Assembly: GCA_015178975.1 (NCBI GenBank)
Contig: WHVD01000010.1
Coordinates: 434,001-498,000, forward strand
Reading direction: 5' to 3'
DNA from: Hysterangium stoloniferum
Lineage: Eukaryota > Basidiomycota > Agaricomycetes > Hysterangiales > Hysterangiaceae
Length of the DNA: 64,000 nt
Both the position numbers and the translations under genes were made by a program. Shown in pieces: positions 1 to 64,000 of this stretch (positions are counted from its first letter, which is position 1; each line of letters begins with the position of its first letter). The notes beneath the pieces were generated by a model, which had not been told where the DNA came from, searched no databases, and saw nothing but the letters and a program-made list of their open reading frames with translations.

Positions 1-1314
1 TTTTTTAATTTAAGAAGCAGAGGGGACAAGGGGAGCAGTTTATGGAAGCATGTCGCCATCACCAGCTGTAGGTATGTGCCAACGACACCACCAATGTTGT
101 GGAAACTTCTTATTTTCATAGTGAAGAATTTTTAAGATACTTAATGAGAACGTTCATCTTAAGAGTCACGACCCGGTCAATCAACGCCCATCATCAGATG
201 CCATTATTCGCTTCGGTGTATACAATTCTAGATGAACGCCGTCCCATGACTTAACCATGGCGCCTGGTCTGATATGCAGCAGCGGGCGACCGGAGATGGC
301 TATTCGAAAACTATATGTTCGGATATAACCATTCATTATGCGTCTCATCAACTGCCCCATTGAAATCTACTGATGACGGCGCCAAGAAGGCCAATGCAGA
401 ACTCAACCGTTGCTTCGAAATCAAGGACTTGGGAACGCCATCAGTTATACTTGGTATGAAGATATCACAGGATTCCATAACAGGAACAATTTCGTTATCA
501 CAGAAGGCATATCTAGAGTGGACCTTAGAGCGTTTCAGAATGTCCAACTGTAATCCTAAGTCCACCACCTGAGATTGATCTCAGCCACAAGCTTTGTCCT
601 AAGACAGATGAAGATAAACAATTTATTTATGGCGGATAAATCTTATCATTCTGCGCTAGGTGACTTATGTGGACACAGGTTGCAATGCACTCTGACTTAT
701 CATATACTGTCAACACGCTTGCGCGTTTTCAGGACCTGGTCACTGGAAGGAACTTATGCATGTATACACCTATGTGAAAGGTACTCTGGATTACACTAAC
801 AACTACCAGCGAGGAGAGAAGACAGTCTGAAACCGGTTGGTTACGTCGATGCCAATTACAGGGGAGACGAGGAACACGACGATCAACTTCTGGCTGCATA
901 TACAATATGACGGGAGGTGCAGTATCTTGGAGCTCGAAGCTCCAGGCAACTGTTGCACTCTCAACTGCCGAAGCAGAATATGTAGCGTTAACACGAGCAG
1001 CTCAGCAAGGGTTATGGATGCATGCATTCTTAGGAGAGATCGGCCTGAAACAGTCCTTCCCAATCACTCTCTATTCTGATAACACCTCCACAATTGCACT
1101 TGCGCCTTCAACAAAAGGGCACCAACGCGCGAAACATATCGATATACGCCATCACTACATCCGCGAGCTTGTGAAAGCAAAACAGATTGAACTTAAGCAT
1201 ATCACCTCAATAAACAACATAGCGGAAGTTTTCACAAAGTCTTATGAAAGCACTTCACACAAATAATATCATGGGTTTATTCGGTTTACAGGTTTACGAC
1301 GACCACTGGGGGAG
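1..1314 (+). mobile_element. Ty1/Copia retrotransposon, 3' part (fossil)
   Basis: This is the downstream end of a Ty1/Copia element that enters from outside the window. Pieces of reverse transcriptase are readable near 315-572 (KDLG and LGMKISQD type segments). A Copia RNase H is readable at 907-1266, with the family signatures SWSSKLQ, LSTAEAEYVAL and a KHIDIRHHYIRE block. A purine tract at 1307-1314 is followed at 1315 by TGTTGA, which I read as the polypurine tract and the start of the 3' LTR; the far end of that LTR could not be fixed. The element is old and carries many breaks. It is a different, more diverged lineage than the Copia copies further right. Confidence 0.75.
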
Positions 1315-2285
1315 TGTTGATATGAGGTGTCGATCGACTAACACGCATAAACAAACATCAAACATAATGTTACCTTCAGGTATCATGGATAGATCAATTG
1401 AAGTTATATATTATTTAGGCAACGTTCGGGCAACGTCTATAGCAACGACCGGGATCACTTTACTTTCCCCTCAGTCGTCTTACACAGTGTCCGACTACTG
1501 AGTTACGTTGCACGTTTACAGTCAGCTGTGCTATATCTAACTTCTCCCATGGACACGGGCAGCTCGAGGCGCTATCATTCCCTTTCTCCTCTCATATTGG
1601 TGCTTTGCCCTTATTATTATGAAAGAATGAAGATGAAGATATCCCAATGTCCTGTTATCCGCCTTTCACCATTGGCCTTGACACCGTTTTTCGGTCATTC
1701 CCACATGATTTAGATGGTTCTTGTTTGTCCGATCCCCCAACAAGACTACAAGGGTATGGGGGTGAGTCTAAAATAGCGCAGAAAGGTGGGGCAATACTTT
1801 CAGTCACAATAAAGATGAAAAATTTATAACATACCATTTGGAGAGAAACAGCGCTCTGAAGAACCTGCTCTCTCACCCACTATATGAGGGAATGAGATTG
1901 AGGTAACAAACAGGAATAAAATGAGATGACATGGTAATCACGAACTAACCCGGCATACATGTTAACTTTCCTGAGAGCACCAGCAACTGATGGGTGGAAT
2001 TATTTGAACAATTAGAGTGTAAATTGCAGTGATATCAATCATTGAGACACCAGTGGTAACTCGGGTGCCTGGTACACTCCAGCCGCTTGCAGCTACTCCT
2101 ACATATCAATTAGTTCTGTGTAAAACCCCGATTGATCACATTTCTCCATATAGCGATCCTCATGCTTTGTTTATTTCCTACGAATATTTCCGCAGATCGA
2201 AGGGTTGTGTTATGTCATCGACCAAATACCTCCTTCAAATACACCCAATATATTCCTTATTGCTTCTTCATTCCAGGGGTCTGAT
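1315..2285. other. Probable 3' LTR start, then non-coding sequence
   Basis: The first 200-300 bases after 1315 are probably the remaining LTR of the Copia fossil to the left. After that I see no convincing gene: only short open frames with no recognisable domain, no tRNA and no paired repeat. The stretch ends where the next element's LTR begins at 2286. Confidence 0.4.
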
Positions 2286-2445
2286 TGTTGAGATTATTTG
2301 CGCAGTTCTATATAACCTCTCAGTGAGTGATAAACCTTCACTGAGAGGCTACGCAATCGGTCTCTATACCATATAGTATCCGTAAGCGTAGTGCAACGCG
2401 TTCCAGCTTACCAAAGGTAGCTTACGTAACGCTATTATTTCAACA
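2286..2445 (-). repeat. C1 3' LTR
   Basis: 160-bp LTR with TG...CA ends. It matches 4910-5096 closely except for an internal stretch that is longer in the right copy, around 5012-5050. In minus-strand sense it is preceded by a short purine run (AAGGG), as expected for a polypurine tract. Confidence 0.85.
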
Positions 2446-4909
2446 CCCTTAAGCGGAACGGGGTCCAATCAGGTGTGAGAATATTTCGACCTTCAGTCTA
2501 GCTAATATTTTGGAGGTCGGCGGGGTCGTTGTCTGTGGGGATGTAGCGGCACAGAGGTGAGTCATCTCATAGCTACATCGCAAATACAGTGGTTTTGCTT
2601 ATCAACGTGCTGCGTGCGAATGTGAAATTCGCCACAGTCTTGATAATCGGAATCATTGATAAGCGATTTTAGCTCTAAATGCCTGTATCCAAAAAAACTC
2701 CTTCGTAACGTGAGTTGCATCTATATATTTCGCCTCTGTCGATAATAGTGCAACGAAAGGTTTCTTTTTCGAATTCCAGGAAATCGCGCCTATCCATGTT
2801 GAAAAAATTTCTGGGTATCCAATATTATTGATCCTCTTGCAAGTCCCATTCTATGTCCATGAAGACTTCGATGCCATTGCGTGAGTCGTCATGTTTGTTG
2901 CCAATCACTAACGATGTGTCTCGCATTCCTTTCAGGTACCGGAAGACTCACGTTATGGTTTCCCAATGCGGACGGCTGTGGTTCTGCATGTATTGCAACA
3001 ATAGCGATACAATTGCTTTGCGATATGGTCCGTTTTGTATATCTTCGTGTCCACGGGACATGCTTGGGCATTGGATCGAGAGATGCTGGTGGAGACCAAG
3101 TGGGGTTAGCAGTTTTGCGTCCTGTAGACCAAAATTCGCTACGATTTTCTCGATGTTAGTACGTCGTAAAAATGAGATCGTGTCGTGCGGTCCCTTTCTA
3201 CTTGAATTCCAGATAACCAGTCGACTTCTCCTAAATCTTTTATTTCAAGCCGTTCTGTAAGCCTGTCCTTGAATCGCGTGATGAGCAACTTCGAATTTCT
3301 GGTCATCGTTATATTGTCGACATCAACTGCGGTGACTTTGGCCTGCGAAAAACCTTGCGCGGCGAACGTAGATTTGCATTTGGCAATTTCGCCATTTGGC
3401 CCATGTTTACACAGCGGAATGATCTTGCTATCAATAGGATTCACATTTTCCGGTGGTCCTGGGTACTGTGTTTTGCCCCTTTGACATTCGCTGCTGATTC
3501 GTGAATTTCTTCCATTGCAGTTGTCATGGCGGTTTCATATGACATTGAAACTGTTGGTAACATCTCATCAGGTTCACCGTTTTGTGCGTTTTGCATGACG
3601 TTCCGAATGTCCAGGCGTCCATTCCCTCCCTCAATCAGTATGTCATTCAAAACAATTATGTTCGATCCATTGGAGCCAACATCTCGTTCGACAGCCATCT
3701 GGGGTCTCATTTCCTCAGCACCCGCTGAAAGCACCCGCTGAGGGAACATCCAGCTCGCACACTGCCGCTCCCATAGTGACATCAAATGGTGTCGGAATCA
3801 CCGGTGGCACATTGTCAAGCTCATTCTTGAGCACTTCATCGATGTGTGGCAACGGTGTGATGTCCTCAAGATCCTCAAGAGGTTCCATCCTTGCATGTGG
3901 GATCTCATCCCATGGTCCATATTGTAGGGGTAAGTCAGTCAGCGTGTTTTGTACAGCGCGTTGGGTGCTTGTAGGGTCATTCCCTCCTCAACCAGCGTGT
4001 CGTTCAAAATTTCGACGACTGATTCATCAAACTTGACGTTTCGTTCTACTGTGGCGCATCATTTTCCAGGCAAATAGGTATGACGCCCTTGTCTTTCGCT
4101 GCTGAGTCCTACACAGCGCCCTTTTCAGCCTCGAGTTCAAGATTCCCGCGGTTTTCATTAAAGGCGGCGAATCGACGGTGGTTAGATGACTTGTGGTTCG
4201 ACATTGCCAAATTGTGGACATCAGTTTCCATATGCTTGGGTGGACTCGTTTCTCACGATAAGGTGGGTCTGATGAATGTTGTCATTAATGCAAAATGCAT
4301 ACTTGATATGGCGATGTTCGGATTCTCGCCCATGTTGCCATTTGCATTATCATCATCCTTTTCGTCGTGCCTTTCTTCGGTTTGCGACAGTCGGCTGCAA
4401 AGTGACCGTTTCTTCCACAGTTCCAGCATTCGATGTTCTCGGCGGATCTCTGTAGCCTTTCGTTATCTCTTGGCTTGCTACGCCCTTAGAAGTAGCCACG
4501 TCTGACATCGATCTTTACAGACAGTGATTTGCCTTCATGCTTAGTGCACAGTGTGTCCCAAACTCAAACTTCTTTTGCGGTTCGGAACTTCTGAATTTCG
4601 ATCTGAAGGCTCAGTTCAATCAACGTGAAGATGTGGGCTTTGATACACGCCTCGCGTTGTTCAAATCCATCCCGTCGTTGCTCCGCAGCTTCGACCTTGG
4701 CCCAATCGTCTTCCGTCATTATGTGCTTCGCGCCGAAAGTCGGCGGCGGTGGCGGCTCCCTCACAGTTCCCTCAAGATGACGTTTTAGACCTCTATCAGC
4801 GCTGAGTACCATCAACATCTGGTTCTTCCAGGTAACCCAGTTCAATCCATCTTGGTCGAGTTTTGGGACAACATAGCTCTTGAAACTAGGCTCTGTGGGG
4901 CCCATAGCC

Positions 4910-5096
4910 TGTTGAGATTATTTGCGCAATTCTCTATATATCCTCTCAGTGAGTGATAAACCTTCACTGAGAGGCTAAGCGATTGGTCTCTATACCATAT
5001 ATAGTATCCGTAAGTAAATGTAAAGCAACTATACAGTTGCCTTACACTGCGTTCCAGCTTACCAAAGGTAGCTTACATAACGCTATTATTTCAACA
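4910..5096 (-). repeat. C1 5' LTR
   Basis: 187-bp LTR paired with 2286-2445. Its inner edge abuts the initiator-Met-type primer site. The clear divergence between the two LTRs says the insertion is old. Confidence 0.85.
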
Positions 5097-5164
5097 GTGA
5101 TCGCCTGAGGTTTACTGTTTGCTTCATGGGATCCGTCTTATCACCGCGAAAGATTGTCGTTGTG

Positions 5165-5226
5165 AAGGGAATAATTACTACCGTACAAGGGAATAATTAC
5201 TACCGTACAATTACTACTGTACAAGG
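5165..5226 (+). repeat. Short tandem repeat, 22-bp unit
   Basis: The unit AAGGGAATAATTACTACCGT plus two bases occurs twice in tandem, followed by a partial third copy. It lies just outside the C1 5' LTR in otherwise non-coding DNA. Confidence 0.8.
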
Positions 5227-6703
5227 GAATTCAATGGAAGTTGTTTTCCAAGGGTGCTACGAATATGTCAAGATCATATATGTCAACGAAAGGCAGTACG
5301 ACGGACCTGAACTTCTAACAAGTGACTGACTGCATTACGTGATGTTAGACATGTGGAAAGCAGAGAAATTATTTATTACTTTTGATTGATTACTAAAACA
5401 AACGCAAACATATATTATTATATACTTCAATGGGCGGTCGTTTCCTTACATGCAACGGTCCCAAGTGAGGCGTTAGTATCTTTTCCATTCGTGGTCTGTA
5501 CTCGCTAAGAGTAGATACAGTCATCTCCTTTAGGCATCCACACACAAGTTGTTTGCCTGTGACGGTCCCAACTAAGGCTCATTTTTATTAATCCTTCTGT
5601 CTGTATTTATTCTTCAAAAGAAGTTAGCAAATAGCAAAATATAATGGCTCGGCTCTCAGTGTTGGTCTTTTAGGTAATTTAAGACCCTTGAGATAGTCTT
5701 TAATCAAATTTATAATTATGGTAGCCTGTGAGAGTTGGACGGCTTGGGCTTGTGAGGAATCTGTTCGGCCTTACGCGGCACCCACTGTCAGCAACTGACG
5801 GGGCTCAAGAGATTGAACCTCTTAATATAACTGATGGTACGTTCGACAGATTGTAAAAGACAAATTACATATTCAGGCGGAGTCTCAGCCTACGGCTTCC
5901 CGAATGTCGGGAGAGTGCTTCGTTATGATATATTAGGAAAAACGAGTATTGAACAAGTAAGCGCTCGTATGAAAAAGGTGAGACAGTAGTCATTGTATTC
6001 AATCTCCTCTTTAAATGTACTTTTATCCGTGTAGTATGGTTGGATCTAGCGAACGTTTTACCGGTGAGATACTGAAAACGTCTTCATGAGAAGGGCGAAG
6101 ATACAGAACTCTCAGGCTGCACCAATAAGGGATAGCACGTTTTGATGCACACATAAGGGGTTACATTTTGGGGTTCAAGCCAGGGGGTAGCGTTTGAGGA
6201 TTGGGATAAAAGTTTAGGGATTAGGGATTCCGTCATTCAATTATTTCGTTTTGAAGTCGTAGTCGGATCAGATGCCAATGGCGGGTAGTCAGTAACCTGG
6301 CTGGTACGAAGGCTTTATTAAATAAATTACAAACAACGATAGAAAATTCCTCTGGAGTGGGAAATCCTTATCGGATATTAAGTGCATCCCATCTCATTGG
6401 TATGTTCTTCCCCTGATTGGCATAAGCAGGGGCTTGAGAAATGGAATTTGACATGCACATGAGGAACCTGTCGCTTGAATTAATTTTAGTGCCAAATGTG
6501 ATTTCGTGTTGTTCTTCCCCATCAAATATGGAGATATGACTTGTCCGCTGATAGTAGAAACTACAACGAGCATTCCCACCAGGGTACATATTGATGTGAG
6601 CTAGTACTCCCATCGGTAATACGGGTATCGATATATGCTCTTATAAAATGTCTCTTCCCACTTTAACCCAGCCTGCCTCTTCCCTCTTGTTCAATAGTTC
6701 AAT
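5227..6703. other. Intergenic DNA upstream of the transporter gene
   Basis: No supported gene. A minus-strand open frame of 81 codons at 6368-6613 has no recognisable domain and could be chance. This stretch must hold the promoter of the transporter that starts at 6704; a pyrimidine-rich tract (CCTGCCTCTTCCCTCTTG) lies 20-45 bases before that ATG. Confidence 0.5.
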
Positions 6704-8719
6704 ATGCTTGCCCCAAAAGCGACGACAGACAACAAATTGACGAAGAACCGTCTCCTTCGCAAGCTGGATATAACTCTGCTGCCTATAGCGACACTCCTGC
6801 TTCTCATTCTGAACTTTGACAGAGCAGCAGTCGGTATGTACCATATTTTCAATCTTGGCTCGTATAGCCTTTTAAAAAAAGTATTTTCATAGGGAATGCG
6901 AAGATAGCAGGTGAATTATGCGCTTTCAAGTCCTGAGGATTTTCATTAATGCGTCTCCAAATATTAGGAATCGAGCGCGACCTGGGTCTGAAAGGTCTGG
7001 ACTTTAACATCGGGGTTTCTGTATATTATATCACTGTGAATCTTCTTTCGCGTTTGATCGACCTCTAACTTACTATATGTTTGAGTATTTTGCCTTCCAA
7101 ATTCCATCAAATATGGCTTTAAGGGTCGTCGGTTCTGTTTGGCTTGCACTCTTAGTCATATCATTCGGGATCGTATCAATATCTACCGCGTTCATTACCA
7201 ATTATGCGGGGTTCCTGGCAACTCGTATAATGTTGGGAGTCACTGAAAGCGGTTTGGTCTCAGGGACCATATACACACTCAGCCTTGTGAGTGTTATGCC
7301 AGAGATAGTAATTGTGCGGGTATTGATGTGATCGAAGTACTACCCAAGGTCCGAGTTGGTAATGCGCATCTGTACTTTCTTGCCATTGGGAAGTGCTCTA
7401 TCTGGCGCTGGTCAATCCAAAATTTCTTTCCAAGTTCCATAGACTAACTTGCTCTTACTCGATAGTTGGCGGTTTCCTCGCATCCGGACTGTTATCTATT
7501 GATTCAATAGGATCAGTTGCCTCCTGGCGGAAGATTTTTCTCGTGCAGGGGATTATTACTACTGGGATTGGAATACTCTGCGTGTTCTTCATTCCCGATC
7601 CCCCAAAAAATTCCCGGTTATTGGCGGAGGACGAACGTGCACTTGTCTTGGAATGGACCGCCAAAAATAGTAATTCAACTGATGCATCGACCGAAAGGAG
7701 GTTCCGCCCGCGCCTCGTCCTGCGTTCATTCACCTTTCACGTGGACTTCTTCTTTTCGTCCTAAATGGCGTTTACTAATCAAGAATTTTTTATTCTAGGT
7801 TGGAGTTTGCGCTTTAAGTCACCTATTCGTTAATATTTCATTGCAAGGATTGGGTGTATTTTTGCCTGCTATCATCGCGAGCCGTACGTCATTTCCAGTT
7901 ACAAGTAATTGTATTATATGGCAAAAACTCTTCTGTCCTTCGCAGTTGGAAAATTCTGTGAGCTTTTTGTATCTTCTGTCTTACCTTAACGAGCAATTTC
8001 TTAGCGACCTCCGAATCACAATTACGGACGGTCCCACCGCACCTCGTAGAGGCTTTTTGTGCATTTTGCAATGGCTATATGTCATATAGGTTTCGACAAC
8101 GTGGAGTTTTCATTGCTATCGGTTCCATAGTCACCATCATAGGCTATGCGATTTTTGTTGGGTCAGATAACTCTCATACCCGGTACGACTCTGGCTATAT
8201 GCTTCAAGCTCGAGAGGAAGAGACTGAACCATCTCAGATACGGTGCATGCTTTCTGGCTCTTGCGGGATCTAGATCAAGTTCCCCAATTCTCCTCTCCTG
8301 GGCTGCTGAAAATGTAGCTTCGGAGGCAGTGCGCGCCAGCAGCATCGCTATCGTCGATTCAGCAGGCGCTCTCGGTTCTTTTATAGGGTAAGAGGTTCTT
8401 TCCTTGGCTTTATCTTTGATGAATAACATTACATGTGCCAGTGTTTGGGCGTATTTGCCAAAAGATGGTCCGAATTAGTTTGTCGTCTGTGTTTTGCGAC
8501 CTGGCGTTATCTCACAATTTCCCACAGTCGTCATGCCCATTCCTTGAATATTGCCGGGGCATGTATTACTTTTATTCTAGCCATTATTGGAACAGTGTAC
8601 CTTAACTTGCAGAATGCGAAAAGAGACCGCGGCGAGCACGATCATCGATCAAGTGAGAAATCACGACCGAGATCGATGAGCTTGGCTCACAGCATCCTGA
8701 ATTTCGGTATCAGCCATAA
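6704..8719 (+). CDS. Major facilitator, allantoate permease (DAL5)-like anion:cation symporter
   Basis: Host plasma-membrane transporter of the ACS family in the major facilitator superfamily. Relatives import small organic anions such as allantoate, nicotinate or pantothenate; the substrate here cannot be named. I read 12 exons: 6704-6833, 6893-6910, 6968-7035, 7086-7286, 7338-7410, 7466-7740, 7799-7883, 7946-7957, 8005-8182, 8238-8387, 8442-8477 and 8528-end, all with GT-AG introns. They give family signatures in order: LNFDRAAVGNAKIAG, FQIPSNMALRVVG, TRIMLGVTESG, YYPRSELVMR, SWRKIFLVQGIIT, VSLQGLGVF-type NISLQGLGVFLPAI, SQLRTVPPHLV and NIAGACITFI. Two exons are only 18 and 12 bases. The family's usual tail (LGSQHPEFRYQP, stop at 8719) is present but in a different frame from the rest of exon 12. 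The in-frame reading continues to 8933 (about 543 residues), so there is one frameshift or an unusual last splice near 8645-8680. No other damage was seen. Confidence 0.85.
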
Positions 8720-8814
8720 CCCACATGTCTTATCGTTGCCTGTAAATACTATATGGTGTATATATTTCCGCCGGAGGAGCTTGGTTGTTGGCGGATGTTG
8801 CATTCAGAGTCTAT

Positions 8815-9079
8815 TGTTGGAATTGGAACAATATTTAGTAGCCACAGCACAATATGTAACTGATTTAAGTCCCGGGTTGGCATCAGTCCATGTAACTGTT
8901 ATAAGTTCCAAAGATGGCATCAGTCATTTGTGACATGTAGAATACATGAGTATATATCCTCTAAGCAATACTACTAAATTAGGTTCAGTAGCTCAGTGGT
9001 TAGAGCACCGGCATATAAAACCAGGAAGTCCTTTGGTTCAATCCCAGGGCTAGGTCAATTCTTTTCTATACCCTTAATA
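8815..9079 (+). mobile_element. Solo LTR of a Copia family related to C3
   Basis: 265-bp LTR starting TGTTGGAATTGGAAC and ending CCCTTAATA, flanked by tctat and actat (4 of 5 match). It is a diverged relative of the C3 LTRs at 43284 and 47857, sharing the order TGTTAG/G start, CATCA-containing middle, tRNA-like module, then CAATTCTTTTCTAT. It sits about 100 bases past the predicted stop of the transporter gene, inside the longer in-frame reading of that gene. Confidence 0.75.
8982..9056 (+). other. tRNA-like module inside the LTR
   Basis: A box TAGCTCAGTGG and B box GGTTCAATCCC are intact and correctly spaced, and TTTT follows at 9062-9065. Six of seven acceptor-stem pairs (GGTTCAG with CTAGGTC) can still form, counting G-T pairs. 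The anticodon arm is irregular, so this is unlikely to be a working tRNA gene. It is homologous to 43438-43511 and 48011-48083. Confidence 0.7.
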
Positions 9080-9249
9080 ACTATAAGGTCTCACTCATAC
9101 CCAATGAAGGTTCTTTACAGAAGTCCCCATTAGAAGTAAACTAAGGAATAATCTTTATATCAGCACTGGTACTCATGCACTGACAGCCAGACCACTGAAT
9201 TATTGTTGAAACTGACAAGCCTGGGAACCCTTGCTATGCTGTGGGGCAG

Positions 9250-10905
9250 TGTTAGGGCAACACTAACAAGGCTACCAAACACAAGATAAAACACAGAAAT
9301 ATGAAGTGAAGAGGGGATAGCTCAATGACAGGGGACATCACATTTGTTTTAGTGGGATTCCTAAGAGATTGAAACTAAAGACTAGCTATGTACATGCCCC
9401 CTATTTATACTATTTATTTACAGCGCTTTGCATTACGTAAGGCGCGCGCTAGATTTGCGCGGAAATATTGCTGAAAGTTGCGAACCTCGTAGCTTGCTCA
9501 ATAAGTGACCAATTGTCTTGTAACTTAATATACGTATTTTAATACTATATATATAGTATTATATAATGTTATAACTCCAAAATTTGACCTACAGCATGTT
9601 TCCCAAAATTGCAGTCCATTTGAGCTTGCGAACCAATTCATGAGCCAACAGATGTGTCACTCCCAATGAGCTCATAATATGTTGTTTTACATGTATCTAG
9701 GTAGTAAAAAATGACAGCGCCTGGCTTTTGCGGTCAGAGCTAATGTGAGTGAGGTTGCCGAGTAAATGCATACAACTACCCTCATACAGGTTTTCAGCTG
9801 GTATTTAGACAGAACAAGCCAGGCGCTGTTATTTCTTACTACCTAGATACATATAAAACAACATATTACAAGCTCATTGGGAGTGACACATTTGTTGGCT
9901 CATGAATTGGTTCGCAAGCTCAAATGGACTGCAATTTTGGGAAACATGCTGTAGGTCAAATTTTGGAGTTATAACATCATAATATACTAGATATATAGTA
10001 TTAAAATACGTATATTAAGTTACAAGACAATTGGTCAATTATTGAGCAAGCTACGAGGTTCGCAACTTTCAGCAATATTTCCCCGCAAATCTAGCGCGCG
10101 CCTTACGTAATGGAAAGCGCTGTAATATTTAATATTTATTAGAAACTTGAGAAAAATACTGAAAATAGATTGTATGCACCCTACAGTGCTAGCCGCACTT
10201 TCAGCGTTTATGTAAGCCTACCCGGCACTGTGTAGATCCGTGCAGTGCACCAGCATTTGCATAGGCTCCAACTGCAGTTGCAGTGTCGATGCACCAGGAG
10301 GCCTCTATGGACACACAGTGCTTCACACTGTGTGTCCATTGGAGTGTAGGCAGCAGTGTTGGCCTTGAGTCGGTGTATTTATTACCTGTAATGAAATACG
10401 CTACAGTAGGCTTTAGTTAAATAACACATCATGAAAGTAACAGTAGTTACATACCTCAGTCAATACACATAATGGTTCAACTGAGGTATGGGATAGCAAC
10501 TGTAGCTGTTAAATAGGTTGTCACTAATATAAGCTTCAACCATTAGTATACATGTCAGGGACAACACATCCTGGTATGTCCATGTAAGCTTGACATAGAC
10601 TTGACATAGGATTAGAGTGCAAGAGCCTATTTCAACAGCATTGATCTCGTGATGATGACGGCTGCAGCCTTGCAACGATGGCGGATACGGCCATGCGATG
10701 ATGGTGACAGCGGCAATGACTTTGCGATGGCGGTGTGGCCTTTCGATGGTGGTGTGATTACGTAATCACATTCGTACCTATATCTGTGTGTAGGTGCATA
10801 TATGGACCTTATAACATATAGAAAAATGTAGAAAAAATGTAGAAAAATATAAACTTAAATAAAATAAATGGCAACCATATGTATATTATATATATTGCCC
10901 TGACA
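9250..10905 (-). mobile_element. Solo LTR of family L7, interrupted by a MITE
   Basis: Plus-strand reading starts TGTTAGGGCAAC and ends TTGCCCTGACA, flanked on both sides by GGCAG (9245-9249 and 10906-10910), a perfect 5-bp target duplication. It matches the L7 solo LTR at 49283-50003 in reverse orientation, including the AAGAGATTGAAACTAAAGAC segment near 9365-9390 and the terminal TATATATTGCCCTGACA. Removing the MITE at 9421-10122 leaves about 950 bp, so this copy is longer than the 721-bp copy. The extra length lies in a GATGG-rich, CpG-containing interior (about 10640-10770). No coding capacity. Confidence 0.8.
9421..10122. mobile_element. Foldback MITE, copy 1 (Tc1/mariner-type TA target)
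   Basis: A 702-bp non-coding element whose two halves are inverted copies of each other for roughly 300 bases. Outer ends are CAGCGCTTTGCATTACGTAA and its near-exact complement. TA lies on both sides (9419-9420 and 10123-10124), the target duplication of the Tc1/mariner superfamily. Copy 2 at 11507-12208 has the same length. This copy keeps CpG sites that copy 2 has lost as TG or CA, so it is the less decayed of the two. No transposase is encoded, and the truncated Tc1 at 54587 has different ends, so the helper is unknown. Confidence 0.85.
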
Positions 10906-11452
10906 GGCAGTCACTTTGTGACTGACCCCACTGCTTGCTATAGGCTCTGGATTGTTGGAAATTGTGTTAGAATGGAAAATGTGTTAGAGTGGAAAATGTG
11001 TTAGAACAGAAATTGTGTTAGAACAGAAATTGGAACAGAAACAGTTATAAAAGGAAGCAACCATTACAACAGGAACAACCATTACAAAAGGAAACAACTC
11101 TGGGGAAATGGCTTCACAAATGCCTCTGTGAAGGGCATGGGAAATGCCTCCATGAAGGGTGTGGAAAGTTCCTAGCAGAGGCATGGGAAACCTGTTCTTG
11201 AGGGTGTGGGAAATGTGTCCATGTGTCCAAAAAATGCTTTTACACAAATCACAAAATACTCCTGTGGTTGCAGAAATGCTTCCACAGTGTCTGAAATACT
11301 TCCAGATATGCTTCTGTGCTGACTAATAATGGAAGCTTAGTCACTAATATTCCCTTTACCTGCCTTGCTGTGATTTCTGGTGTCTTTTCACACCCACAAC
11401 CCACCAAGCAACTTTGCTATATATATACAAACCTGGGAACCTTTGCTATGCT
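10906..11452. repeat. Non-coding interval with short tandem repeats
   Basis: About 10957-11035 holds four imperfect copies of a 17-20 base unit built on TGTGTTAGAA(C/T)(A/G)GAAA. It is followed by loosely repeated purine-rich segments (GGGCATGGGAAATGCCTC-like, 11130-11220). The sequence bounding this interval on the left (ACTGACCCCACTGCTTGCT, 10922-10940) reappears to the right of C2 (17008-17026). Likewise CTGGGAACC(C)TTGCTATG occurs at 9221-9238 and 11433-11450. The interval may therefore lie between two copies of an otherwise unrecognised LTR. No gene seen. Confidence 0.5.
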
Positions 11453-11506
11453 TATTAAAAATAGTATGAGTTGACTCTATTGCAATACACAATCTACAAG
11501 GGTTTA

Positions 11507-12208
11507 CAGTGCTTTGCATTATGTAAGGTGCGTGCTAGATTTGCAGGGAAATATTGCTGAAAATTGTGAACCTTGTAGCTCTTTCAATAATTGACCAATT
11601 GCCTTGTAACTTCATATATGTATTTTACTACTATATATCTAGTATAATTTGATGTTATAACTCCAAAATTTGACCTACAGCATGTTTCCCAAAATCACAG
11701 TCCATTTGAGCTTGCAAACCAATTCATGAGCCAACAGATGTGTCACTCCCAATGAGCTTGTAATATGCTGTTTTACATGTATCTAGGTAGTAAAAAATGA
11801 CAGCAGCTGGCTTTTGCAGTCAGTGGTAATGTGGTAAGTTTGCTGAGTAAATGCATACACACTACCCTCATACAGGTTTACAGCTGGTATTTAGACTACA
11901 AAAGCCTGGCACTGTCATTTTTTACTACCTATATATATGTAAAACAACATATCACAAGCTCATTGGGAGTGACACATCGGTTGGCTCATGAATTGGTTCG
12001 TAAGCTCAAATGGACTGTGATTTTGGGAAACATGCTGTAGGTCAAATTTTGGAGTTATAACATCAAATTATACTAGATATATAGTAGTAAAATGCATATA
12101 TGAAGTTACAAGGCAATTGGTCAATTATTGAAAGAGCTACGAGGTTCGCAATTTTCAGCAATATTTCCCTGCAAATCTAGCATGTGCCTTACATAATGCA
12201 AAGCACTG
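11507..12208. mobile_element. Foldback MITE, copy 2, inside the C2 3' LTR
   Basis: 702 bp, ends CAGTGCTTTGCATTATGTAA and complement, TA on both sides (11505-11506 and 12209-12210). The uninterrupted C2 5' LTR shows the empty site as GGCTTTAATAAGC, which confirms a TA duplication and gives the exact ends. Most differences from copy 1 are CG to TG or CA. No coding capacity. Confidence 0.9.
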
Positions 12209-14155
12209 TAATAAGCTTGTAATGAAAGTACTTGTGTCTCAATATCTTGTGTCAGTTAGTGTAGCACCTCCTGACAATATAGGTTTGGTGCTCTGGGGGG
12301 TGTATAGTGGTTCTGACACACATTAACCTCCAAATGCATGGTCCACAATTAGCATCTTCATATGAAAAGTTGCAATAATTTGTGGACTCCCCCTATAAAA
12401 AGGTGTGTTTCATCATCAAATTTAACACACCCCCTTGATGAAACACTTTTTTAATCCCATATCTGTTCAATTTCCTAATCCCATCATAGATCTGAACTTT
12501 TCCACCTTTGGTTTTGGTAATGCTTTGGTTAAGATATCTGCCAGCATTTCATCTGTTTGTAGGTAGATAGGGTTGATTGATTCCTTTTCTACCATGACAC
12601 ATAACCAGTAGTAGCATAGGTCCAGATGTTTCATTCGTCCATGATGTTCTGGATTCTTGGCTACAGTTAGTGCTGACTGGTTGTCAATGAAGAGTTTTGA
12701 TGGACATGGTGCCTTGTATCCCAATTCCTTTAACAGGTTCTGCATCCAACAGATTTCCTTCCCTGCTGAAACTGCAGCAACATATTCAGCTTCTGTGGTG
12801 GATAGTGTCACAATTGGTTGTAGTTTGCTGCTCCAACATACTGCTCCTGATCCCACTTTGATTATGTACCCTGTTGTTGATTTTCCACTGTCCTTGTCTC
12901 CACCATCACTAGCATCACTGAAGCCAACAAATAGATCTGTATGTATTTAAGGGATCAGGACCATATGTGAGTTTCATATCCATAGTTCCCTTCAAATATC
13001 GGAATAGGTGCTTGACGGCCTTCCAATGTGCTATACCAGGGTTTGAGTTAAACCGAGCCAATACTCCTGCAGTGTATGCAATGTCAGGATGGGTGGTAGT
13101 GGCCAAGTACATCATGGACCCAACTGCATTAATGTAGGGAATGTCACACATTTCATTCTGTTCCTCCATGGTTTTGGGTGACTGATCTGATGATAGTTTT
13201 GCCCCTGGATCCATGGGTGTACCCACTGTATGACAGTTTGACATCCCAAATTCCTGTAATTTGTTCAAGATGTACTGGCATTGTGATAGAGAGATAGTTC
13301 GCTTTTCTCAATCTCGTGTGATTTCAATGCTTAATAGGAAAGATGTAGGTCCTAGATCCCTGAGTTTGAAGTGTGTAGCTAACTCAGCTACAAAGTCATC
13401 CAGGACTTTTTCAGATGGTCCTGCAAGGGTGATGTCATCTACAAATATTGGAACAATGACTTTGATTCCATCTCGTTGATAGATATAGACTGATGGATCA
13501 GAATAAATCTGCTTGAAGTCCATTTTCTCTAGTACACTCTGCAGGTGTTTGCTCCAGAGATTGCTTGCCTGCTTGAGTCCATAGAGTGACTTGTCTAGTC
13601 TACATGCTGTATCTGGGTCTCCTTGATGAAATCCTTCCAGCTGGACCATGTATATTTCTGTATCAATATCACTGTTGATGAATGCATGTGATATGTCAAC
13701 TGATCGGAGGTGGAGGCCTTCTGCTGCAGCCAGTGCTAATACTAGATGAATAGTAGCATGGCGCATTGTTGGGGCAAAAATCTCTGTATAGTCAAATCCT
13801 GGTCTCTGGTTGTATCCTTTAGCAACCAATTGTGCCTTAAAGCATTCTATTGATCCATCTGCCTTTCATTTTACCTTGAAAACCCATTTTGATCCTATAG
13901 CTTTCTTTCCTGGTGGTAGCTTCATTATGGTCCAGGTTCCATTGCTAATGTGTGTGTTCATTTCCTCCAAGGCTGCCTCTCTCCATTGCCTTGCCTGTGG
14001 ACCATTTATTGCCTCTGTAAATGACCTTGGTTCAGAAATAATTGACACATGTGCCTCCTCCAATTCCATTTCATGAGTACTGTTAGAAGTGGTAGGATTG
14101 GGTTCCCAGGTTTTCCACCATTCATTAGGAGGTTTTATATTGCATGGAGGCTTTT

Positions 14156-14361
14156 GAATGGCAATTGGTCTATTATCTTCCTCCTCCTCATTATCTGTGA
14201 TCTGGGGGGGATGGTATGGCAGCATTGTCTTCAGGTTCAGATGCAGGGAATTCATGATGAATGGCAATTGGTCTATTATCTTCTTCCTCCTCATTATCTG
14301 TGATCTGGGAGGATGGTGTGACACCATTGTCTTCAGATTCAGGTGTAGGGAATTCATGATC
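14156..14361 (-). repeat. 103-bp tandem duplication within C2
   Basis: Two adjacent copies of a segment starting GAATGGCAATTGGTCTATTA and ending with GGGAATTCATGAT. They lie in the acidic linker between integrase and reverse transcriptase of C2, a stretch that tolerates length change. Confidence 0.8.
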
Positions 14362-16711
14362 CTCCACAGAGGCAGTTGGTAAGTCAGTTGGTGGATTATC
14401 TTTTTCTTCAACAACTGGACCCCCTGGAGTATAATCCCTAGTACTTGATTATCGTTCATCAAATTCAGCTCATTCACTGATCACTATCCTTCTTGTCACT
14501 GGGTTGTAGAATAACCATCCCTTATATACTTCAGGATACCCAATAAAGATGCATTTTTCCATGTGAGATCCCAAGCTTGGTCATTTGTCCTTTTGAATGT
14601 GCAAATATGCAATGCATCCCCAAACTCTGATGTGACTGATATCTGGTTTCCTTTTGTGTCAAATTTCATATGGTGTTTTGTCCTTGAGGGCAGATGATGG
14701 ACAGTGGTTCCAGATGTGTACAAATGCAGCCAGGCAGTATTCCTAGAAGTTCTTGGGTAGTTCAGACTCTGTTAGCATAGTTGTAATTCCTTCTGCTAAT
14801 GTCCTGTTTGCATGCTCTGCCATTCCATTTTGCTGAGGTCTATTGTGGACTGTATGCTGATGCAAGATACCATGTTTATTGGTGAATTCAATGAATGCCC
14901 TTGACATGTATTCTCCACCCTTATCATCCCTAAGTGTTTTTATTTTTCGTCCAAGGAGGTTTTCTGAAAATGCTTTGTACTGTTTGAATGCCCAAAAAAC
15001 ACCACTTTTGGACTTGATTGGGATGACATAATAGAATCTTGAAGCATCATCAATAAATGTGACCCAATAGTAGCATCCAGATCAGGATATTGTACCAATG
15101 TAGTGTACATCTGTATGTACCAACTCCAAAGGTTCATTGCAGTGATGTTCTGAGGAGGGAAATGGATTGGCATGCATCTTTCCTGCAAGACATGGTTCAC
15201 AAATTGGATCTGGTTTAGCCTTTGAATTGAGTACCAATCCTTTAACCATGTTTCTTCTCATTAGATTTTTTATTCCCTCATAGTGGTGGTGTCCCAATCG
15301 TCTATGCCATAGAGACAAATATAGAGGTACATAAAGTAGAGGACATGTGCACATTCTCCATTTTATTTATAATAGTCTTGCCATCCAAGTAGCCCACATT
15401 CTGATTGGTGATTGATGCAGTGAACAAAAGATTCCCATGGCGATTAAATCATATAGTTTTGGATGAAATGTGTACATCAAATTCTTTATGACGTGTGAGG
15501 TATAGAACAGCAAGAAGATTATTATGTAAAGCTGGAACATGTAATACTTTTGTGAATTCAACCTCCCGGTCAACTCTTCCATCAATGATTGGTTGAAAAA
15601 TAACACTCCCAACACCTTCAGAGTATACAATCCTATTGTCTGCAAGTTTGATTGGGGTTCTGTGTGGGGTATAGGTATGGAACCAGTTGTAGTGGGGTGT
15701 CATATGTGATGTGACCCCTGTGTCTGTGTTCCAATCATAGATGTTAGCTGAGGTTTCACATGCATCATGTTGTGAAAAGACACTTGCTTTTCCTGTCTGT
15801 TCCTCTACTTCCTCTATTTTTGCCTCTTCCATCTTGTTAGCACTGTTGCATGACTGCCAGTTGTGCTGTAGCTTTTCTTTATTCCTTGGCTTTGGACAGT
15901 CATAACTGAGATGCCCTTCCTTGTCACAATTATAGCAAACCATTTTTTGACGATGCTTGATGGGTGCTTTGGCCCTATTAACCATTTCTCCATGGCGATT
16001 GCGATTTAATTCTTTGCTTCTAAATGCCTGGAGAATAGTATTCTTGTCCAGCTTCTCCATGAGTAATAATGATGAGGAGAGGTGTGCATATTCATCAGGA
16101 AGAGCCTGGATGAGTGCCATGCATTGTAATTCTTCATCCAGCTTTTCAATTGTGAAGTCCTTTGGGCACAGGTTTTGAATAGTCCCCATTGCTTTATCAA
16201 TTCTGACACCCAAATCCATCAAAGACTCCTTTTCATCCTTTTGGATTGAGAATAGGTCATTATAAGCATTGAAGCGGGCTCCTGGTTTTTGTTGTAAATG
16301 TGTCCTTTCCAACAAGTCCCACATTTTGATTGGATCTTCTTCAAATCCCCAGAAATGCACCCTCTGATCATTTTCCACCATAAGATATATCTCTGCAGCT
16401 GCTTTCTCTGCTTTTGTTTCCCACTTCTTAATGTTATCACTGCCATTTATTGGCTTGATTTCTTTTCCACAAACAATCTTCCAATAACCCAACTTCATCT
16501 TCATCAACCATGCCTTCATTTCTCCAGACCATTCTGGATAATTTTGGTTGTTTAGTGGTTTGAATTTTGGTAATGAGTCTGAGGATGTCATTGTTGTCAC
16601 AGTGTAAGAAAAATGACAGGCCCAACAGACGAAAGTTGATTTGTTATGTCTCCAAATTCAAGTACTTTGTATAGTGATGTGTATTACAATTAGAAGCCGG
16701 GGCCCATATCC

Positions 16712-16983
16712 TATTAAAAATAGTATGAGTTGACTCTATTGCAATACACAATATACAAGGCTTTAATAAGCTTGTAATGAAAGTACTTGTGTCTCAATAT
16801 CTTGTGTCAGTTAGTGTAGCACCTCCTGACAATATAGGTTTGGTGCTCTGGGAGGTGTATAGTGGTTCTGACACACATTAACCTCCAAATGCATGGTCCA
16901 CAATTAGCATCTTCATATGAAAAGTTGCAATAATTTGTGGACTCCCCCTATAAAAAGGTGTGTTTCATCATCAAATTTAACAA
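16712..16983 (-). repeat. C2 5' LTR
   Basis: 272-bp LTR nearly identical to the two parts of the left LTR (11453-11506 plus 12211-12427). It contains CCCCTATAAAAAGG at about 16945-16958. Being uninterrupted, it serves as the empty-site reference for MITE copy 2. Confidence 0.9.
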
Positions 16984-17524
16984 TGATATGGGCCAGTTGC
17001 CTCATGACTGACTCCACTGCTTGCTGCAGGCTCCAGCATGTTGGGGGGCAAACCCCCCCAAACCCCTCCACATCAAGAACTTTTAGGTATGTCTGGGATT
17101 CATTGTTACTGTTAGGATCCCATCATTTCTGACTCCTGCAACTCATTTATCACTAGAAAACCATTGTCATCTCATTATCAGAGCCTCTGCCCATGTTGTT
17201 GCCCTTGTGGCACCCCCTGTCAAGTTCCGATGGGATCTCAAGTCCCACAGATTTTCCAGTAATATTCTGGGGAGTTTCCAGGGATTAGTACAAGGAGTAT
17301 CAGAATAATTACCAGAGTACTGGGATGGACTTGGCTTCAGCTTATGTACTGCACCCTCATACACTCATTTGGGTGTCCATATTTTGAGTTGATGGAATGC
17401 CTACAAGGAAGATGTAGATTCCGGAGTTCCCATGGGAGTTCCAGGAATCAAGTGGAAGATCTGGTGGTCCTGAAAAAAGCTTATATAAGGCCACCAGGGT
17501 GTCTTTGTCTTTTAACCTTTATCC
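16984..17524. other. LTR fragments, no gene
   Basis: A mosaic of LTR-derived pieces between C2 and G6. The shared Gypsy LTR-end motif (GGACTTGGCTTCAGCTTATG then TACTGCACCCTC) is at 17327-17360. It is followed by a segment (17355-17470) that matches, in reverse, the LTR fragment at 56050-56200. The last bases (TATATAAGG at about 17482 and CCACCATG at 17523) could be the promoter and start context of the accessory ORF that follows. Confidence 0.5.
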
Positions 17525-17527
17525 ACC

Positions 17528-18360
17528 ATGTCGTCTAACAACACAACTGCCTAATCCACCTTGGGACCCATTGGCATGCCGGGCCTAAATGAATTGTGAT
17601 GCAGGGTGCAGGAATGGGAAGAGCATCATCTGCGAGAAGAGGAGGATGCAAGGAGGGATGCAGAGATGTTGGCATCCACTGGGAGGGCTGAGAAGGAGCA
17701 AAGGAAAAGAGAGGAGTGGAAAAGGGCAGATGAAGCAGAGTGTTGGAGGGTAGCAGTTGCCACACTTGCAGAGGAGAAGCAAGAGAAGGCTGAGGCCGAG
17801 GTGAGGAAGGTAACAGTCCACAAAACTGAAATCACTGGGTGCTAACAATTTGGTAGTGTAAGGCCCCGAGTGTCATCATCTGAAGGGGAGGACAAGTTGG
17901 AGGGGCCAGAGGTGGGACTGTCATCCCCAAAGGTAAGTGGTTTTTTTTTTTTTCAGCCTACTAACATTGTCAAACAGAAGGCACATCAGGCCCCTGAAGT
18001 GGGGGCTGAAAACAACCCAAGGTGTGTTTGGTGTGCTTTGCACAACCAAATGTGCCATCACTGTGTTGGAGGCTGAGGGCACACTTGTGCAGAGTGTGCC
18101 AATTCAAAGCTTGGGTGTACCTGGCCAGCCACTGATGGGTGTTGGAGGGCATTCTAGAACACCTTACCGACACCCTTGAGGAGCAGAATTGGCTCCTGGG
18201 CATACTCAGTGCCACTCTGGCACAGGTTGAGGAGCATGTGATGACCATGAGGTACAATGGACATGCAATACAGATCTCACTTGAGATCTTGTCTGTGCAG
18301 GCAGGCTCTTTCTTGAGAGCATGGGGTTCCAGTGTCCAGGGTAGGGTTGCCGGTTGAAAA
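17528..18360 (+). pseudogene. Accessory ORF of G6, antisense to pol, paired-cysteine cluster (fossil)
   Basis: Plus-strand coding remains between the pol end and the missing 3' LTR, facing pol. A charged, probably coiled-coil stretch rich in E, A, K and R comes first (about 17590-17860). A T-rich interval with GTAAGT and TTTCAG follows at 17932-17956. Next come two cysteine triplets, C-x2-C-x5-C near 18020-18050 and C-x2-C-x5-C near 18085-18115. The same order is seen in the accessory ORF of G1 at 38430-39441. The cysteine spacing resembles fungal Zn2Cys6 clusters (C-x2-C-x6-C ... C-x2-C-x6-C), which is inference only. It is broken. Confidence 0.55.
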
Positions 18361-19238
18361 GTAAACCAATTCTTGTGGTCAGTTATAATGTCTACTGGAG
18401 ATGCTGATCCTTCCAGATAATGTTACCATGCCTTGAAAGCTTCAAATATCATGAGTAGTTCCTTGTCATGAATATCATAGTTGAGTTTGGGTGCCAAAAA
18501 GGTGTGAGACAAGAAGGCTACCAGGTGGACTTCACCATCAGTGTCCAAAATGGACAATATTGCAGCAAGTGCATAATCCAAGGCATCAATTTCCACAATG
18601 AGTTGAACATCTGGCTTCCAGTGCAACAAAATAGGGGCAGATGTAAATGCACTTTTCAATTCTTGGAATGCTGTGCAGCATTCCTTGGAGAAATTCATGG
18701 GGTGTCTTTACAAGTAAGATGAGTAAGTGGAACAGTAATTTTTGAGTAGTTGTGAATGAAACAATGATAACAATTGGCAAAGCCTAAAAAGGACTGAATG
18801 TCCTTAACTTTCTGGGGTTCCAGCCAATCTTGAATGACTTAAATTTTAGCATCATCCATGTGGAGACCATTGGGTCCCATCATGAAACCTAAATATTCAA
18901 CCGTGTCAACATCAAATGAACATTTTTACCATTTGCAAAAAGACCATGTTTTCAGAGTCTTCAGAGAACTTCATGGATGTGTTTATTGTGAAGTGTGGGG
19001 TCTTCAGAAAATATGAGGATGTCATCTACATAAGTACACAATGACATAGATGTTGAGGAGGTTGGAAAAGACATCATTGATAAAATGTTGAAAGACCAAT
19101 GGAGCATTGGTGAGACTGAAAGGCATCACTAACCATTCAAAAGAGCCATAACAAGTGTGAAAAGCTGTTTTCCACTTGTCACCTTCAGCGATCTGAACCA
19201 AATGATAGGCATATTTAATATCTATCTTTGTATAGAAT

Positions 19239-20046
19239 TGTTATGACTGGAATTCCCACCGGACTCTGGGCACTAAATTATACACACCCACGCCCTATAC
19301 ACACCCATTATCAGTTTACCGGAACTCCCACCGGACTCCGTACGTCAGACTTGTCTATGTTCATCTTCATTATATTGTGTTCAGTCACTGGAAAACCCAC
19401 CGGACTCCATTTCTGTCTATGTCCATCCTTGTCCCACACGTCAGTAGACCCCACTCACAAAACCCATCATCCCTCTAACTGAGCCCTGTTCCCATTTTAG
19501 TCAAATGACCTGTCACAATTCGACTCTGCTCCTGCTCCATTTCCCGTTATGGTTTATGATTTGTCACTATTTGGACTCCGCTCCATTCTGTCCTGTTCCT
19601 AACACCAATTTGGTGTTTACTATTCCCATTTTATGTTTTGCTCATTTCATTTCATCATTACTGGATTCGGTATGACATTCACTCCACGGTCTATTTAAAC
19701 TGGCAGATGTTGTACATACAATCCAGTCAGAAAATCAGCTTAGATTCCCCTCAGTAATCTAAGACATTTTCTGCTCTAAACTCCTACTTGAATCACACCA
19801 CTCACACTAGTCGGAGCCCACAGACTCCGGCACATCTATCTCTCTCACCTACTCAACTCACGACCCACGACCTCTGACCTATGACCCCTTGACCCACGAC
19901 CCCCACCTGGACTCCTCAGGATTCCCATCCGCCTGTCTGAAATTGGACAACATGATCTAGTGAGGGCGCAGCCTATAAGCTGAAGCCAAGTCCTACCAGA
20001 TATTCCACGGGTTTCTCCAGAGACCCATCCTGTACATATCCTAACA
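19239..20046 (+). mobile_element. Solo LTR of family G1 inside G6 pol
   Basis: 808 bp, TGTTATGACTGG...ATATCCTAACA, with a perfect target duplication AGAAT (19234-19238 and 20047-20051). It matches the G1 LTRs in reverse orientation. It contains a TATA-like TATTTAA at about 19691, then CAGTCAGAAAAT about 27 bases later. It also has the near-palindrome AACACCAATTTGGTGTT (19601-19617) and the LTR-end hairpin motif (19962-19997). It splits the G6 reverse transcriptase. Confidence 0.9.
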
Positions 20047-21437
20047 AGAATTGGGCCTTCCAAGGGGCATCAAGTAAATCAGAGATTAGTGGTAACTTAT
20101 CTTTCCAAGTGATCACATTGAGTCCTCGAAAGTCAATGCAAAGCCGTAGGGAACCATCTTTTTTCCAAATGAATAGAACAGGGGCTCCATGAGGAGATTT
20201 TGAGGGTTGGATAAATCCTATAGCCAAGTGTTCGTATCCAAGAATTCTCGGATACCCAATAGTTCAGACTGCAAGAGAGGATAAACTGGGCCTAAGGGCA
20301 GATATAAACCTTCTTCAATATCAATTTTCAAATTGTAGGGCCTGTGAAGGGCAAGTTGATCTTTTCATTTACTGAAGATGTCTGCAAATTCGTGGTATTT
20401 TTCTGGAACACCTTCCAAATCTGCAACAGGTTCAGCCACTGGGGTTGTGAAACAACTGGTGGTTTCATCAACTTTTAGTTTGAGGGAAAATGCTCAGGAG
20501 CCTTCCAGCTTGATGGCTCTCATAAAAGCTGTGGCATTTATTAGAGAGATGGAAGGCAGAGAGCTTGGATTTGCCATGGGGGCCAGAGATGCCATAGAGG
20601 CCATATCTGCTGAAACAGACCAGTCGTATCAGGTGCCGACAGGGTTTGGAAATGGATACTGCCCAATACCCAATCAATCAATGGATTGGAAAGGTTCCAC
20701 ATGGGAACTGAAGTTGGAGTTCACAGGCTTGCAAGATTATGGGGTTTGAGGTACCATCAAAAAATCAGAGCAGAATCAGATCTATTGCATAGGTTTTTAA
20801 CTGAAGTTTTTGGGAAAAACTTATATCTATGAAACAATGAGTTGAACCTGAATCTACAAGAGCTCAAAAATTGAGACTCCTGAGAGGCTCTGAAGTAAGA
20901 TTTACAAATAAGGAATTTGGATCATAAAAAGTGGACATGTTAAGATGACAATTCTCCGGATTCAATGCAACTCTCCAACTGCATAGAATCCAGAGAGTTG
21001 CTTAATCTTTTTTTGACTCGGCAGCCAGCTTAGCCGGTTGTGCAGTCATAGCCATATTGGCCAATTGGGTTTTTGTCACCTTCGGGCATGTGGTGACTTG
21101 GTGTCTGGGATCTGCACACAACAAACAAAGGTTGTTGTCCATTTGGCATTGCTTTTCTTGTGGTAGGAGCTTGCCATTGGAGCTGAGTTTGCCAGTAAGG
21201 TTGGGTTTGTCCTTGTCTTGAGACTTACTCAACTGTTTGCCTTTGCCTTTTTTGTTGTTGGAACCCTTGTTGTTGGACTTTGTATCAGAGTTTGAGTTGA
21301 TGGTATTGTTGGTGTTTTGATTTCCAGACTTGTTAGCATTCTTGTTGTCCAATGATTTTTTGTTCGATGGATTTTCTTGACTGATTTCCAAGCATTGTTC
21401 CCAGTATCAGGCATCCATGTTTTGGGCCTTTAGATGC

Positions 21438-22815
21438 TGTGAGATATCAGCATTATCTCATAATGTTCTTTTAATTTTCTTTGAATTACTTAATATTTTC
21501 TCGAATTCTTATTGTATTTTTACTATGTTTATTGTGAAAAATAGGCCTTATTCCTTTTAACTTCGCATAAATAATAGCATATATGGACTCATATTATGCT
21601 ATTATATCTTAGTTAATTTATTATAATTTGTAACTAATTATTTATATTTTATTTACTTAGTTATTACCTTTCGGCACCTTGCTGCAGCCTAGTTTGCGCA
21701 TTTTTGAAGTCATGTGACCTATTAGATAAGCCTCCGGTGTCGGATGTCACACAAGTCACGGATGTGACTACCCGAGTTACACAAGTCACGAATGTGACTA
21801 CCCGAGTCACACAAGTCACGGATGTGACTACCCGAGTCACACAAGTCACGGATGTGACTACCCGAGTCACACAAGTCACGAATGTGACTACCCGAGTCAT
21901 TATTAGATTCCGCCGACTCATCGTTTGCTTCCGTCCCGGGACCGCGGCCTTGAACCTTCATGTTCAAGCAAGAGGTTAGAACCCTTGTCTCAGAGAAGGG
22001 AATCACATGATAAACAAAGGGTCAATAATGAGTAGAATATGAGGTCATTATGATCTAACTAATGACCTCATAAACTAAATAGTTAGCTAATCATTGAGTT
22101 ATCAAAATGTATATAAGGAGAGCCAAGTTTCCAATAAAATCATCTATCACACACATATTTTACAGTACAGCACAGAAGCTTACCTCATCATCCTAAGGAC
22201 AATAATAGCCTTAGTCTGATACACTCACTGCAAGCACCTACACTTGCAGCATCTTGAATCTTTGTCAGCAACTCTTGGACTTAGCTAATCATCTAAGTTC
22301 CCCCAGCCTCACAGCTACCCTTTAGGCTTATTAATTAGATAATAAACCTAATAAGTATCCTTACTGAAATCCCTGCCAATACTAGATTACTCAAGGCCCA
22401 GCCCTAAGTTTATTGAATTAATCAAGTACAAGCACTCAAATAATCCAATACAATTTATTTTCTCTATTAATAAATTATTTAACACCTTGTTAAATAACTA
22501 TTAATAGTTACAAATAAGCATACAAGAATCCGAAGCTCTTATATCAAGTCTCTGCCAAGTTACTGCGCATATACTCAGCTTCCAGCCCCTATTCTCAACG
22601 AATAGTTCCTTTATTTGCTAAAAGAGTCATATATTGTTGTATTGAACCTTTCAATAATCAAAATAAGCATTAATTTGAGTTGTTTAAGCTTAATAGCGCA
22701 GCTCATTAATCTATCCGTATTTAAATTACTGGACCTTTGCTTATTTTATTGTTGAAGCTCTGTGACACTATAGCATATATTGAGCTATCTAAGAGAATCC
22801 CCTGAATACATTACA
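21438..22815 (+). mobile_element. Solo LTR of family L5 (1378 bp)
   Basis: TGTGAGATATCAG...CATTACA with perfect GATGC duplication (21433-21437 and 22816-22820), inserted in the G6 gag. It is AT-rich and non-coding, with a 5x30-bp minisatellite at 21748-21897. The direction of reading is inferred from TATATAAGG at about 22111 followed by a downstream A/C-rich region; the strand is uncertain. A second, cut copy is at 54132-54586. Confidence 0.9.
21748..21897 (+). repeat. Minisatellite, five 30-bp units
   Basis: Exactly five head-to-tail 30-base units based on CACAAGTCACGGATGTGACT plus ACCCGAGTCA. Each unit contains the inverted pair GTCAC(G)...GTGAC. The second L5 copy (54132-54586) keeps only remnants here (CTCAAGTCACTGGC), so the array expanded in this copy or was lost in the other. 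Confidence 0.95.
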
Positions 22816-23738
22816 GATGCATAAGTGGGAGAGTCTTCGGCTTACTGGTCTCCCCTTTAGAAACTTTGTCTTTGAGGTGGGATGGAAGGTTGGAGTAGAA
22901 CTGGTAGCAGAGAGCCAAATCACCCCAGTCATAACATGCAGTGAGGTTGTTGAACTGGACAATGTAGTTGGTGATGCATTGGATGTCTTTCATTTTGAGA
23001 TTAGAAAGCACAGCCTCAGCATTGCTGGTTTGGTCGTAGGGGCTGAATTTTGTTTTGAGTTCCTCAATGAAAGTGTCCCAATCATGGAGCCAATTGGGAT
23101 CATCAGAAGTGAGGCCAGAAAATGCAGGTTTAAACCAGGCTGCTGCAGAATCCTTGAGGTAAGAGAGCACAAAGTTTACCTTTCAGTCATCCATTGCAAA
23201 GGCAGCCAGTCGATCCTGAAAATTGAATAGACATTGCATAAGAAATGTTGGTAATTTCTTTGGGTTTGAGCTGGTAAATGGTTTGGGTTTATTGACTCAG
23301 GTTTGCACAGGTTCCTTTTCCTTGGTGTTGTTTTTCAAGAAGTTGGAAAGGGATCCCAAGGTACCTGAGAACAATTCCCATGCTTTATCAGGAGTGAATT
23401 CCAATTTTTGTTTTGCAGACTTCATGGGACCACTGGCTTGAGGTATAGACTGGTCACTGGCTTGTGTGGGAGGCCAATCATTATCCTCAGGTTTGGGTCC
23501 AGGAGCTGACTGATTGTTAACCCCTTCAGGTGCTTCAGATTCAGTGGCTTCAGGTACTTCTTCAGCATCGCCAGTAATTTCCATGAAGTGGGATTCTTTG
23601 GAGGGTTCTGGCTGGGGGGTTTTGGAGTAGCTCAGGCTGTATACAGGAATGGAGATTGGAGGGTGGAAGATTCTGCTTTGCCACTTGGATTAACATCTTT
23701 CTTCCTCAGAGGCATGATTGATGGAAATGTGAGTGTGA

Positions 23739-24075
23739 AATCAGAATATACTGTTAAGAACAGAAAACTGACTGATGTCAGTAGACCGACAGGGACTGAA
23801 CAGAAGGACTTGGCTTCAGCTTACATGCTGCACCCTTGCAAGTTACTGTCAGGTGTCCTTAAATTTCAGGCAGACAGGAAAACTAGTCCTGTCAAATAAT
23901 CCTCTCAGTAAGTCACCGATTGGAAGCTGAAGGATAAGTTGAGGGTTGGATCAAAGGGTTGGAGACCGAGAGTTGGAAGCTGAGGGTGAGCGAGTGCAAG
24001 CAGAGGTGGAGAGCAGGATATTTAGAGCAAGACTATGAGAGTTGTTTAGGGGTGTTCTGAGTCAATATTCTGATT
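23739..24075 (-). promoter_or_regulatory. G6 self-primer pair (predicted transcript start and primer site)
   Basis: Minus-strand LTR sequence AATCAGAATAT (complement of 24065-24075) lies about 28 bases after a TATA-like ATATATA (24103-24109). Its exact complement ATATTCTGATT is found two bases inside the LTR (complement of 23739-23749). The 11-base pairing is as in Tf1-type self-priming, where the first bases of the mRNA anneal to the primer site. Compare G1 and G8, where the pair differs but still matches. Confidence 0.7.
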
Positions 24076-24420
24076 GTCCTAATACTACGATACATGAGTG
24101 GCATATATACAGAAATCCAGCACTTATCCAAATGAAAACAGAACGAAGGAAAGTATTAATGGAGAAGACAAAACTACATATAAAGTGACGTGAAAATGGA
24201 GACCGATAGACAGAACATTATAAATATGGATGTAGACTACTACAGGGGCAGAAAAGGCATAAACTGGTTGTATGGGATAAGGGGGCAGACGGAAATACCA
24301 ATTGGGAACAATGAAGGTGCTTAATGGGGTTAATCGGGATACCAATGGTTTGTGAGCGATTGGAGTTTTGCATGAGGTCTGATTAGGTCTGATGATGTGC
24401 CAAGTGCATGGGTTGTAACA
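23752..24420 (-). repeat. G6 5' LTR (family L6)
   Basis: 669 bp, plus reading TGTTAAGAACAG...GGTTGTAACA. The LTR-end hairpin motif is at 23806-23837. On the left it abuts the G6 leader and gag; on the right it abuts G8 pol at GGTGGAAGCTGG, so G6 landed in G8. Other L6 pieces: about 56332-56532 and 63896-64000. Confidence 0.85.
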
Positions 24421-26337
24421 GGTGGAAGCTGGTCAGCTTTTCACTTACTAAAAATATCTGCAAAGTCATGATATTTCTCCAGGACATCTTCGAGGTCAGT
24501 GATGTGCTTGGATTCCAGAATTGCAAAACATCCAGTTGCTTCATCAACTTTCAAATTGATCATGAATACCTGAGATCCATCAAATTTTGTAGTGCTAATG
24601 AAAGCTGCTGCATAAATAAGGGAAATGGATGGGATTACTGTGGGTTCCAGGGAAGCCGAGGGTGCCACAGAGGCCACAGGTGCTGAAATGGCTGGGGACG
24701 ATACAGTTATATATACCAGGTGCCACAGGTGTCCAGAAAGTAATACTGCCTGATACTCAGTCAATCAACAGATTGTGTCAGGTAAGCCAGTTATGTCCTA
24801 GGATGACCAAGCAACTTGAGTCCAACTGCATCACATAGAAAGTGACTGTCTGTAATGTTCCACATGGGAACTGGATAGGTAAGTCACAAGCTTGGGTAAT
24901 AATTGAATTGCTTGTACCATCAAAAAGTCGGAGTCTGACCAGGTTTATTGAATAGGTTGACAACAAATTTTTCCAGGTGAATTCAATATCTATAAAACAA
25001 TGGGTCGAGCTGGAATCCAAAAGAGCAGAAAAAACAGAGTGCAGGATCATATCACAGGTAAATTTTATAAATAATGAGTCAGAGTTCAAAAGAGTGGATG
25101 TATTAAGACAGGTGCACTCATGAATGCATGGAGAGTTAATGCAACCCTCAATCTGCATGGAGTCTAGAGGGTTGCTTACTCTTTTTTTGGATTGGGAGCC
25201 AGTTTCTCCTTTGACAGGGATTTTGTGGAGGAAGTATTGGCTGCACAACCTTTGGCAGAGTTAGCTTTTGCTATCAGGCATTCTGGGATGTGATGACTGG
25301 GTTTTCTGCACAAAAGACAGAGGTTGTTGTCCATACAGCACTGTCTTTCTTGTGGGGTTAATTTACCATTGGGTCCAAGTTTGCCTGTAAGGTCAGGCTT
25401 TCCAGTGGATTTCCTGGATTGCTGACCTTTGTTGGTATTGCCAGAGTTGTTGTTGTTGGTTTTGTCCATGGGTGTCTTGCAGGCAACTTCCATTTTTTAA
25501 CATTTCCAATAATGTGCATCTGCATTTTGAGCTTTGAGGTGCATCTGGGAAAGTGTCTTGGGTTTACCATCCTCACCTTTTGACACTTCATCCTTGAGGT
25601 GGGAGGGCAAACCAGAGTAAAACTGATGACAGAGTGTGGAATTGCCCCATTGACAATGTGCAGCAAGATTATTGAAGTGTCTGTGATGTGCTGGTTGTCC
25701 TTCATGTGAAGGTTGGTGAGGCTATTCTCAGCTTCTCTGGTTGGGCCATACAGGCCAAAGTTTATTTCTAATTCTTCAACAAACACATTCCAATCATCAA
25801 GCCAAATCAGCTCTTCCTTGATAAGTCTGCTAAATGCCAGTTCAAACCATTTCAATGTGGATCCCAAGAGGTAAGAGAGTTGGGAGTCCATGGAGAATAC
25901 GGCAGGTTGATCATGGAAGTTGAAGCAACATTGCATGAGGAAGGTGGAGAGTTTGTTGGGATTGGAACCCATGAAGGGTTCCAGAGCATTGACCTTTGAC
26001 CACAGAGGTTCCTGTTCTTTCTTCTTTCATTCTTCAAGCAGGTGAGTCATGAATTTATTTATTGTACCTGCTAAAAATTCAGAAGTAGGGTCCTCAGCAC
26101 ATGGTCATTCCATAGTTGGAAGGTTTTTGACACCTTTGCCCTTATTGGGGGCCACAGACTCTTCCTCAAGCATCCAGATTCTCTGGTATTTCTACAAAGT
26201 GGGATTCATCTGTGGTGTCTGGGTTATGTCTGGATGTCTGGCTGGTATACAAAATGAGTGGTGACCAAAGGGTAGTGGGCTCTGGTTGCTCAGATGGTTT
26301 CTTTCTTGGTGGCATGATTGAGACAATCTGTGAGATT

Positions 26338-26549
26338 TGATCAGAAAATACTGTTAAGTGTGGGGCTCATGGGTGGGTCACCAGGGGAAACCTGCAGAAG
26401 TTCTGGGAAAGGACTCAGCTTCAGCTTATATGGTGTGTATTTTCAGATCACATTGTCCAACTTCAAACAGGAGCAGATGGGAAACCCATGGGTTCCGAGA
26501 ATATACAAGGTACAAGAAACAAATAGAAACTAAGTTGATTTTCTGATCA
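26338..26549 (-). promoter_or_regulatory. G8 self-primer pair
   Basis: Minus-strand LTR sequence TGATCAGAAAAT (complement of 26538-26549) lies 27 bases after CTATATAG (26576-26583). Its exact 12-base complement is two bases inside the LTR (complement of 26338-26349). It differs from the G1 pair at the 5' end on both arms together. Confidence 0.72.
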
Positions 26550-26776
26550 GATCCTATGTACAATTAGCTACTGGACTATATAGACTAGTAGATTATTGTA
26601 CTACTAACTTAGACATACAAAAAGACATATCAAGAGTACAATAACACAATAAACCAGATGTCAAACAAATAGGGAAACATGGTGGTAACTGAACCAGATG
26701 ACAAATGGGCAAAGACAGATTGGGAACAAGGGGATCCAGAATGTCCAGGTGGGGTCTGGTGCATTGTTCATACAAT

Positions 26777-28002
26777 TGTTAAGTGCCGTGTTGGAACTTA
26801 TTCCAGAACTATCGGAAAGTCACTGGGAAGTCGGGAACTATCGGATAGGGTCAGGACGTCAGCTTCAGCTTATGTGCTGCACCTCTATGCAAACACTCAG
26901 AAGTCCTTAATTTCAAAAGCAAGACTTACAACTGGAAGATACGGATATTCAGAGTTCCAAAGAGTTCCGAATATCAAGCATACAGAAAGACAGAAGAGGG
27001 AATAAGAAACTAAGTTGATATCAGATCTAAGGAGGTTGTCTGTAATCATTATAATATCAAATGTTTACTAATAAAAGCAAAATTGCTACAAAACCCCATC
27101 TTTAAATAGCAGTATCTATTCTGAGACTACTACAGTATATTGTTAGCCACCAATCATAAGAAACAATTCTCCATATTACATCCTAAACAATTCAGAATCA
27201 ATTAATAGAACCTGTTGTATATAGTTTTCCAATTTATGTAAATACTTGCTAATACTTTTGTTGTTAATTTGTCTTTTAAAAACTAAACTGTAGTTATTTC
27301 CTAGTAAAATATATGAGATGTCATTGGAAATTTTTCATCCTATGGCCTTCTTTATTAAGTGAAGCCACCTATATATTCCAGGTATGTTGAATCAAGTAGA
27401 AATCTGTTCAGATTGACAGATCTATTCCGAAGTAATATATATGTATTTAGAGGTGCCAATGATATACATATGCATGGAATGGACTATCTAAAGGTATCTA
27501 TTTTTTAAAAGTATTAGTGTTTTAAACTACTAATTTTTTTTATTGTTTACTCGTGTCCAGAAAGATTCTTTAGTTTGTAATGTACAAGAGAGTTTAAAAC
27601 TTTTTGAAATTTTTAAAAACCAAATTATGTTTGACACATCCCAGATGTTTAAATGACTTTTAGAGTATATTAGAATTTGGTATACTTAATAATTTTCAGA
27701 TATCCTCCTAAAGTAAAGTACAAATTTGTGGAAACTAATATAAGTCTTCTCATTATTGTACTACAAACTAAGACCACAATAAGACAGAAATGGAAGTATT
27801 CTGAAACGGGAATACAATAAGACGAATTGGGGAGACAATATTCTGAAATGGGAATATAATAAACAAATGAGTGAATAATTACCAAATGTGGAACAAGGGA
27901 AGGATATACGGAAGATACAGTAACTATGATGTTCCATAGTCAGAAGTCGGAAGTCGGAAGTCGGAAGTCAGATATTGAAACATCCAGGAACGGGTTGTAA
28001 CA
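26777..28002 (-). mobile_element. Solo LTR of family G2, interrupted by MITE X1
   Basis: Plus reading TGTTAAGTGCCG...GGTTGTAACA with a perfect ACAAT duplication (26772-26776 and 28003-28007). The other G2 copies, 42377-42920 and 56965-57508, are each 544 bp; this copy is the same length once X1 and its 3-bp duplication are set aside. A 7-base repeat (GTCGGAA, four copies, 27941-27970) is expanded here only. The LTR-end motif is at 26864-26887. Confidence 0.9.
27031..27708. mobile_element. MITE X, copy 1 (678 bp, 3-bp target duplication)
   Basis: Non-coding, AT-rich element with inverted ends GGAGGTTGTCTG and CAGATATCCTCC, flanked by TAA on both sides (27028-27030 and 27709-27711). The intact G2 copies give the empty site. 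A second copy in reverse orientation is at 36829-51698, itself split by G1. A 3-bp TAA target suggests the PIF/Harbinger group, but the GGAGG end is not diagnostic and no transposase is present. Confidence 0.8.
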
Positions 28003-28139
28003 ACAATCCAGAGTGTTCAACATGTACAGAATGGAGTCCAGGTTATCTGGGCAGTGTCTGGTGGTTAGTTCATGCAATATAGAGAGTCAAATACTTATAG
28101 GATGAGTCCCAGGTCCTGGTGGATTTTCCAGTTCTAACA

Positions 28140-29279
28140 CATCTCAATGTATGTAGTATAAAGCTCTTTTCATGTACACTGCAGTTCTTCAGTTCGAATA
28201 TCAACTTAGATTAGCCTCTCTTAGTTCTTTGCCCTTTTTTCCTTACCACTATACTCCTCAAGAGTGGTCTTCAGCAAGCTGCAACTTTGTGTTATGACCA
28301 TGTCACAACCTGATGGTCCCTGAGGTTATCGCCACTTAATCAACATTTCGAGTTATCGCTGTAGAGAGTTCAATCGGAAAGTAACCTATATGGCAATAGT
28401 TTCAAGTCACGTCACAAGCACAAATTCTTATATATACTTTGGCACTCAAGACGACTTCTACACAGCCAAATCAGTTTCATCAAACAGATGACCAAAACTC
28501 CATCATGTTCAACACTGCATCATCCTCCAAAGTAACCCTCAGTTCCTACTCAAAACTGACTCTTCACTGCCAAATAGAACTCCAGCCAATAACATCTCAT
28601 TTCTCCTCATCCTCAGACATCATTCCCAAGCCCTACCAGCCCACTCATGCTCCTCCAAGAAATACCATCATTTCCTCCGTCGACAAGGTATTCGACTCCC
28701 ATATGCTCCAGATGATCCTGCCTTCATTCGTATACAACACTATGATGGCTCCTCCGAAATCCTCCACTATCGATTTGATCGAGTGTTCCAGCAGGACTGT
28801 TCCCCACCATCATCAGGAATCTGTTACATGGCAATGTTCACTCCAATAGGAGATCACAGAGGACCCAAGTTATTCACGACCCCAGTTCCAGAGAGAAGTC
28901 AAGTAGAGCCTCGTCGAGGTCGTTGTTGATTCATGTTCCTTGCATGGTTGTGGAGCCTACTCACCACCTGGTTCTAAAATGGTGATTGATTGTGTCCCCT
29001 CCTTATACTGCAAAACTAGGAACAGGATACGTCCAATCTTGGTTCATCGATTGGTAATATTGTCAAGATTTTGAAATCAAGCATAGCATTTGAGGGTGAT
29101 GCATTATCATGGGATTCTTGAGTGTTTCTGACTCATATCATCGATGTTTCATCAGCCATCACTTCTATTACTCCATCATCCCTATTGTCTGACTCACTTC
29201 CCCTATTGTTCTATTGTGTTTCCCCATTTATCCGTATCACATGTCTGATCTCATCTTTTGTTTGTCATTCTCTTATTGT
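28140..29279. other. Non-repeat interval with one unidentified open frame
   Basis: Sequence right of the G8 LTR. The only notable frame is 28492-28929 (described separately). The right part (29100-29340) is pyrimidine-rich with several CTATTGTTC repeats, also seen in the G10 LTR at 31470-31530 in reverse, so it may be LTR-derived. Confidence 0.4.
28492..28929 (+). CDS. Unidentified open frame, possible exon
   Basis: 145 codons without a stop and without an early ATG, ending TGA at 28929. The last 80 residues have an ordinary, non-repetitive composition (IRIQHYDGSSEILHYRF, FDRVFQQDCSPPSSG, MAMFTPIGDHRGPKLF) unlike the low-complexity overlapping frames. It could be an exon of a host gene or a gene piece from an unrecognised element. 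I do not recognise the family. Confidence 0.25.
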   Translation, partial: PKLHHVQHCIILQSNPQFLLKTDSSLPNRTPANNISFLLILRHHSQALPAHSCSSKKYHHFLRRQGIRLPYAPDDPAFIRIQHYDGSSEILHYRFDRVFQQDCSPPSSGICYMAMFTPIGDHRGPKLFTTPVPERSQVEPRRGRC

Positions 29280-31650
29280 TCAGTGCAGCCTCCCCCTATT
29301 ATTGTTCACAGCTTTACTAACACTCCTATTGTGATGACTCAGAGATGACTCACACCAGGGATCTTTCAAACATATTCTGTGATAGATGTGAGTCGGTATG
29401 TCTGCAGTATCTGGTAGTCGGAGAGGAAATCGGTCTGCAAAGGCAGCTTTCATTTCAGCATCTTTCTGTTTGAGGAGTTCTTGAAAAGATAGGGTTTCGA
29501 TCCTGTTTCGAACTGCAGCCATGACAGGCCTGGTAAGAGGTACCCAGCCAGTGGGGGTTCTGATGTCCTTCCTGGAGTTTTCACACGGATAGGTTTTTTT
29601 GGGTTAATTGGTGTGGCCTTAACCTGAATCTCAAAGTGTTTTGGTACTTTGGGATTTGCAAGGTCGTAATTTACACGTTTATCGCATGCAGTGCGATTCG
29701 AGGTATCGATCACAATGTGATGTGTTGAAAGAAATGACATTCCGAGGATCAATGACACTGGTAATCCAACATTTATTTTAGCCCTAAAAACCCCTGATTG
29801 CCAAGCCCCATTTCCTGAGGTAACTTTTAATTTCACAAACTCTCTACAGCTTAAAGGCATGTCCGACAGTGAAGACAGGTTGTCTTCCTCTTTGGGGAGA
29901 GGAAATCGACGGAGACCTAGTTGTGAAACTAGGGCGTCACTAATCACTGTGGAGGGGCAGCCTATGTCAATAAGAGCACGTGTAGAGAGGGGAAAGTCGG
30001 AAATGAGGGGTCCCGTCAGCTCTACAGGTGCGTAGAGATGTGGGACCGTAAAGGGGGTGTGGGACTCAGAAGTGGAAGTGACGCACGTGTCGGTATCTTC
30101 ATCAGGGTATTCCTCGATGCTGGCCATGGCAAGACCAGCAACTGTGCGGGGTGCAGCTGTGCGGGCCATCGAAATGGTGAGTGGTTTGTATGTTATGGCA
30201 TCAGGCCAAGAGTTGTTGGTCTTCATTGGGCAGGTGTCGGAGCGATGTCCAGCATAAAAAATGCGGCAGCGTGTGCAGCCCTCATGGTCCTGCAGGAGTT
30301 TCCTTTCCTCGTCAGTCAACCTGGGAAGTTTCACACTAGTCGTTTTTGGAGTGGAGGCAGGATTCGAGGGAGGATCAGATAATCTAGAGGCTAAGTCTTT
30401 CCTTTCATTGCGACGGAGGGCTCGGGCAGTGTTGTTAGCCAATATTTGTTCTTGGACAATCTCTTGCTGTTCGCGGACACGTTCATCTCGTTCCTTTACT
30501 TCCTCTGCCCAGGATACGAGGTCTGTTGAGATGACTGGCTCTACAAGGAGATTTCGCTTGAGCGTCTTGTTAAGGTGTGCCTCTAGTTGTGTTTTCAGAG
30601 CTGTGCTTGACAATGCAAATGGTTTGGCAGCAGTATTCAGGATAGCATTGAGGTTTTCCATTTCGATTTTCCAATCAATGAACTTTCGATTGTTTTGAGG
30701 GGTCGTGAGGATCTTCTCCCTTATAAGGTGGGCCCAGTTCTTTTCGAGAGTGATGGATGCTAGTTCTTCCAAGTACTTCTCCAAGGTGAGGGCATCAATC
30801 CGCACTTGGTCCCCTTGGTACCATGCCATGAGTCTTGGCTCCATCATGGCGTCAGCAACATAGCTAACAATTTCATCTGGCTTCTTTTCTCCAAACTTCA
30901 TATATCGGCGGCAAGCAGATGACCAGGCTTGATGAACAAGGGGTGTGTATCGTCCTGCAGTGAGCATAGGACATTCCTTGAGTTTACCGACTTTGACTTC
31001 TGCTATAGGTGTGGTGGCTTCGACTTGCTGCATTCTAGTGTTGTAGATTCGAGTAGGTGTTAATAATTCCAGATGTGGGAAGTAAGTGTAGTTTCCCAAA
31101 TGTTCGGTGTCAGTGTCAGTGTCAGTATCTGATGACTGGGGTTCTGTTGGTGTGATTATTGAGGGAGATGTGCTGAGGCTGGTGTTCGCAAAGGGGTTGA
31201 CGAGGAGAGGAGGTAGTCCAAGTTGGTGTCTCCTTCTCGTCTCCGAGCGAGTAAGTAAGGGTGTGGGTGTTGACAGTAAATGAGGCACGATGGTAAGATT
31301 TTGTCGTTGTCAAAAAAAAAGTGAAAGGTTGTTGGTATCAACCTCACTTCAGTCAGTAACAGACAGGACAAGAGTTTCTCTATTGTAGATGGTAGAAGAT
31401 AGAATGTACAATCTGTTCGATGATTTCTAGTGTAAGAGTCGAGCCAATATATACCTATGGATAGAACAATAACGTTGCGAGAACAAAGGGATAGAACAAT
31501 AAGGGATAGAACAATACAAATGGACGAACAATAGAAATCAAGTTTCTGATCAAGACGGAGATGGAAAATGAAAGATCTCGATCGGGATGGAAAGACAATG
31601 GGAGAGCGATCGGAGCGGAGAGGCAATCAACGGAGTGATGGTTGTAGGCC
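29280..31650 (-). mobile_element. Ty3/Gypsy element G10, gag-protease end (fossil)
   Basis: Minus-strand element of a lineage unlike G1, G6 and G8. A long gag-protease frame (29450-31288, 612 codons) shows an N-terminal low-complexity region with a DTDTDTDT run, a capsid-like helical block and a C-x2-C-x6-H-x4-C zinc knuckle. A retropepsin region (LIDIGCPSTVISDALVSQLG) and LGMSFLSTHHIVID follow. Next to it, 29280-29522 carries the usual start of pol (FADRFPLRLPDTADIPTHIYHRI). The rest of pol is not here. A probable 5' LTR lies at 31330 to about 31650. It is broken and incomplete. Confidence 0.75.
31330..31650 (-). repeat. Probable G10 5' LTR
   Basis: Plus reading starts TGTTGGTATCAACC at 31330, about 40 bases upstream of the gag start. 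It contains several GGGATAGAACAATA repeats (31460-31530). The outer end is not fixed, because no partner LTR or target duplication was found. Confidence 0.45.
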
Positions 31651-33401
31651 AATGTAAGTGTATGTGGTAATGCGACCAGGATTACAATAGACGTGAATTA
31701 TCGCCGGCACCAAGAAGTCGTGGTCGTCGTTGGGATACGGTTTCCAATGAGAGTAGAATTGTGTCCTACAAACGAGCAGGTAAAGTGTGTAAGATAGGCT
31801 ATTGCGTGGTATACTACTCGACAGAAGGTGCGCTTTTCCGCCTCGAGCAGACCCCACTGTCGTAGTGTTGATGCCTGGTGCAAAAACGGCATTACTAACA
31901 AGGAACTTGCTAAATCCTGGGACACGCTAATTCAGCTGTTGGAATGCAGCAAATGTGCCGCATTTGGCCCAAGTTGTTTATCCAGGATTGTCCATCGTCA
32001 CAACCAGGCAAATATCGTCTTGAAGGCGATACTCTTTATGTAATACAATTTCCCAAAGTTGCAGTTAAATCGGATAGCGCAGTGTTGATATTGTACACAG
32101 TGTCAGATGCAATCAAGAATTTCCCATGCGTTGCACTCGCGACGGAGGCTTATTATACCCAGGCTGACAGAATAGACATAGTCTCTGTGTGATTCCAGGC
32201 AGCACAGTCAATATTGTATTGGCCTTCTTGCAGTGACGTGTACATTGCGACCAGGCTGTAAATCCCGTCAGATATAGTGACTTAGTCCCCAAAACCAGAG
32301 CATTCAGACTTTACTATGATGATAAAATGACAAATTCTATTGAGGATGGCCGATACTACACATGTAGTTTAACTTAGATACGAGATACCATGCTTTGCTA
32401 GGCACAATTGATACTAATGTACTATATACACTACGATACGCTCCGTTTCACAACAGATCTTTTAAGTGTATATTATTATTGTAATATAAATAAAGAATTA
32501 TTTCTTACTAATGTCCCAAAAGCTTGTGCGAGTGGCAGTGTCAGTGGTTCATTCTTTTGCAGTAATACTTGAAACTAAACCACTAAAAATCACAGTCAAT
32601 CAATATAACCAGTCTATAGTAAGCCCTGTTTTCTATTTCGTAATATTCACTGTTATTCTCTCCAATATCCACAGTTGTACGGCGTAAATTATTTAAAAAT
32701 GCCAACTCAGTCTGTGTTTGATTAACTACATGCACCTTAACAATTGCTATTCATTCTTCTTTCTGTACGCTGAATTCTTTTACGTAAAAATGAATTTGCA
32801 GGTGTAGGAGACTATAGAGAACGAACATTTAATACACACACCCACACACCCAATGAACTCAACATGACGTCACGTTAAACTTTCAAGTATTTCAAGAATC
32901 AGCTTGAACCATCCTAGTACGATTCTGACGTACTCCGTTTGAAACCCTCATTTTGTGAATGTTAACAATTTAAACGTGGGACGTATCTAGCATCTCTGAC
33001 TTCCTTTATGCGCAAACGTTGATCCTTAGAAATTGCAGCCAAGTGGGTGGCGCTAATTGCATTCTATCAAACCTTCCGAGAAAAACTGGCGACCAATTCT
33101 TTCTAGCAAGTAGCAATCATAAGCGGTCTTAATAGGTGGCTCTTATTGACTTGTAAGTGAGCAAACTTCTCGCATAGGATCATTTGATTTCAGTAAATGT
33201 AATCACTTATATCTTATCGAGATATGTTCAAAACACATTTCAAAATCCAATATTGATGAGTGGTACAAACACAGAAGAACTGAAGTACATCGCATGAGAG
33301 CTCAGCTATGATCAAACGAGGACGGAAGAGACGTGGAGATGCAATACAGCTTATAAATCCATTCGTTTCTACCACCTATTCATCCATCCTCACCCCGCCA
33401 T
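31651..33401. other. Host-like intergenic DNA, no supported gene
   Basis: Unlike the repeats on both sides, this stretch has no sequence found elsewhere in the window. Frames at 31828-32043 and 31944-32192 overlap and have no recognisable domain; the second (PGKYRLEGDTLYVIQF) reads naturally and could be an exon. Tandem CACACCCA is at about 32836. The 3' end of the lectin gene lies at the right. Confidence 0.4.
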
Positions 33402-34241
33402 CTAAATGAAGGCAATGTAAGATGCGCCAGCACTGTACAAGACAGTGTCGCTCCAGCTGTCAAGGTGCCACGTTAGCTCATTGTTGAAAACATTGTCAAA
33501 GTATGCTTTAAGGCGGAAGTTGCCGGTGTTGCCGATATCGAAGGAGTTGATGACGAAGAAGACCGCGGGAATACCGCTGAAAGTACCGTCGGGGAATGTG
33601 ACCTTGCCGGAATTCTCGAGGGCAGGCTGATTCCAAGGACGGACGTCCATCGTGTTGACGCTCCCGCTCGCGATATTCGTCTGGCCTGAGGGATACGCAA
33701 CCCAACCCGCCGTCGCGGAATACAGAATAGAGTCGGACCACGTGTCGATGTGTAAGCTAAAACCGTTGCAGTCAACATCCGTGACGAACGTCTTGCAACG
33801 CCAGTTGGAACTGTTAGACATGTCGAATTCCTTGAGGTAGCTGACGACTTTGGGGGGGGAGGGATAAGGGCAATCAAAGCAAATACGACGACAGGTCGTC
33901 GTCTGGGGTTTGTTCCAAGGGTGGTCATCCAATGTGGAGAACTGGCCGCGCTCAAACCCTTTCTTGTCGGCGGCGATTTCGAGCCAGCTGGCGCCGGCAG
34001 TGTAAAGCTTGGTATCGCTCCAAGTATCGCCGTTGGCAGTGAAGCCGGTGTTGGTAATGTTGCTCGCGGTAACCTTTACACGAACGTTGGTTGATTTGTC
34101 AATATCGACGGTGTTGAGACCGATCTGAACGGATGGTGGAGCGGAGTATGGGGTGTCGAAAGTGACTTGCTTGGCCGTCTGCTGTTTGAGATCATCCCAT
34201 GCGCGGATCTCAGTCGTGATGAATTGACCAGTGGCAGACAT
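33402..34241 (-). CDS. H-type lectin domain protein, three repeats
   Basis: Single-exon host gene of 279 residues. Three H-type lectin repeats of about 65 residues can be aligned by eye: residues about 24-90, about 117-182 and about 210-279. Each has an aromatic/proline opening (VTFDTPYSAPP, ICFDCPYPSPP, VTFPDGTFSGIP) and a central FDI/VDI/FDM. Each ends with the signature W-S-D-x(2-3)-Y-x-A (DTWSDTKLYTA, DTWSDSILYSA, DSWSDTVLYSA). The family binds sugars, often GalNAc, and includes snail agglutinin and slime-mould discoidin; fungal members occur in fruiting bodies. No signal peptide is visible, so a cytosolic or unconventionally exported lectin is likely. The start ATG is well placed 95 bases after a TTAAATA box. 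The reading frame is undamaged, which contrasts with the decayed repeats on both sides. Confidence 0.88.
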   Translation of the reverse strand: MSATGQFITTEIRAWDDLKQQTAKQVTFDTPYSAPPSVQIGLNTVDIDKSTNVRVKVTASNITNTGFTANGDTWSDTKLYTAGASWLEIAADKKGFERGQFSTLDDHPWNKPQTTTCRRICFDCPYPSPPKVVSYLKEFDMSNSSNWRCKTFVTDVDCNGFSLHIDTWSDSILYSATAGWVAYPSGQTNIASGSVNTMDVRPWNQPALENSGKVTFPDGTFSGIPAVFFVINSFDIGNTGNFRLKAYFDNVFNNELTWHLDSWSDTVLYSAGASYIAFI

Positions 34242-34336
34242 AGTGATTTAAGATGATGAAGTGAAAGTGCAAATCAAATAAGCTGTTTATCGTTCGAGGG
34301 TGTCGAATGATGTTAGTTAGGGAAGATCGGACCTGG

Positions 34337-34343
34337 TATTTAA
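34337..34343 (-). promoter_or_regulatory. TATA-like box of the lectin gene
   Basis: Minus-strand TTAAATA, about 96 bases before the lectin ATG at 34241. Position and orientation fit a core promoter, but the motif is short. Confidence 0.45.
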
Positions 34344-36299
34344 GTCTTTCTAGACAATAAAAATGAATATAGATGAATACAGAGACTATGGGGCTGTTTC
34401 ATTAGCCTTCAATCAATTGTCCTGCGGCTATAGAATTTGAATTACTTACATATACAATATTTACAGAAGGCCTTCGATGACCAGTCACTTGATCTCGGTG
34501 AAAGGATTCATATACTATTACCGCTCCACTTGACGCATCGATGGTCGGAGCTTCTGCAACGTGCGGGAGGAACAAAGTCATGCTACCAATCGTCGCTAAC
34601 TGCGACTGCATGCATATCGACGTCAGCCTTCAAAATTCAAATAGAAGTTCACACCCTAGTATCGACATAATTAATAAACATAATAACATAACAAACTTGA
34701 AGCATTCACTGCTGAACCTATCTAATAGCCTGCATGGCTCGAACGAGACCTTCATCCCCTGCTGTCTGCTCAGCAGTGATTGGGAGGTTGACGTCATTTC
34801 TTGACGTTGCCGTTCGAATCCAGGCCCTGGCCGACTGGCCGGTTGAACCAGTGCTAATTAGTCAAACCCCTTGAATTTACAAACAATAGCCAGCTCTCGG
34901 CTTCGATAATGTACTCTCAAATGGGAAAAATGATTCATGTCGATGGCACTCACGGTCATCGGAGGTCGGAAAAACATACAGTACGGAATCGTCCAGTAAT
35001 AAAAACGGAAGTCTACATTATGAATGATTTATTTACATAAATGGTACATCTTACAAGTTAGGCATGCTTCTTAATTTCGCTAAAAACCCCTCAAGGTCTT
35101 ACTTTTGATGTATACCGTGGTCTTGTCGGATCGGAATCATGAATTGTACAGCTTGTGCCACCGCGGAGGCGTGAAGGAAACAGCAGTATATCTCAAATAG
35201 TGATATACCTTCAAACATTATGTATTGCCTCAATTGAATGCAAATGATTCTCTTACAGAAGCCCTGGTCCGAATAAAAACATCATGAAAGGAGCAACCAT
35301 TCGTTTTTAAGACTCAAAGTGAAAGAGGAATAACCCGTCATATATTTTTATAAACAGTGTAACTACCGCCATGGTAGAAAATACGAAATTTGCATCTGTC
35401 TGATGGGCAATCTTTCTTTGGGAGTTTCAATGTATAAGGGCAAAGTATACTATTGTATAATGCTAACTACATGACCTTTATATACCAAATTTCCTTAATT
35501 CATCCTCATTGCAGCTTGTACAGCTCACGAACAAGTTCTCATAGACCATCCTGTGTTACAAGAACCAACTTTCCAGGCTTTGGACTGAAAATCCAATTCA
35601 ATATACATTATTTTTAGAGTCAAATCATAGTATAATCAACCTTATATATTAACACAGACAAATGGTCCAGTGAAGCCAATCAACAGTTGGCCAGATAAGA
35701 GACAAACAGGTCAGACCAACATTGACTGGTCTCACCAAGAGAACAAGAGATGAATTAATTAGAATAAAAGCAAAGTGATAGACTTCACCACAGCCAAATG
35801 TTGCCTGGAGCAGAGGAATTGACACTCACAATTTCAGATGAGGAATTCACCACATGTACTTAGTTTAAGCACTGCTTTGCTCCATCTGTTGCAGGCTTCA
35901 GGAGTGTCAAAATCCTCACAGGAGTCATTGAGGACAATTGCTTTTATCATGTTTGAACCAGAACAGAGGATGACAGCCATGGATAGGGTAGACAGGATAG
36001 TGGAGGAGTTCAGTGGACCTACTAAGAGGATGAATGAATTTGCATAGAAGATGAGAAGGGCAGTGGACTAAAAGTGGCAGTGGAAAATATTGTGGGAAGA
36101 TAAAATGAAGTAATGCAGGAAATCGGAAGGGCTGCTCCTATGGCATCTGTGAAACCAAATAGAGACAGAAAAAGAACTCCTAGAAAAAGTGGAGCTGGCT
36201 CTCAAAGCTATGAATGACAATCCTGAGAAGAATAAAGCAATGTTCACTACAGGTTGAATAAGACTGGGCCATACATAGCAAGAGCTTGGACTAAAAGGC
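34344..36299. other. Intergenic DNA with a degraded coding trace
   Basis: 34.3-35.8 kb shows no gene; it is AT-rich and unique in the window. At 35838-36250 the plus strand reads as a charged, coil-like protein trace (MFEPEQRMTAMDRVDRIVEE, then KELLEKVELALKAMNDNPEK) in more than one frame. I do not recognise it. It could be a LINE ORF1-like or accessory fragment next to G4. Confidence 0.35.
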
Positions 36300-37433
36300 A
36301 AACTAATGCAAGAAGCAAGTGAGGCTCAAGCTCAATGTCATGGTCCTAACTCTTGCATTCTGAGAGGGTGTTTGTTAGGACTGGAAAACCTGCTGGGCTC
36401 CAGACCCCATTCTACATGCAACTGACTCTCTATACCAGGATATAGCTAACTGGAAAACCTGCTGGCATCTGGACCCCACCTTATATGCACCCGACTCTAT
36501 GCCCACCAAGTCAAAGTTCACAACCAGACAACCTGCTGGGACCCATGCACATCCAACCTGTCTATGTCTGACTCCATTCCACACACCAGTCACTGGACTC
36601 TGCCTGGACAATCTGTCAGCTCTCTAACTGAGCTCTGCTCCCATTATGGTCAAATGACCTGTCTGTCATGTTTCAGACTCTGCCCCTGTTCCATTCCATC
36701 CCTAACACCTAGTTTGGTGTTTATTCATCCTGATTTATGTTTACTTGTTTAGGCTTTTATTATCACCAGATTTAGTATTGCATACATTCCACAGTCTATA
36801 TACTCTAGCTGATGTTTGTACATATAATGGAGGATATCTGAAAACTATTAAGTATACCAAATTCTAATATACAGTACTCTAAAGGTCATTTAAACATCTG
36901 GGATGTGATTCAAACATAATTTGGTTTTTAAAACTTTTTGAAAGTTTTAAACTCTCTCGTACATTACAAACTAAAGAATCTTTCCAGACACAAGTAGACA
37001 ATAAAAAACATTAATAGTTTGAAACACTAATACTTTTAAAAAATAGCTACCTTTAGATAGTCTATTCCATGCATATGTATATCATTGGCACCTCTAAATA
37101 CATATGTATTACTTCAGAATGGATCTGTCAATCTGAACAGATTTCTACTTGATTCAACATACCCAGAATACATATGTAGGTGATTTCACCCAACTAAGAA
37201 AGCCACAGGACCAAAAGATTTCCAATGACATCTCACATATTTTTCTGGGAAATAACTACAGTTTAGCTTTTAAAAAACAAATTACTAACAAAAGTATTAG
37301 CAAGTATTTACATAACTTGGAAAACTATATACAATAGGTTCTATTAATTGACTCTGAATTGTTTAGGATATAATATGGAGAATTGTTTCTCATGGTTGGT
37401 GGTTAACAATCTAATAGTCTCAAAATAGATACT

Positions 37434-38257
37434 TGTTAGGGTACGTACATGGCAGGTTTCTGGAGAAACCCACGGAATATCCGGTAGGACTTGGCTTCAG
37501 CTTATAGGCTGCACCCTCATGAGATCATGTTGTCCAATGTCAGACAGGCAGACGGGAATCCTGGGGAGTCCAGGTGGGGTTCGTGGGTCGAGGGGTTGTA
37601 GGTCAGAGGTCATGGGTCGAGAGGTCAGGAGTTGAGATAAATAAGAGAGATAGATGCGCCGGAGCCCATGGGTTCCGACTAGCGTGAGTGGTGTAATTCA
37701 AGTAGGAGTTTAGAGTGGAAAATGTATTAGATTACTGGGGGGAATCTAAGCCAATTTTCTGACTGGATTGTATGTACAACATCTGCCAGACTATATAGAC
37801 CATGGAATGAATGACATACCAAATCCAGTAATAATGAAATGAAACTAGCAAAACATAAAATGAGAATAGTAAACACCAAATTTGGTGTTAGGAACAGGAT
37901 GGAATGGAGCAGAGTCCAAATCATGACAAATCATAAACCATAATGGGAAATGGAGCGGGAGCGGAGTCCGAATCGTGACAGGTCATTTGACTAAAATGGG
38001 AATGGGGCTCTGTTAGAGGGATGACAGGTTTTCTGAGTGGGGTCTGGTGACTGATGCACAGGATGAGGTCAGACATAGACAGGGACGGAGTCTGGTGGGT
38101 ATTCTGGTGACTGATACACAACATAATGAAGTCGAATGTAGACAAGTCTGACATATGGAGTTTGGTGGGAATTCCAGTAAACTGACAATTGGTGCGTATA
38201 GGGCACGGGTGCATATAAGTTAGTGCCCAGAGTCCAGCAGGAATTCCGGTCATAACA
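37434..38257 (-). repeat. G1 3' LTR
   Basis: 824 bp. Carries an 18-bp perfect palindrome AACACCAAATTTGGTGTT at 37872-37889 and the LTR-end hairpin motif at 37487-37520. Purine-rich sequence (AAAGGGAGGG in minus sense, complement of about 38261-38270) just upstream is the polypurine tract. Confidence 0.92.
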
Positions 38258-38429
38258 ATACCCTCCCTTTATGCTGAAGTCCCAAAGAGGCTCTAGACAT
38301 CAATAAGGTTCTTGTCGGCTATGTGCATGTGTCAAAAGTCATGTCGGTTACACATATGTGTCAAAGAGTCATGTGATCTGGAAGGTAAGGTTCAGATGCG
38401 ACGAGCCTACATAAAAATTTGAAAAAATG

Positions 38430-39441
38430 AATTTTCTTCTTCTTTACTTCCCCCATCATCAACGAATATGGGTCCAAAGCCAACACTGCAAAGGCCTTTA
38501 CCAACCGCTGGGCCCTCCACAGGCAACATTTACCAGGCGCCACTCACCACTGCCCAAATTTTGGCACAGTGGGAGGAACAGTGACGACAATGAGAGGAGG
38601 CGGAAAAGGAGGCCAGGGAGGTCGAGGAGGCCCTGGATGGGGAATACCAGGTGGCCTTGGCCGCAGAGAAAGCGGCAGAGGAGAAAAGGAAGAGGGATGA
38701 GGAAGAGGCTGTGCAGGTGGCTGTGGAGAAAGCCCAGGTGGCTGTGGAGAGGGCCACGGTAGTCATGGGCAAGGTAAGTCCCTTCTTTCAACTTGTCATT
38801 TTTTTTTTTTTTGACTGACTTGGTGTTTTCAGTGCAAGGTGACAGAGGTCGAGTCAGAATCTGAGGAGGAGCTGGAGAGCCCCCAGAAGATGAGCCTTGG
38901 AGTACTGTGGAACTAACCATATCAACAGAAGGCAAGGAAGGCGGTACCGATCCACCTACCAGCTCAGAATGACCTGTGGTGTTCTGGTTGTAATGACCAG
39001 AACACTGAGTGCAATCAGAAGTCCGGCTGGGGCCTGGGGTGCTATCAGTGAGCGCACCTCAAAGCGAGGTGCTTGCTCATTCATAAGCAGCCCACAGGGT
39101 CCGGGGTATGGGACAACAGCGGGTCAGACAGGTATTCCAGTCTGGAGGAGGTTTTGGGACGGATTGCCAAGGGCATTGAGGCCCAGAATGAGTTGCTCCG
39201 GAAGAGCAACAAGGTACATGTGGTGATGGCCAACAATCTCTGCACACTCTGCTCGGAACATTACAAGTTCCTAGTGGAGTATGCCAGCTTTATTTATGAG
39301 GAGCCAGAGGCTGGGAGTTCCAAGGATGCCAGGTCAGATGAGGACGGGGTGCCTGCAGAGGTAGCGGAGCTACCTGAGGAGATGGCTGAGGCGGGAAAAA
39401 AGGAGGTGGGGAAAAAAGATAGCCCCATAAATATAGACTGA
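38430..39441 (+). pseudogene. Accessory ORF of G1, antisense to pol, paired-cysteine cluster (fossil)
   Basis: Plus-strand coding remains of about 1 kb between pol and the 3' LTR. Order: a start-like region near 38468; a Glu/Ala/Arg-rich probable coiled coil (38560-38770); a GT...AG interval with a T12-type tract (38774-38834) that looks like a short intron; an acidic segment (TEVESESEEELESPQ). Then come cysteine groups C-x2-C-x6-C (near 38975-39010) and C-x2-C-x5-C (near 39038-39070), and a C-terminal part of ordinary composition (39073-39441, VVMANNLCTLCSEHYKFLVE). It resembles the G6 counterpart at 17528-18360. Its role is unknown; a DNA- or RNA-binding helper or an antisense regulator of pol are guesses. 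Confidence 0.6.
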
Positions 39442-42376
39442 AAATACAATAAAACTTGATAATAATTTTTTTGAACATATAAAAGTAAAGTGTGAAAACA
39501 TAAGAATCAAAGTCCATGGAATGTCCACTTAAGGACTTGAAACACATGTCAGAACCTGTAAAAGCAAAGAGAGACATAGGGCAACAGGGAATAATGAAAA
39601 TGAGTCCAAATGTAACATGGGGTCCATGGAGTGTGGTCAGAGAGATGATAGTGGTCCAGGTTTGAGTGGGTAAGCTGTATGAAAGTCAGTAACAATTTCC
39701 ATGGCATTACTGAGTTCCGTGGCCAAAATCCATGAAGTTTCTTCATCGGTGCCCTCGTAACCCACCCACTTGACCAAGTAAAGCAGTTCACATGTGTGTC
39801 GATGCTTATCAATTTTCAAATCTAAAATTTGTGAGATTTCAAACTCAGGTTCTCCGTCAATAATGACTGCAGGGGGCAGAGATTGCATGCGATCCAGGAT
39901 AGTGTTAGCAGTACAAGGTTCTAACATAGAAACATGAAATACCAGGTGTACCATGTGCATGCTATCTGGAAGCTGTAGGGTCCAAGAGACTGAACCTACT
40001 TGTGCAATTATTTCAAATGGACCTAAATATTTTTCAGCAAGCTTTTTTGATGGATGGGTAGTCTGGAAGAATTGAGCTTTGACAAAAACACGATCGCCAA
40101 TCTTGAAGTTGGGTGGTGGGATCTGGTGTCTGTCCACTGCAAGTTGGTATTGCTCTTGGGCAGACTTTATTGCAGTCCGGAGTTCCTCGTGGAGCTTGTG
40201 GAGCTCCGTGATGATCTCTTGAGTGTGAGCAGAGGTGAGATTTCATTCTGGATGTACTGTAATATTTGGATTATATCCTTTATTTGCAAAGAACGGGGAA
40301 ATGCCAGTAGTGGCTGAGGGTGCATTGTTGTAAGCCAATTCTGCAAGTGGTAACAAGGATTTCCAATTGTGCTGTTGATAATTGCAATATACACAGAGAT
40401 ATTGTTCCAATGTCTGGTTGACGTGTTCCGTTTGTCTGTTGCCTTCCAGGTGATGTCTGGACATGAAATGTAGTTTCATGTCCAAGGATTTCCTGAGGGA
40501 TCTAAAGAAGTGAGACACAAACTCTGATCCTCAGTCGGAAGTTATGTGGGATGGAACTCCGTGCTTGGATAATACGTGGATAATAAAAAGTTCTGCTAAC
40601 TGCATGGACATAATTGTATCATATGTAGGGATGAATATACCTTGTTTTGAGAATCTGTCAACAATGACTAGAATGGCAGAAAAGCCTTCAGAGTCTAGTA
40701 GGTGTTCAATGAAATCCATAGAGAGAGAATTCCATGGGTGTTCCGGTACTGGGAGTTGTTTCAAAAGGCCGTATGGCTTGTGTCACTGAGATTTCGAGCA
40801 GGGACAAGTAATGCAAGATTTACAATAGTGCTTAATGAATCCACAGAGTCTGGGCCAAGTGTATTCTCTTCTTATTAATGATAGAGTTTTGTTGTACCCA
40901 AAATGTCCTGAGAGTGGATGATCATGTTTGTACTGAAGGATCCTGAGGTGGAGGCTGTCAGAGTCCAGTACATAGATGCAATCGTCAAGTCTAATGAAAC
41001 CATGCTGATCAAGAGACCACCAGGGTTGACCAGGGTCCATGGGATTGTCAAGGTGTGCTTTAGTTATCGGATCTAGCGGAATTGCCAATAGAATATCTTG
41101 ATGTAACTTCTCAATATCCATAATGATAATTCCATGGACAATGGGATTGATGAGGAAAGTTGTGCGGACTGATGCGGTAAGTTGCTGATTTGTGAAAATA
41201 GGTTTCAGGTTGTGTGGGTTTACCATGGCATAGTTGTTGATCCCCTCTTTAGGATAGATGTTCCATTGTCTAGTTAAAGCATTGGGTTTGCTGAGATGGC
41301 CAGGTCGAAAACAGATAACCATATTGAAAGCAGATAGATATTCAGACCAGCGGGCCTGCTGACGGGTCAAAAGTTTTGTGGTAGAAAAGTATTCCAGGTT
41401 TTTGTGATCTGTTACAACATCAATTGGAGTTCCCGAGCCTTTCAAGTAGTGTCACCATGCTTTGAAAGCTGAAAAAATTGCCAGGAGTTCCTTATCATGA
41501 ACATCATAATTGAGCTCTACTCCGGTAAAAGTCCAGGACAGAAAGGTCATGGGGTGGACTTCTCCGTCAGAGTCCTGGATAGACAGAATGGCCCCAAGCA
41601 CATACATAGTCCGAGGCATCCATTTCGACAATGAGCAGGAAGTCCGGTTTCCAATGCGACAGAATAGGAGCTGAAGAAAAAGAATTTTTTAAAAGATTGA
41701 AAGCTTTTTGACACTTATTGTTGAAATTCCACAGAGTATCCTTATGTGTAAGATAGGTAAGGGGAACTGTGATGTCGGAATATCCACAGATAAACCATCT
41801 GTAAAAATTGGCAAAGCTGAGGAATGATTGTATATCTTTAACTTTTCGGGGTTCAGGCCAATCTTTGATGACTTGCACTTTAGTTTCATCCATGCAGAGT
41901 CTGTCGGGTCCCATTATGAAGCCCAGGTATTCCACAGAGTCCGTGTCAAAAGTACATTTTTTACCATTTGCGAATAAACCATGTTGTCTGAGTCTCTGGA
42001 GAACTTCACAGACTTGTTTGTCATGTTCTGCGGGGTCCTCGGAGTAGATAAGAATGTCATCCAAGTAAACAATAATGCACACATCGAGCATGTCAGAGAA
42101 AATGTCATTGATAAAATGCTGAAAAACAGATGGAGCATTGGTGAGTCCAAAGGGCATCACCAACCACTCAAAGGCCCCATAGCAGGTTCTAAAAGTGGTT
42201 TTTCATTCGTCGCCCACGGCTATCCAGACCAAATGATAGGCGTGTTTGAGATCTATTTTGGTGTAAATCCAGGCATTCCGTGGAGCATCGAGCAGATCAG
42301 ATATAAGTGGAAGTCAATACTTATCCTTTTGGTGACAGCATTGAGTCCTCTAAAATCAACACATAGTCTAAGGGAT

Positions 42377-42920
42377 TGTTACGACCCGTTCCCAGATGTT
42401 TCGATATCCGACTTCCGATCTCCGACTACGGAATATCATAGTTACTGTATCATCCGCATTCTTCCCTTGTTCCGCATTTGGTAATTTGTCCGTTGACAAG
42501 TATTCACTCGTTTGTTTGTTATATTCCCATTTCGGAATATTGTCTCCCTAATATGTCTTATTGTATTTCCATTTTAAGAACATTTCCATTCTCGTCTTAT
42601 TATGGTCTTAGTTTGTAGTACAATAACAAGTAGACTTATATTAGTTTCCGTGAGTTTGTACTTTACCTTAGATCTGATATCGACTTAGTTTCTTATTCCT
42701 CCTCCCGTCTTTCTGTACGCTCAATATTCAGAACTCTTCGGAACTCTGAATATCTGTATCTTCCATCGTAATCCTTACTTCCAAAATTAAGGACTTTGAG
42801 CATTTGCGTAGAGGCACAGCACATAAGCTGAAGCCGACGTCCTGACCCTATCCAATAGTTCCCGACTTCCTGGTGATTTCCCGATAGCTCCAGAATAAGT
42901 TCCCAATACAGCACTTAACA
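42377..42920 (+). mobile_element. Solo LTR of family G2 inside G1 pol
   Basis: 544 bp, TGTTACGACCCG...GCACTTAACA, perfect GGGAT duplication (42372-42376 and 42921-42925). The LTR-end motif is at 42809-42845. Same length as the copy at 56965-57508; differences between them are dominated by CG to CA/TG changes. Confidence 0.93.
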
Positions 42921-43283
42921 GGGATCCATCTTTTTTTCTGACAAACAGAACAGGTGCTCCAAAAGGAGACTTTGAGGGTTGAATAAAACCTATGTTCATC
43001 CAGGAAATCGCAGATTGTGGAACGTTCTGTGGACGAGAGCAGGTAAATATGTCCTAGGGGTGGCTGGGTGCCATCTTCAAGATCAATTTTTAAGTCATAT
43101 TCTCTGTGGGGTGGAAGCTGGTCAGCTTTTCACTTGCTAAAAACATCAGCAAAGTCATGATATTTCTCCAGGACACCTTCTAGGTCAGCAGCTTGCTCAG
43201 ATTTGGATACCGGGGTTGAAAAACATCCAGTTGCTTCATCAATTTTTAAGTTGATAGTGAACGCCTGGGACCTGTCCATTTTT

Positions 43284-43534
43284 TGTTAGAAATGGGAAAA
43301 TACAATATCTATATGTGACAGACTGTTATAAGACCCAGGCTTGCCATCAGTTATATAAACTGTTATAAGAGCACAAGTTGGCATCATAAGTCCTTATATA
43401 TATGTATATATAATCCATCATATAATACTAGACTATAGGTCCAGTAGCTCAGTGGTTAAGAGCACCTGTATATAAAGCCAGGAGGTCCTTGGTTCAATCC
43501 CAGGCTGGGTCAATTCTTTTCTATGCCTTTAACA
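43284..43534 (+). repeat. C3 5' LTR
   Basis: 251 bp, TGTTAGAAATGG...CCTTTAACA. A TATATA-rich centre (43404-43432) precedes the tRNA-like module at 43438-43511 and TTTT at 43517-43520. Confidence 0.95.
43438..43511 (+). other. tRNA-like module in the C3 5' LTR
   Basis: A 74-base cloverleaf-like unit. Acceptor GGTCCAG pairs with CTGGGTC over 7 of 7 positions including G-T pairs. D arm GCTC/GAGC is perfect. T arm CTTGG/CCAGG closes loop TTCAATC. A box is TAGCTCAGTGG; B box is GGTTCAATCCC. The anticodon arm (CCTGT...CCAGG) has a non-pairing closing position and one base too many in the loop, so no anticodon can be assigned safely. TTTT follows six bases later, suitable as an RNA polymerase III stop. 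There is no sign that it is a normal nuclear tRNA gene. Confidence 0.75.
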
Positions 43535-43552
43535 GGTTATGGGCCCCGCACT
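43535..43552 (+). promoter_or_regulatory. Copia primer-binding site, initiator tRNA-Met type
   Basis: GGTTATGGGCCCCGCACT directly follows the LTR end AACA. Its complement contains GGGCCCATAACC, the conserved anticodon-arm sequence of eukaryotic initiator tRNA-Met. Drosophila copia is known to prime with a 5' half of this tRNA. Variants of the site adjoin the 5' LTRs of C1 (near 4897-4909), C2 (near 16699-16711) and C4 (near 62190-62202). Confidence 0.75.
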
Positions 43553-43775
43553 CTAAGCGCTCTAGTACTGTATAACATTTTGCAAACTTGCTTCTTTTGA
43601 GTAAGTTTCAGCCTATACTTTATATTCCCCTGCCAGGCCCAGCCTTATTGCTGTTGCTAGTAGGGAGGAACTTGTATGCCACTAAGGCTGAGTTTCCCTT
43701 GAGACTACCATCTGGACCTCGAGTTAAATACCTTTTTTCTCAACTTCTTTGCGAGTTTGCTGCGTCTATACTACA

Positions 43776-46700
43776 ATGCCATCTTCCATTCCCCAATTCC
43801 CTAAAGTCAATCAGACTAAGGGGAAGAAGGCAAACAGCACTCAGGGGACAATGTCTCAGGGCAATGCACCCACTGCATTTCTCAAATGTACTTTCTGCTC
43901 CATGACCAACCATACTATGGACAAGTGTCATCGCTTCATCAAGAAGCAGCAGGAAGCACAGGAGAGTGTCCTTACCAATCGTGCTAAAGGGAAGAAGAAG
44001 CCAAATAGGCCTCAGAAGACAATGTCTCAGAACAATGTTGAATATACTGGAAATGCACTTGCTTTCTCCTCATCCGATTCCTCCACCCTGCAGAATGGTT
44101 CTGACTATGATTGGCTTGCTGATACAGGTGCTAGTAGTCATATGACTCCTCATAGTCATTGGCTGCGTAACTACACACCATTATGTGTCCCAATCAAGTT
44201 AGCAGATCATACTGTTATCTACTCTGCAGGAGTTGGTTCTGTGGTATTCAACCCAGTTATAAATGGAAGGAAATCACGATCTGTGGAGCTTACAAGAGTT
44301 TTACATGTACCACAACTACGCAGTAACCTTCTGTCTTGTCTTTATCTCACAAGGCACAAAGGACTACTCATACACATTGATCGAACAACAATGCATTTCA
44401 AACTCTCTGGGCAGACTTTGTTTACAGCCAGAGTTACTGCACAGAATGCAGGCATCCTAAATGGTGCCACTGCACCTATTATTGAGCAAGCTGGTGCTGC
44501 CTCCACTCTTCCCTTTGATATCAATCTCTGGCATCGCCGTCTTGGACACCACAGCTATGCTGATGTCCAGAAGATGATCAGAGAAGGATTGGTGGTTGGC
44601 TTAAACCTTGACTCAAAGGAACAGCCTGATCCTATCTGTGAACCTTGCCTTGCTGGAAAAATGACTGCCAATCCATTTCCTACCTCACCAAGTCAATCTC
44701 AGACACCACTTGAGCTTATTCATAGTGATCTACATGGACCACTTCCTGTGAAAACAACTGAGGGTTATCACTACTGGATAACCTTTATTGATGATTGTAC
44801 CAAGTTGCGAGCTGTTCTGTTCTTGAAACGGAAGAGTGATGCATTTGAAGCATTCAGGAGATACAAATCTTATGCTGAGAATCTTCTGGGTTGCAAGGTC
44901 AAAGCTCTGCAGGATGACAAAGGAGGGGAATACATGTCAAATGCTTTTATCAAGTTTACAGATGAATGTGGAATAGCACGCCATCATACTACTCGCAATC
45001 GCCCTCAACATAATGGAGTTGCAGAACAAGCCAATCATACCTTGGCTGATCATGTCACTGCCATGATGCATGAAGTGCGTATGCCTGCCTCATTCTGGAA
45101 TCATGCTGTGGCATCTTATGTCTATGTATGGAATCGTCTGCCTACTGCACCATTTCCCAAAACTACACCCTATGAGCAATGGTACAAGCAGAAACCAGAT
45201 GTGAGCAACTTGCGAGTGTGGGGGTGTACTGCCTATGTTTACATTCAAAAGGACAAAAGGAAGTCACTTCAGTCACACATGGAGAGGTGCATATTTCTTG
45301 GCTATCCAGTAGGATACAAAGGTTGGCAATTCTACAACCCTGTTACAAAGAAGTTTATCATCTCTGAACGGGCTGTATTTGATGAATGCCACTTTCCTGG
45401 TCTATCTACTACTGGACCAATGCCCAATATCAGCCTTGTTCCAAATAAACCAAACTCTGACATTCCTTTATTTGTGCCAGAAGTACAGGGGGATAATGAT
45501 ATTTCTGTCCCTCCAACTCATATTCATGCACCTCCTGCTCAGATTCCTGCACTTCCTATTCAGATTCCTGCACCTCCTGGTCAGATTCCTGCACTTCCTG
45601 AACCACCTTTACCTCCTCCTGGTGTTGAAAAACCTATTCAACTACCTCCTCCACCTGCACCAGAACCACAGCTTCGTCACTCTCAGCGTGTTTCAAAGCA
45701 ACCTGGTGAATGGTGGAAGGTACAACCTGCCCCAGCTCTAGCTGAGGATGATGATGAGGACATTGATTATGAGGAAGGACAGTTTGTTGGAACAGCTTCA
45801 ACTGCTGATCCACAAAACTACAAGCAGGCTATGAACGGTGATGATGCAGATAAATGGCAAGAAGCTATCAATGCAGAGTACAATACACTGGTAGAGAACA
45901 AGACATGGGAACTTGTTGACCTCCCAGTTGGTGCAAAGGCAATTGGTTCAGGTTGGGTGTTTAAAGTCAAACACAATGCAGATGGCACAATTGAGCATTA
46001 TAAAGCTCACCTTGTTGCCAAAGGATACTCACAACGTCCTGGCATTGACTACAATGAAGTGTTTGCACCTACTTTTAGACCTGCAACTCTGCGTTTGATT
46101 CTGGCCCTAGCTGCCATTGAAGACATGGACTTGCGCTCTGTTGACATTTCTGCTGCTTTCACTCATGGTGACCTTGATGAGACAATCTATATGAGACAAC
46201 CTGAAGGCTTCCATCAAGGAGGTCCTAATAAGGTTCTCAGACTCTTGAAATCACTCTATGGTCTCAAGCAGTCATCTCGTCAATGGAACATCAAATTGCA
46301 TGGTGCACTTACTGAAATGGACTTCAAACGAATTGAATCTGATACCTCTGTTTACATTTATTCAAATGGAGAGGTCAAGATCTTTGTGCCCATTTACATT
46401 GATGATATTACATTTGCATCCAAGTCCACTCTTGCCATTGACAAAGCTGTCAAGCAATTGTCCCTGCATTTCAAATGCCGTGATCTTGGACCCACTGTTT
46501 ATTTACTTGGTGTGGGAGTTGGCAGAGATCGCTCTAAGTGTCTCCTTACTCTTGATCAGCGACAGTTTATTCTCAATATGCTTGAGCATTATAACATGTC
46601 TGACTGTCATCCAGTTCTCACACCTATGACACCTGGTACATCCCTTTCCAAAGAAATGGGTCCTGAGAATGCTGCAGAGGTGGACTTCATGCGTAGTGTT

Positions 46701-47366
46701 CCTTATCTCAGTGCTGTTGGGTCTTTACAATATCTGGCTACTATGACCCATCCAGATATTGCTTATACTGTGTCCTACTTGGCACGTTTTAATGGCAATC
46801 CTGGACCAAGGCATTGGACAGCAGTGAAGCACTTGTTCAGATACCTAAAAGGTACACTGGAATACAAGTTGCATTATTCTGGTAAAAGTGGCTCTGAATT
46901 ATTCACCACATACACTGATGCTGCTCATGGTGATTGCATTGATTCTGGAAGATCCACTGGGGGTTATGTAACTATGATGGCTGGAGGTGCTATTGGCTGG
47001 AGTAGTAAACTGCAAAGTATTGTCACACTTTCTACAACTGAAGCAGAATTTGTCTCTGCTGTAGAAGCTGGCAAGGAGATTGCCTGGATGCGAAAAATCC
47101 TAGGTGAATTTGGCTACCAAGTTAATCAACCCTCCACTCTACACATTGACAACCAGTCTGCCATCAGTGTGGCTAAGAATCCTGAGCATCATGGGAGGAT
47201 GAAACATCTTGATCTTCGCTACTATTGGCTTAGAGATGCTGTAAATTCCAAGTGTATTACTCCTTCCTATATTCCTACTGCAGAACAAATTGCAGATATT
47301 CTAACCAAGCCTCTATCCTCTCTCAAGGTTCAATTTTGCCGTGATGGAATGGGCATTAGAACTTAG
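43776..47366 (+). CDS. C3 Copia polyprotein
   Basis: Uninterrupted frame of about 1,196 codons (an in-frame ATG at 43749 would add nine). Domains in order: zinc knuckle C-x2-C-x4-H-x4-C near the start; protease motif DTGASSHMTPH (about 44122); GAG-pre-integrase LWHRRLGHHSY (about 44526); integrase core with HSDLHG, QDDKGGEY and AEQAN supplying the D, D, E residues; a proline-rich linker (PAQIPALPIQIPAPPGQ, 45535-45600). Reverse transcriptase follows with WVFKVKHNADGTIEHYKAHL and catalytic YIDDI (46395-46409), then RNase H with STTEAEFVSA and HIDNQSAISVAKN. It provides maturation, cDNA synthesis and integration functions of the element inside virus-like particles. Confidence 0.93.
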   Translation: MPSSIPQFPKVNQTKGKKANSTQGTMSQGNAPTAFLKCTFCSMTNHTMDKCHRFIKKQQEAQESVLTNRAKGKKKPNRPQKTMSQNNVEYTGNALAFSSSDSSTLQNGSDYDWLADTGASSHMTPHSHWLRNYTPLCVPIKLADHTVIYSAGVGSVVFNPVINGRKSRSVELTRVLHVPQLRSNLLSCLYLTRHKGLLIHIDRTTMHFKLSGQTLFTARVTAQNAGILNGATAPIIEQAGAASTLPFDINLWHRRLGHHSYADVQKMIREGLVVGLNLDSKEQPDPICEPCLAGKMTANPFPTSPSQSQTPLELIHSDLHGPLPVKTTEGYHYWITFIDDCTKLRAVLFLKRKSDAFEAFRRYKSYAENLLGCKVKALQDDKGGEYMSNAFIKFTDECGIARHHTTRNRPQHNGVAEQANHTLADHVTAMMHEVRMPASFWNHAVASYVYVWNRLPTAPFPKTTPYEQWYKQKPDVSNLRVWGCTAYVYIQKDKRKSLQSHMERCIFLGYPVGYKGWQFYNPVTKKFIISERAVFDECHFPGLSTTGPMPNISLVPNKPNSDIPLFVPEVQGDNDISVPPTHIHAPPAQIPALPIQIPAPPGQIPALPEPPLPPPGVEKPIQLPPPPAPEPQLRHSQRVSKQPGEWWKVQPAPALAEDDDEDIDYEEGQFVGTASTADPQNYKQAMNGDDADKWQEAINAEYNTLVENKTWELVDLPVGAKAIGSGWVFKVKHNADGTIEHYKAHLVAKGYSQRPGIDYNEVFAPTFRPATLRLILALAAIEDMDLRSVDISAAFTHGDLDETIYMRQPEGFHQGGPNKVLRLLKSLYGLKQSSRQWNIKLHGALTEMDFKRIESDTSVYIYSNGEVKIFVPIYIDDITFASKSTLAIDKAVKQLSLHFKCRDLGPTVYLLGVGVGRDRSKCLLTLDQRQFILNMLEHYNMSDCHPVLTPMTPGTSLSKEMGPENAAEVDFMRSVPYLSAVGSLQYLATMTHPDIAYTVSYLARFNGNPGPRHWTAVKHLFRYLKGTLEYKLHYSGKSGSELFTTYTDAAHGDCIDSGRSTGGYVTMMAGGAIGWSSKLQSIVTLSTTEAEFVSAVEAGKEIAWMRKILGEFGYQVNQPSTLHIDNQSAISVAKNPEHHGRMKHLDLRYYWLRDAVNSKCITPSYIPTAEQIADILTKPLSSLKVQFCRDGMGIRT

Positions 47367-47567
47367 TTCTATTCTTTCTTTTCTTACTCTCTGTAGTTTA
47401 GCAAAGTCTCTCTCTCTGTCTCTCTCTCTGTTTCTTTTTCTTTGGAGACATGTGAGATCAGGGGGGTCTGTTAAAACTGCCTCCACTGTCTCCAAGACCT
47501 TCTGGAACCTTCTAGAACCTTCTAGAAGCTTCCAGCATGTTCCAGGGTATTCCCAGTTCATTTCCAT

Positions 47568-47675
47568 GACAGCTGTCAATCAGCTGTCAGTTTGTATTCC
47601 AGCTGTCAATCAGCTGTCAGTTTCCATTCAAGCTGTCAATCAGCTGTCAATCAGCTGTCACGTTTGACAGCTGAC
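47568..47675 (+). repeat. CAGCTG array before the C3 3' LTR
   Basis: Seven CAGCTG hexamers, mostly as CAGCTGTCA with AAT or GTTT between them, within about 110 bases. It lies between the end of the polyprotein frame and the 3' LTR. Each hexamer is a self-complementary E-box core. Confidence 0.9.
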
Positions 47676-47781
47676 AAGCCTACTGATGTATAATATATAT
47701 AAGCTTGTAGTTAGTGACCTGAATAGTAACAACTTTCCTCAAACTTGAGTGTGTCACATGTCACAGTAAGTCACAGGTCAC

Positions 47782-47803
47782 ATTTAACAGGTTATGGGCC
47801 CCG
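47782..47803 (+). repeat. Extra copy of the LTR-end/primer-site junction
   Basis: ATTTAACAGGTTATGGGCCC plus CG, about 55-75 bases upstream of the 3' LTR, repeats the junction found at 43528-43548 (TTTAACA then the primer site). See the findings. Confidence 0.8.
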
Positions 47804-47856
47804 TTCAGCTTCATCTGCTGTGTAAGGTATAGACTAGATATTGATTTCAGGGGAAG

Positions 47857-48106
47857 TGTTAGAAATGGGAAAATACAATATCTATATATGACAGACTGTT
47901 ATAAGACCCAGGCTTGCCATCAGTTATATAAACTGTTATAAGAGCACAAGTTGGCATCATAAGTCCTTATATATATGTATATATAATCCATCATATAATA
48001 CTAGACTATAGGTCCAGTAGCTCAGTGGTTAAGAGCACCTGTATATAAAGCCAGAGGTCCTTGGTTCAATCCCAGGCTGGGTCAATTCTTTTCTATGCCT
48101 TTAACA
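47857..48106 (+). repeat. C3 3' LTR with tRNA-like module
   Basis: 250 bp, nearly identical to the 5' LTR. The tRNA-like module is at 48011-48083. Confidence 0.95.
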
Positions 48107-48972
48107 TTTTTGTAGCCCTAATAAAAGCTGTAGCATTAATCAGAGAAATAGACGGATGTGCCATGGGTTCTGGGGAAGCCATGGGTGCCGTAGGGATCAC
48201 AGGAGTCCTCAAGACTACAGGTGCCAGGAAGGCCATGGCTGCCATGGAGGCTGTGATGGGTGCAGTTTCCTCGGCTGCCATGGGAGTCTGGAATGTTATA
48301 CTGTTAGCTATCCAGTCAATCAACGGATTGTAGCGGGTAAGCCAGTTGTGTCCAAGGACCACCGAGCAACTTGAGTCTAACTGGGTCACATAGAAAGTGA
48401 CCAATTGAGATGTTCCACACAGGAAACAGATGGATAAATCACAAGCTTGGGTGACAACCGAATTACTTGTGCCATCAAAGAGGCAGAGGCCAACAAAATT
48501 TATCGGATAAGTTGACAACAAATTTTTTTGCATGAATTTTGTAAACAATGAGTCAAGCCAGAATCTATAAGAGCTGAAAAACAAATTTTGGAATTATATT
48601 AGACATAAATTTAATGAAAAATGAATCAGAATGCGAAAGAGCGGATGCGTTGAGACAGGTAAACTCTTGAATGTGCAGAGAGGCAACGCAACCCCCAACC
48701 CGTGTGGAGTCCATGGGGTTGCTTACTCTTTTTTCGAGTTGGAAGTGAATTTGTCCTTCGATGGAGTTTCTGTGGAGGTCTTGGCTGTTTGACCCTTTGC
48801 AGAGTTTGCTTTTGCCAGCGGACATTCCTGGACTCAATGACCGGGTTTCCCACACAAGAGACAGAGGTTATTGACCATACGACATTGTCTTTCCTGTGGG
48901 GTCAATTTGCCATCGGGTCCGAGTTTGCCTGTGAGGTCGGGTTTTCCGGCTTCCTTGCTGGACTGTTGACCC

Positions 48973-49037
<65 letters not shown>
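48973..49037 (-). repeat. Trinucleotide microsatellite in G1 gag
   Basis: About 21 uninterrupted TTG units. On the gag strand this is AAC/ACA, read as a poly-asparagine run in the basic linker before the zinc knuckle; G6 and G8 have Asn-rich but unexpanded linkers at the same place. Confidence 0.95.
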
Positions 49038-49282
49038 AGAAGACTTTTTATTGTTCTTCTTGTCGGATTGCATGGAGGTCTGGTTGCTGGTTGACAAGTT
49101 GTTGTTGTGGTTTTATTGGCCGTGGACCTGTTTACTTTGTCCACGGAGGTCTTGTGGGCAACTTCCACATGATGTTCCCAATAACATGCATCCACATTTT
49201 GAGCTTTGAGGTGCATATGGAACAGGGTTTTTGGCTTGCCATCTTCTCCTTTCGAGACTTCGTCTTTAAGGTGGGATGGCAG

Positions 49283-50003
49283 TGTCAGGGCAATATATAT
49301 AATATATATTTTTGCCATTTATTTTTTATTTTAGTTTATTTTAACTATATCTACATGTAGCAGTACAGGCATGGTGCAAGAGCGATTACGTAATCACGCT
49401 GCCGCCCACACGAAAAGCAGCACGGTGCAGTAACACCGTGATATGACGTAGCGGTGGCATGACGCAAATGATGGCACCGACATAAGGCCAACACTGCCAC
49501 CCATGCCCTGATGGTCATATAGTGGTGGCCACACAGCAACATAGCAACGCGGTGCAATAGCACCACGATGCGATGTAGTGGCGGCACGGTTGCAAATGAC
49601 GGAGCCAACATAAGGCCGACGGCACTGCCTATGCCCCGACAGACCCACAGTGCAAAGCACTGTGTGCCCATAGAGGCCTTCTTATGCCCTGGCACTGCAA
49701 CTGCAGTCAGACCTACACAGTGCCAGGCGGGATTACATAAGCACCGAAGTGCAGCTATGCAATGTAAGATGCATATATGCCATTTTTAGTATTCTTCATA
49801 GGTTTTTCATAGATAAAAAATACTAAATAAATATTAAATAAATAGTATAAATAGGGGGCATGTACATAGCTAGTCTTTAGTTTCAATCTCTTAGGAATCC
49901 CACTAAAACAAGTGTGATCTCCCCTGTCATTGAGCTATCCCCTTTCCACTTTATTTATGTGTTCTATCTTTTGTTTGGTAGCCTTGTTAGTGTTGCCCTA
50001 ACA
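49283..50003 (+). mobile_element. Solo LTR of family L7 inside G1 gag
   Basis: 721 bp, TGTCAGGGCAATATA...GTTGCCCTAACA, perfect GGCAG duplication (49278-49282 and 50004-50008). It has a TATAAATAGGGGGCATG promoter-like segment near 49847 and an interior rich in CACGGTGC-type CpG words. Same family as 9250-10905 and 62553-62874. Confidence 0.92.
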
Positions 50004-50778
50004 GGCAGACCGGCATAGAATTGGTGGCAGAGAGCGGGATCACCCCACTGACAACGAGCTGCAAGATTATTGAATTGGAATGATGTAGTCTGTGATGTGC
50101 TGCGTGTCCTTCATATGAAGATTTGTGAGACTGTTCTCAGCTTCTTCTGTTGGGTCATATGGGCCAAAGTTGGTCTCAAGCTCCTCAACAAAAGCATCCC
50201 AATCTTCGAGCCAAAGCGGCTCTTCCTCAGAAAGTCTGCTAAAAGCCGGTTCAAACCATTTCAACGTGGATCCCAACAAGTATGAAAGTGCATAGTTGGC
50301 TTTTCAGGAGTCCATGGAGAATGTGGCAGATTGATCACAGAAATTGAAGGGACATTGCATGAGGAAAGTAGAGAGTTTGTTTGGGTTGGAACCCATGAAG
50401 GGTTCCAGAGCATTGACGTTTGACCATGGGGGTTCCGGATCTTTCTTTTTGCCTTCTCCAAGCATGTGATTCATCAACCTTTCTAAAGTGATTGCTAAAT
50501 ACTCAGAGGTGGGATCCGAAAGTGGCAGTCAATCACTGGATGGAGGATTTTCAACACCTTTGCCCTTGTCTGGGGCCACGGACTCATCCTCATGCTCAGA
50601 TTTGTCCTGGTTTTCCAGGACTTCTTTGATACGGGCTTCTTCCATGGCTTCTGACTGGTTTGCAAGCATCTGGCTGGTATACAAAGTTAACAGGGAATGA
50701 AGAGTTGATGGTCCAGGTAATGATGCCTGTGCGTGCACTTTTCTTCTTGGTGGCATATTGAAACAATCTGCAAGTCTT

Positions 50779-51122
50779 AGTCAGAAAATACTGTTAGGGT
50801 ACGTACACGGCGGGTTTCCGGAGAAACCTGCAGAATATCTGGTAGGACTCGGCTTCAGCTTATAGGCTGCACCCTCGTAAGATTGTGTTGTCCAATGTCA
50901 GACAGGCAGACAGGAATCCTGGGGAGTCCAGGCGGGGTTCGTGGGTCGAGGGGTCGTAGGTCGGAGGTCATGAGTTGAGAGGTCAGGAGTTGAGATAAAT
51001 AAGAGAGATAGATGTGCTGGAGCCCATGGGCTCCGACTAGCATGAGTGGTGTAATTCAAGTAGGAGTTTAGAGCAGAAAATGTATTAGATTACTGGGGGG
51101 AATCTAAGCCAATTTTCTGACT
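50779..51122 (-). promoter_or_regulatory. G1 self-primer pair
   Basis: Minus-strand LTR sequence AGTCAGAAAAT (complement of 51112-51122) lies 27 bases after CTATATATAC (51149-51158). Its exact complement ATTTTCTGACT (complement of 50779-50789) starts two bases inside the 5' LTR. The match is exactly 11 bases and stops on both sides. Confidence 0.75.
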
Positions 51123-51612
51123 GGATTGTATGTACAACATCTGCTAGACTATATATACTGTGGAATGAATGACATACCAAATCCAGTAATAATGAAATGA
51201 AACTAGCAAAACATAAAACAAGAATAGTAAACACCAAATTTGGTGTTAGGAATGGGATGGAATGGAGCAGAGTCCAAATTGTGACAAATAAACCATAACG
51301 GGAAATGGAGCAGGAGCAGAGTCTGAATCGTGACAGGTCATTTGACTAAAACAGGAATGGGGCCCTGTTAGAGGGATGATGGGTTTTCCAAGTGGGGTCC
51401 GGTGACTGATGCGCGGGACGAGGTCGGACATAGACAGGGACAGAGTCCAGTGGGTATTCCGGTGACTGATACACAACATAATGAAGTCGAACATAGACAG
51501 GTCTGACATATGGAGTCTGGTGGGAATTCCAGTAAACTGACAATTGGTGCGTATAGGGCATGGGTGCATATAAGTTAGTGCCCAGAGTCTGGTGGGAATT
51601 CCAGTCGTAACA
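50792..51612 (-). repeat. G1 5' LTR
   Basis: 821 bp, partner of 37434-38257. LTR-end motif at 50843-50880, palindrome AACACCAAATTTGGTGTT at 51231-51248, TATA-like box at 51149-51158. Confidence 0.92.
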
Positions 51613-52576
51613 ATACTGTTATTTAAAGATGAAGTTTTGTAGCAATATTGCTTTTATTAGTAAAACATTTGATATTATAATGATTACAGACAACCTCCAA
51701 TCTGGTCAGAAAATCAACTAAGTTTCTCCAGTAACCCTACCACCTATTCTACTCTATCTCCACCTCTCATCTTAAGCACAACACTTTTGACCTCATCAGA
51801 GCCTGCAGGCTTTCCAACTGACCCCCTGACCTATTGAACCTATTGACTACACCCAGACTCCCCAGGTTTCCCATCCACCTGTCTGAAGTTGGACACCACG
51901 ATCTTGCAAGGGCGCAGCCTATAAGCTGAAGCCAAGTCCTACCAGAATATCTGCAGGTTTCTCTGGAAACCCTCCACTAAGCTCTGCACGCACCTTAACG
52001 GTGTTGAAGGACTCCTTTGAGAAGACATCACAGAACTCATGTAGGTACTCCGGGACTTTGGCCTATGCCCTGAGCTTACAGTGGACAGCTTCTGCCAGAC
52101 ACTGTAAAGTAGTGGAACTAGCTACAATTCTCTTTGTTGAGGGAGGGATAATGGACAAAATATGATCTCCCAGTTCATACAGGGGTGTGATCAGTTGAGA
52201 GTCCTTGGTTTCAACTCAGTGTTCAGTGGACTGCTTTAGGCCATCAGCATCATCTGAATCCTCCAACTCTTCCATAAGGAGTGGACAGGGCCCTTGTCTA
52301 CAGAGTCAGGCCTGTGAGTATCTCTTTTGTATTTCTGTCCTTCCTTCTTCACTTCTTGTCAACAGCTGTGACACCTTGCTGGGAAACAGCTAAGCTTGAC
52401 TTGTTTGGTCTGCCAGTCAATCTCTGGATTGTGTTCTTTCAGCCAGGTATATCCCAAGACCAACTTTTGGCAACCCAGACAAGTTACTGCAAATAGAGTA
52501 TGCTTGCTGTGATCCTTGTAGCACAAGATCAGGTCAGCCACTTCAGTGATGGATCCCACCTCATTCAGGGTTCCAT

Positions 52577-53502
52577 TGTTAAGGGTCATGCAAAGCTTAG
52601 TGGAGTGTTTCTGGAGAAACCTGCAGATATTCTGGTAGGACTTGGCTTCAGCTTATAGGCTGCACCCTCCCAAGATCATAGCATCCAATTTCAAACAGGT
52701 GGATGGAAAACCCAGAGAGTCTGGGTGTAGTTGAGAGGTCAAAGGTTGATGTCAAAAGACCAGTCAGAAAGCCCACAGGATCTGATGGGATTGATAGCAT
52801 TGTGAGATGAGAGGTGGAGATAGAGTAGAATAGGTACTAGGGTTACTGGGGAAACTTGGTTGATTTTCTGACCAGATTGTATGTACAAACATCAGCTAGA
52901 CTATATAGACTGTGAAATTTATGCAATACTAAATCTGGTAATAATGAAAGACTAAACAAGTAAACATAAATTGGGATGAATAAACACCAAACTAGGTGTT
53001 AGGGATGGAATGGAATGGGGGTGGAGTCAGACATAGATGTTAGAATATGTGAATATTCCATTAGTATTAGTCTCATATCTCATGTTGCAACTGCCATCAA
53101 TTAGCAGATATCCAGTGATGTCTAGATTAGTATATTTAGTTTAGTGTTTCTGTAATTCAGTAAACCTTATTAGTAAGTCTCTTGCTAATAAGGTTACACA
53201 CGGACCAGTGCACAGACCATGTACTGTATCTAGTATCTAGTTATGTCTAGTTGGGGAGTAGAAACCCCAACTAGAAGCCTAGTTATATCATTGGTTTACT
53301 TCTACACTGCTCTACTCTTAGTGGCTACACTCCTGATTAGAGGCTCCTTGTAGTGTGATCCCCCAGGCTTCAGTTTATTTTATCAATAGACAGGTTTGAC
53401 AAGTGCAGGTCCCGGTGGGTTGTCCAATGACTAATGGACAAGGTAGAGGTTGGGCACCTATAAGGTGGGGTCCAGAGCCTGGTGGGTTTTCTGGTCCTAA
53501 CA
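52577..53502 (-). mobile_element. Second G3-family solo LTR
   Basis: Plus reading TGTTAAGGGTCATG...GGTCCTAACA with a perfect TCCAT duplication (52572-52576 and 53503-53507), so it is an independent insertion in G4 and not the partner of 36373-52000. LTR-end motif at 52635-52670. A smaller LTR is nested at 53038-53385. Confidence 0.9.
53038..53385. mobile_element. Small solo LTR nested in the G3 LTR
   Basis: 348 bp, TGTTAGAATATGTG...TTTATTTTATCA, perfect ATAGA duplication (53033-53037 and 53386-53390). The empty site is seen in the other G3 copy. Size and ends fit a Copia LTR, but no full element of this family is in the window, so the strand is not known. Confidence 0.85.
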
Positions 53503-54131
53503 TCCATCCATATTATATCCCAGGATAGGGTGGAGAAGCTTTTGAGTGGTGAGTCAGTTCTCCTTTACAAACTCAAAATCAATGAATGATCTGATAGCAC
53601 CACAATCTAAATTATGAATCAGGCCAGTAAATTTTACTCCCAATGAGGGTTTCTGACTCAGAATTTCTTCAGTTGAGAGATAGAGGGATTAGGGTTGTAA
53701 GTACATATAGCTGGCACCATTATAAGGGGGATGTGGTAAAGGAGTATCATTTTCTACAGCCAAACACTCAAAATGATTATGTACAGGCAGTGGAGGCACA
53801 CTCCTCACCCACTGTGAGGCCCAAAATCTCTTCTACCTCCTCAGCAGCTGCAGCACCTTGATCATCCAAATTCTGTCAGATCTCTGCAACATGTATATCA
53901 GCCACAGCAAATAACTGCTCTAACACAGATACCTGCTACTCAACTGGAATAGCCTGAACATCAAAAACACATGGATAGTCTTTAACAAGATGCTCCAAAC
54001 TACCACAATGATAACAGGTTCCAGGCATACTGCCATTATGCCTGAGGGTGTCTACCTCCATGGGCAGGGGGAGGTTGGCACAGTTCTGCACTGGCATGGG
54101 AAAGGGGTGGGGCAGAGGCACTGGAGGTAGT

Positions 54132-54586
54132 TGTGAGGTATCAGTATTATCTCATGAAATTCTCTTAATTTTCTTTGAATTAATTAGTATTTTTTTGAAT
54201 TTATTGTATTTTTATTATATTTTTATTGTGAAATCTAAGGCCTAGTTCCTTTTAACTTCACATAATAATAGCATATAGCTCATATAAGGCCATTATATCT
54301 TATTTAATTTATTATATAATTATTTAACTAATTATTTAACTTTTATTTACTTAGTTATTGCTTCCCAGCATATTGCCTTGCTCCTTATGTGTGCATTTTT
54401 GGTGTTACATGGTTACTTAAATCAACTTCAAAGGCTCAAGTCACTGGCATTTGCTTCCATCCTGGATCTTGGCCTCTGAACTTTCAAGTTCAGGCTTAGA
54501 TTGAAACCCTTGTCTCAGACATGGGAGTCATACATAGGATAGAAAAAGGGTAATAATTAGTTAAATAATTAGTTATCAAAATGTAC
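54132..54586 (+). mobile_element. L5 LTR fragment, cut by the Tc1 element
   Basis: TGTGAGGTATCAG... matches the first part of the L5 LTR at 21438-22815 through TTATCAAAATGTA, where the Tc1 end begins at a TA. The remainder does not reappear on the other side of Tc1. Confidence 0.8.
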
Positions 54587-55785
54587 AGTAAGCAAAAAAA
54601 GGGTTGTAATGTTCAGTAAATTTTAACTCAAATGCTTATAACTCCAGAAATAAATTATCTAAAATTAGGAAAAAATATAAGTTAGAAAGCCCTGTTTCTG
54701 AACTTTAACATTATAAGCAAGTTTGTTCAAAAATATCCACTCATTGTTGAGATATTAAATATTTTGTACAGGAGTATCATTGCAACCCTTTTTTTGCTTT
54801 CATTTTATAAACATAAAGCTATGCATTCTAGTACTTGGTATGACCTCCTTTAGCCTTGATCACTGCTGGAACACTCCTAGGCATACTTTCAATCAAATTC
54901 TGGCACACCTCTGGCATTATTTTATCCCACTCTACTTGTACCCTCTCCTACAGCTCCAATATCCCTCCTGGGGCCCTCTCATACTCCACCAGCTTCTTTT
55001 GCAGATGATCCCAGAGATGTTCAATAGGATTGAGGTCAGGGGACTGTGCTGGACAAGGAAGGACCTTATATCCATGATCTTTAAACCAAGTTGTAGCTTT
55101 CTTAGCCTTGTGCATGGGATCATTATCCTGCTGGAAGATGATAGTGGAGGGATTCTGCCATAGAAGGCAAGGCTTTCCTGGAGTTCATCTTGCAGAACCT
55201 TGGTGTATAATTCTCCATCCATCCTCCTATCAATCTTGCATGCATACCCAACTCCTTCCCACAGCATGCAGTCCCACATCATCAGAGATCCACCCCCAAA
55301 CTTTACAGTCTCCTTCACAAACCTATCACTCAGACTCTTCCATGCCTTCTTCCAAATTCACCTCTTCCCATCTGACCCCAGCCTATTTATTTTTGTCTCA
55401 TCAGACCATACAACAGTCTTCCAGTCCTCTATAGTCCAATCCAAATGAGCCAGAGCAAAATCCATCCTCTCCTTCCTATGCCTCTTGGTAAGAAGGGGCT
55501 TCTTAGCCTTTACCACAGCTTTCATACCAGCTAACTTCAGGTGGTTACAAGTTGTCTGGGATGTGAGAGACTGGTTGGTAGTGTTCTGAAGGATCTGGGT
55601 GATCTGAGAGGCATTTTCAAGGTGATGAGATACTGGCCATAGCAACTATCAGCCTCAGAAAGCTTGGAAGGATGTCCACCAGTGGGCTTCTGCAGGTAAG
55701 GATGGTGTTTTCTGTGAAGTCTAGAGATGGTACTGATGTGTAGACCAGTGGATGATGAGATCTGGTGGGAAGAATGACCAAGTCA
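54587..55785 (-). mobile_element. Tc1-type DNA transposon, 5' end missing
   Basis: Minus-strand Tc1/mariner transposase remains. Readable: helix-turn-helix part (ISSSTGLHISTISRLHRKHH, 55680-55750), WSDE near 55420 with the first catalytic Asp, QQDNDPMHKAKKATTWFKDH near 55090-55150, and PAQSPDLNPIEHLWDHL near 55000-55060. The spacing from the second Asp to the Glu is 34 residues (DD34E, Tc1 class). The C-terminus VIKAKGGHTKY with stop at 54828 is intact. There are frameshifts around 55150 and between 55320 and 55360, and the N-terminal 20-30 residues and one terminal repeat are missing where LTR fragments begin near 55785. The surviving terminal repeat starts CAGTAAGCAAAAAAAGGG at 54587; an inverted version lies at 54778-54801. 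Confidence 0.88.
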
Positions 55786-56622
55786 CCAGACCCTGACTGG
55801 ACTCCTTGGAACCCCTCTAACAGAGCCCCATTCCCGTTATGGTCTAATGACCTGTCATGATTCATTCTCCACTCCTGTTCTGTTCCATCCCTAATACCTA
55901 GTTTGGTATTTACTTGTTTCATTTTATGTTTAATAGTTCTGCCCCTCATTAATACCGGATTTGGTATTATTACATTTCAAAGTCTATATAAGTCTCCTAT
56001 ATTCATGTACTTAGAATCCAGTTTCAATCTCGAACAAGTTACACCCCTGATCCAGTCTCTAGTCCTCTTGTCTGTCTGCACACTTGATTCCCAGAACTCC
56101 CACAGGAACTCTGGAATCTACATCTCCTTGTATGCATTCTGTCAGCTTGAAATATGGACACCCAAATGAGTGTACAAGGGTGCAGAGTGGGTATAGAGAG
56201 TTGGGTACAGATAGGGTGGGGTGCATACATGTGGGCTCCGGTGGGAACTCCAGTTGTAACTATACAATGGTCGGGAGCATGTAGGATGGGGCCCGGGGGC
56301 CCAGAGGCTGGCAGGTTTTCCAGTTCCTGACAGAACATCACAAATATGGATGTAGACTACTACAGAGGCAGAAAGAGGTGTAAACTGGTTGTATAGAATG
56401 GATGGATGGAAAATACCAATTGGGAACAATGGATATGCTAAATGGGGTTAGTCAGGTTACTGATGGTTTACGAGCGATTGGAGGTTTGCATGAGGTCTGA
56501 TTGGGGCCAACAGTGTGCCGAGCACATGGGTCATACCACGATGCCACCACCTATGCCCCAACAGACACACAGTGTTTTCCACTGTGTGCCCATGGAGGCC
56601 TCCTTGTGCACTGGCACTGCAA
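55786..56622. other. Joined LTR fragments (families L9, L6, L7)
   Basis: 55786-56190 is a plus-sense G3-like LTR (L9) with two palindrome-like sites, AATACCTAGTTTGGTATT (55893-55910) and AATACCGGATTTGGTATT (55951-55968), and TCTATATAAG. It stops inside the LTR-end motif at ACAAGGGTGCAG. It is followed by a reversed LTR start ending GGTTTTCCAGTTCCTGACA at about 56331. 56332-56532 matches the right part of the L6 LTR. 56533-56622 is L7, which continues after C4 at 62553. No gene. Confidence 0.6.
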
Positions 56623-56964
56623 TGTTGAAATGTAACTCTAATAATCACTCAGTCTCGTATTGTGTATAATGGACTGATATATATTTACCTAATAATCACT
56701 ACAATATATGTAAGTAAAATATAAAATGAAGGTGATCTGTCTGCTTACCTCAGTCTTGTATTGTATATAACGGACTGAGGTATACAGGCTCATTTTCTAC
56801 GACATATATACTCTTCAAGTAACAATAGAAGAATATAAACAATAGTGGATTAGCAACAAAGGAATAAGTGAGACATGAAGAACAATGGTTTATGAATTTT
56901 ATGGTTTCCTTTGTCCTTGTGACCATTAATGCCTTTTGGCTATTTTGGGAGTTTTAGCGGTGTT

Positions 56965-57508
56965 TGTTACGACCCGTTCCCGGATGTTTCAATATCCGAC
57001 TTCCAATCTCTGACTACAGAACATCATAGTTACCGTATCATCCACATTCTTCCCTTGTTCCACATTTGGTAATTTGTCTGTTGACAAGTATTCACTCGTT
57101 TGTTTGTTATATTCCTGTTTCGGAATATTGTCTCCCTAATATGTCTTATTGTATTTCTGTTTAAAGAACACTTCCATTTCCGTCTTATTATGGTCTTAGT
57201 TTGTAGTACAATAACGAGTAGACTTATATTAGTTTCCGCGAATTTGTACTTTACCTTAGATCTGATATCGACTTAGTTTCTTATTCCTCCTCCCGTCATT
57301 CTGTATGCTCGATATTCGGAACTCTTCGGAACTCTGAATATCCATATCTTCCATTGTAAGCCTTACTTCTGAAATTAAGGACTTTGAGCGTTTGTGTAGA
57401 GGTGCAGCACATAAGCTGAAGCCGATGTCCTGACCCTATCTAATAGTTCCCGACTTCCCGGTGACTTTCTGATAGTTCCGGAATAAGTTCCCGACACAGC
57501 ACTTAACA
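56965..57508 (+). mobile_element. Solo LTR of family G2 inside the C4 3' LTR
   Basis: 544 bp, TGTTACGACCCG...GCACTTAACA, perfect GTGTT duplication (56960-56964 and 57509-57513). The intact C4 5' LTR gives the empty site. LTR-end motif at 57397-57428. Confidence 0.93.
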
Positions 57509-60500
57509 GTGTTGTCCAACACTCCTCCTCACCATTGAAACTCCTCCTCACATGGATGTCCAACTATTTGAGACCTAGGAAGCCCCGTAATTTGACAAAT
57601 TGAGATGGTTCTAGGGCTTTTGTAAATATATTGGTGAGATTGTCCTTGGTGCTAATGTAGCGAAGAGTGAAATTGCCTGCATGGATGTGTTCCCGGAGAA
57701 AATGATATTTAATATCAATATGCTTGACCCGGGAATGAAGGAGAGGATCCTCGGAGAGGGCAGTGGCAGTGTTGTTATCACAGAAAACTGTTGTAGGGAG
57801 TGGTGGGGACATCTGAATACCATGGAGAAGACTGTGGAGCCAGGTGCCTTCCTTAACAGCTTCAAATGTGGCAATGTATTCAGCTTCACATGAAGATGCG
57901 GCAACAGTCTTTTGTTTCTTCCATGTCCATGATATGATGCCAGAGCCAAGAGTAAAAGTGTAGCCACTGATACTACGACAAGTATCCAGGCAATTAGCCC
58001 AATCAGAGTCAGTGTAACCAGTCAAGGTGAGATTGTTGGAGCCCCCTAGGCAAAGCCTAAGGTGTCGTGTCCCTTTTAAATATCGGACCACTTGGATAGC
58101 AGCTGTCCAGTGGGAGGTAGAGTAGTTGTCAAGGTATTGTGATAATTGTTGTACTGCATAGGAGATGTCTGGGCGTGTTGAGATAGCAAGGTAAAGCAGG
58201 CAACCGACCAATGATCGATAAGGCAATTTTAGGAGGGTGGTCAGGTCAGATTGTAATAGGGAGGTACGATCAGCCTTTCGAAGCTTGAGGTTGTGATCCA
58301 TAGGGGTAGAGACAACAGAAGCAGTGGTCTGGCCAAATTGGTGAATAATCTTGTCAATGAGGGCAGATTGGGAAAGGAATGCAAGATGGTTGGGTCTGTC
58401 CCATTCAACAGCAATTCCAAGAACAAAATGGACACAACCTAAGTCAGAAATTGTCCAGACATTGCATATATCCTTTTTAAATGATTCATTCTCAGCAGTA
58501 TTACTGGCTATAGAGAGGAAATCATCAACATGAATAGCTGCAATAATAATGCCAGTCAATGTTCTACGATAGTAGATGCAGGATTCACAAGTGAGGCAAG
58601 TAAACCCCCATGCTAACATCTGCTCATTCATTGTTTGATTCCAAATTCGACCACTTTGTTTCATTCCATAAAGGCCACACATTAGCATCCAAACAAAGTC
58701 TTCTTTGCCAGACTCTGCAAAACCTTCGGTTGCTCCATATATTGGACTTCATCTTCTGGAAGTAATCCATACAAGAAAGCAGTCTTGATGTCAATTTGCT
58801 GGGCATCCCATCCAAGGGTGGCAGCTATGTGGAGAAGTATATGCCAGGACTCCATGCATGCTGTAGGTGAAGTAGTCTGATGGTAATCCTTCCCATATAT
58901 TTGCTCAAATCCCTTGAATACAAGTCTGACCTTCCAGCGAACAGCCTTCCCATGTTCATCTCTTTTGATGCAGAAAACAGGGCAGCCTTTTCTGACTTTG
59001 CAACCCTGAGGAACTTCTGACCGAGGGACCAGCTTGTATACCCCCATCTCCTTCAGTGAATTAAGTTCATCCTGGAAACCAGCCCTCCAACGTTCTGCAT
59101 CCCCAGAGCATAGTGCTTCTTGCCAAGTTTTAGGTTTGTCATCGCAGGTGAGTGGGTCAATGCCAATGCTGTCAGAGATAGAAGCTAAAGCAAAATCCAA
59201 GTTGGGACAGTTTTGGCCAAGGTTCAGGGATAAAAGAGCATTTTGTATTTGTTCAAGGTCAGGAGGTGGAGATGCTAGAGGTGGCTGAACATCATGCATG
59301 CTATTGATGGTTCGCAAGTGTTCCTGTCATTCCAGACATAACCTTTCAGCACTGTCTCTGGATGCTTTGACAGATTGTTGAAGTTGAGTAGTCCCTGGGG
59401 AATACCTGCTGTTGTACGAGTGGAGTGACAAAGAGGTGGATCATCCAAGGTGGCTGGTTCAGGTGGTGGGTCCAATATAATAGGGAGAGGTTCTGGCATA
59501 TCGGTGGCAGAGATAGGATCTGGGACAACAATGGTAGAGCTGGGGGCAGTTGGTAGTTGAGGTACAGTGGTAGGGATATTAATTGCAGATTGGTTTGATC
59601 TGGTATGGCCTTCATGGCTCTTGAGGAACCGAACATGGTATGAACTATATATTTGACAAGTTGCAGGGTCATAGCATCGATATGTTTTAGATTTTGCATC
59701 ATATCCGACCAGTACACACTCAATAGAGCGTTCATAAATTTTTGGATTTGTTTTGTTTTGGATGAGTACAAAAGCACGACATCCAATTTCTCGCATATAA
59801 GAATAGTCAGGTAGTCGGCCATACCAAATTTCCCAGGGAGTCTTGCCATTAAGGGAAGTTGTGGTCATTTTAACATGTAGGTGAGCTGCAGTCAGATAAA
59901 ATTTATCCCATAGGTACACTGGTAAGTTAGCATATATTCACATTGAGCGGGCTTTTCCCATGAGAGTCCTATGCATGCATTCAACTCGTCCAATGTGTGC
60001 TGATGTATAGGGTGCTGTGAACTGTTGTTCAGTGCCTCGGGATGCCAGCCAATTTGACATTTCATGGCTTTTTAGTTTGCCATTATCAGTGCAATAGATA
60101 CCAACTTTGTGTCCTGTTTCAATTTCTCTAGCTTGCACCCAGATTTGGAGTTGTGAGAATGCACTGCTCTTGGTTTTTAATGGTATTGTCCAAATGAAAC
60201 TTGTATAGTCATCAACTATATTCATGATATAATTATTGCCAGTACAGGATGTCACAGCTTCTGGTCCTGATAAATCGACCCATACTTTCTCAAGTCTCCT
60301 CGTTGCTTTATGCCCTATCCCCTCCTGATGTGTTTTTGGAACAGAGGATTTAGTCTGTTTTCCAAGGATACATGAGTCACATTTTGGAGGGGGTAAGGTG
60401 GAGGAAGACCGCACACCTTTGATTAAGCCACTGTTGAGCATATCACTAATGGACTTATAGTTGGCATGTCCAAGACAGTGATGCCAAGTCTCGATGGTAG

Positions 60501-62202
60501 GTATACTATTGGAAATGAGAGCATGCTCAGCTTGGGTGGATCACAATGACAGAGAATATAGATTTTTGTGTGGGAGTAATGAACCACGAGCGATAATATA
60601 GTTAGATGACTTGTTGCTGAGCCAACAGGATTGATCATCAAAATGCACAATGACATTTGAATCCTTAGTAAGGCAACGAACTGATATTAGACATACAGCT
60701 GCATCAGGAATATAGAGTACATTCCAAAGAATGATGTTCGCTCCTCGTCCTATATGTATTTTGATATCGCCAATACCAATGGCCCAGATGGAAGATCCTC
60801 CTAATCCTTTCACAGACCGAGGGGTGACAGACTTTAAAGTGAGAAAATCTGTTTGGTCTGGTGAAATGTGTATGGTAGCACCGCTATCCAGCCAAAAAGG
60901 GTGAGTTTCAGTGGATATAGTTGTTCATTTTGTTTGTGACAATGGTTGGATAGTGGATGTACTTAAGGCAGTAGGAAATGGCTGGCTGTACTCGTTCCAA
61001 TCAATTGTAGTTTTCAACTCTTCCTCAAGTGCAACCCAGCCATCATATTCAATATTTTCTAGTTCAAGAGGAAGGGGAGACAAATCAGAAGATGGTGCAG
61101 CAATGATACCAGCAAAATTTGTCGAGGTGGAATCGGCAGTGGATAACTCAGAAGGGTCCATCTGGGCTATGTAGATGCGACCATCAGCCCCCTGTATACG
61201 GACAGGGATTTTGGTTTTTGCAACCGGTGTGGTAGTAGGGGCAGGAGAAGAGGTCTTGGACTGCTTGGCTTCCCTGTTCTGTTGTCGCATAAGTTTAGAC
61301 TCCTCAATAGTTTTCCCTGCCATTCCACCACCTGGAGCGATGCAGTAGTCAGTGGTGTGACGGTGTTTCTTGCAATTAGAGCACACAGGAGGGTTGGTAG
61401 ATTTCGACAAAACGGGAAGAGCAATGGAGGCATTAGTGGCAGAATGTTTGGCAGTATCAGAATTTAACAGAGTTTGTTCACTGTCCAAGTAAGAACACAG
61501 TTGGGTAGATGTAAATGGTTGAGATTTAGTGGACTGTGAAATGTCGCAGGTTACAATGGAACGCAAGTGCTGAAAATCTGTACCAAAAGCATTCAGAAGA
61601 GCAATGCACTTGAAGAGATCCTGTGAGATATCCCCATGTCATATGCACGGTCAACCATCGTGCAAATCTTCTCAGCCGTCGTGGGCAGTGGGGTACTGGA
61701 TGAAAATTGGGTGATGAGAGCAGTTTGGAGCAGTTGTACCTGGCGAATGGGTCCTTCACTTTTGTGATGGAGTAACAGGGTGTCCCAGCAAGGTTTCGCT
61801 CCAAGGTCTAAATCAATGTACTCCCATTCGGTTGGCTCAATGGTCGAGGCAATGAGGGCAGCTGCGAGGGAATTATTGCTGTCCCAGTTGGTTCGGGCAC
61901 GAGGGTGTTCAGGACCGGGTTGGGAAATCATGCCCTTGACATAGCCGTAAAAGCCAGTTAATGTCAGAAATAGGGTCGTGGCTCGAAGCCAGGGTTGATA
62001 GTTGGATTGGAGTTTGTCAAGTTTAGGACCAGAGTAGATGAGGTTAGTACAGAGAGCTGTGATGGATGGAGCAAGATCATCTGCAGAAGCCGTGGCAGAA
62101 GTGACCGTAGCGGAAGTGGCCATGATTTATATAAACGCGAGTTACAGTCTAATTTGTCACAATGTATAGGCAGCTTATACAGATGATGTAAGGCCCATAA
62201 CC

Positions 62203-62552
62203 TGTTGAAATGTAACTCTAATAATCACTCAGTCTCATATTGTGTATAACAGACTGATATATATTTACCTAATAATCACTACAATATATGTAAGTAAAAT
62301 ATAAAATGAAGGTGATCTGTCTGCTTACCTCAGTCTCATATTGTGTATAATGGACTGAGGTATACAGGCTCATTTTCTACGACATATATACTCTTCAAGT
62401 AACAATAGAAGAATATAAACAATAGTGGATTAGCAACAAAGGAATAAGTGAGACATGAAGAACAATGGTTTACAAATTTTATGGTTTCCTTTGTCCTTGT
62501 GACCCTTAATGCCTTTTGGCTATTTTGGGAGTTTTAGCGGTGTTGTCCAACA
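62203..62552 (-). repeat. C4 5' LTR
   Basis: 350 bp, TGTTGAAATGTAAC...TGTTGTCCAACA in plus reading. Contains a duplicated CAGTCT(C/T)(A/G)TATTGT(G/A)TATAA unit (near 62231 and 62332). Very similar to the left LTR outside the G2 insertion, so C4 is moderately young. Confidence 0.92.
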
Positions 62553-62874
62553 GCAACTGCAGTCAGTGCCTATGCAAGTGCCAGGTGGGCTTACATAAGT
62601 GCCAAAAGCACGGCTATGCACTGTAGGGTGCATACAAGCCATTTTTTAGTATTTTTCTCAAATTTCTAATAAATAAAAAAATACTAAATAAATATTAAAT
62701 AAATAGTATAAATAATAGACCTGTACATACTCATTTCTTCAGTTTCAATCTCTTAGGAATCCCATTAAAACAAGTGTGATCTCCCCTGTCATTGAGCTGT
62801 CCCCTCCTCACTTCATATTTCTATATTCTATCTTGTGTTTGGTAGCCTTGTTAGTGCCCTAACATAAACCACAT
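62553..62874 (+). mobile_element. L7 LTR, right part
   Basis: Continuation of 56533-56622 after C4, ending TTAGTGCCCTAACA. Matches 49683-50003. The 5' portion of this copy is missing. Confidence 0.8.
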
Positions 62875-63304
62875 ACTTCAACCTTAGACTCCAGCCACCT
62901 GGTTATCAGCTAAGTGTTGATTACTTTCAGTTTAAGATGTACTCCTTATTTGTTCAAAATACCAGAGCACCCAAACAGTTTGTGCAAGGGTGCAACACAT
63001 AAGTTGAAGCCAAGCTCCACTTATCTCTAGACCAGACCTCCCAGTTAAGTAGATAAGTATATTTGGCCTCCCAGTCTCCCTGCCTAGACCCTCTGTCTCC
63101 TGATACCTTAGGACCTTATCAAAGAAGGCTTTATGTATGTTAGGTCTCAGGTAATATTACTGGAATATATATGTAAATTTGATTTTATGCAATTTATCTC
63201 TGATTTTGAGATATTTAATGCATTGAACCATTCTTTCATGTATCAATGGAAGTCAAACTCTCTATGAATGATACCCACTGCTGCAAAATTGATTTTGTGG
63301 AATG
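62875..63304. other. LTR fragment with the shared LTR-end motif, then unique DNA
   Basis: 62984-63018 carries GGGTGCAACACATAAGTTGA plus AGCCAAG in plus sense, so 62875 to about 63100 is the end part of another Gypsy LTR. The rest shows no gene. Confidence 0.5.
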
Positions 63305-63559
63305 AAAAACTGGCAAGTTGATGAGTCAGTGCACTTTCTGCCTACAATCTAGACCAATTGCATCCAGTCAAGTCATCCTGTCATTTCCCCTTAAATGATC
63401 ATCCCACTATGGATACTACCTGTCTCCATCCTCCTCAATGCCTTGTGTTAGATTACATACGTAACTGGGTTGAAAATATTGGGCTGAGCTGTATTTGAAC
63501 CAGAAACCACTATGTCTGGATTACATATCTAGTATGCTTAACTCCTGAGCTATCAGGCC
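63305..63559 (-). mobile_element. tRNA-derived SINE
   Basis: Minus strand, about 255 bp. The head at 63559 reads GGCCTGATAGCTCAGGAG with A box TAGCTCAGGAG (complement of 63542-63552). The B box GGTTCAAATAC (complement of 63491-63501) is one base off consensus. A unique body follows and a short T run ends it (complement of 63305-63309). There is no coding capacity. The tail type (T run) and the tRNA of origin are uncertain, and there is no second copy in the window to confirm the ends. Confidence 0.55.
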
Positions 63560-63895
63560 ATTAAGAGTAGTCCTATTAAGAACTAGTCACTACTGAGATT
63601 GTTAGCCATGAGTCAGATATTGTTATTTATCCAGGGTCAATCATTACTCATCCAACATATTGTATGGCCCTTTACCTTGCATGACATTTCAATGGTTCAA
63701 GAGTGCAAGATGGTTAGGAGGTACACTTAAGACAGAAACTAACAGTCATTTTATTAAAAAATAAGGGAGGAAGATGCACAACATTGAGTAACCAACTGGA
63801 AGGGTCATCAATAACATCTTTGAGGTGTACTGAAGGGCAATAAATTTTATAGATTATCCAAATAAATGATGTAAGGGAGACACAGTACTACATAT
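63560..63895. other. Non-coding DNA, no feature seen
   Basis: Unique AT-rich sequence between the SINE and the last LTR. No convincing open frame or repeat. Confidence 0.4.
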
Positions 63896-64000
63896 TGTTA
63901 AGAACTGAAAACTGACTAATGTCGGTGGCCGACAGGGACCGATCGGAAGGACTTGGCTTCAGCTTATGTGCTGCGCCCTCGCAAATATCCGTAGGGTGTC
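63896..64000 (-). repeat. L6-family LTR, runs out of the window
   Basis: TGTTAAGAACTGAAAACTGA matches the G6 5' LTR edge at 23752, with the LTR-end motif at 63946-63981. No G6-type primer site lies left of it, so it is not a 5' LTR in this orientation; solo or 3' LTR. Confidence 0.75.

What the first reader, a model, noticed from the sequence alone, without database searches (positions are those of the whole stretch)
43438..43511. tRNA-like pol III module carried inside a Copia LTR
Both C3 LTRs and a diverged solo LTR (8982-9056) carry a unit with A box, B box, near-complete cloverleaf and T4 stop at the same place. The boxes are kept although the surrounding LTR has diverged. The plant TRIM element Cassandra carries a 5S RNA gene in its LTR; a tRNA counterpart would be analogous. 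It could drive pol III transcription, insulate, or derive from a captured SINE or tRNA. I do not know of a described example in fungi.
Basis: partly seen in the sequence, partly recalled or inferred. Interest (0 to 1): 0.85.

Follow-up and report, generated by a model that had tools for sequence, protein, structure and literature searches.

The report
Helenus tRNA-LTR element fused with Copia
A fungal jumping gene carries a tRNA-like sequence, probably a promoter, in its repeated ends; such elements were described in 2024 under the name Helenus, and this copy is unusual because it has fused with the Copia element that probably copies it.

Summary
The tRNA-like unit scores 47.8 and 42.7 bits in the two LTRs and 26.5, just under threshold, in the old solo LTR. 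Of 92 places found by the upstream LTR part alone, 87 are followed by both exact boxes; the other 5 are truncated, interrupted or point-changed. Between LTR families the unit is kept (5 of 71 fixed differences against 27 of 77 in adjoining U3), although old copies decay equally in both.

It is not new in kind. The LTR belongs mainly to a ~568-bp TRIM (LTR, 66-67 bp, LTR), often with 5-bp target duplications, and a primer site matching the host initiator tRNA-Met anticodon arm 14 of 14. That is Helenus (Kojima 2024, PMC10886601).

The window copy is a recombinant: Helenus LTR, Copia pol, Copia's own tRNA-less LTR, Helenus interior, Helenus LTR. Six such hybrids, in three arrangements, join at the shared LTR-end/primer-site stretch; three have 5-bp duplications, one in GA-rich sequence. 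I read them as strand transfers between Helenus and Copia in one particle, making this Copia the probable helper. Pol III transcription is inferred. The host looks like an agaricomycete.

The parts
43279..43283 (.). target-site duplication TTTTT, left
43284..43534 (+). 5' Helenus LTR (251 bp, TGTTA...TAACA)
   Evidence: the same LTR in the TRIM loci
43395..43413 (+). TATA-rich stretch upstream of the tRNA-like unit (possible pol II or pol III TATA)
   Evidence: sequence
43438..43512 (+). tRNA-like module
   Evidence: RF00005 47.8 bits; ARAGORN
43445..43455 (+). A-box core TAGCTCAGTGG
   Evidence: sequence; 85 of 85 full-length copies
43491..43501 (+). B-box core GGTTCAATCCC
   Evidence: sequence; 84 of 85 full-length copies
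43517..43520 (+). TTTT, possible weak pol III terminator
   Evidence: surrounding tail exact in 80 of 85 copies
43535..43548 (+). primer binding site GGTTATGGGCCCCG, complementary 14 of 14 to the host initiator tRNA-Met anticodon arm
43535..47468 (+). Copia internal region; lacks about 570 bp of gag that L043 and L045 keep
43749..47366 (+). Copia open reading frame, 1205 aa: Pol_BBD, gag_pre-integrs, rve, SH3_retrovirus, RVT_2
47469..47789 (+). Copia's own LTR (no tRNA match), TGTTAAAA...TTTAACA
47790..47856 (+). Helenus internal region: second primer binding site 47790-47803 and polypurine tract TCAGGGGAAG 47847-47856
47857..48106 (+). 3' Helenus LTR
48011..48084 (+). tRNA-like module of the 3' LTR
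   Evidence: 42.7 bits
48107..48111 (.). target-site duplication TTTTT, right
8815..9079 (+). old solo LTR of a related family, flanks TCTAT/ACTAT (4 of 5)
8982..9057 (+). tRNA-like module of the solo LTR
   Evidence: RF00005 26.5 bits, below the gathering score

Best explanation
The module is the internal pol III promoter of a Helenus TRIM. Shown: the TRIM anatomy (251-bp LTR with tRNA-like unit, primer site for initiator tRNA-Met, 52-53 further bases, polypurine tract, second LTR, 5-bp target duplications in about half), tandem arrays sharing LTRs, and selective retention of the A- and B-box regions and the T and acceptor arms between families. Inferred: pol III starts near the unit's 5' end in the 5' LTR, often reads through the short TTTT, crosses primer site, interior and U3, and stops after the unit in the 3' LTR, giving an RNA with the tRNA-like unit at both ends as its R region. 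A Copia that uses the same primer site packages, reverse-transcribes and integrates it. The window element is a hybrid made when Helenus and Copia were copied in one particle: plus-strand strong-stop DNA ending in the shared 21 bases TTTAACAGGTTATGGGCCCCG jumped from one template to the other.
For: TRIM structure: 33 of 34 fetched loci have two or more full-length LTRs; 19 of 36 LTR blocks have exact 5-bp duplications; arrays of 3 to 5 full-length LTRs. Primer site 14 of 14 to three host initiator tRNA genes. 87 of 92 U3 matches followed by both exact boxes. Fixed differences between LTR families: module 5 of 71, adjoining U3 27 of 77 (Fisher p 4e-5), A box 0 of 9, B box 0 of 10, T arm plus 3' acceptor 0 of 26, with equal decay among old copies, 0.825 and 0.826 identity. 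Six hybrids in three arrangements, each joined at the shared LTR-end/primer-site stretch; one of each arrangement has 5-bp duplications. Three T4-or-longer runs lie in the first 204 bases of the Copia interior, one of them T6, so a full-length pol III RNA of the coding element is unlikely. Of 17 host tRNA genes 14 have T5 or longer after them, so a T4 may be leaky.
Against: No RNA or ChIP data. One T4 per 318-bp unit is about what chance gives (0.7-0.85 expected), and 4 of 13 old LTRs have lost it (alignment). The RNA does not fold as a cloverleaf. TATA motifs at -43 to -17 of the unit fit a pol II start at the same place, and only 3 of 17 host tRNA genes have such a TATA within 60 bp. Three of the six hybrids (L041, L042, L043) have no matching duplications. 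The L045 duplication lies in GA-rich sequence (chance 0.015). 17 of 36 TRIM blocks lack an exact duplication.
Confidence: 0.8

Rival explanations
1. Pol II drives Helenus from the TATA-rich stretch; the tRNA-like unit is kept for another reason, such as TFIIIC binding, insulation, packaging or translation control.
For: TATA motifs at -43 to -17 of the unit; the helper's LTR has a TATATAAG and no tRNA match; no stable cloverleaf.
Against: Conservation sits in the A and B boxes and spares the anticodon arm (4 of the 5 fixed differences), the pattern expected of a promoter.
Confidence: 0.25
2. The hybrids arose after integration: circular one-LTR Copia or Helenus DNA recombined with an integrated copy at the 21 shared bases.
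For: The window (LTR_H-Copia-LTR_C-int_H-LTR_H) and L044 (LTR_C-int_H-LTR_H-Copia-LTR_C) are exactly what single circle insertions would give, and the outer duplications would be those of the first insertion.
Against: L045 (LTR_H-Copia-LTR_C) has unlike ends yet an AGAGA duplication, which circle insertion does not give but plus-strand transfer does. 21 bases is little for homologous recombination.
Confidence: 0.3
3. The unit is a working tRNA gene carried by the element.
For: Full-length Rfam and ARAGORN matches.
Against: Anticodon ATA or an 8-base loop, changed anticodon arm in the young family, no cloverleaf as minimum-energy fold.
Confidence: 0.02

Closest known systems
Helenus (Kojima 2024, PMC10886601: abstract, parts 2-4 of 6 of the text, figure legends and tables read)
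   Same: TRIM with tRNA-derived A and B boxes in the LTR, 5-bp duplications in fungi, anticodon-loop primer site (initiator Met is the commonest in fungi), probable Copia helper, solo LTRs, several families in one genome, predicted tRNAs mostly not functional.
   Different: The window copy is not a TRIM: it holds Copia pol and a Copia LTR between Helenus LTRs. Kojima saw no LTR similarity between LTR-1_PTrit and Copia-9_PGr and thought long LTR sharing with the helper unlikely; here whole Helenus LTRs are joined to Copia.
Cassandra (Kalendar et al. 2020, PMC7215508: abstract, outline and passages seen)
   Same: TRIM with a pol III gene in the LTR; tandem arrays sharing LTRs.
   Different: 5S RNA in plants, not tRNA in a fungus.
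Template-switch complexes, with VejuL and BARE2 named as products (Sabot and Schulman 2007, PMC1950507: abstract and part 1 of 2 of the text read)
   Same: Elements fused during reverse transcription, shared inner LTR, outer 5-bp duplications.
   Different: Described in grasses; no pol III module mentioned in what I read.

Membership tests
Helenus | tRNA-derived sequence with A and B boxes inside the LTR | tested here: met
Helenus | short non-coding element (311-1263 bp in Kojima) with two LTRs | tested here: met
   for the family: about 568 bp; 33 of 34 fetched loci have two or more full-length LTRs
Helenus | the window copy itself is a short non-coding element | tested here: not met
   4823 bp with a 1205-aa Copia frame; the window copy is a Helenus-Copia hybrid, not a Helenus
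Helenus | primer site complementary to a host tRNA, in fungi mostly the anticodon loop | tested here: met
   14 of 14 to initiator tRNA-Met
Helenus | 5-bp target duplications in fungi | tested here: met
   19 of 36 blocks exact; the rest lack one
Helenus | polypurine tract before the 3' LTR | tested here: met
   TCAGGGGAAG before inner and 3' LTRs in the listing (ATAGGGGAAG in two LTRs of L037)
Helenus | sequence homology to a named Helenus family | not tested
   Repbase and the paper's supplement were not available
TRIMp3 | transcription by pol III | not testable with these tools
   no RNA data; box conservation only
Copia superfamily (inner part) | integrase before reverse transcriptase in one frame | tested here: met
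   rve 320-419, RVT_2 717-961 of 1205 aa

The most novel reading that the evidence does not exclude
Coding Copia elements bearing Helenus LTRs at both ends, as in the window, form a mobile lineage of their own: LTRs with both a TATA and a tRNA promoter would make pol II coding RNA and pol III small RNA from the same ends, against the published argument that Helenus and its helper are unlikely to share long LTR sequence.
Probability: 0.08. Interest if true: 0.7.

Novelty: new variant of a known kind. Interest (0 to 1): 0.42.

Why it matters
In the paper that named Helenus, the helper was inferred from primer-site likeness and one internal stretch shared across two species. Hybrids in one genome, joined at the shared LTR-end/primer-site stretch, are closer to physical evidence that a particular Copia copies a particular Helenus. 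The within-against-between comparison also gives sequence evidence that the boxes, not a tRNA product, are what selection keeps.

Tried and rejected
Chance likeness to a tRNA: rejected (Rfam E 4e-7; family-wide). Working tRNA: rejected. A signal from the number of T4 runs: one per unit, as chance gives. Stable cloverleaf RNA: not seen. Origin of the module: of 20 fetched genome tRNA hits, L094 scored highest (58, called Ser(AGA), 73 nt) with two tRNA-Cys loci next (56 each); L088 (Cys) shares its first 18 bases with the module. No parent is claimed; one search listed 62 hits and scored 63 of 5384 candidates. L094/L113 as another LTR-borne unit: no repeats found in 801 bases. Preferential insertion of Helenus into its helper: 17 of 34 young loci have at least one flank in this Copia (7 both), against 0 of 13 old solo LTRs with both (and no Copia coverage in those loci); ages and clustering in TE islands differ and L022, L046 and L047 are copies of one segment, so no targeting is claimed. 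Host name: a search for '554 contigs' gave two plant papers. For one search, 13 of the 30 loci were used as the old set and L059 as a second young family; L062 and L065 were aligned but not counted; the 14 others, whose best match is 96% or more like LTR_H, were left out. Distal U3 was not used for the main test because some rows run out of the LTR there; whole U3 gives 68 of 145 (p 8e-10).

Full report
Observation. The window holds two LTRs, 43284-43534 and 47857-48106 (249 of 251 aligned columns identical, TTTTT on both sides). Each has an Rfam tRNA match: 43438-43512 with 47.8 bits, 48011-48084 with 42.7 bits. The solo LTR at 8815-9079 has a weaker one at 8982-9057, 26.5 bits against a gathering score of 29.

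What carries it. A search of the window's own genome (111 Mb, 554 contigs; 40 of 1019 candidates scored, so counts are lower bounds) found mostly a small element: 251-bp LTR, 66 or 67 bases, 251-bp LTR. I fetched 34 such loci (L009-L040, L046, L047; 33 have two or more full-length LTRs, L012 has one). They make 36 blocks of full-length LTRs: 30 with two, two with three, one each with four and five, and two single ones; 19 of 36 blocks have exact 5-bp duplications, 17 do not. The longest array, L024, was split into three blocks by my filter and has AATAC at both outer ends. In the listing, which shows ten bases on each side, the inner sides begin with the primer site and end with TCAGGGGAAG, apart from ATAGGGGAAG in two LTRs of L037. 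The primer site GGTTATGGGCCCCG is complementary over 14 of 14 bases to the anticodon arm of three host initiator tRNA-Met genes, spanning the anticodon. A 66-base interior encodes no retrotransposon protein: it is a TRIM.

Do all members carry the module? Among full-length LTRs 85 of 85 have the A-box core and 84 of 85 the B-box core, but that count required a match across the module. With U3 alone as query, 92 places in L009-L048 and the window were found; 87 are followed by both exact cores. The 5 others are two truncated fragments (L023), an LTR interrupted by another Helenus (L026), one with a changed B box (L030) and one with a damaged U3 (L037). The loci themselves were mostly found with a query that includes the module.

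Known kind. Kojima 2024 (PMC10886601; I read the abstract, parts 2 to 4 of 6 of the text, and the legends and tables) named TRIMs with a tRNA-derived sequence in the LTR Helenus. They occur in rusts, three agaricomycetes, animals and a lycophyte. Fungal ones have 5-bp duplications, mostly an initiator-Met anticodon primer site, and are thought to be moved by Copia. These features are met here. Searches for Helenus, TRIMp3 and tRNA genes within LTRs in the held library showed no second paper on such elements in their listings; I opened only five papers, two of them for single passages that proved irrelevant.

The host. Trehalose-phosphate synthase fragments match entry 8fhw best, clearly so for the first part (273.5 against 209.6 bits; the later part is nearly tied, 346.5, 346.0 and 343.3); that 8fhw is from the basidiomycete Cryptococcus is recalled. 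There are 116 listed matches to the fungal kinase family PF17667, pieces of genes counted apart and many weak, and 18, mostly weak, to hydrophobins. This points to an agaricomycete rather than a rust; that PF17667 is rich in agaricomycetes is recalled. The species is not identified.

Is the module kept by selection? I compared the young LTR with 13 old, scattered LTR copies of a related family, the window's solo LTR among them. Among the old copies, which are presumably dead, the module and the adjoining U3 (LTR 76-154) have decayed alike: 0.825 and 0.826 mean identity. Between the families, fixed differences are 5 of 71 in the module and 27 of 77 in the adjoining U3 (Fisher p 4e-5). The A box has 0 of 9, the B box 0 of 10, the T arm with the 3' acceptor strand 0 of 26; four of the five changes lie in the anticodon arm. 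Raw identity tells the same story: 0.853 in the module, 0.626 in the adjoining U3. This is what selection on a promoter, not on a decoding tRNA, would leave. The U5 tail is also fairly conserved (3 of 22), so the module is not the only kept part.

Promoter or product? ARAGORN reads anticodon ATA in 81 of 85 copies, an 8-base loop in 2, TAA in 1, and calls none in 1. Folding does not give a cloverleaf as the minimum-energy form in any of six sequences tried, and z-scores are -1.1 to 0.1. A TTTT follows the module with its exact surroundings in 80 of 85 copies and in 9 of 13 old copies (read off the alignment); one T4 in a unit is no more than chance gives. Host tRNA genes mostly have longer T runs: 14 of 17 have T5 or more. 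A leaky T4 would allow read-through from the 5' LTR and some stopping in the 3' LTR; this is inference. TATA motifs just upstream leave pol II open.

The hybrid. The window's inner 4.3 kb is not Helenus apart from its last 67 bases. It holds a Copia frame of 1205 aa with integrase and reverse transcriptase domains, about 570 bp short in gag relative to L045. It is followed by a 321-bp LTR without a tRNA match (47469-47789), which belongs to the Copia: in L027 a copy of this LTR runs directly into the same primer site and Copia interior, and 40 near full-length copies of it were scored in the genome (40 of 248 candidates). Then come a second primer site, the rest of the Helenus interior and the second Helenus LTR. 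The joint sequence TTTAACAGGTTATGGGCCCCG is identical at both places.

Six places joined Helenus LTR to Copia interior, the window among them; more may exist among unscored candidates. They fall into three arrangements. Window: LTR_H-Copia-LTR_C-int_H-LTR_H, duplication TTTTT. L044 and L041: LTR_C-int_H-LTR_H-Copia-LTR_C, duplication ATCAC in L044, none in L041. L045, L042 and L043: LTR_H-Copia-LTR_C, duplication AGAGA in L045, none in the other two. Chance of the matching 5-mers from local composition is 0.0005, 0.0011 and 0.0148.

Mechanism. Helenus and this Copia share LTR ends and primer site. If both are copied in one particle, plus-strand strong-stop DNA of one can land on the primer-site end of the other. 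That yields the L045 type directly, with unlike LTRs that integrase still joins with a 5-bp duplication; longer transfers yield the other two types and also the tandem arrays. Sabot and Schulman 2007 (PMC1950507; abstract and part 1 of 2 of the text) argued for template switching as the origin of complexes in grasses. Circle recombination explains the window and L044 equally well but not L045. The model is inferred from structure; no replication was observed.

Verdict. A real, conserved module in a known kind of element, in a family I could not match to a named one; the window copy is a structurally clear but probably incidental Helenus-Copia hybrid, whose value is that it ties a Helenus family to its likely helper within one genome.

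Noticed in passing
G000 C112:913507-1219099, also C61, C68, C98, C183, C290, C410, C486 (L084, L085, L087, L090, L092, L099, L100, L117, L118): 24 Rfam tRNA hits lie along 300 kb of contig C112. The two of them fetched (L087, L099) and the fetched similar-length hits on the other contigs named are tRNA-Lys(CTT) with a similar intron, so a large tRNA-Lys expansion is likely; two hits start 421 bp apart in L100. Cause unknown.
   Followed up: partly
window 43535-47468; L041, L042, L044 against L043, L045: The Copia occurs in two forms, with and without most of gag; the gag-less form is found in several copies and may depend on the other.
   Followed up: partly
L022, L046, L047 (C543:266000-278600): The same Helenus-in-Copia insertion repeats at 5.4-kb spacing, so a segment has been tandemly duplicated.
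   Followed up: no
L026:700-1524: A Helenus copy inserted inside the tRNA-like unit of another Helenus LTR (about LTR position 176-180, duplication AGAGC).
   Followed up: no
L024:1179-1467 and 1853-2141: Array LTRs with a short internal duplication around the module's 5' half, present twice in one array.
   Followed up: no
window 33402-34241 (-): A 279-aa protein with three H-type lectin domain matches.
   Followed up: no
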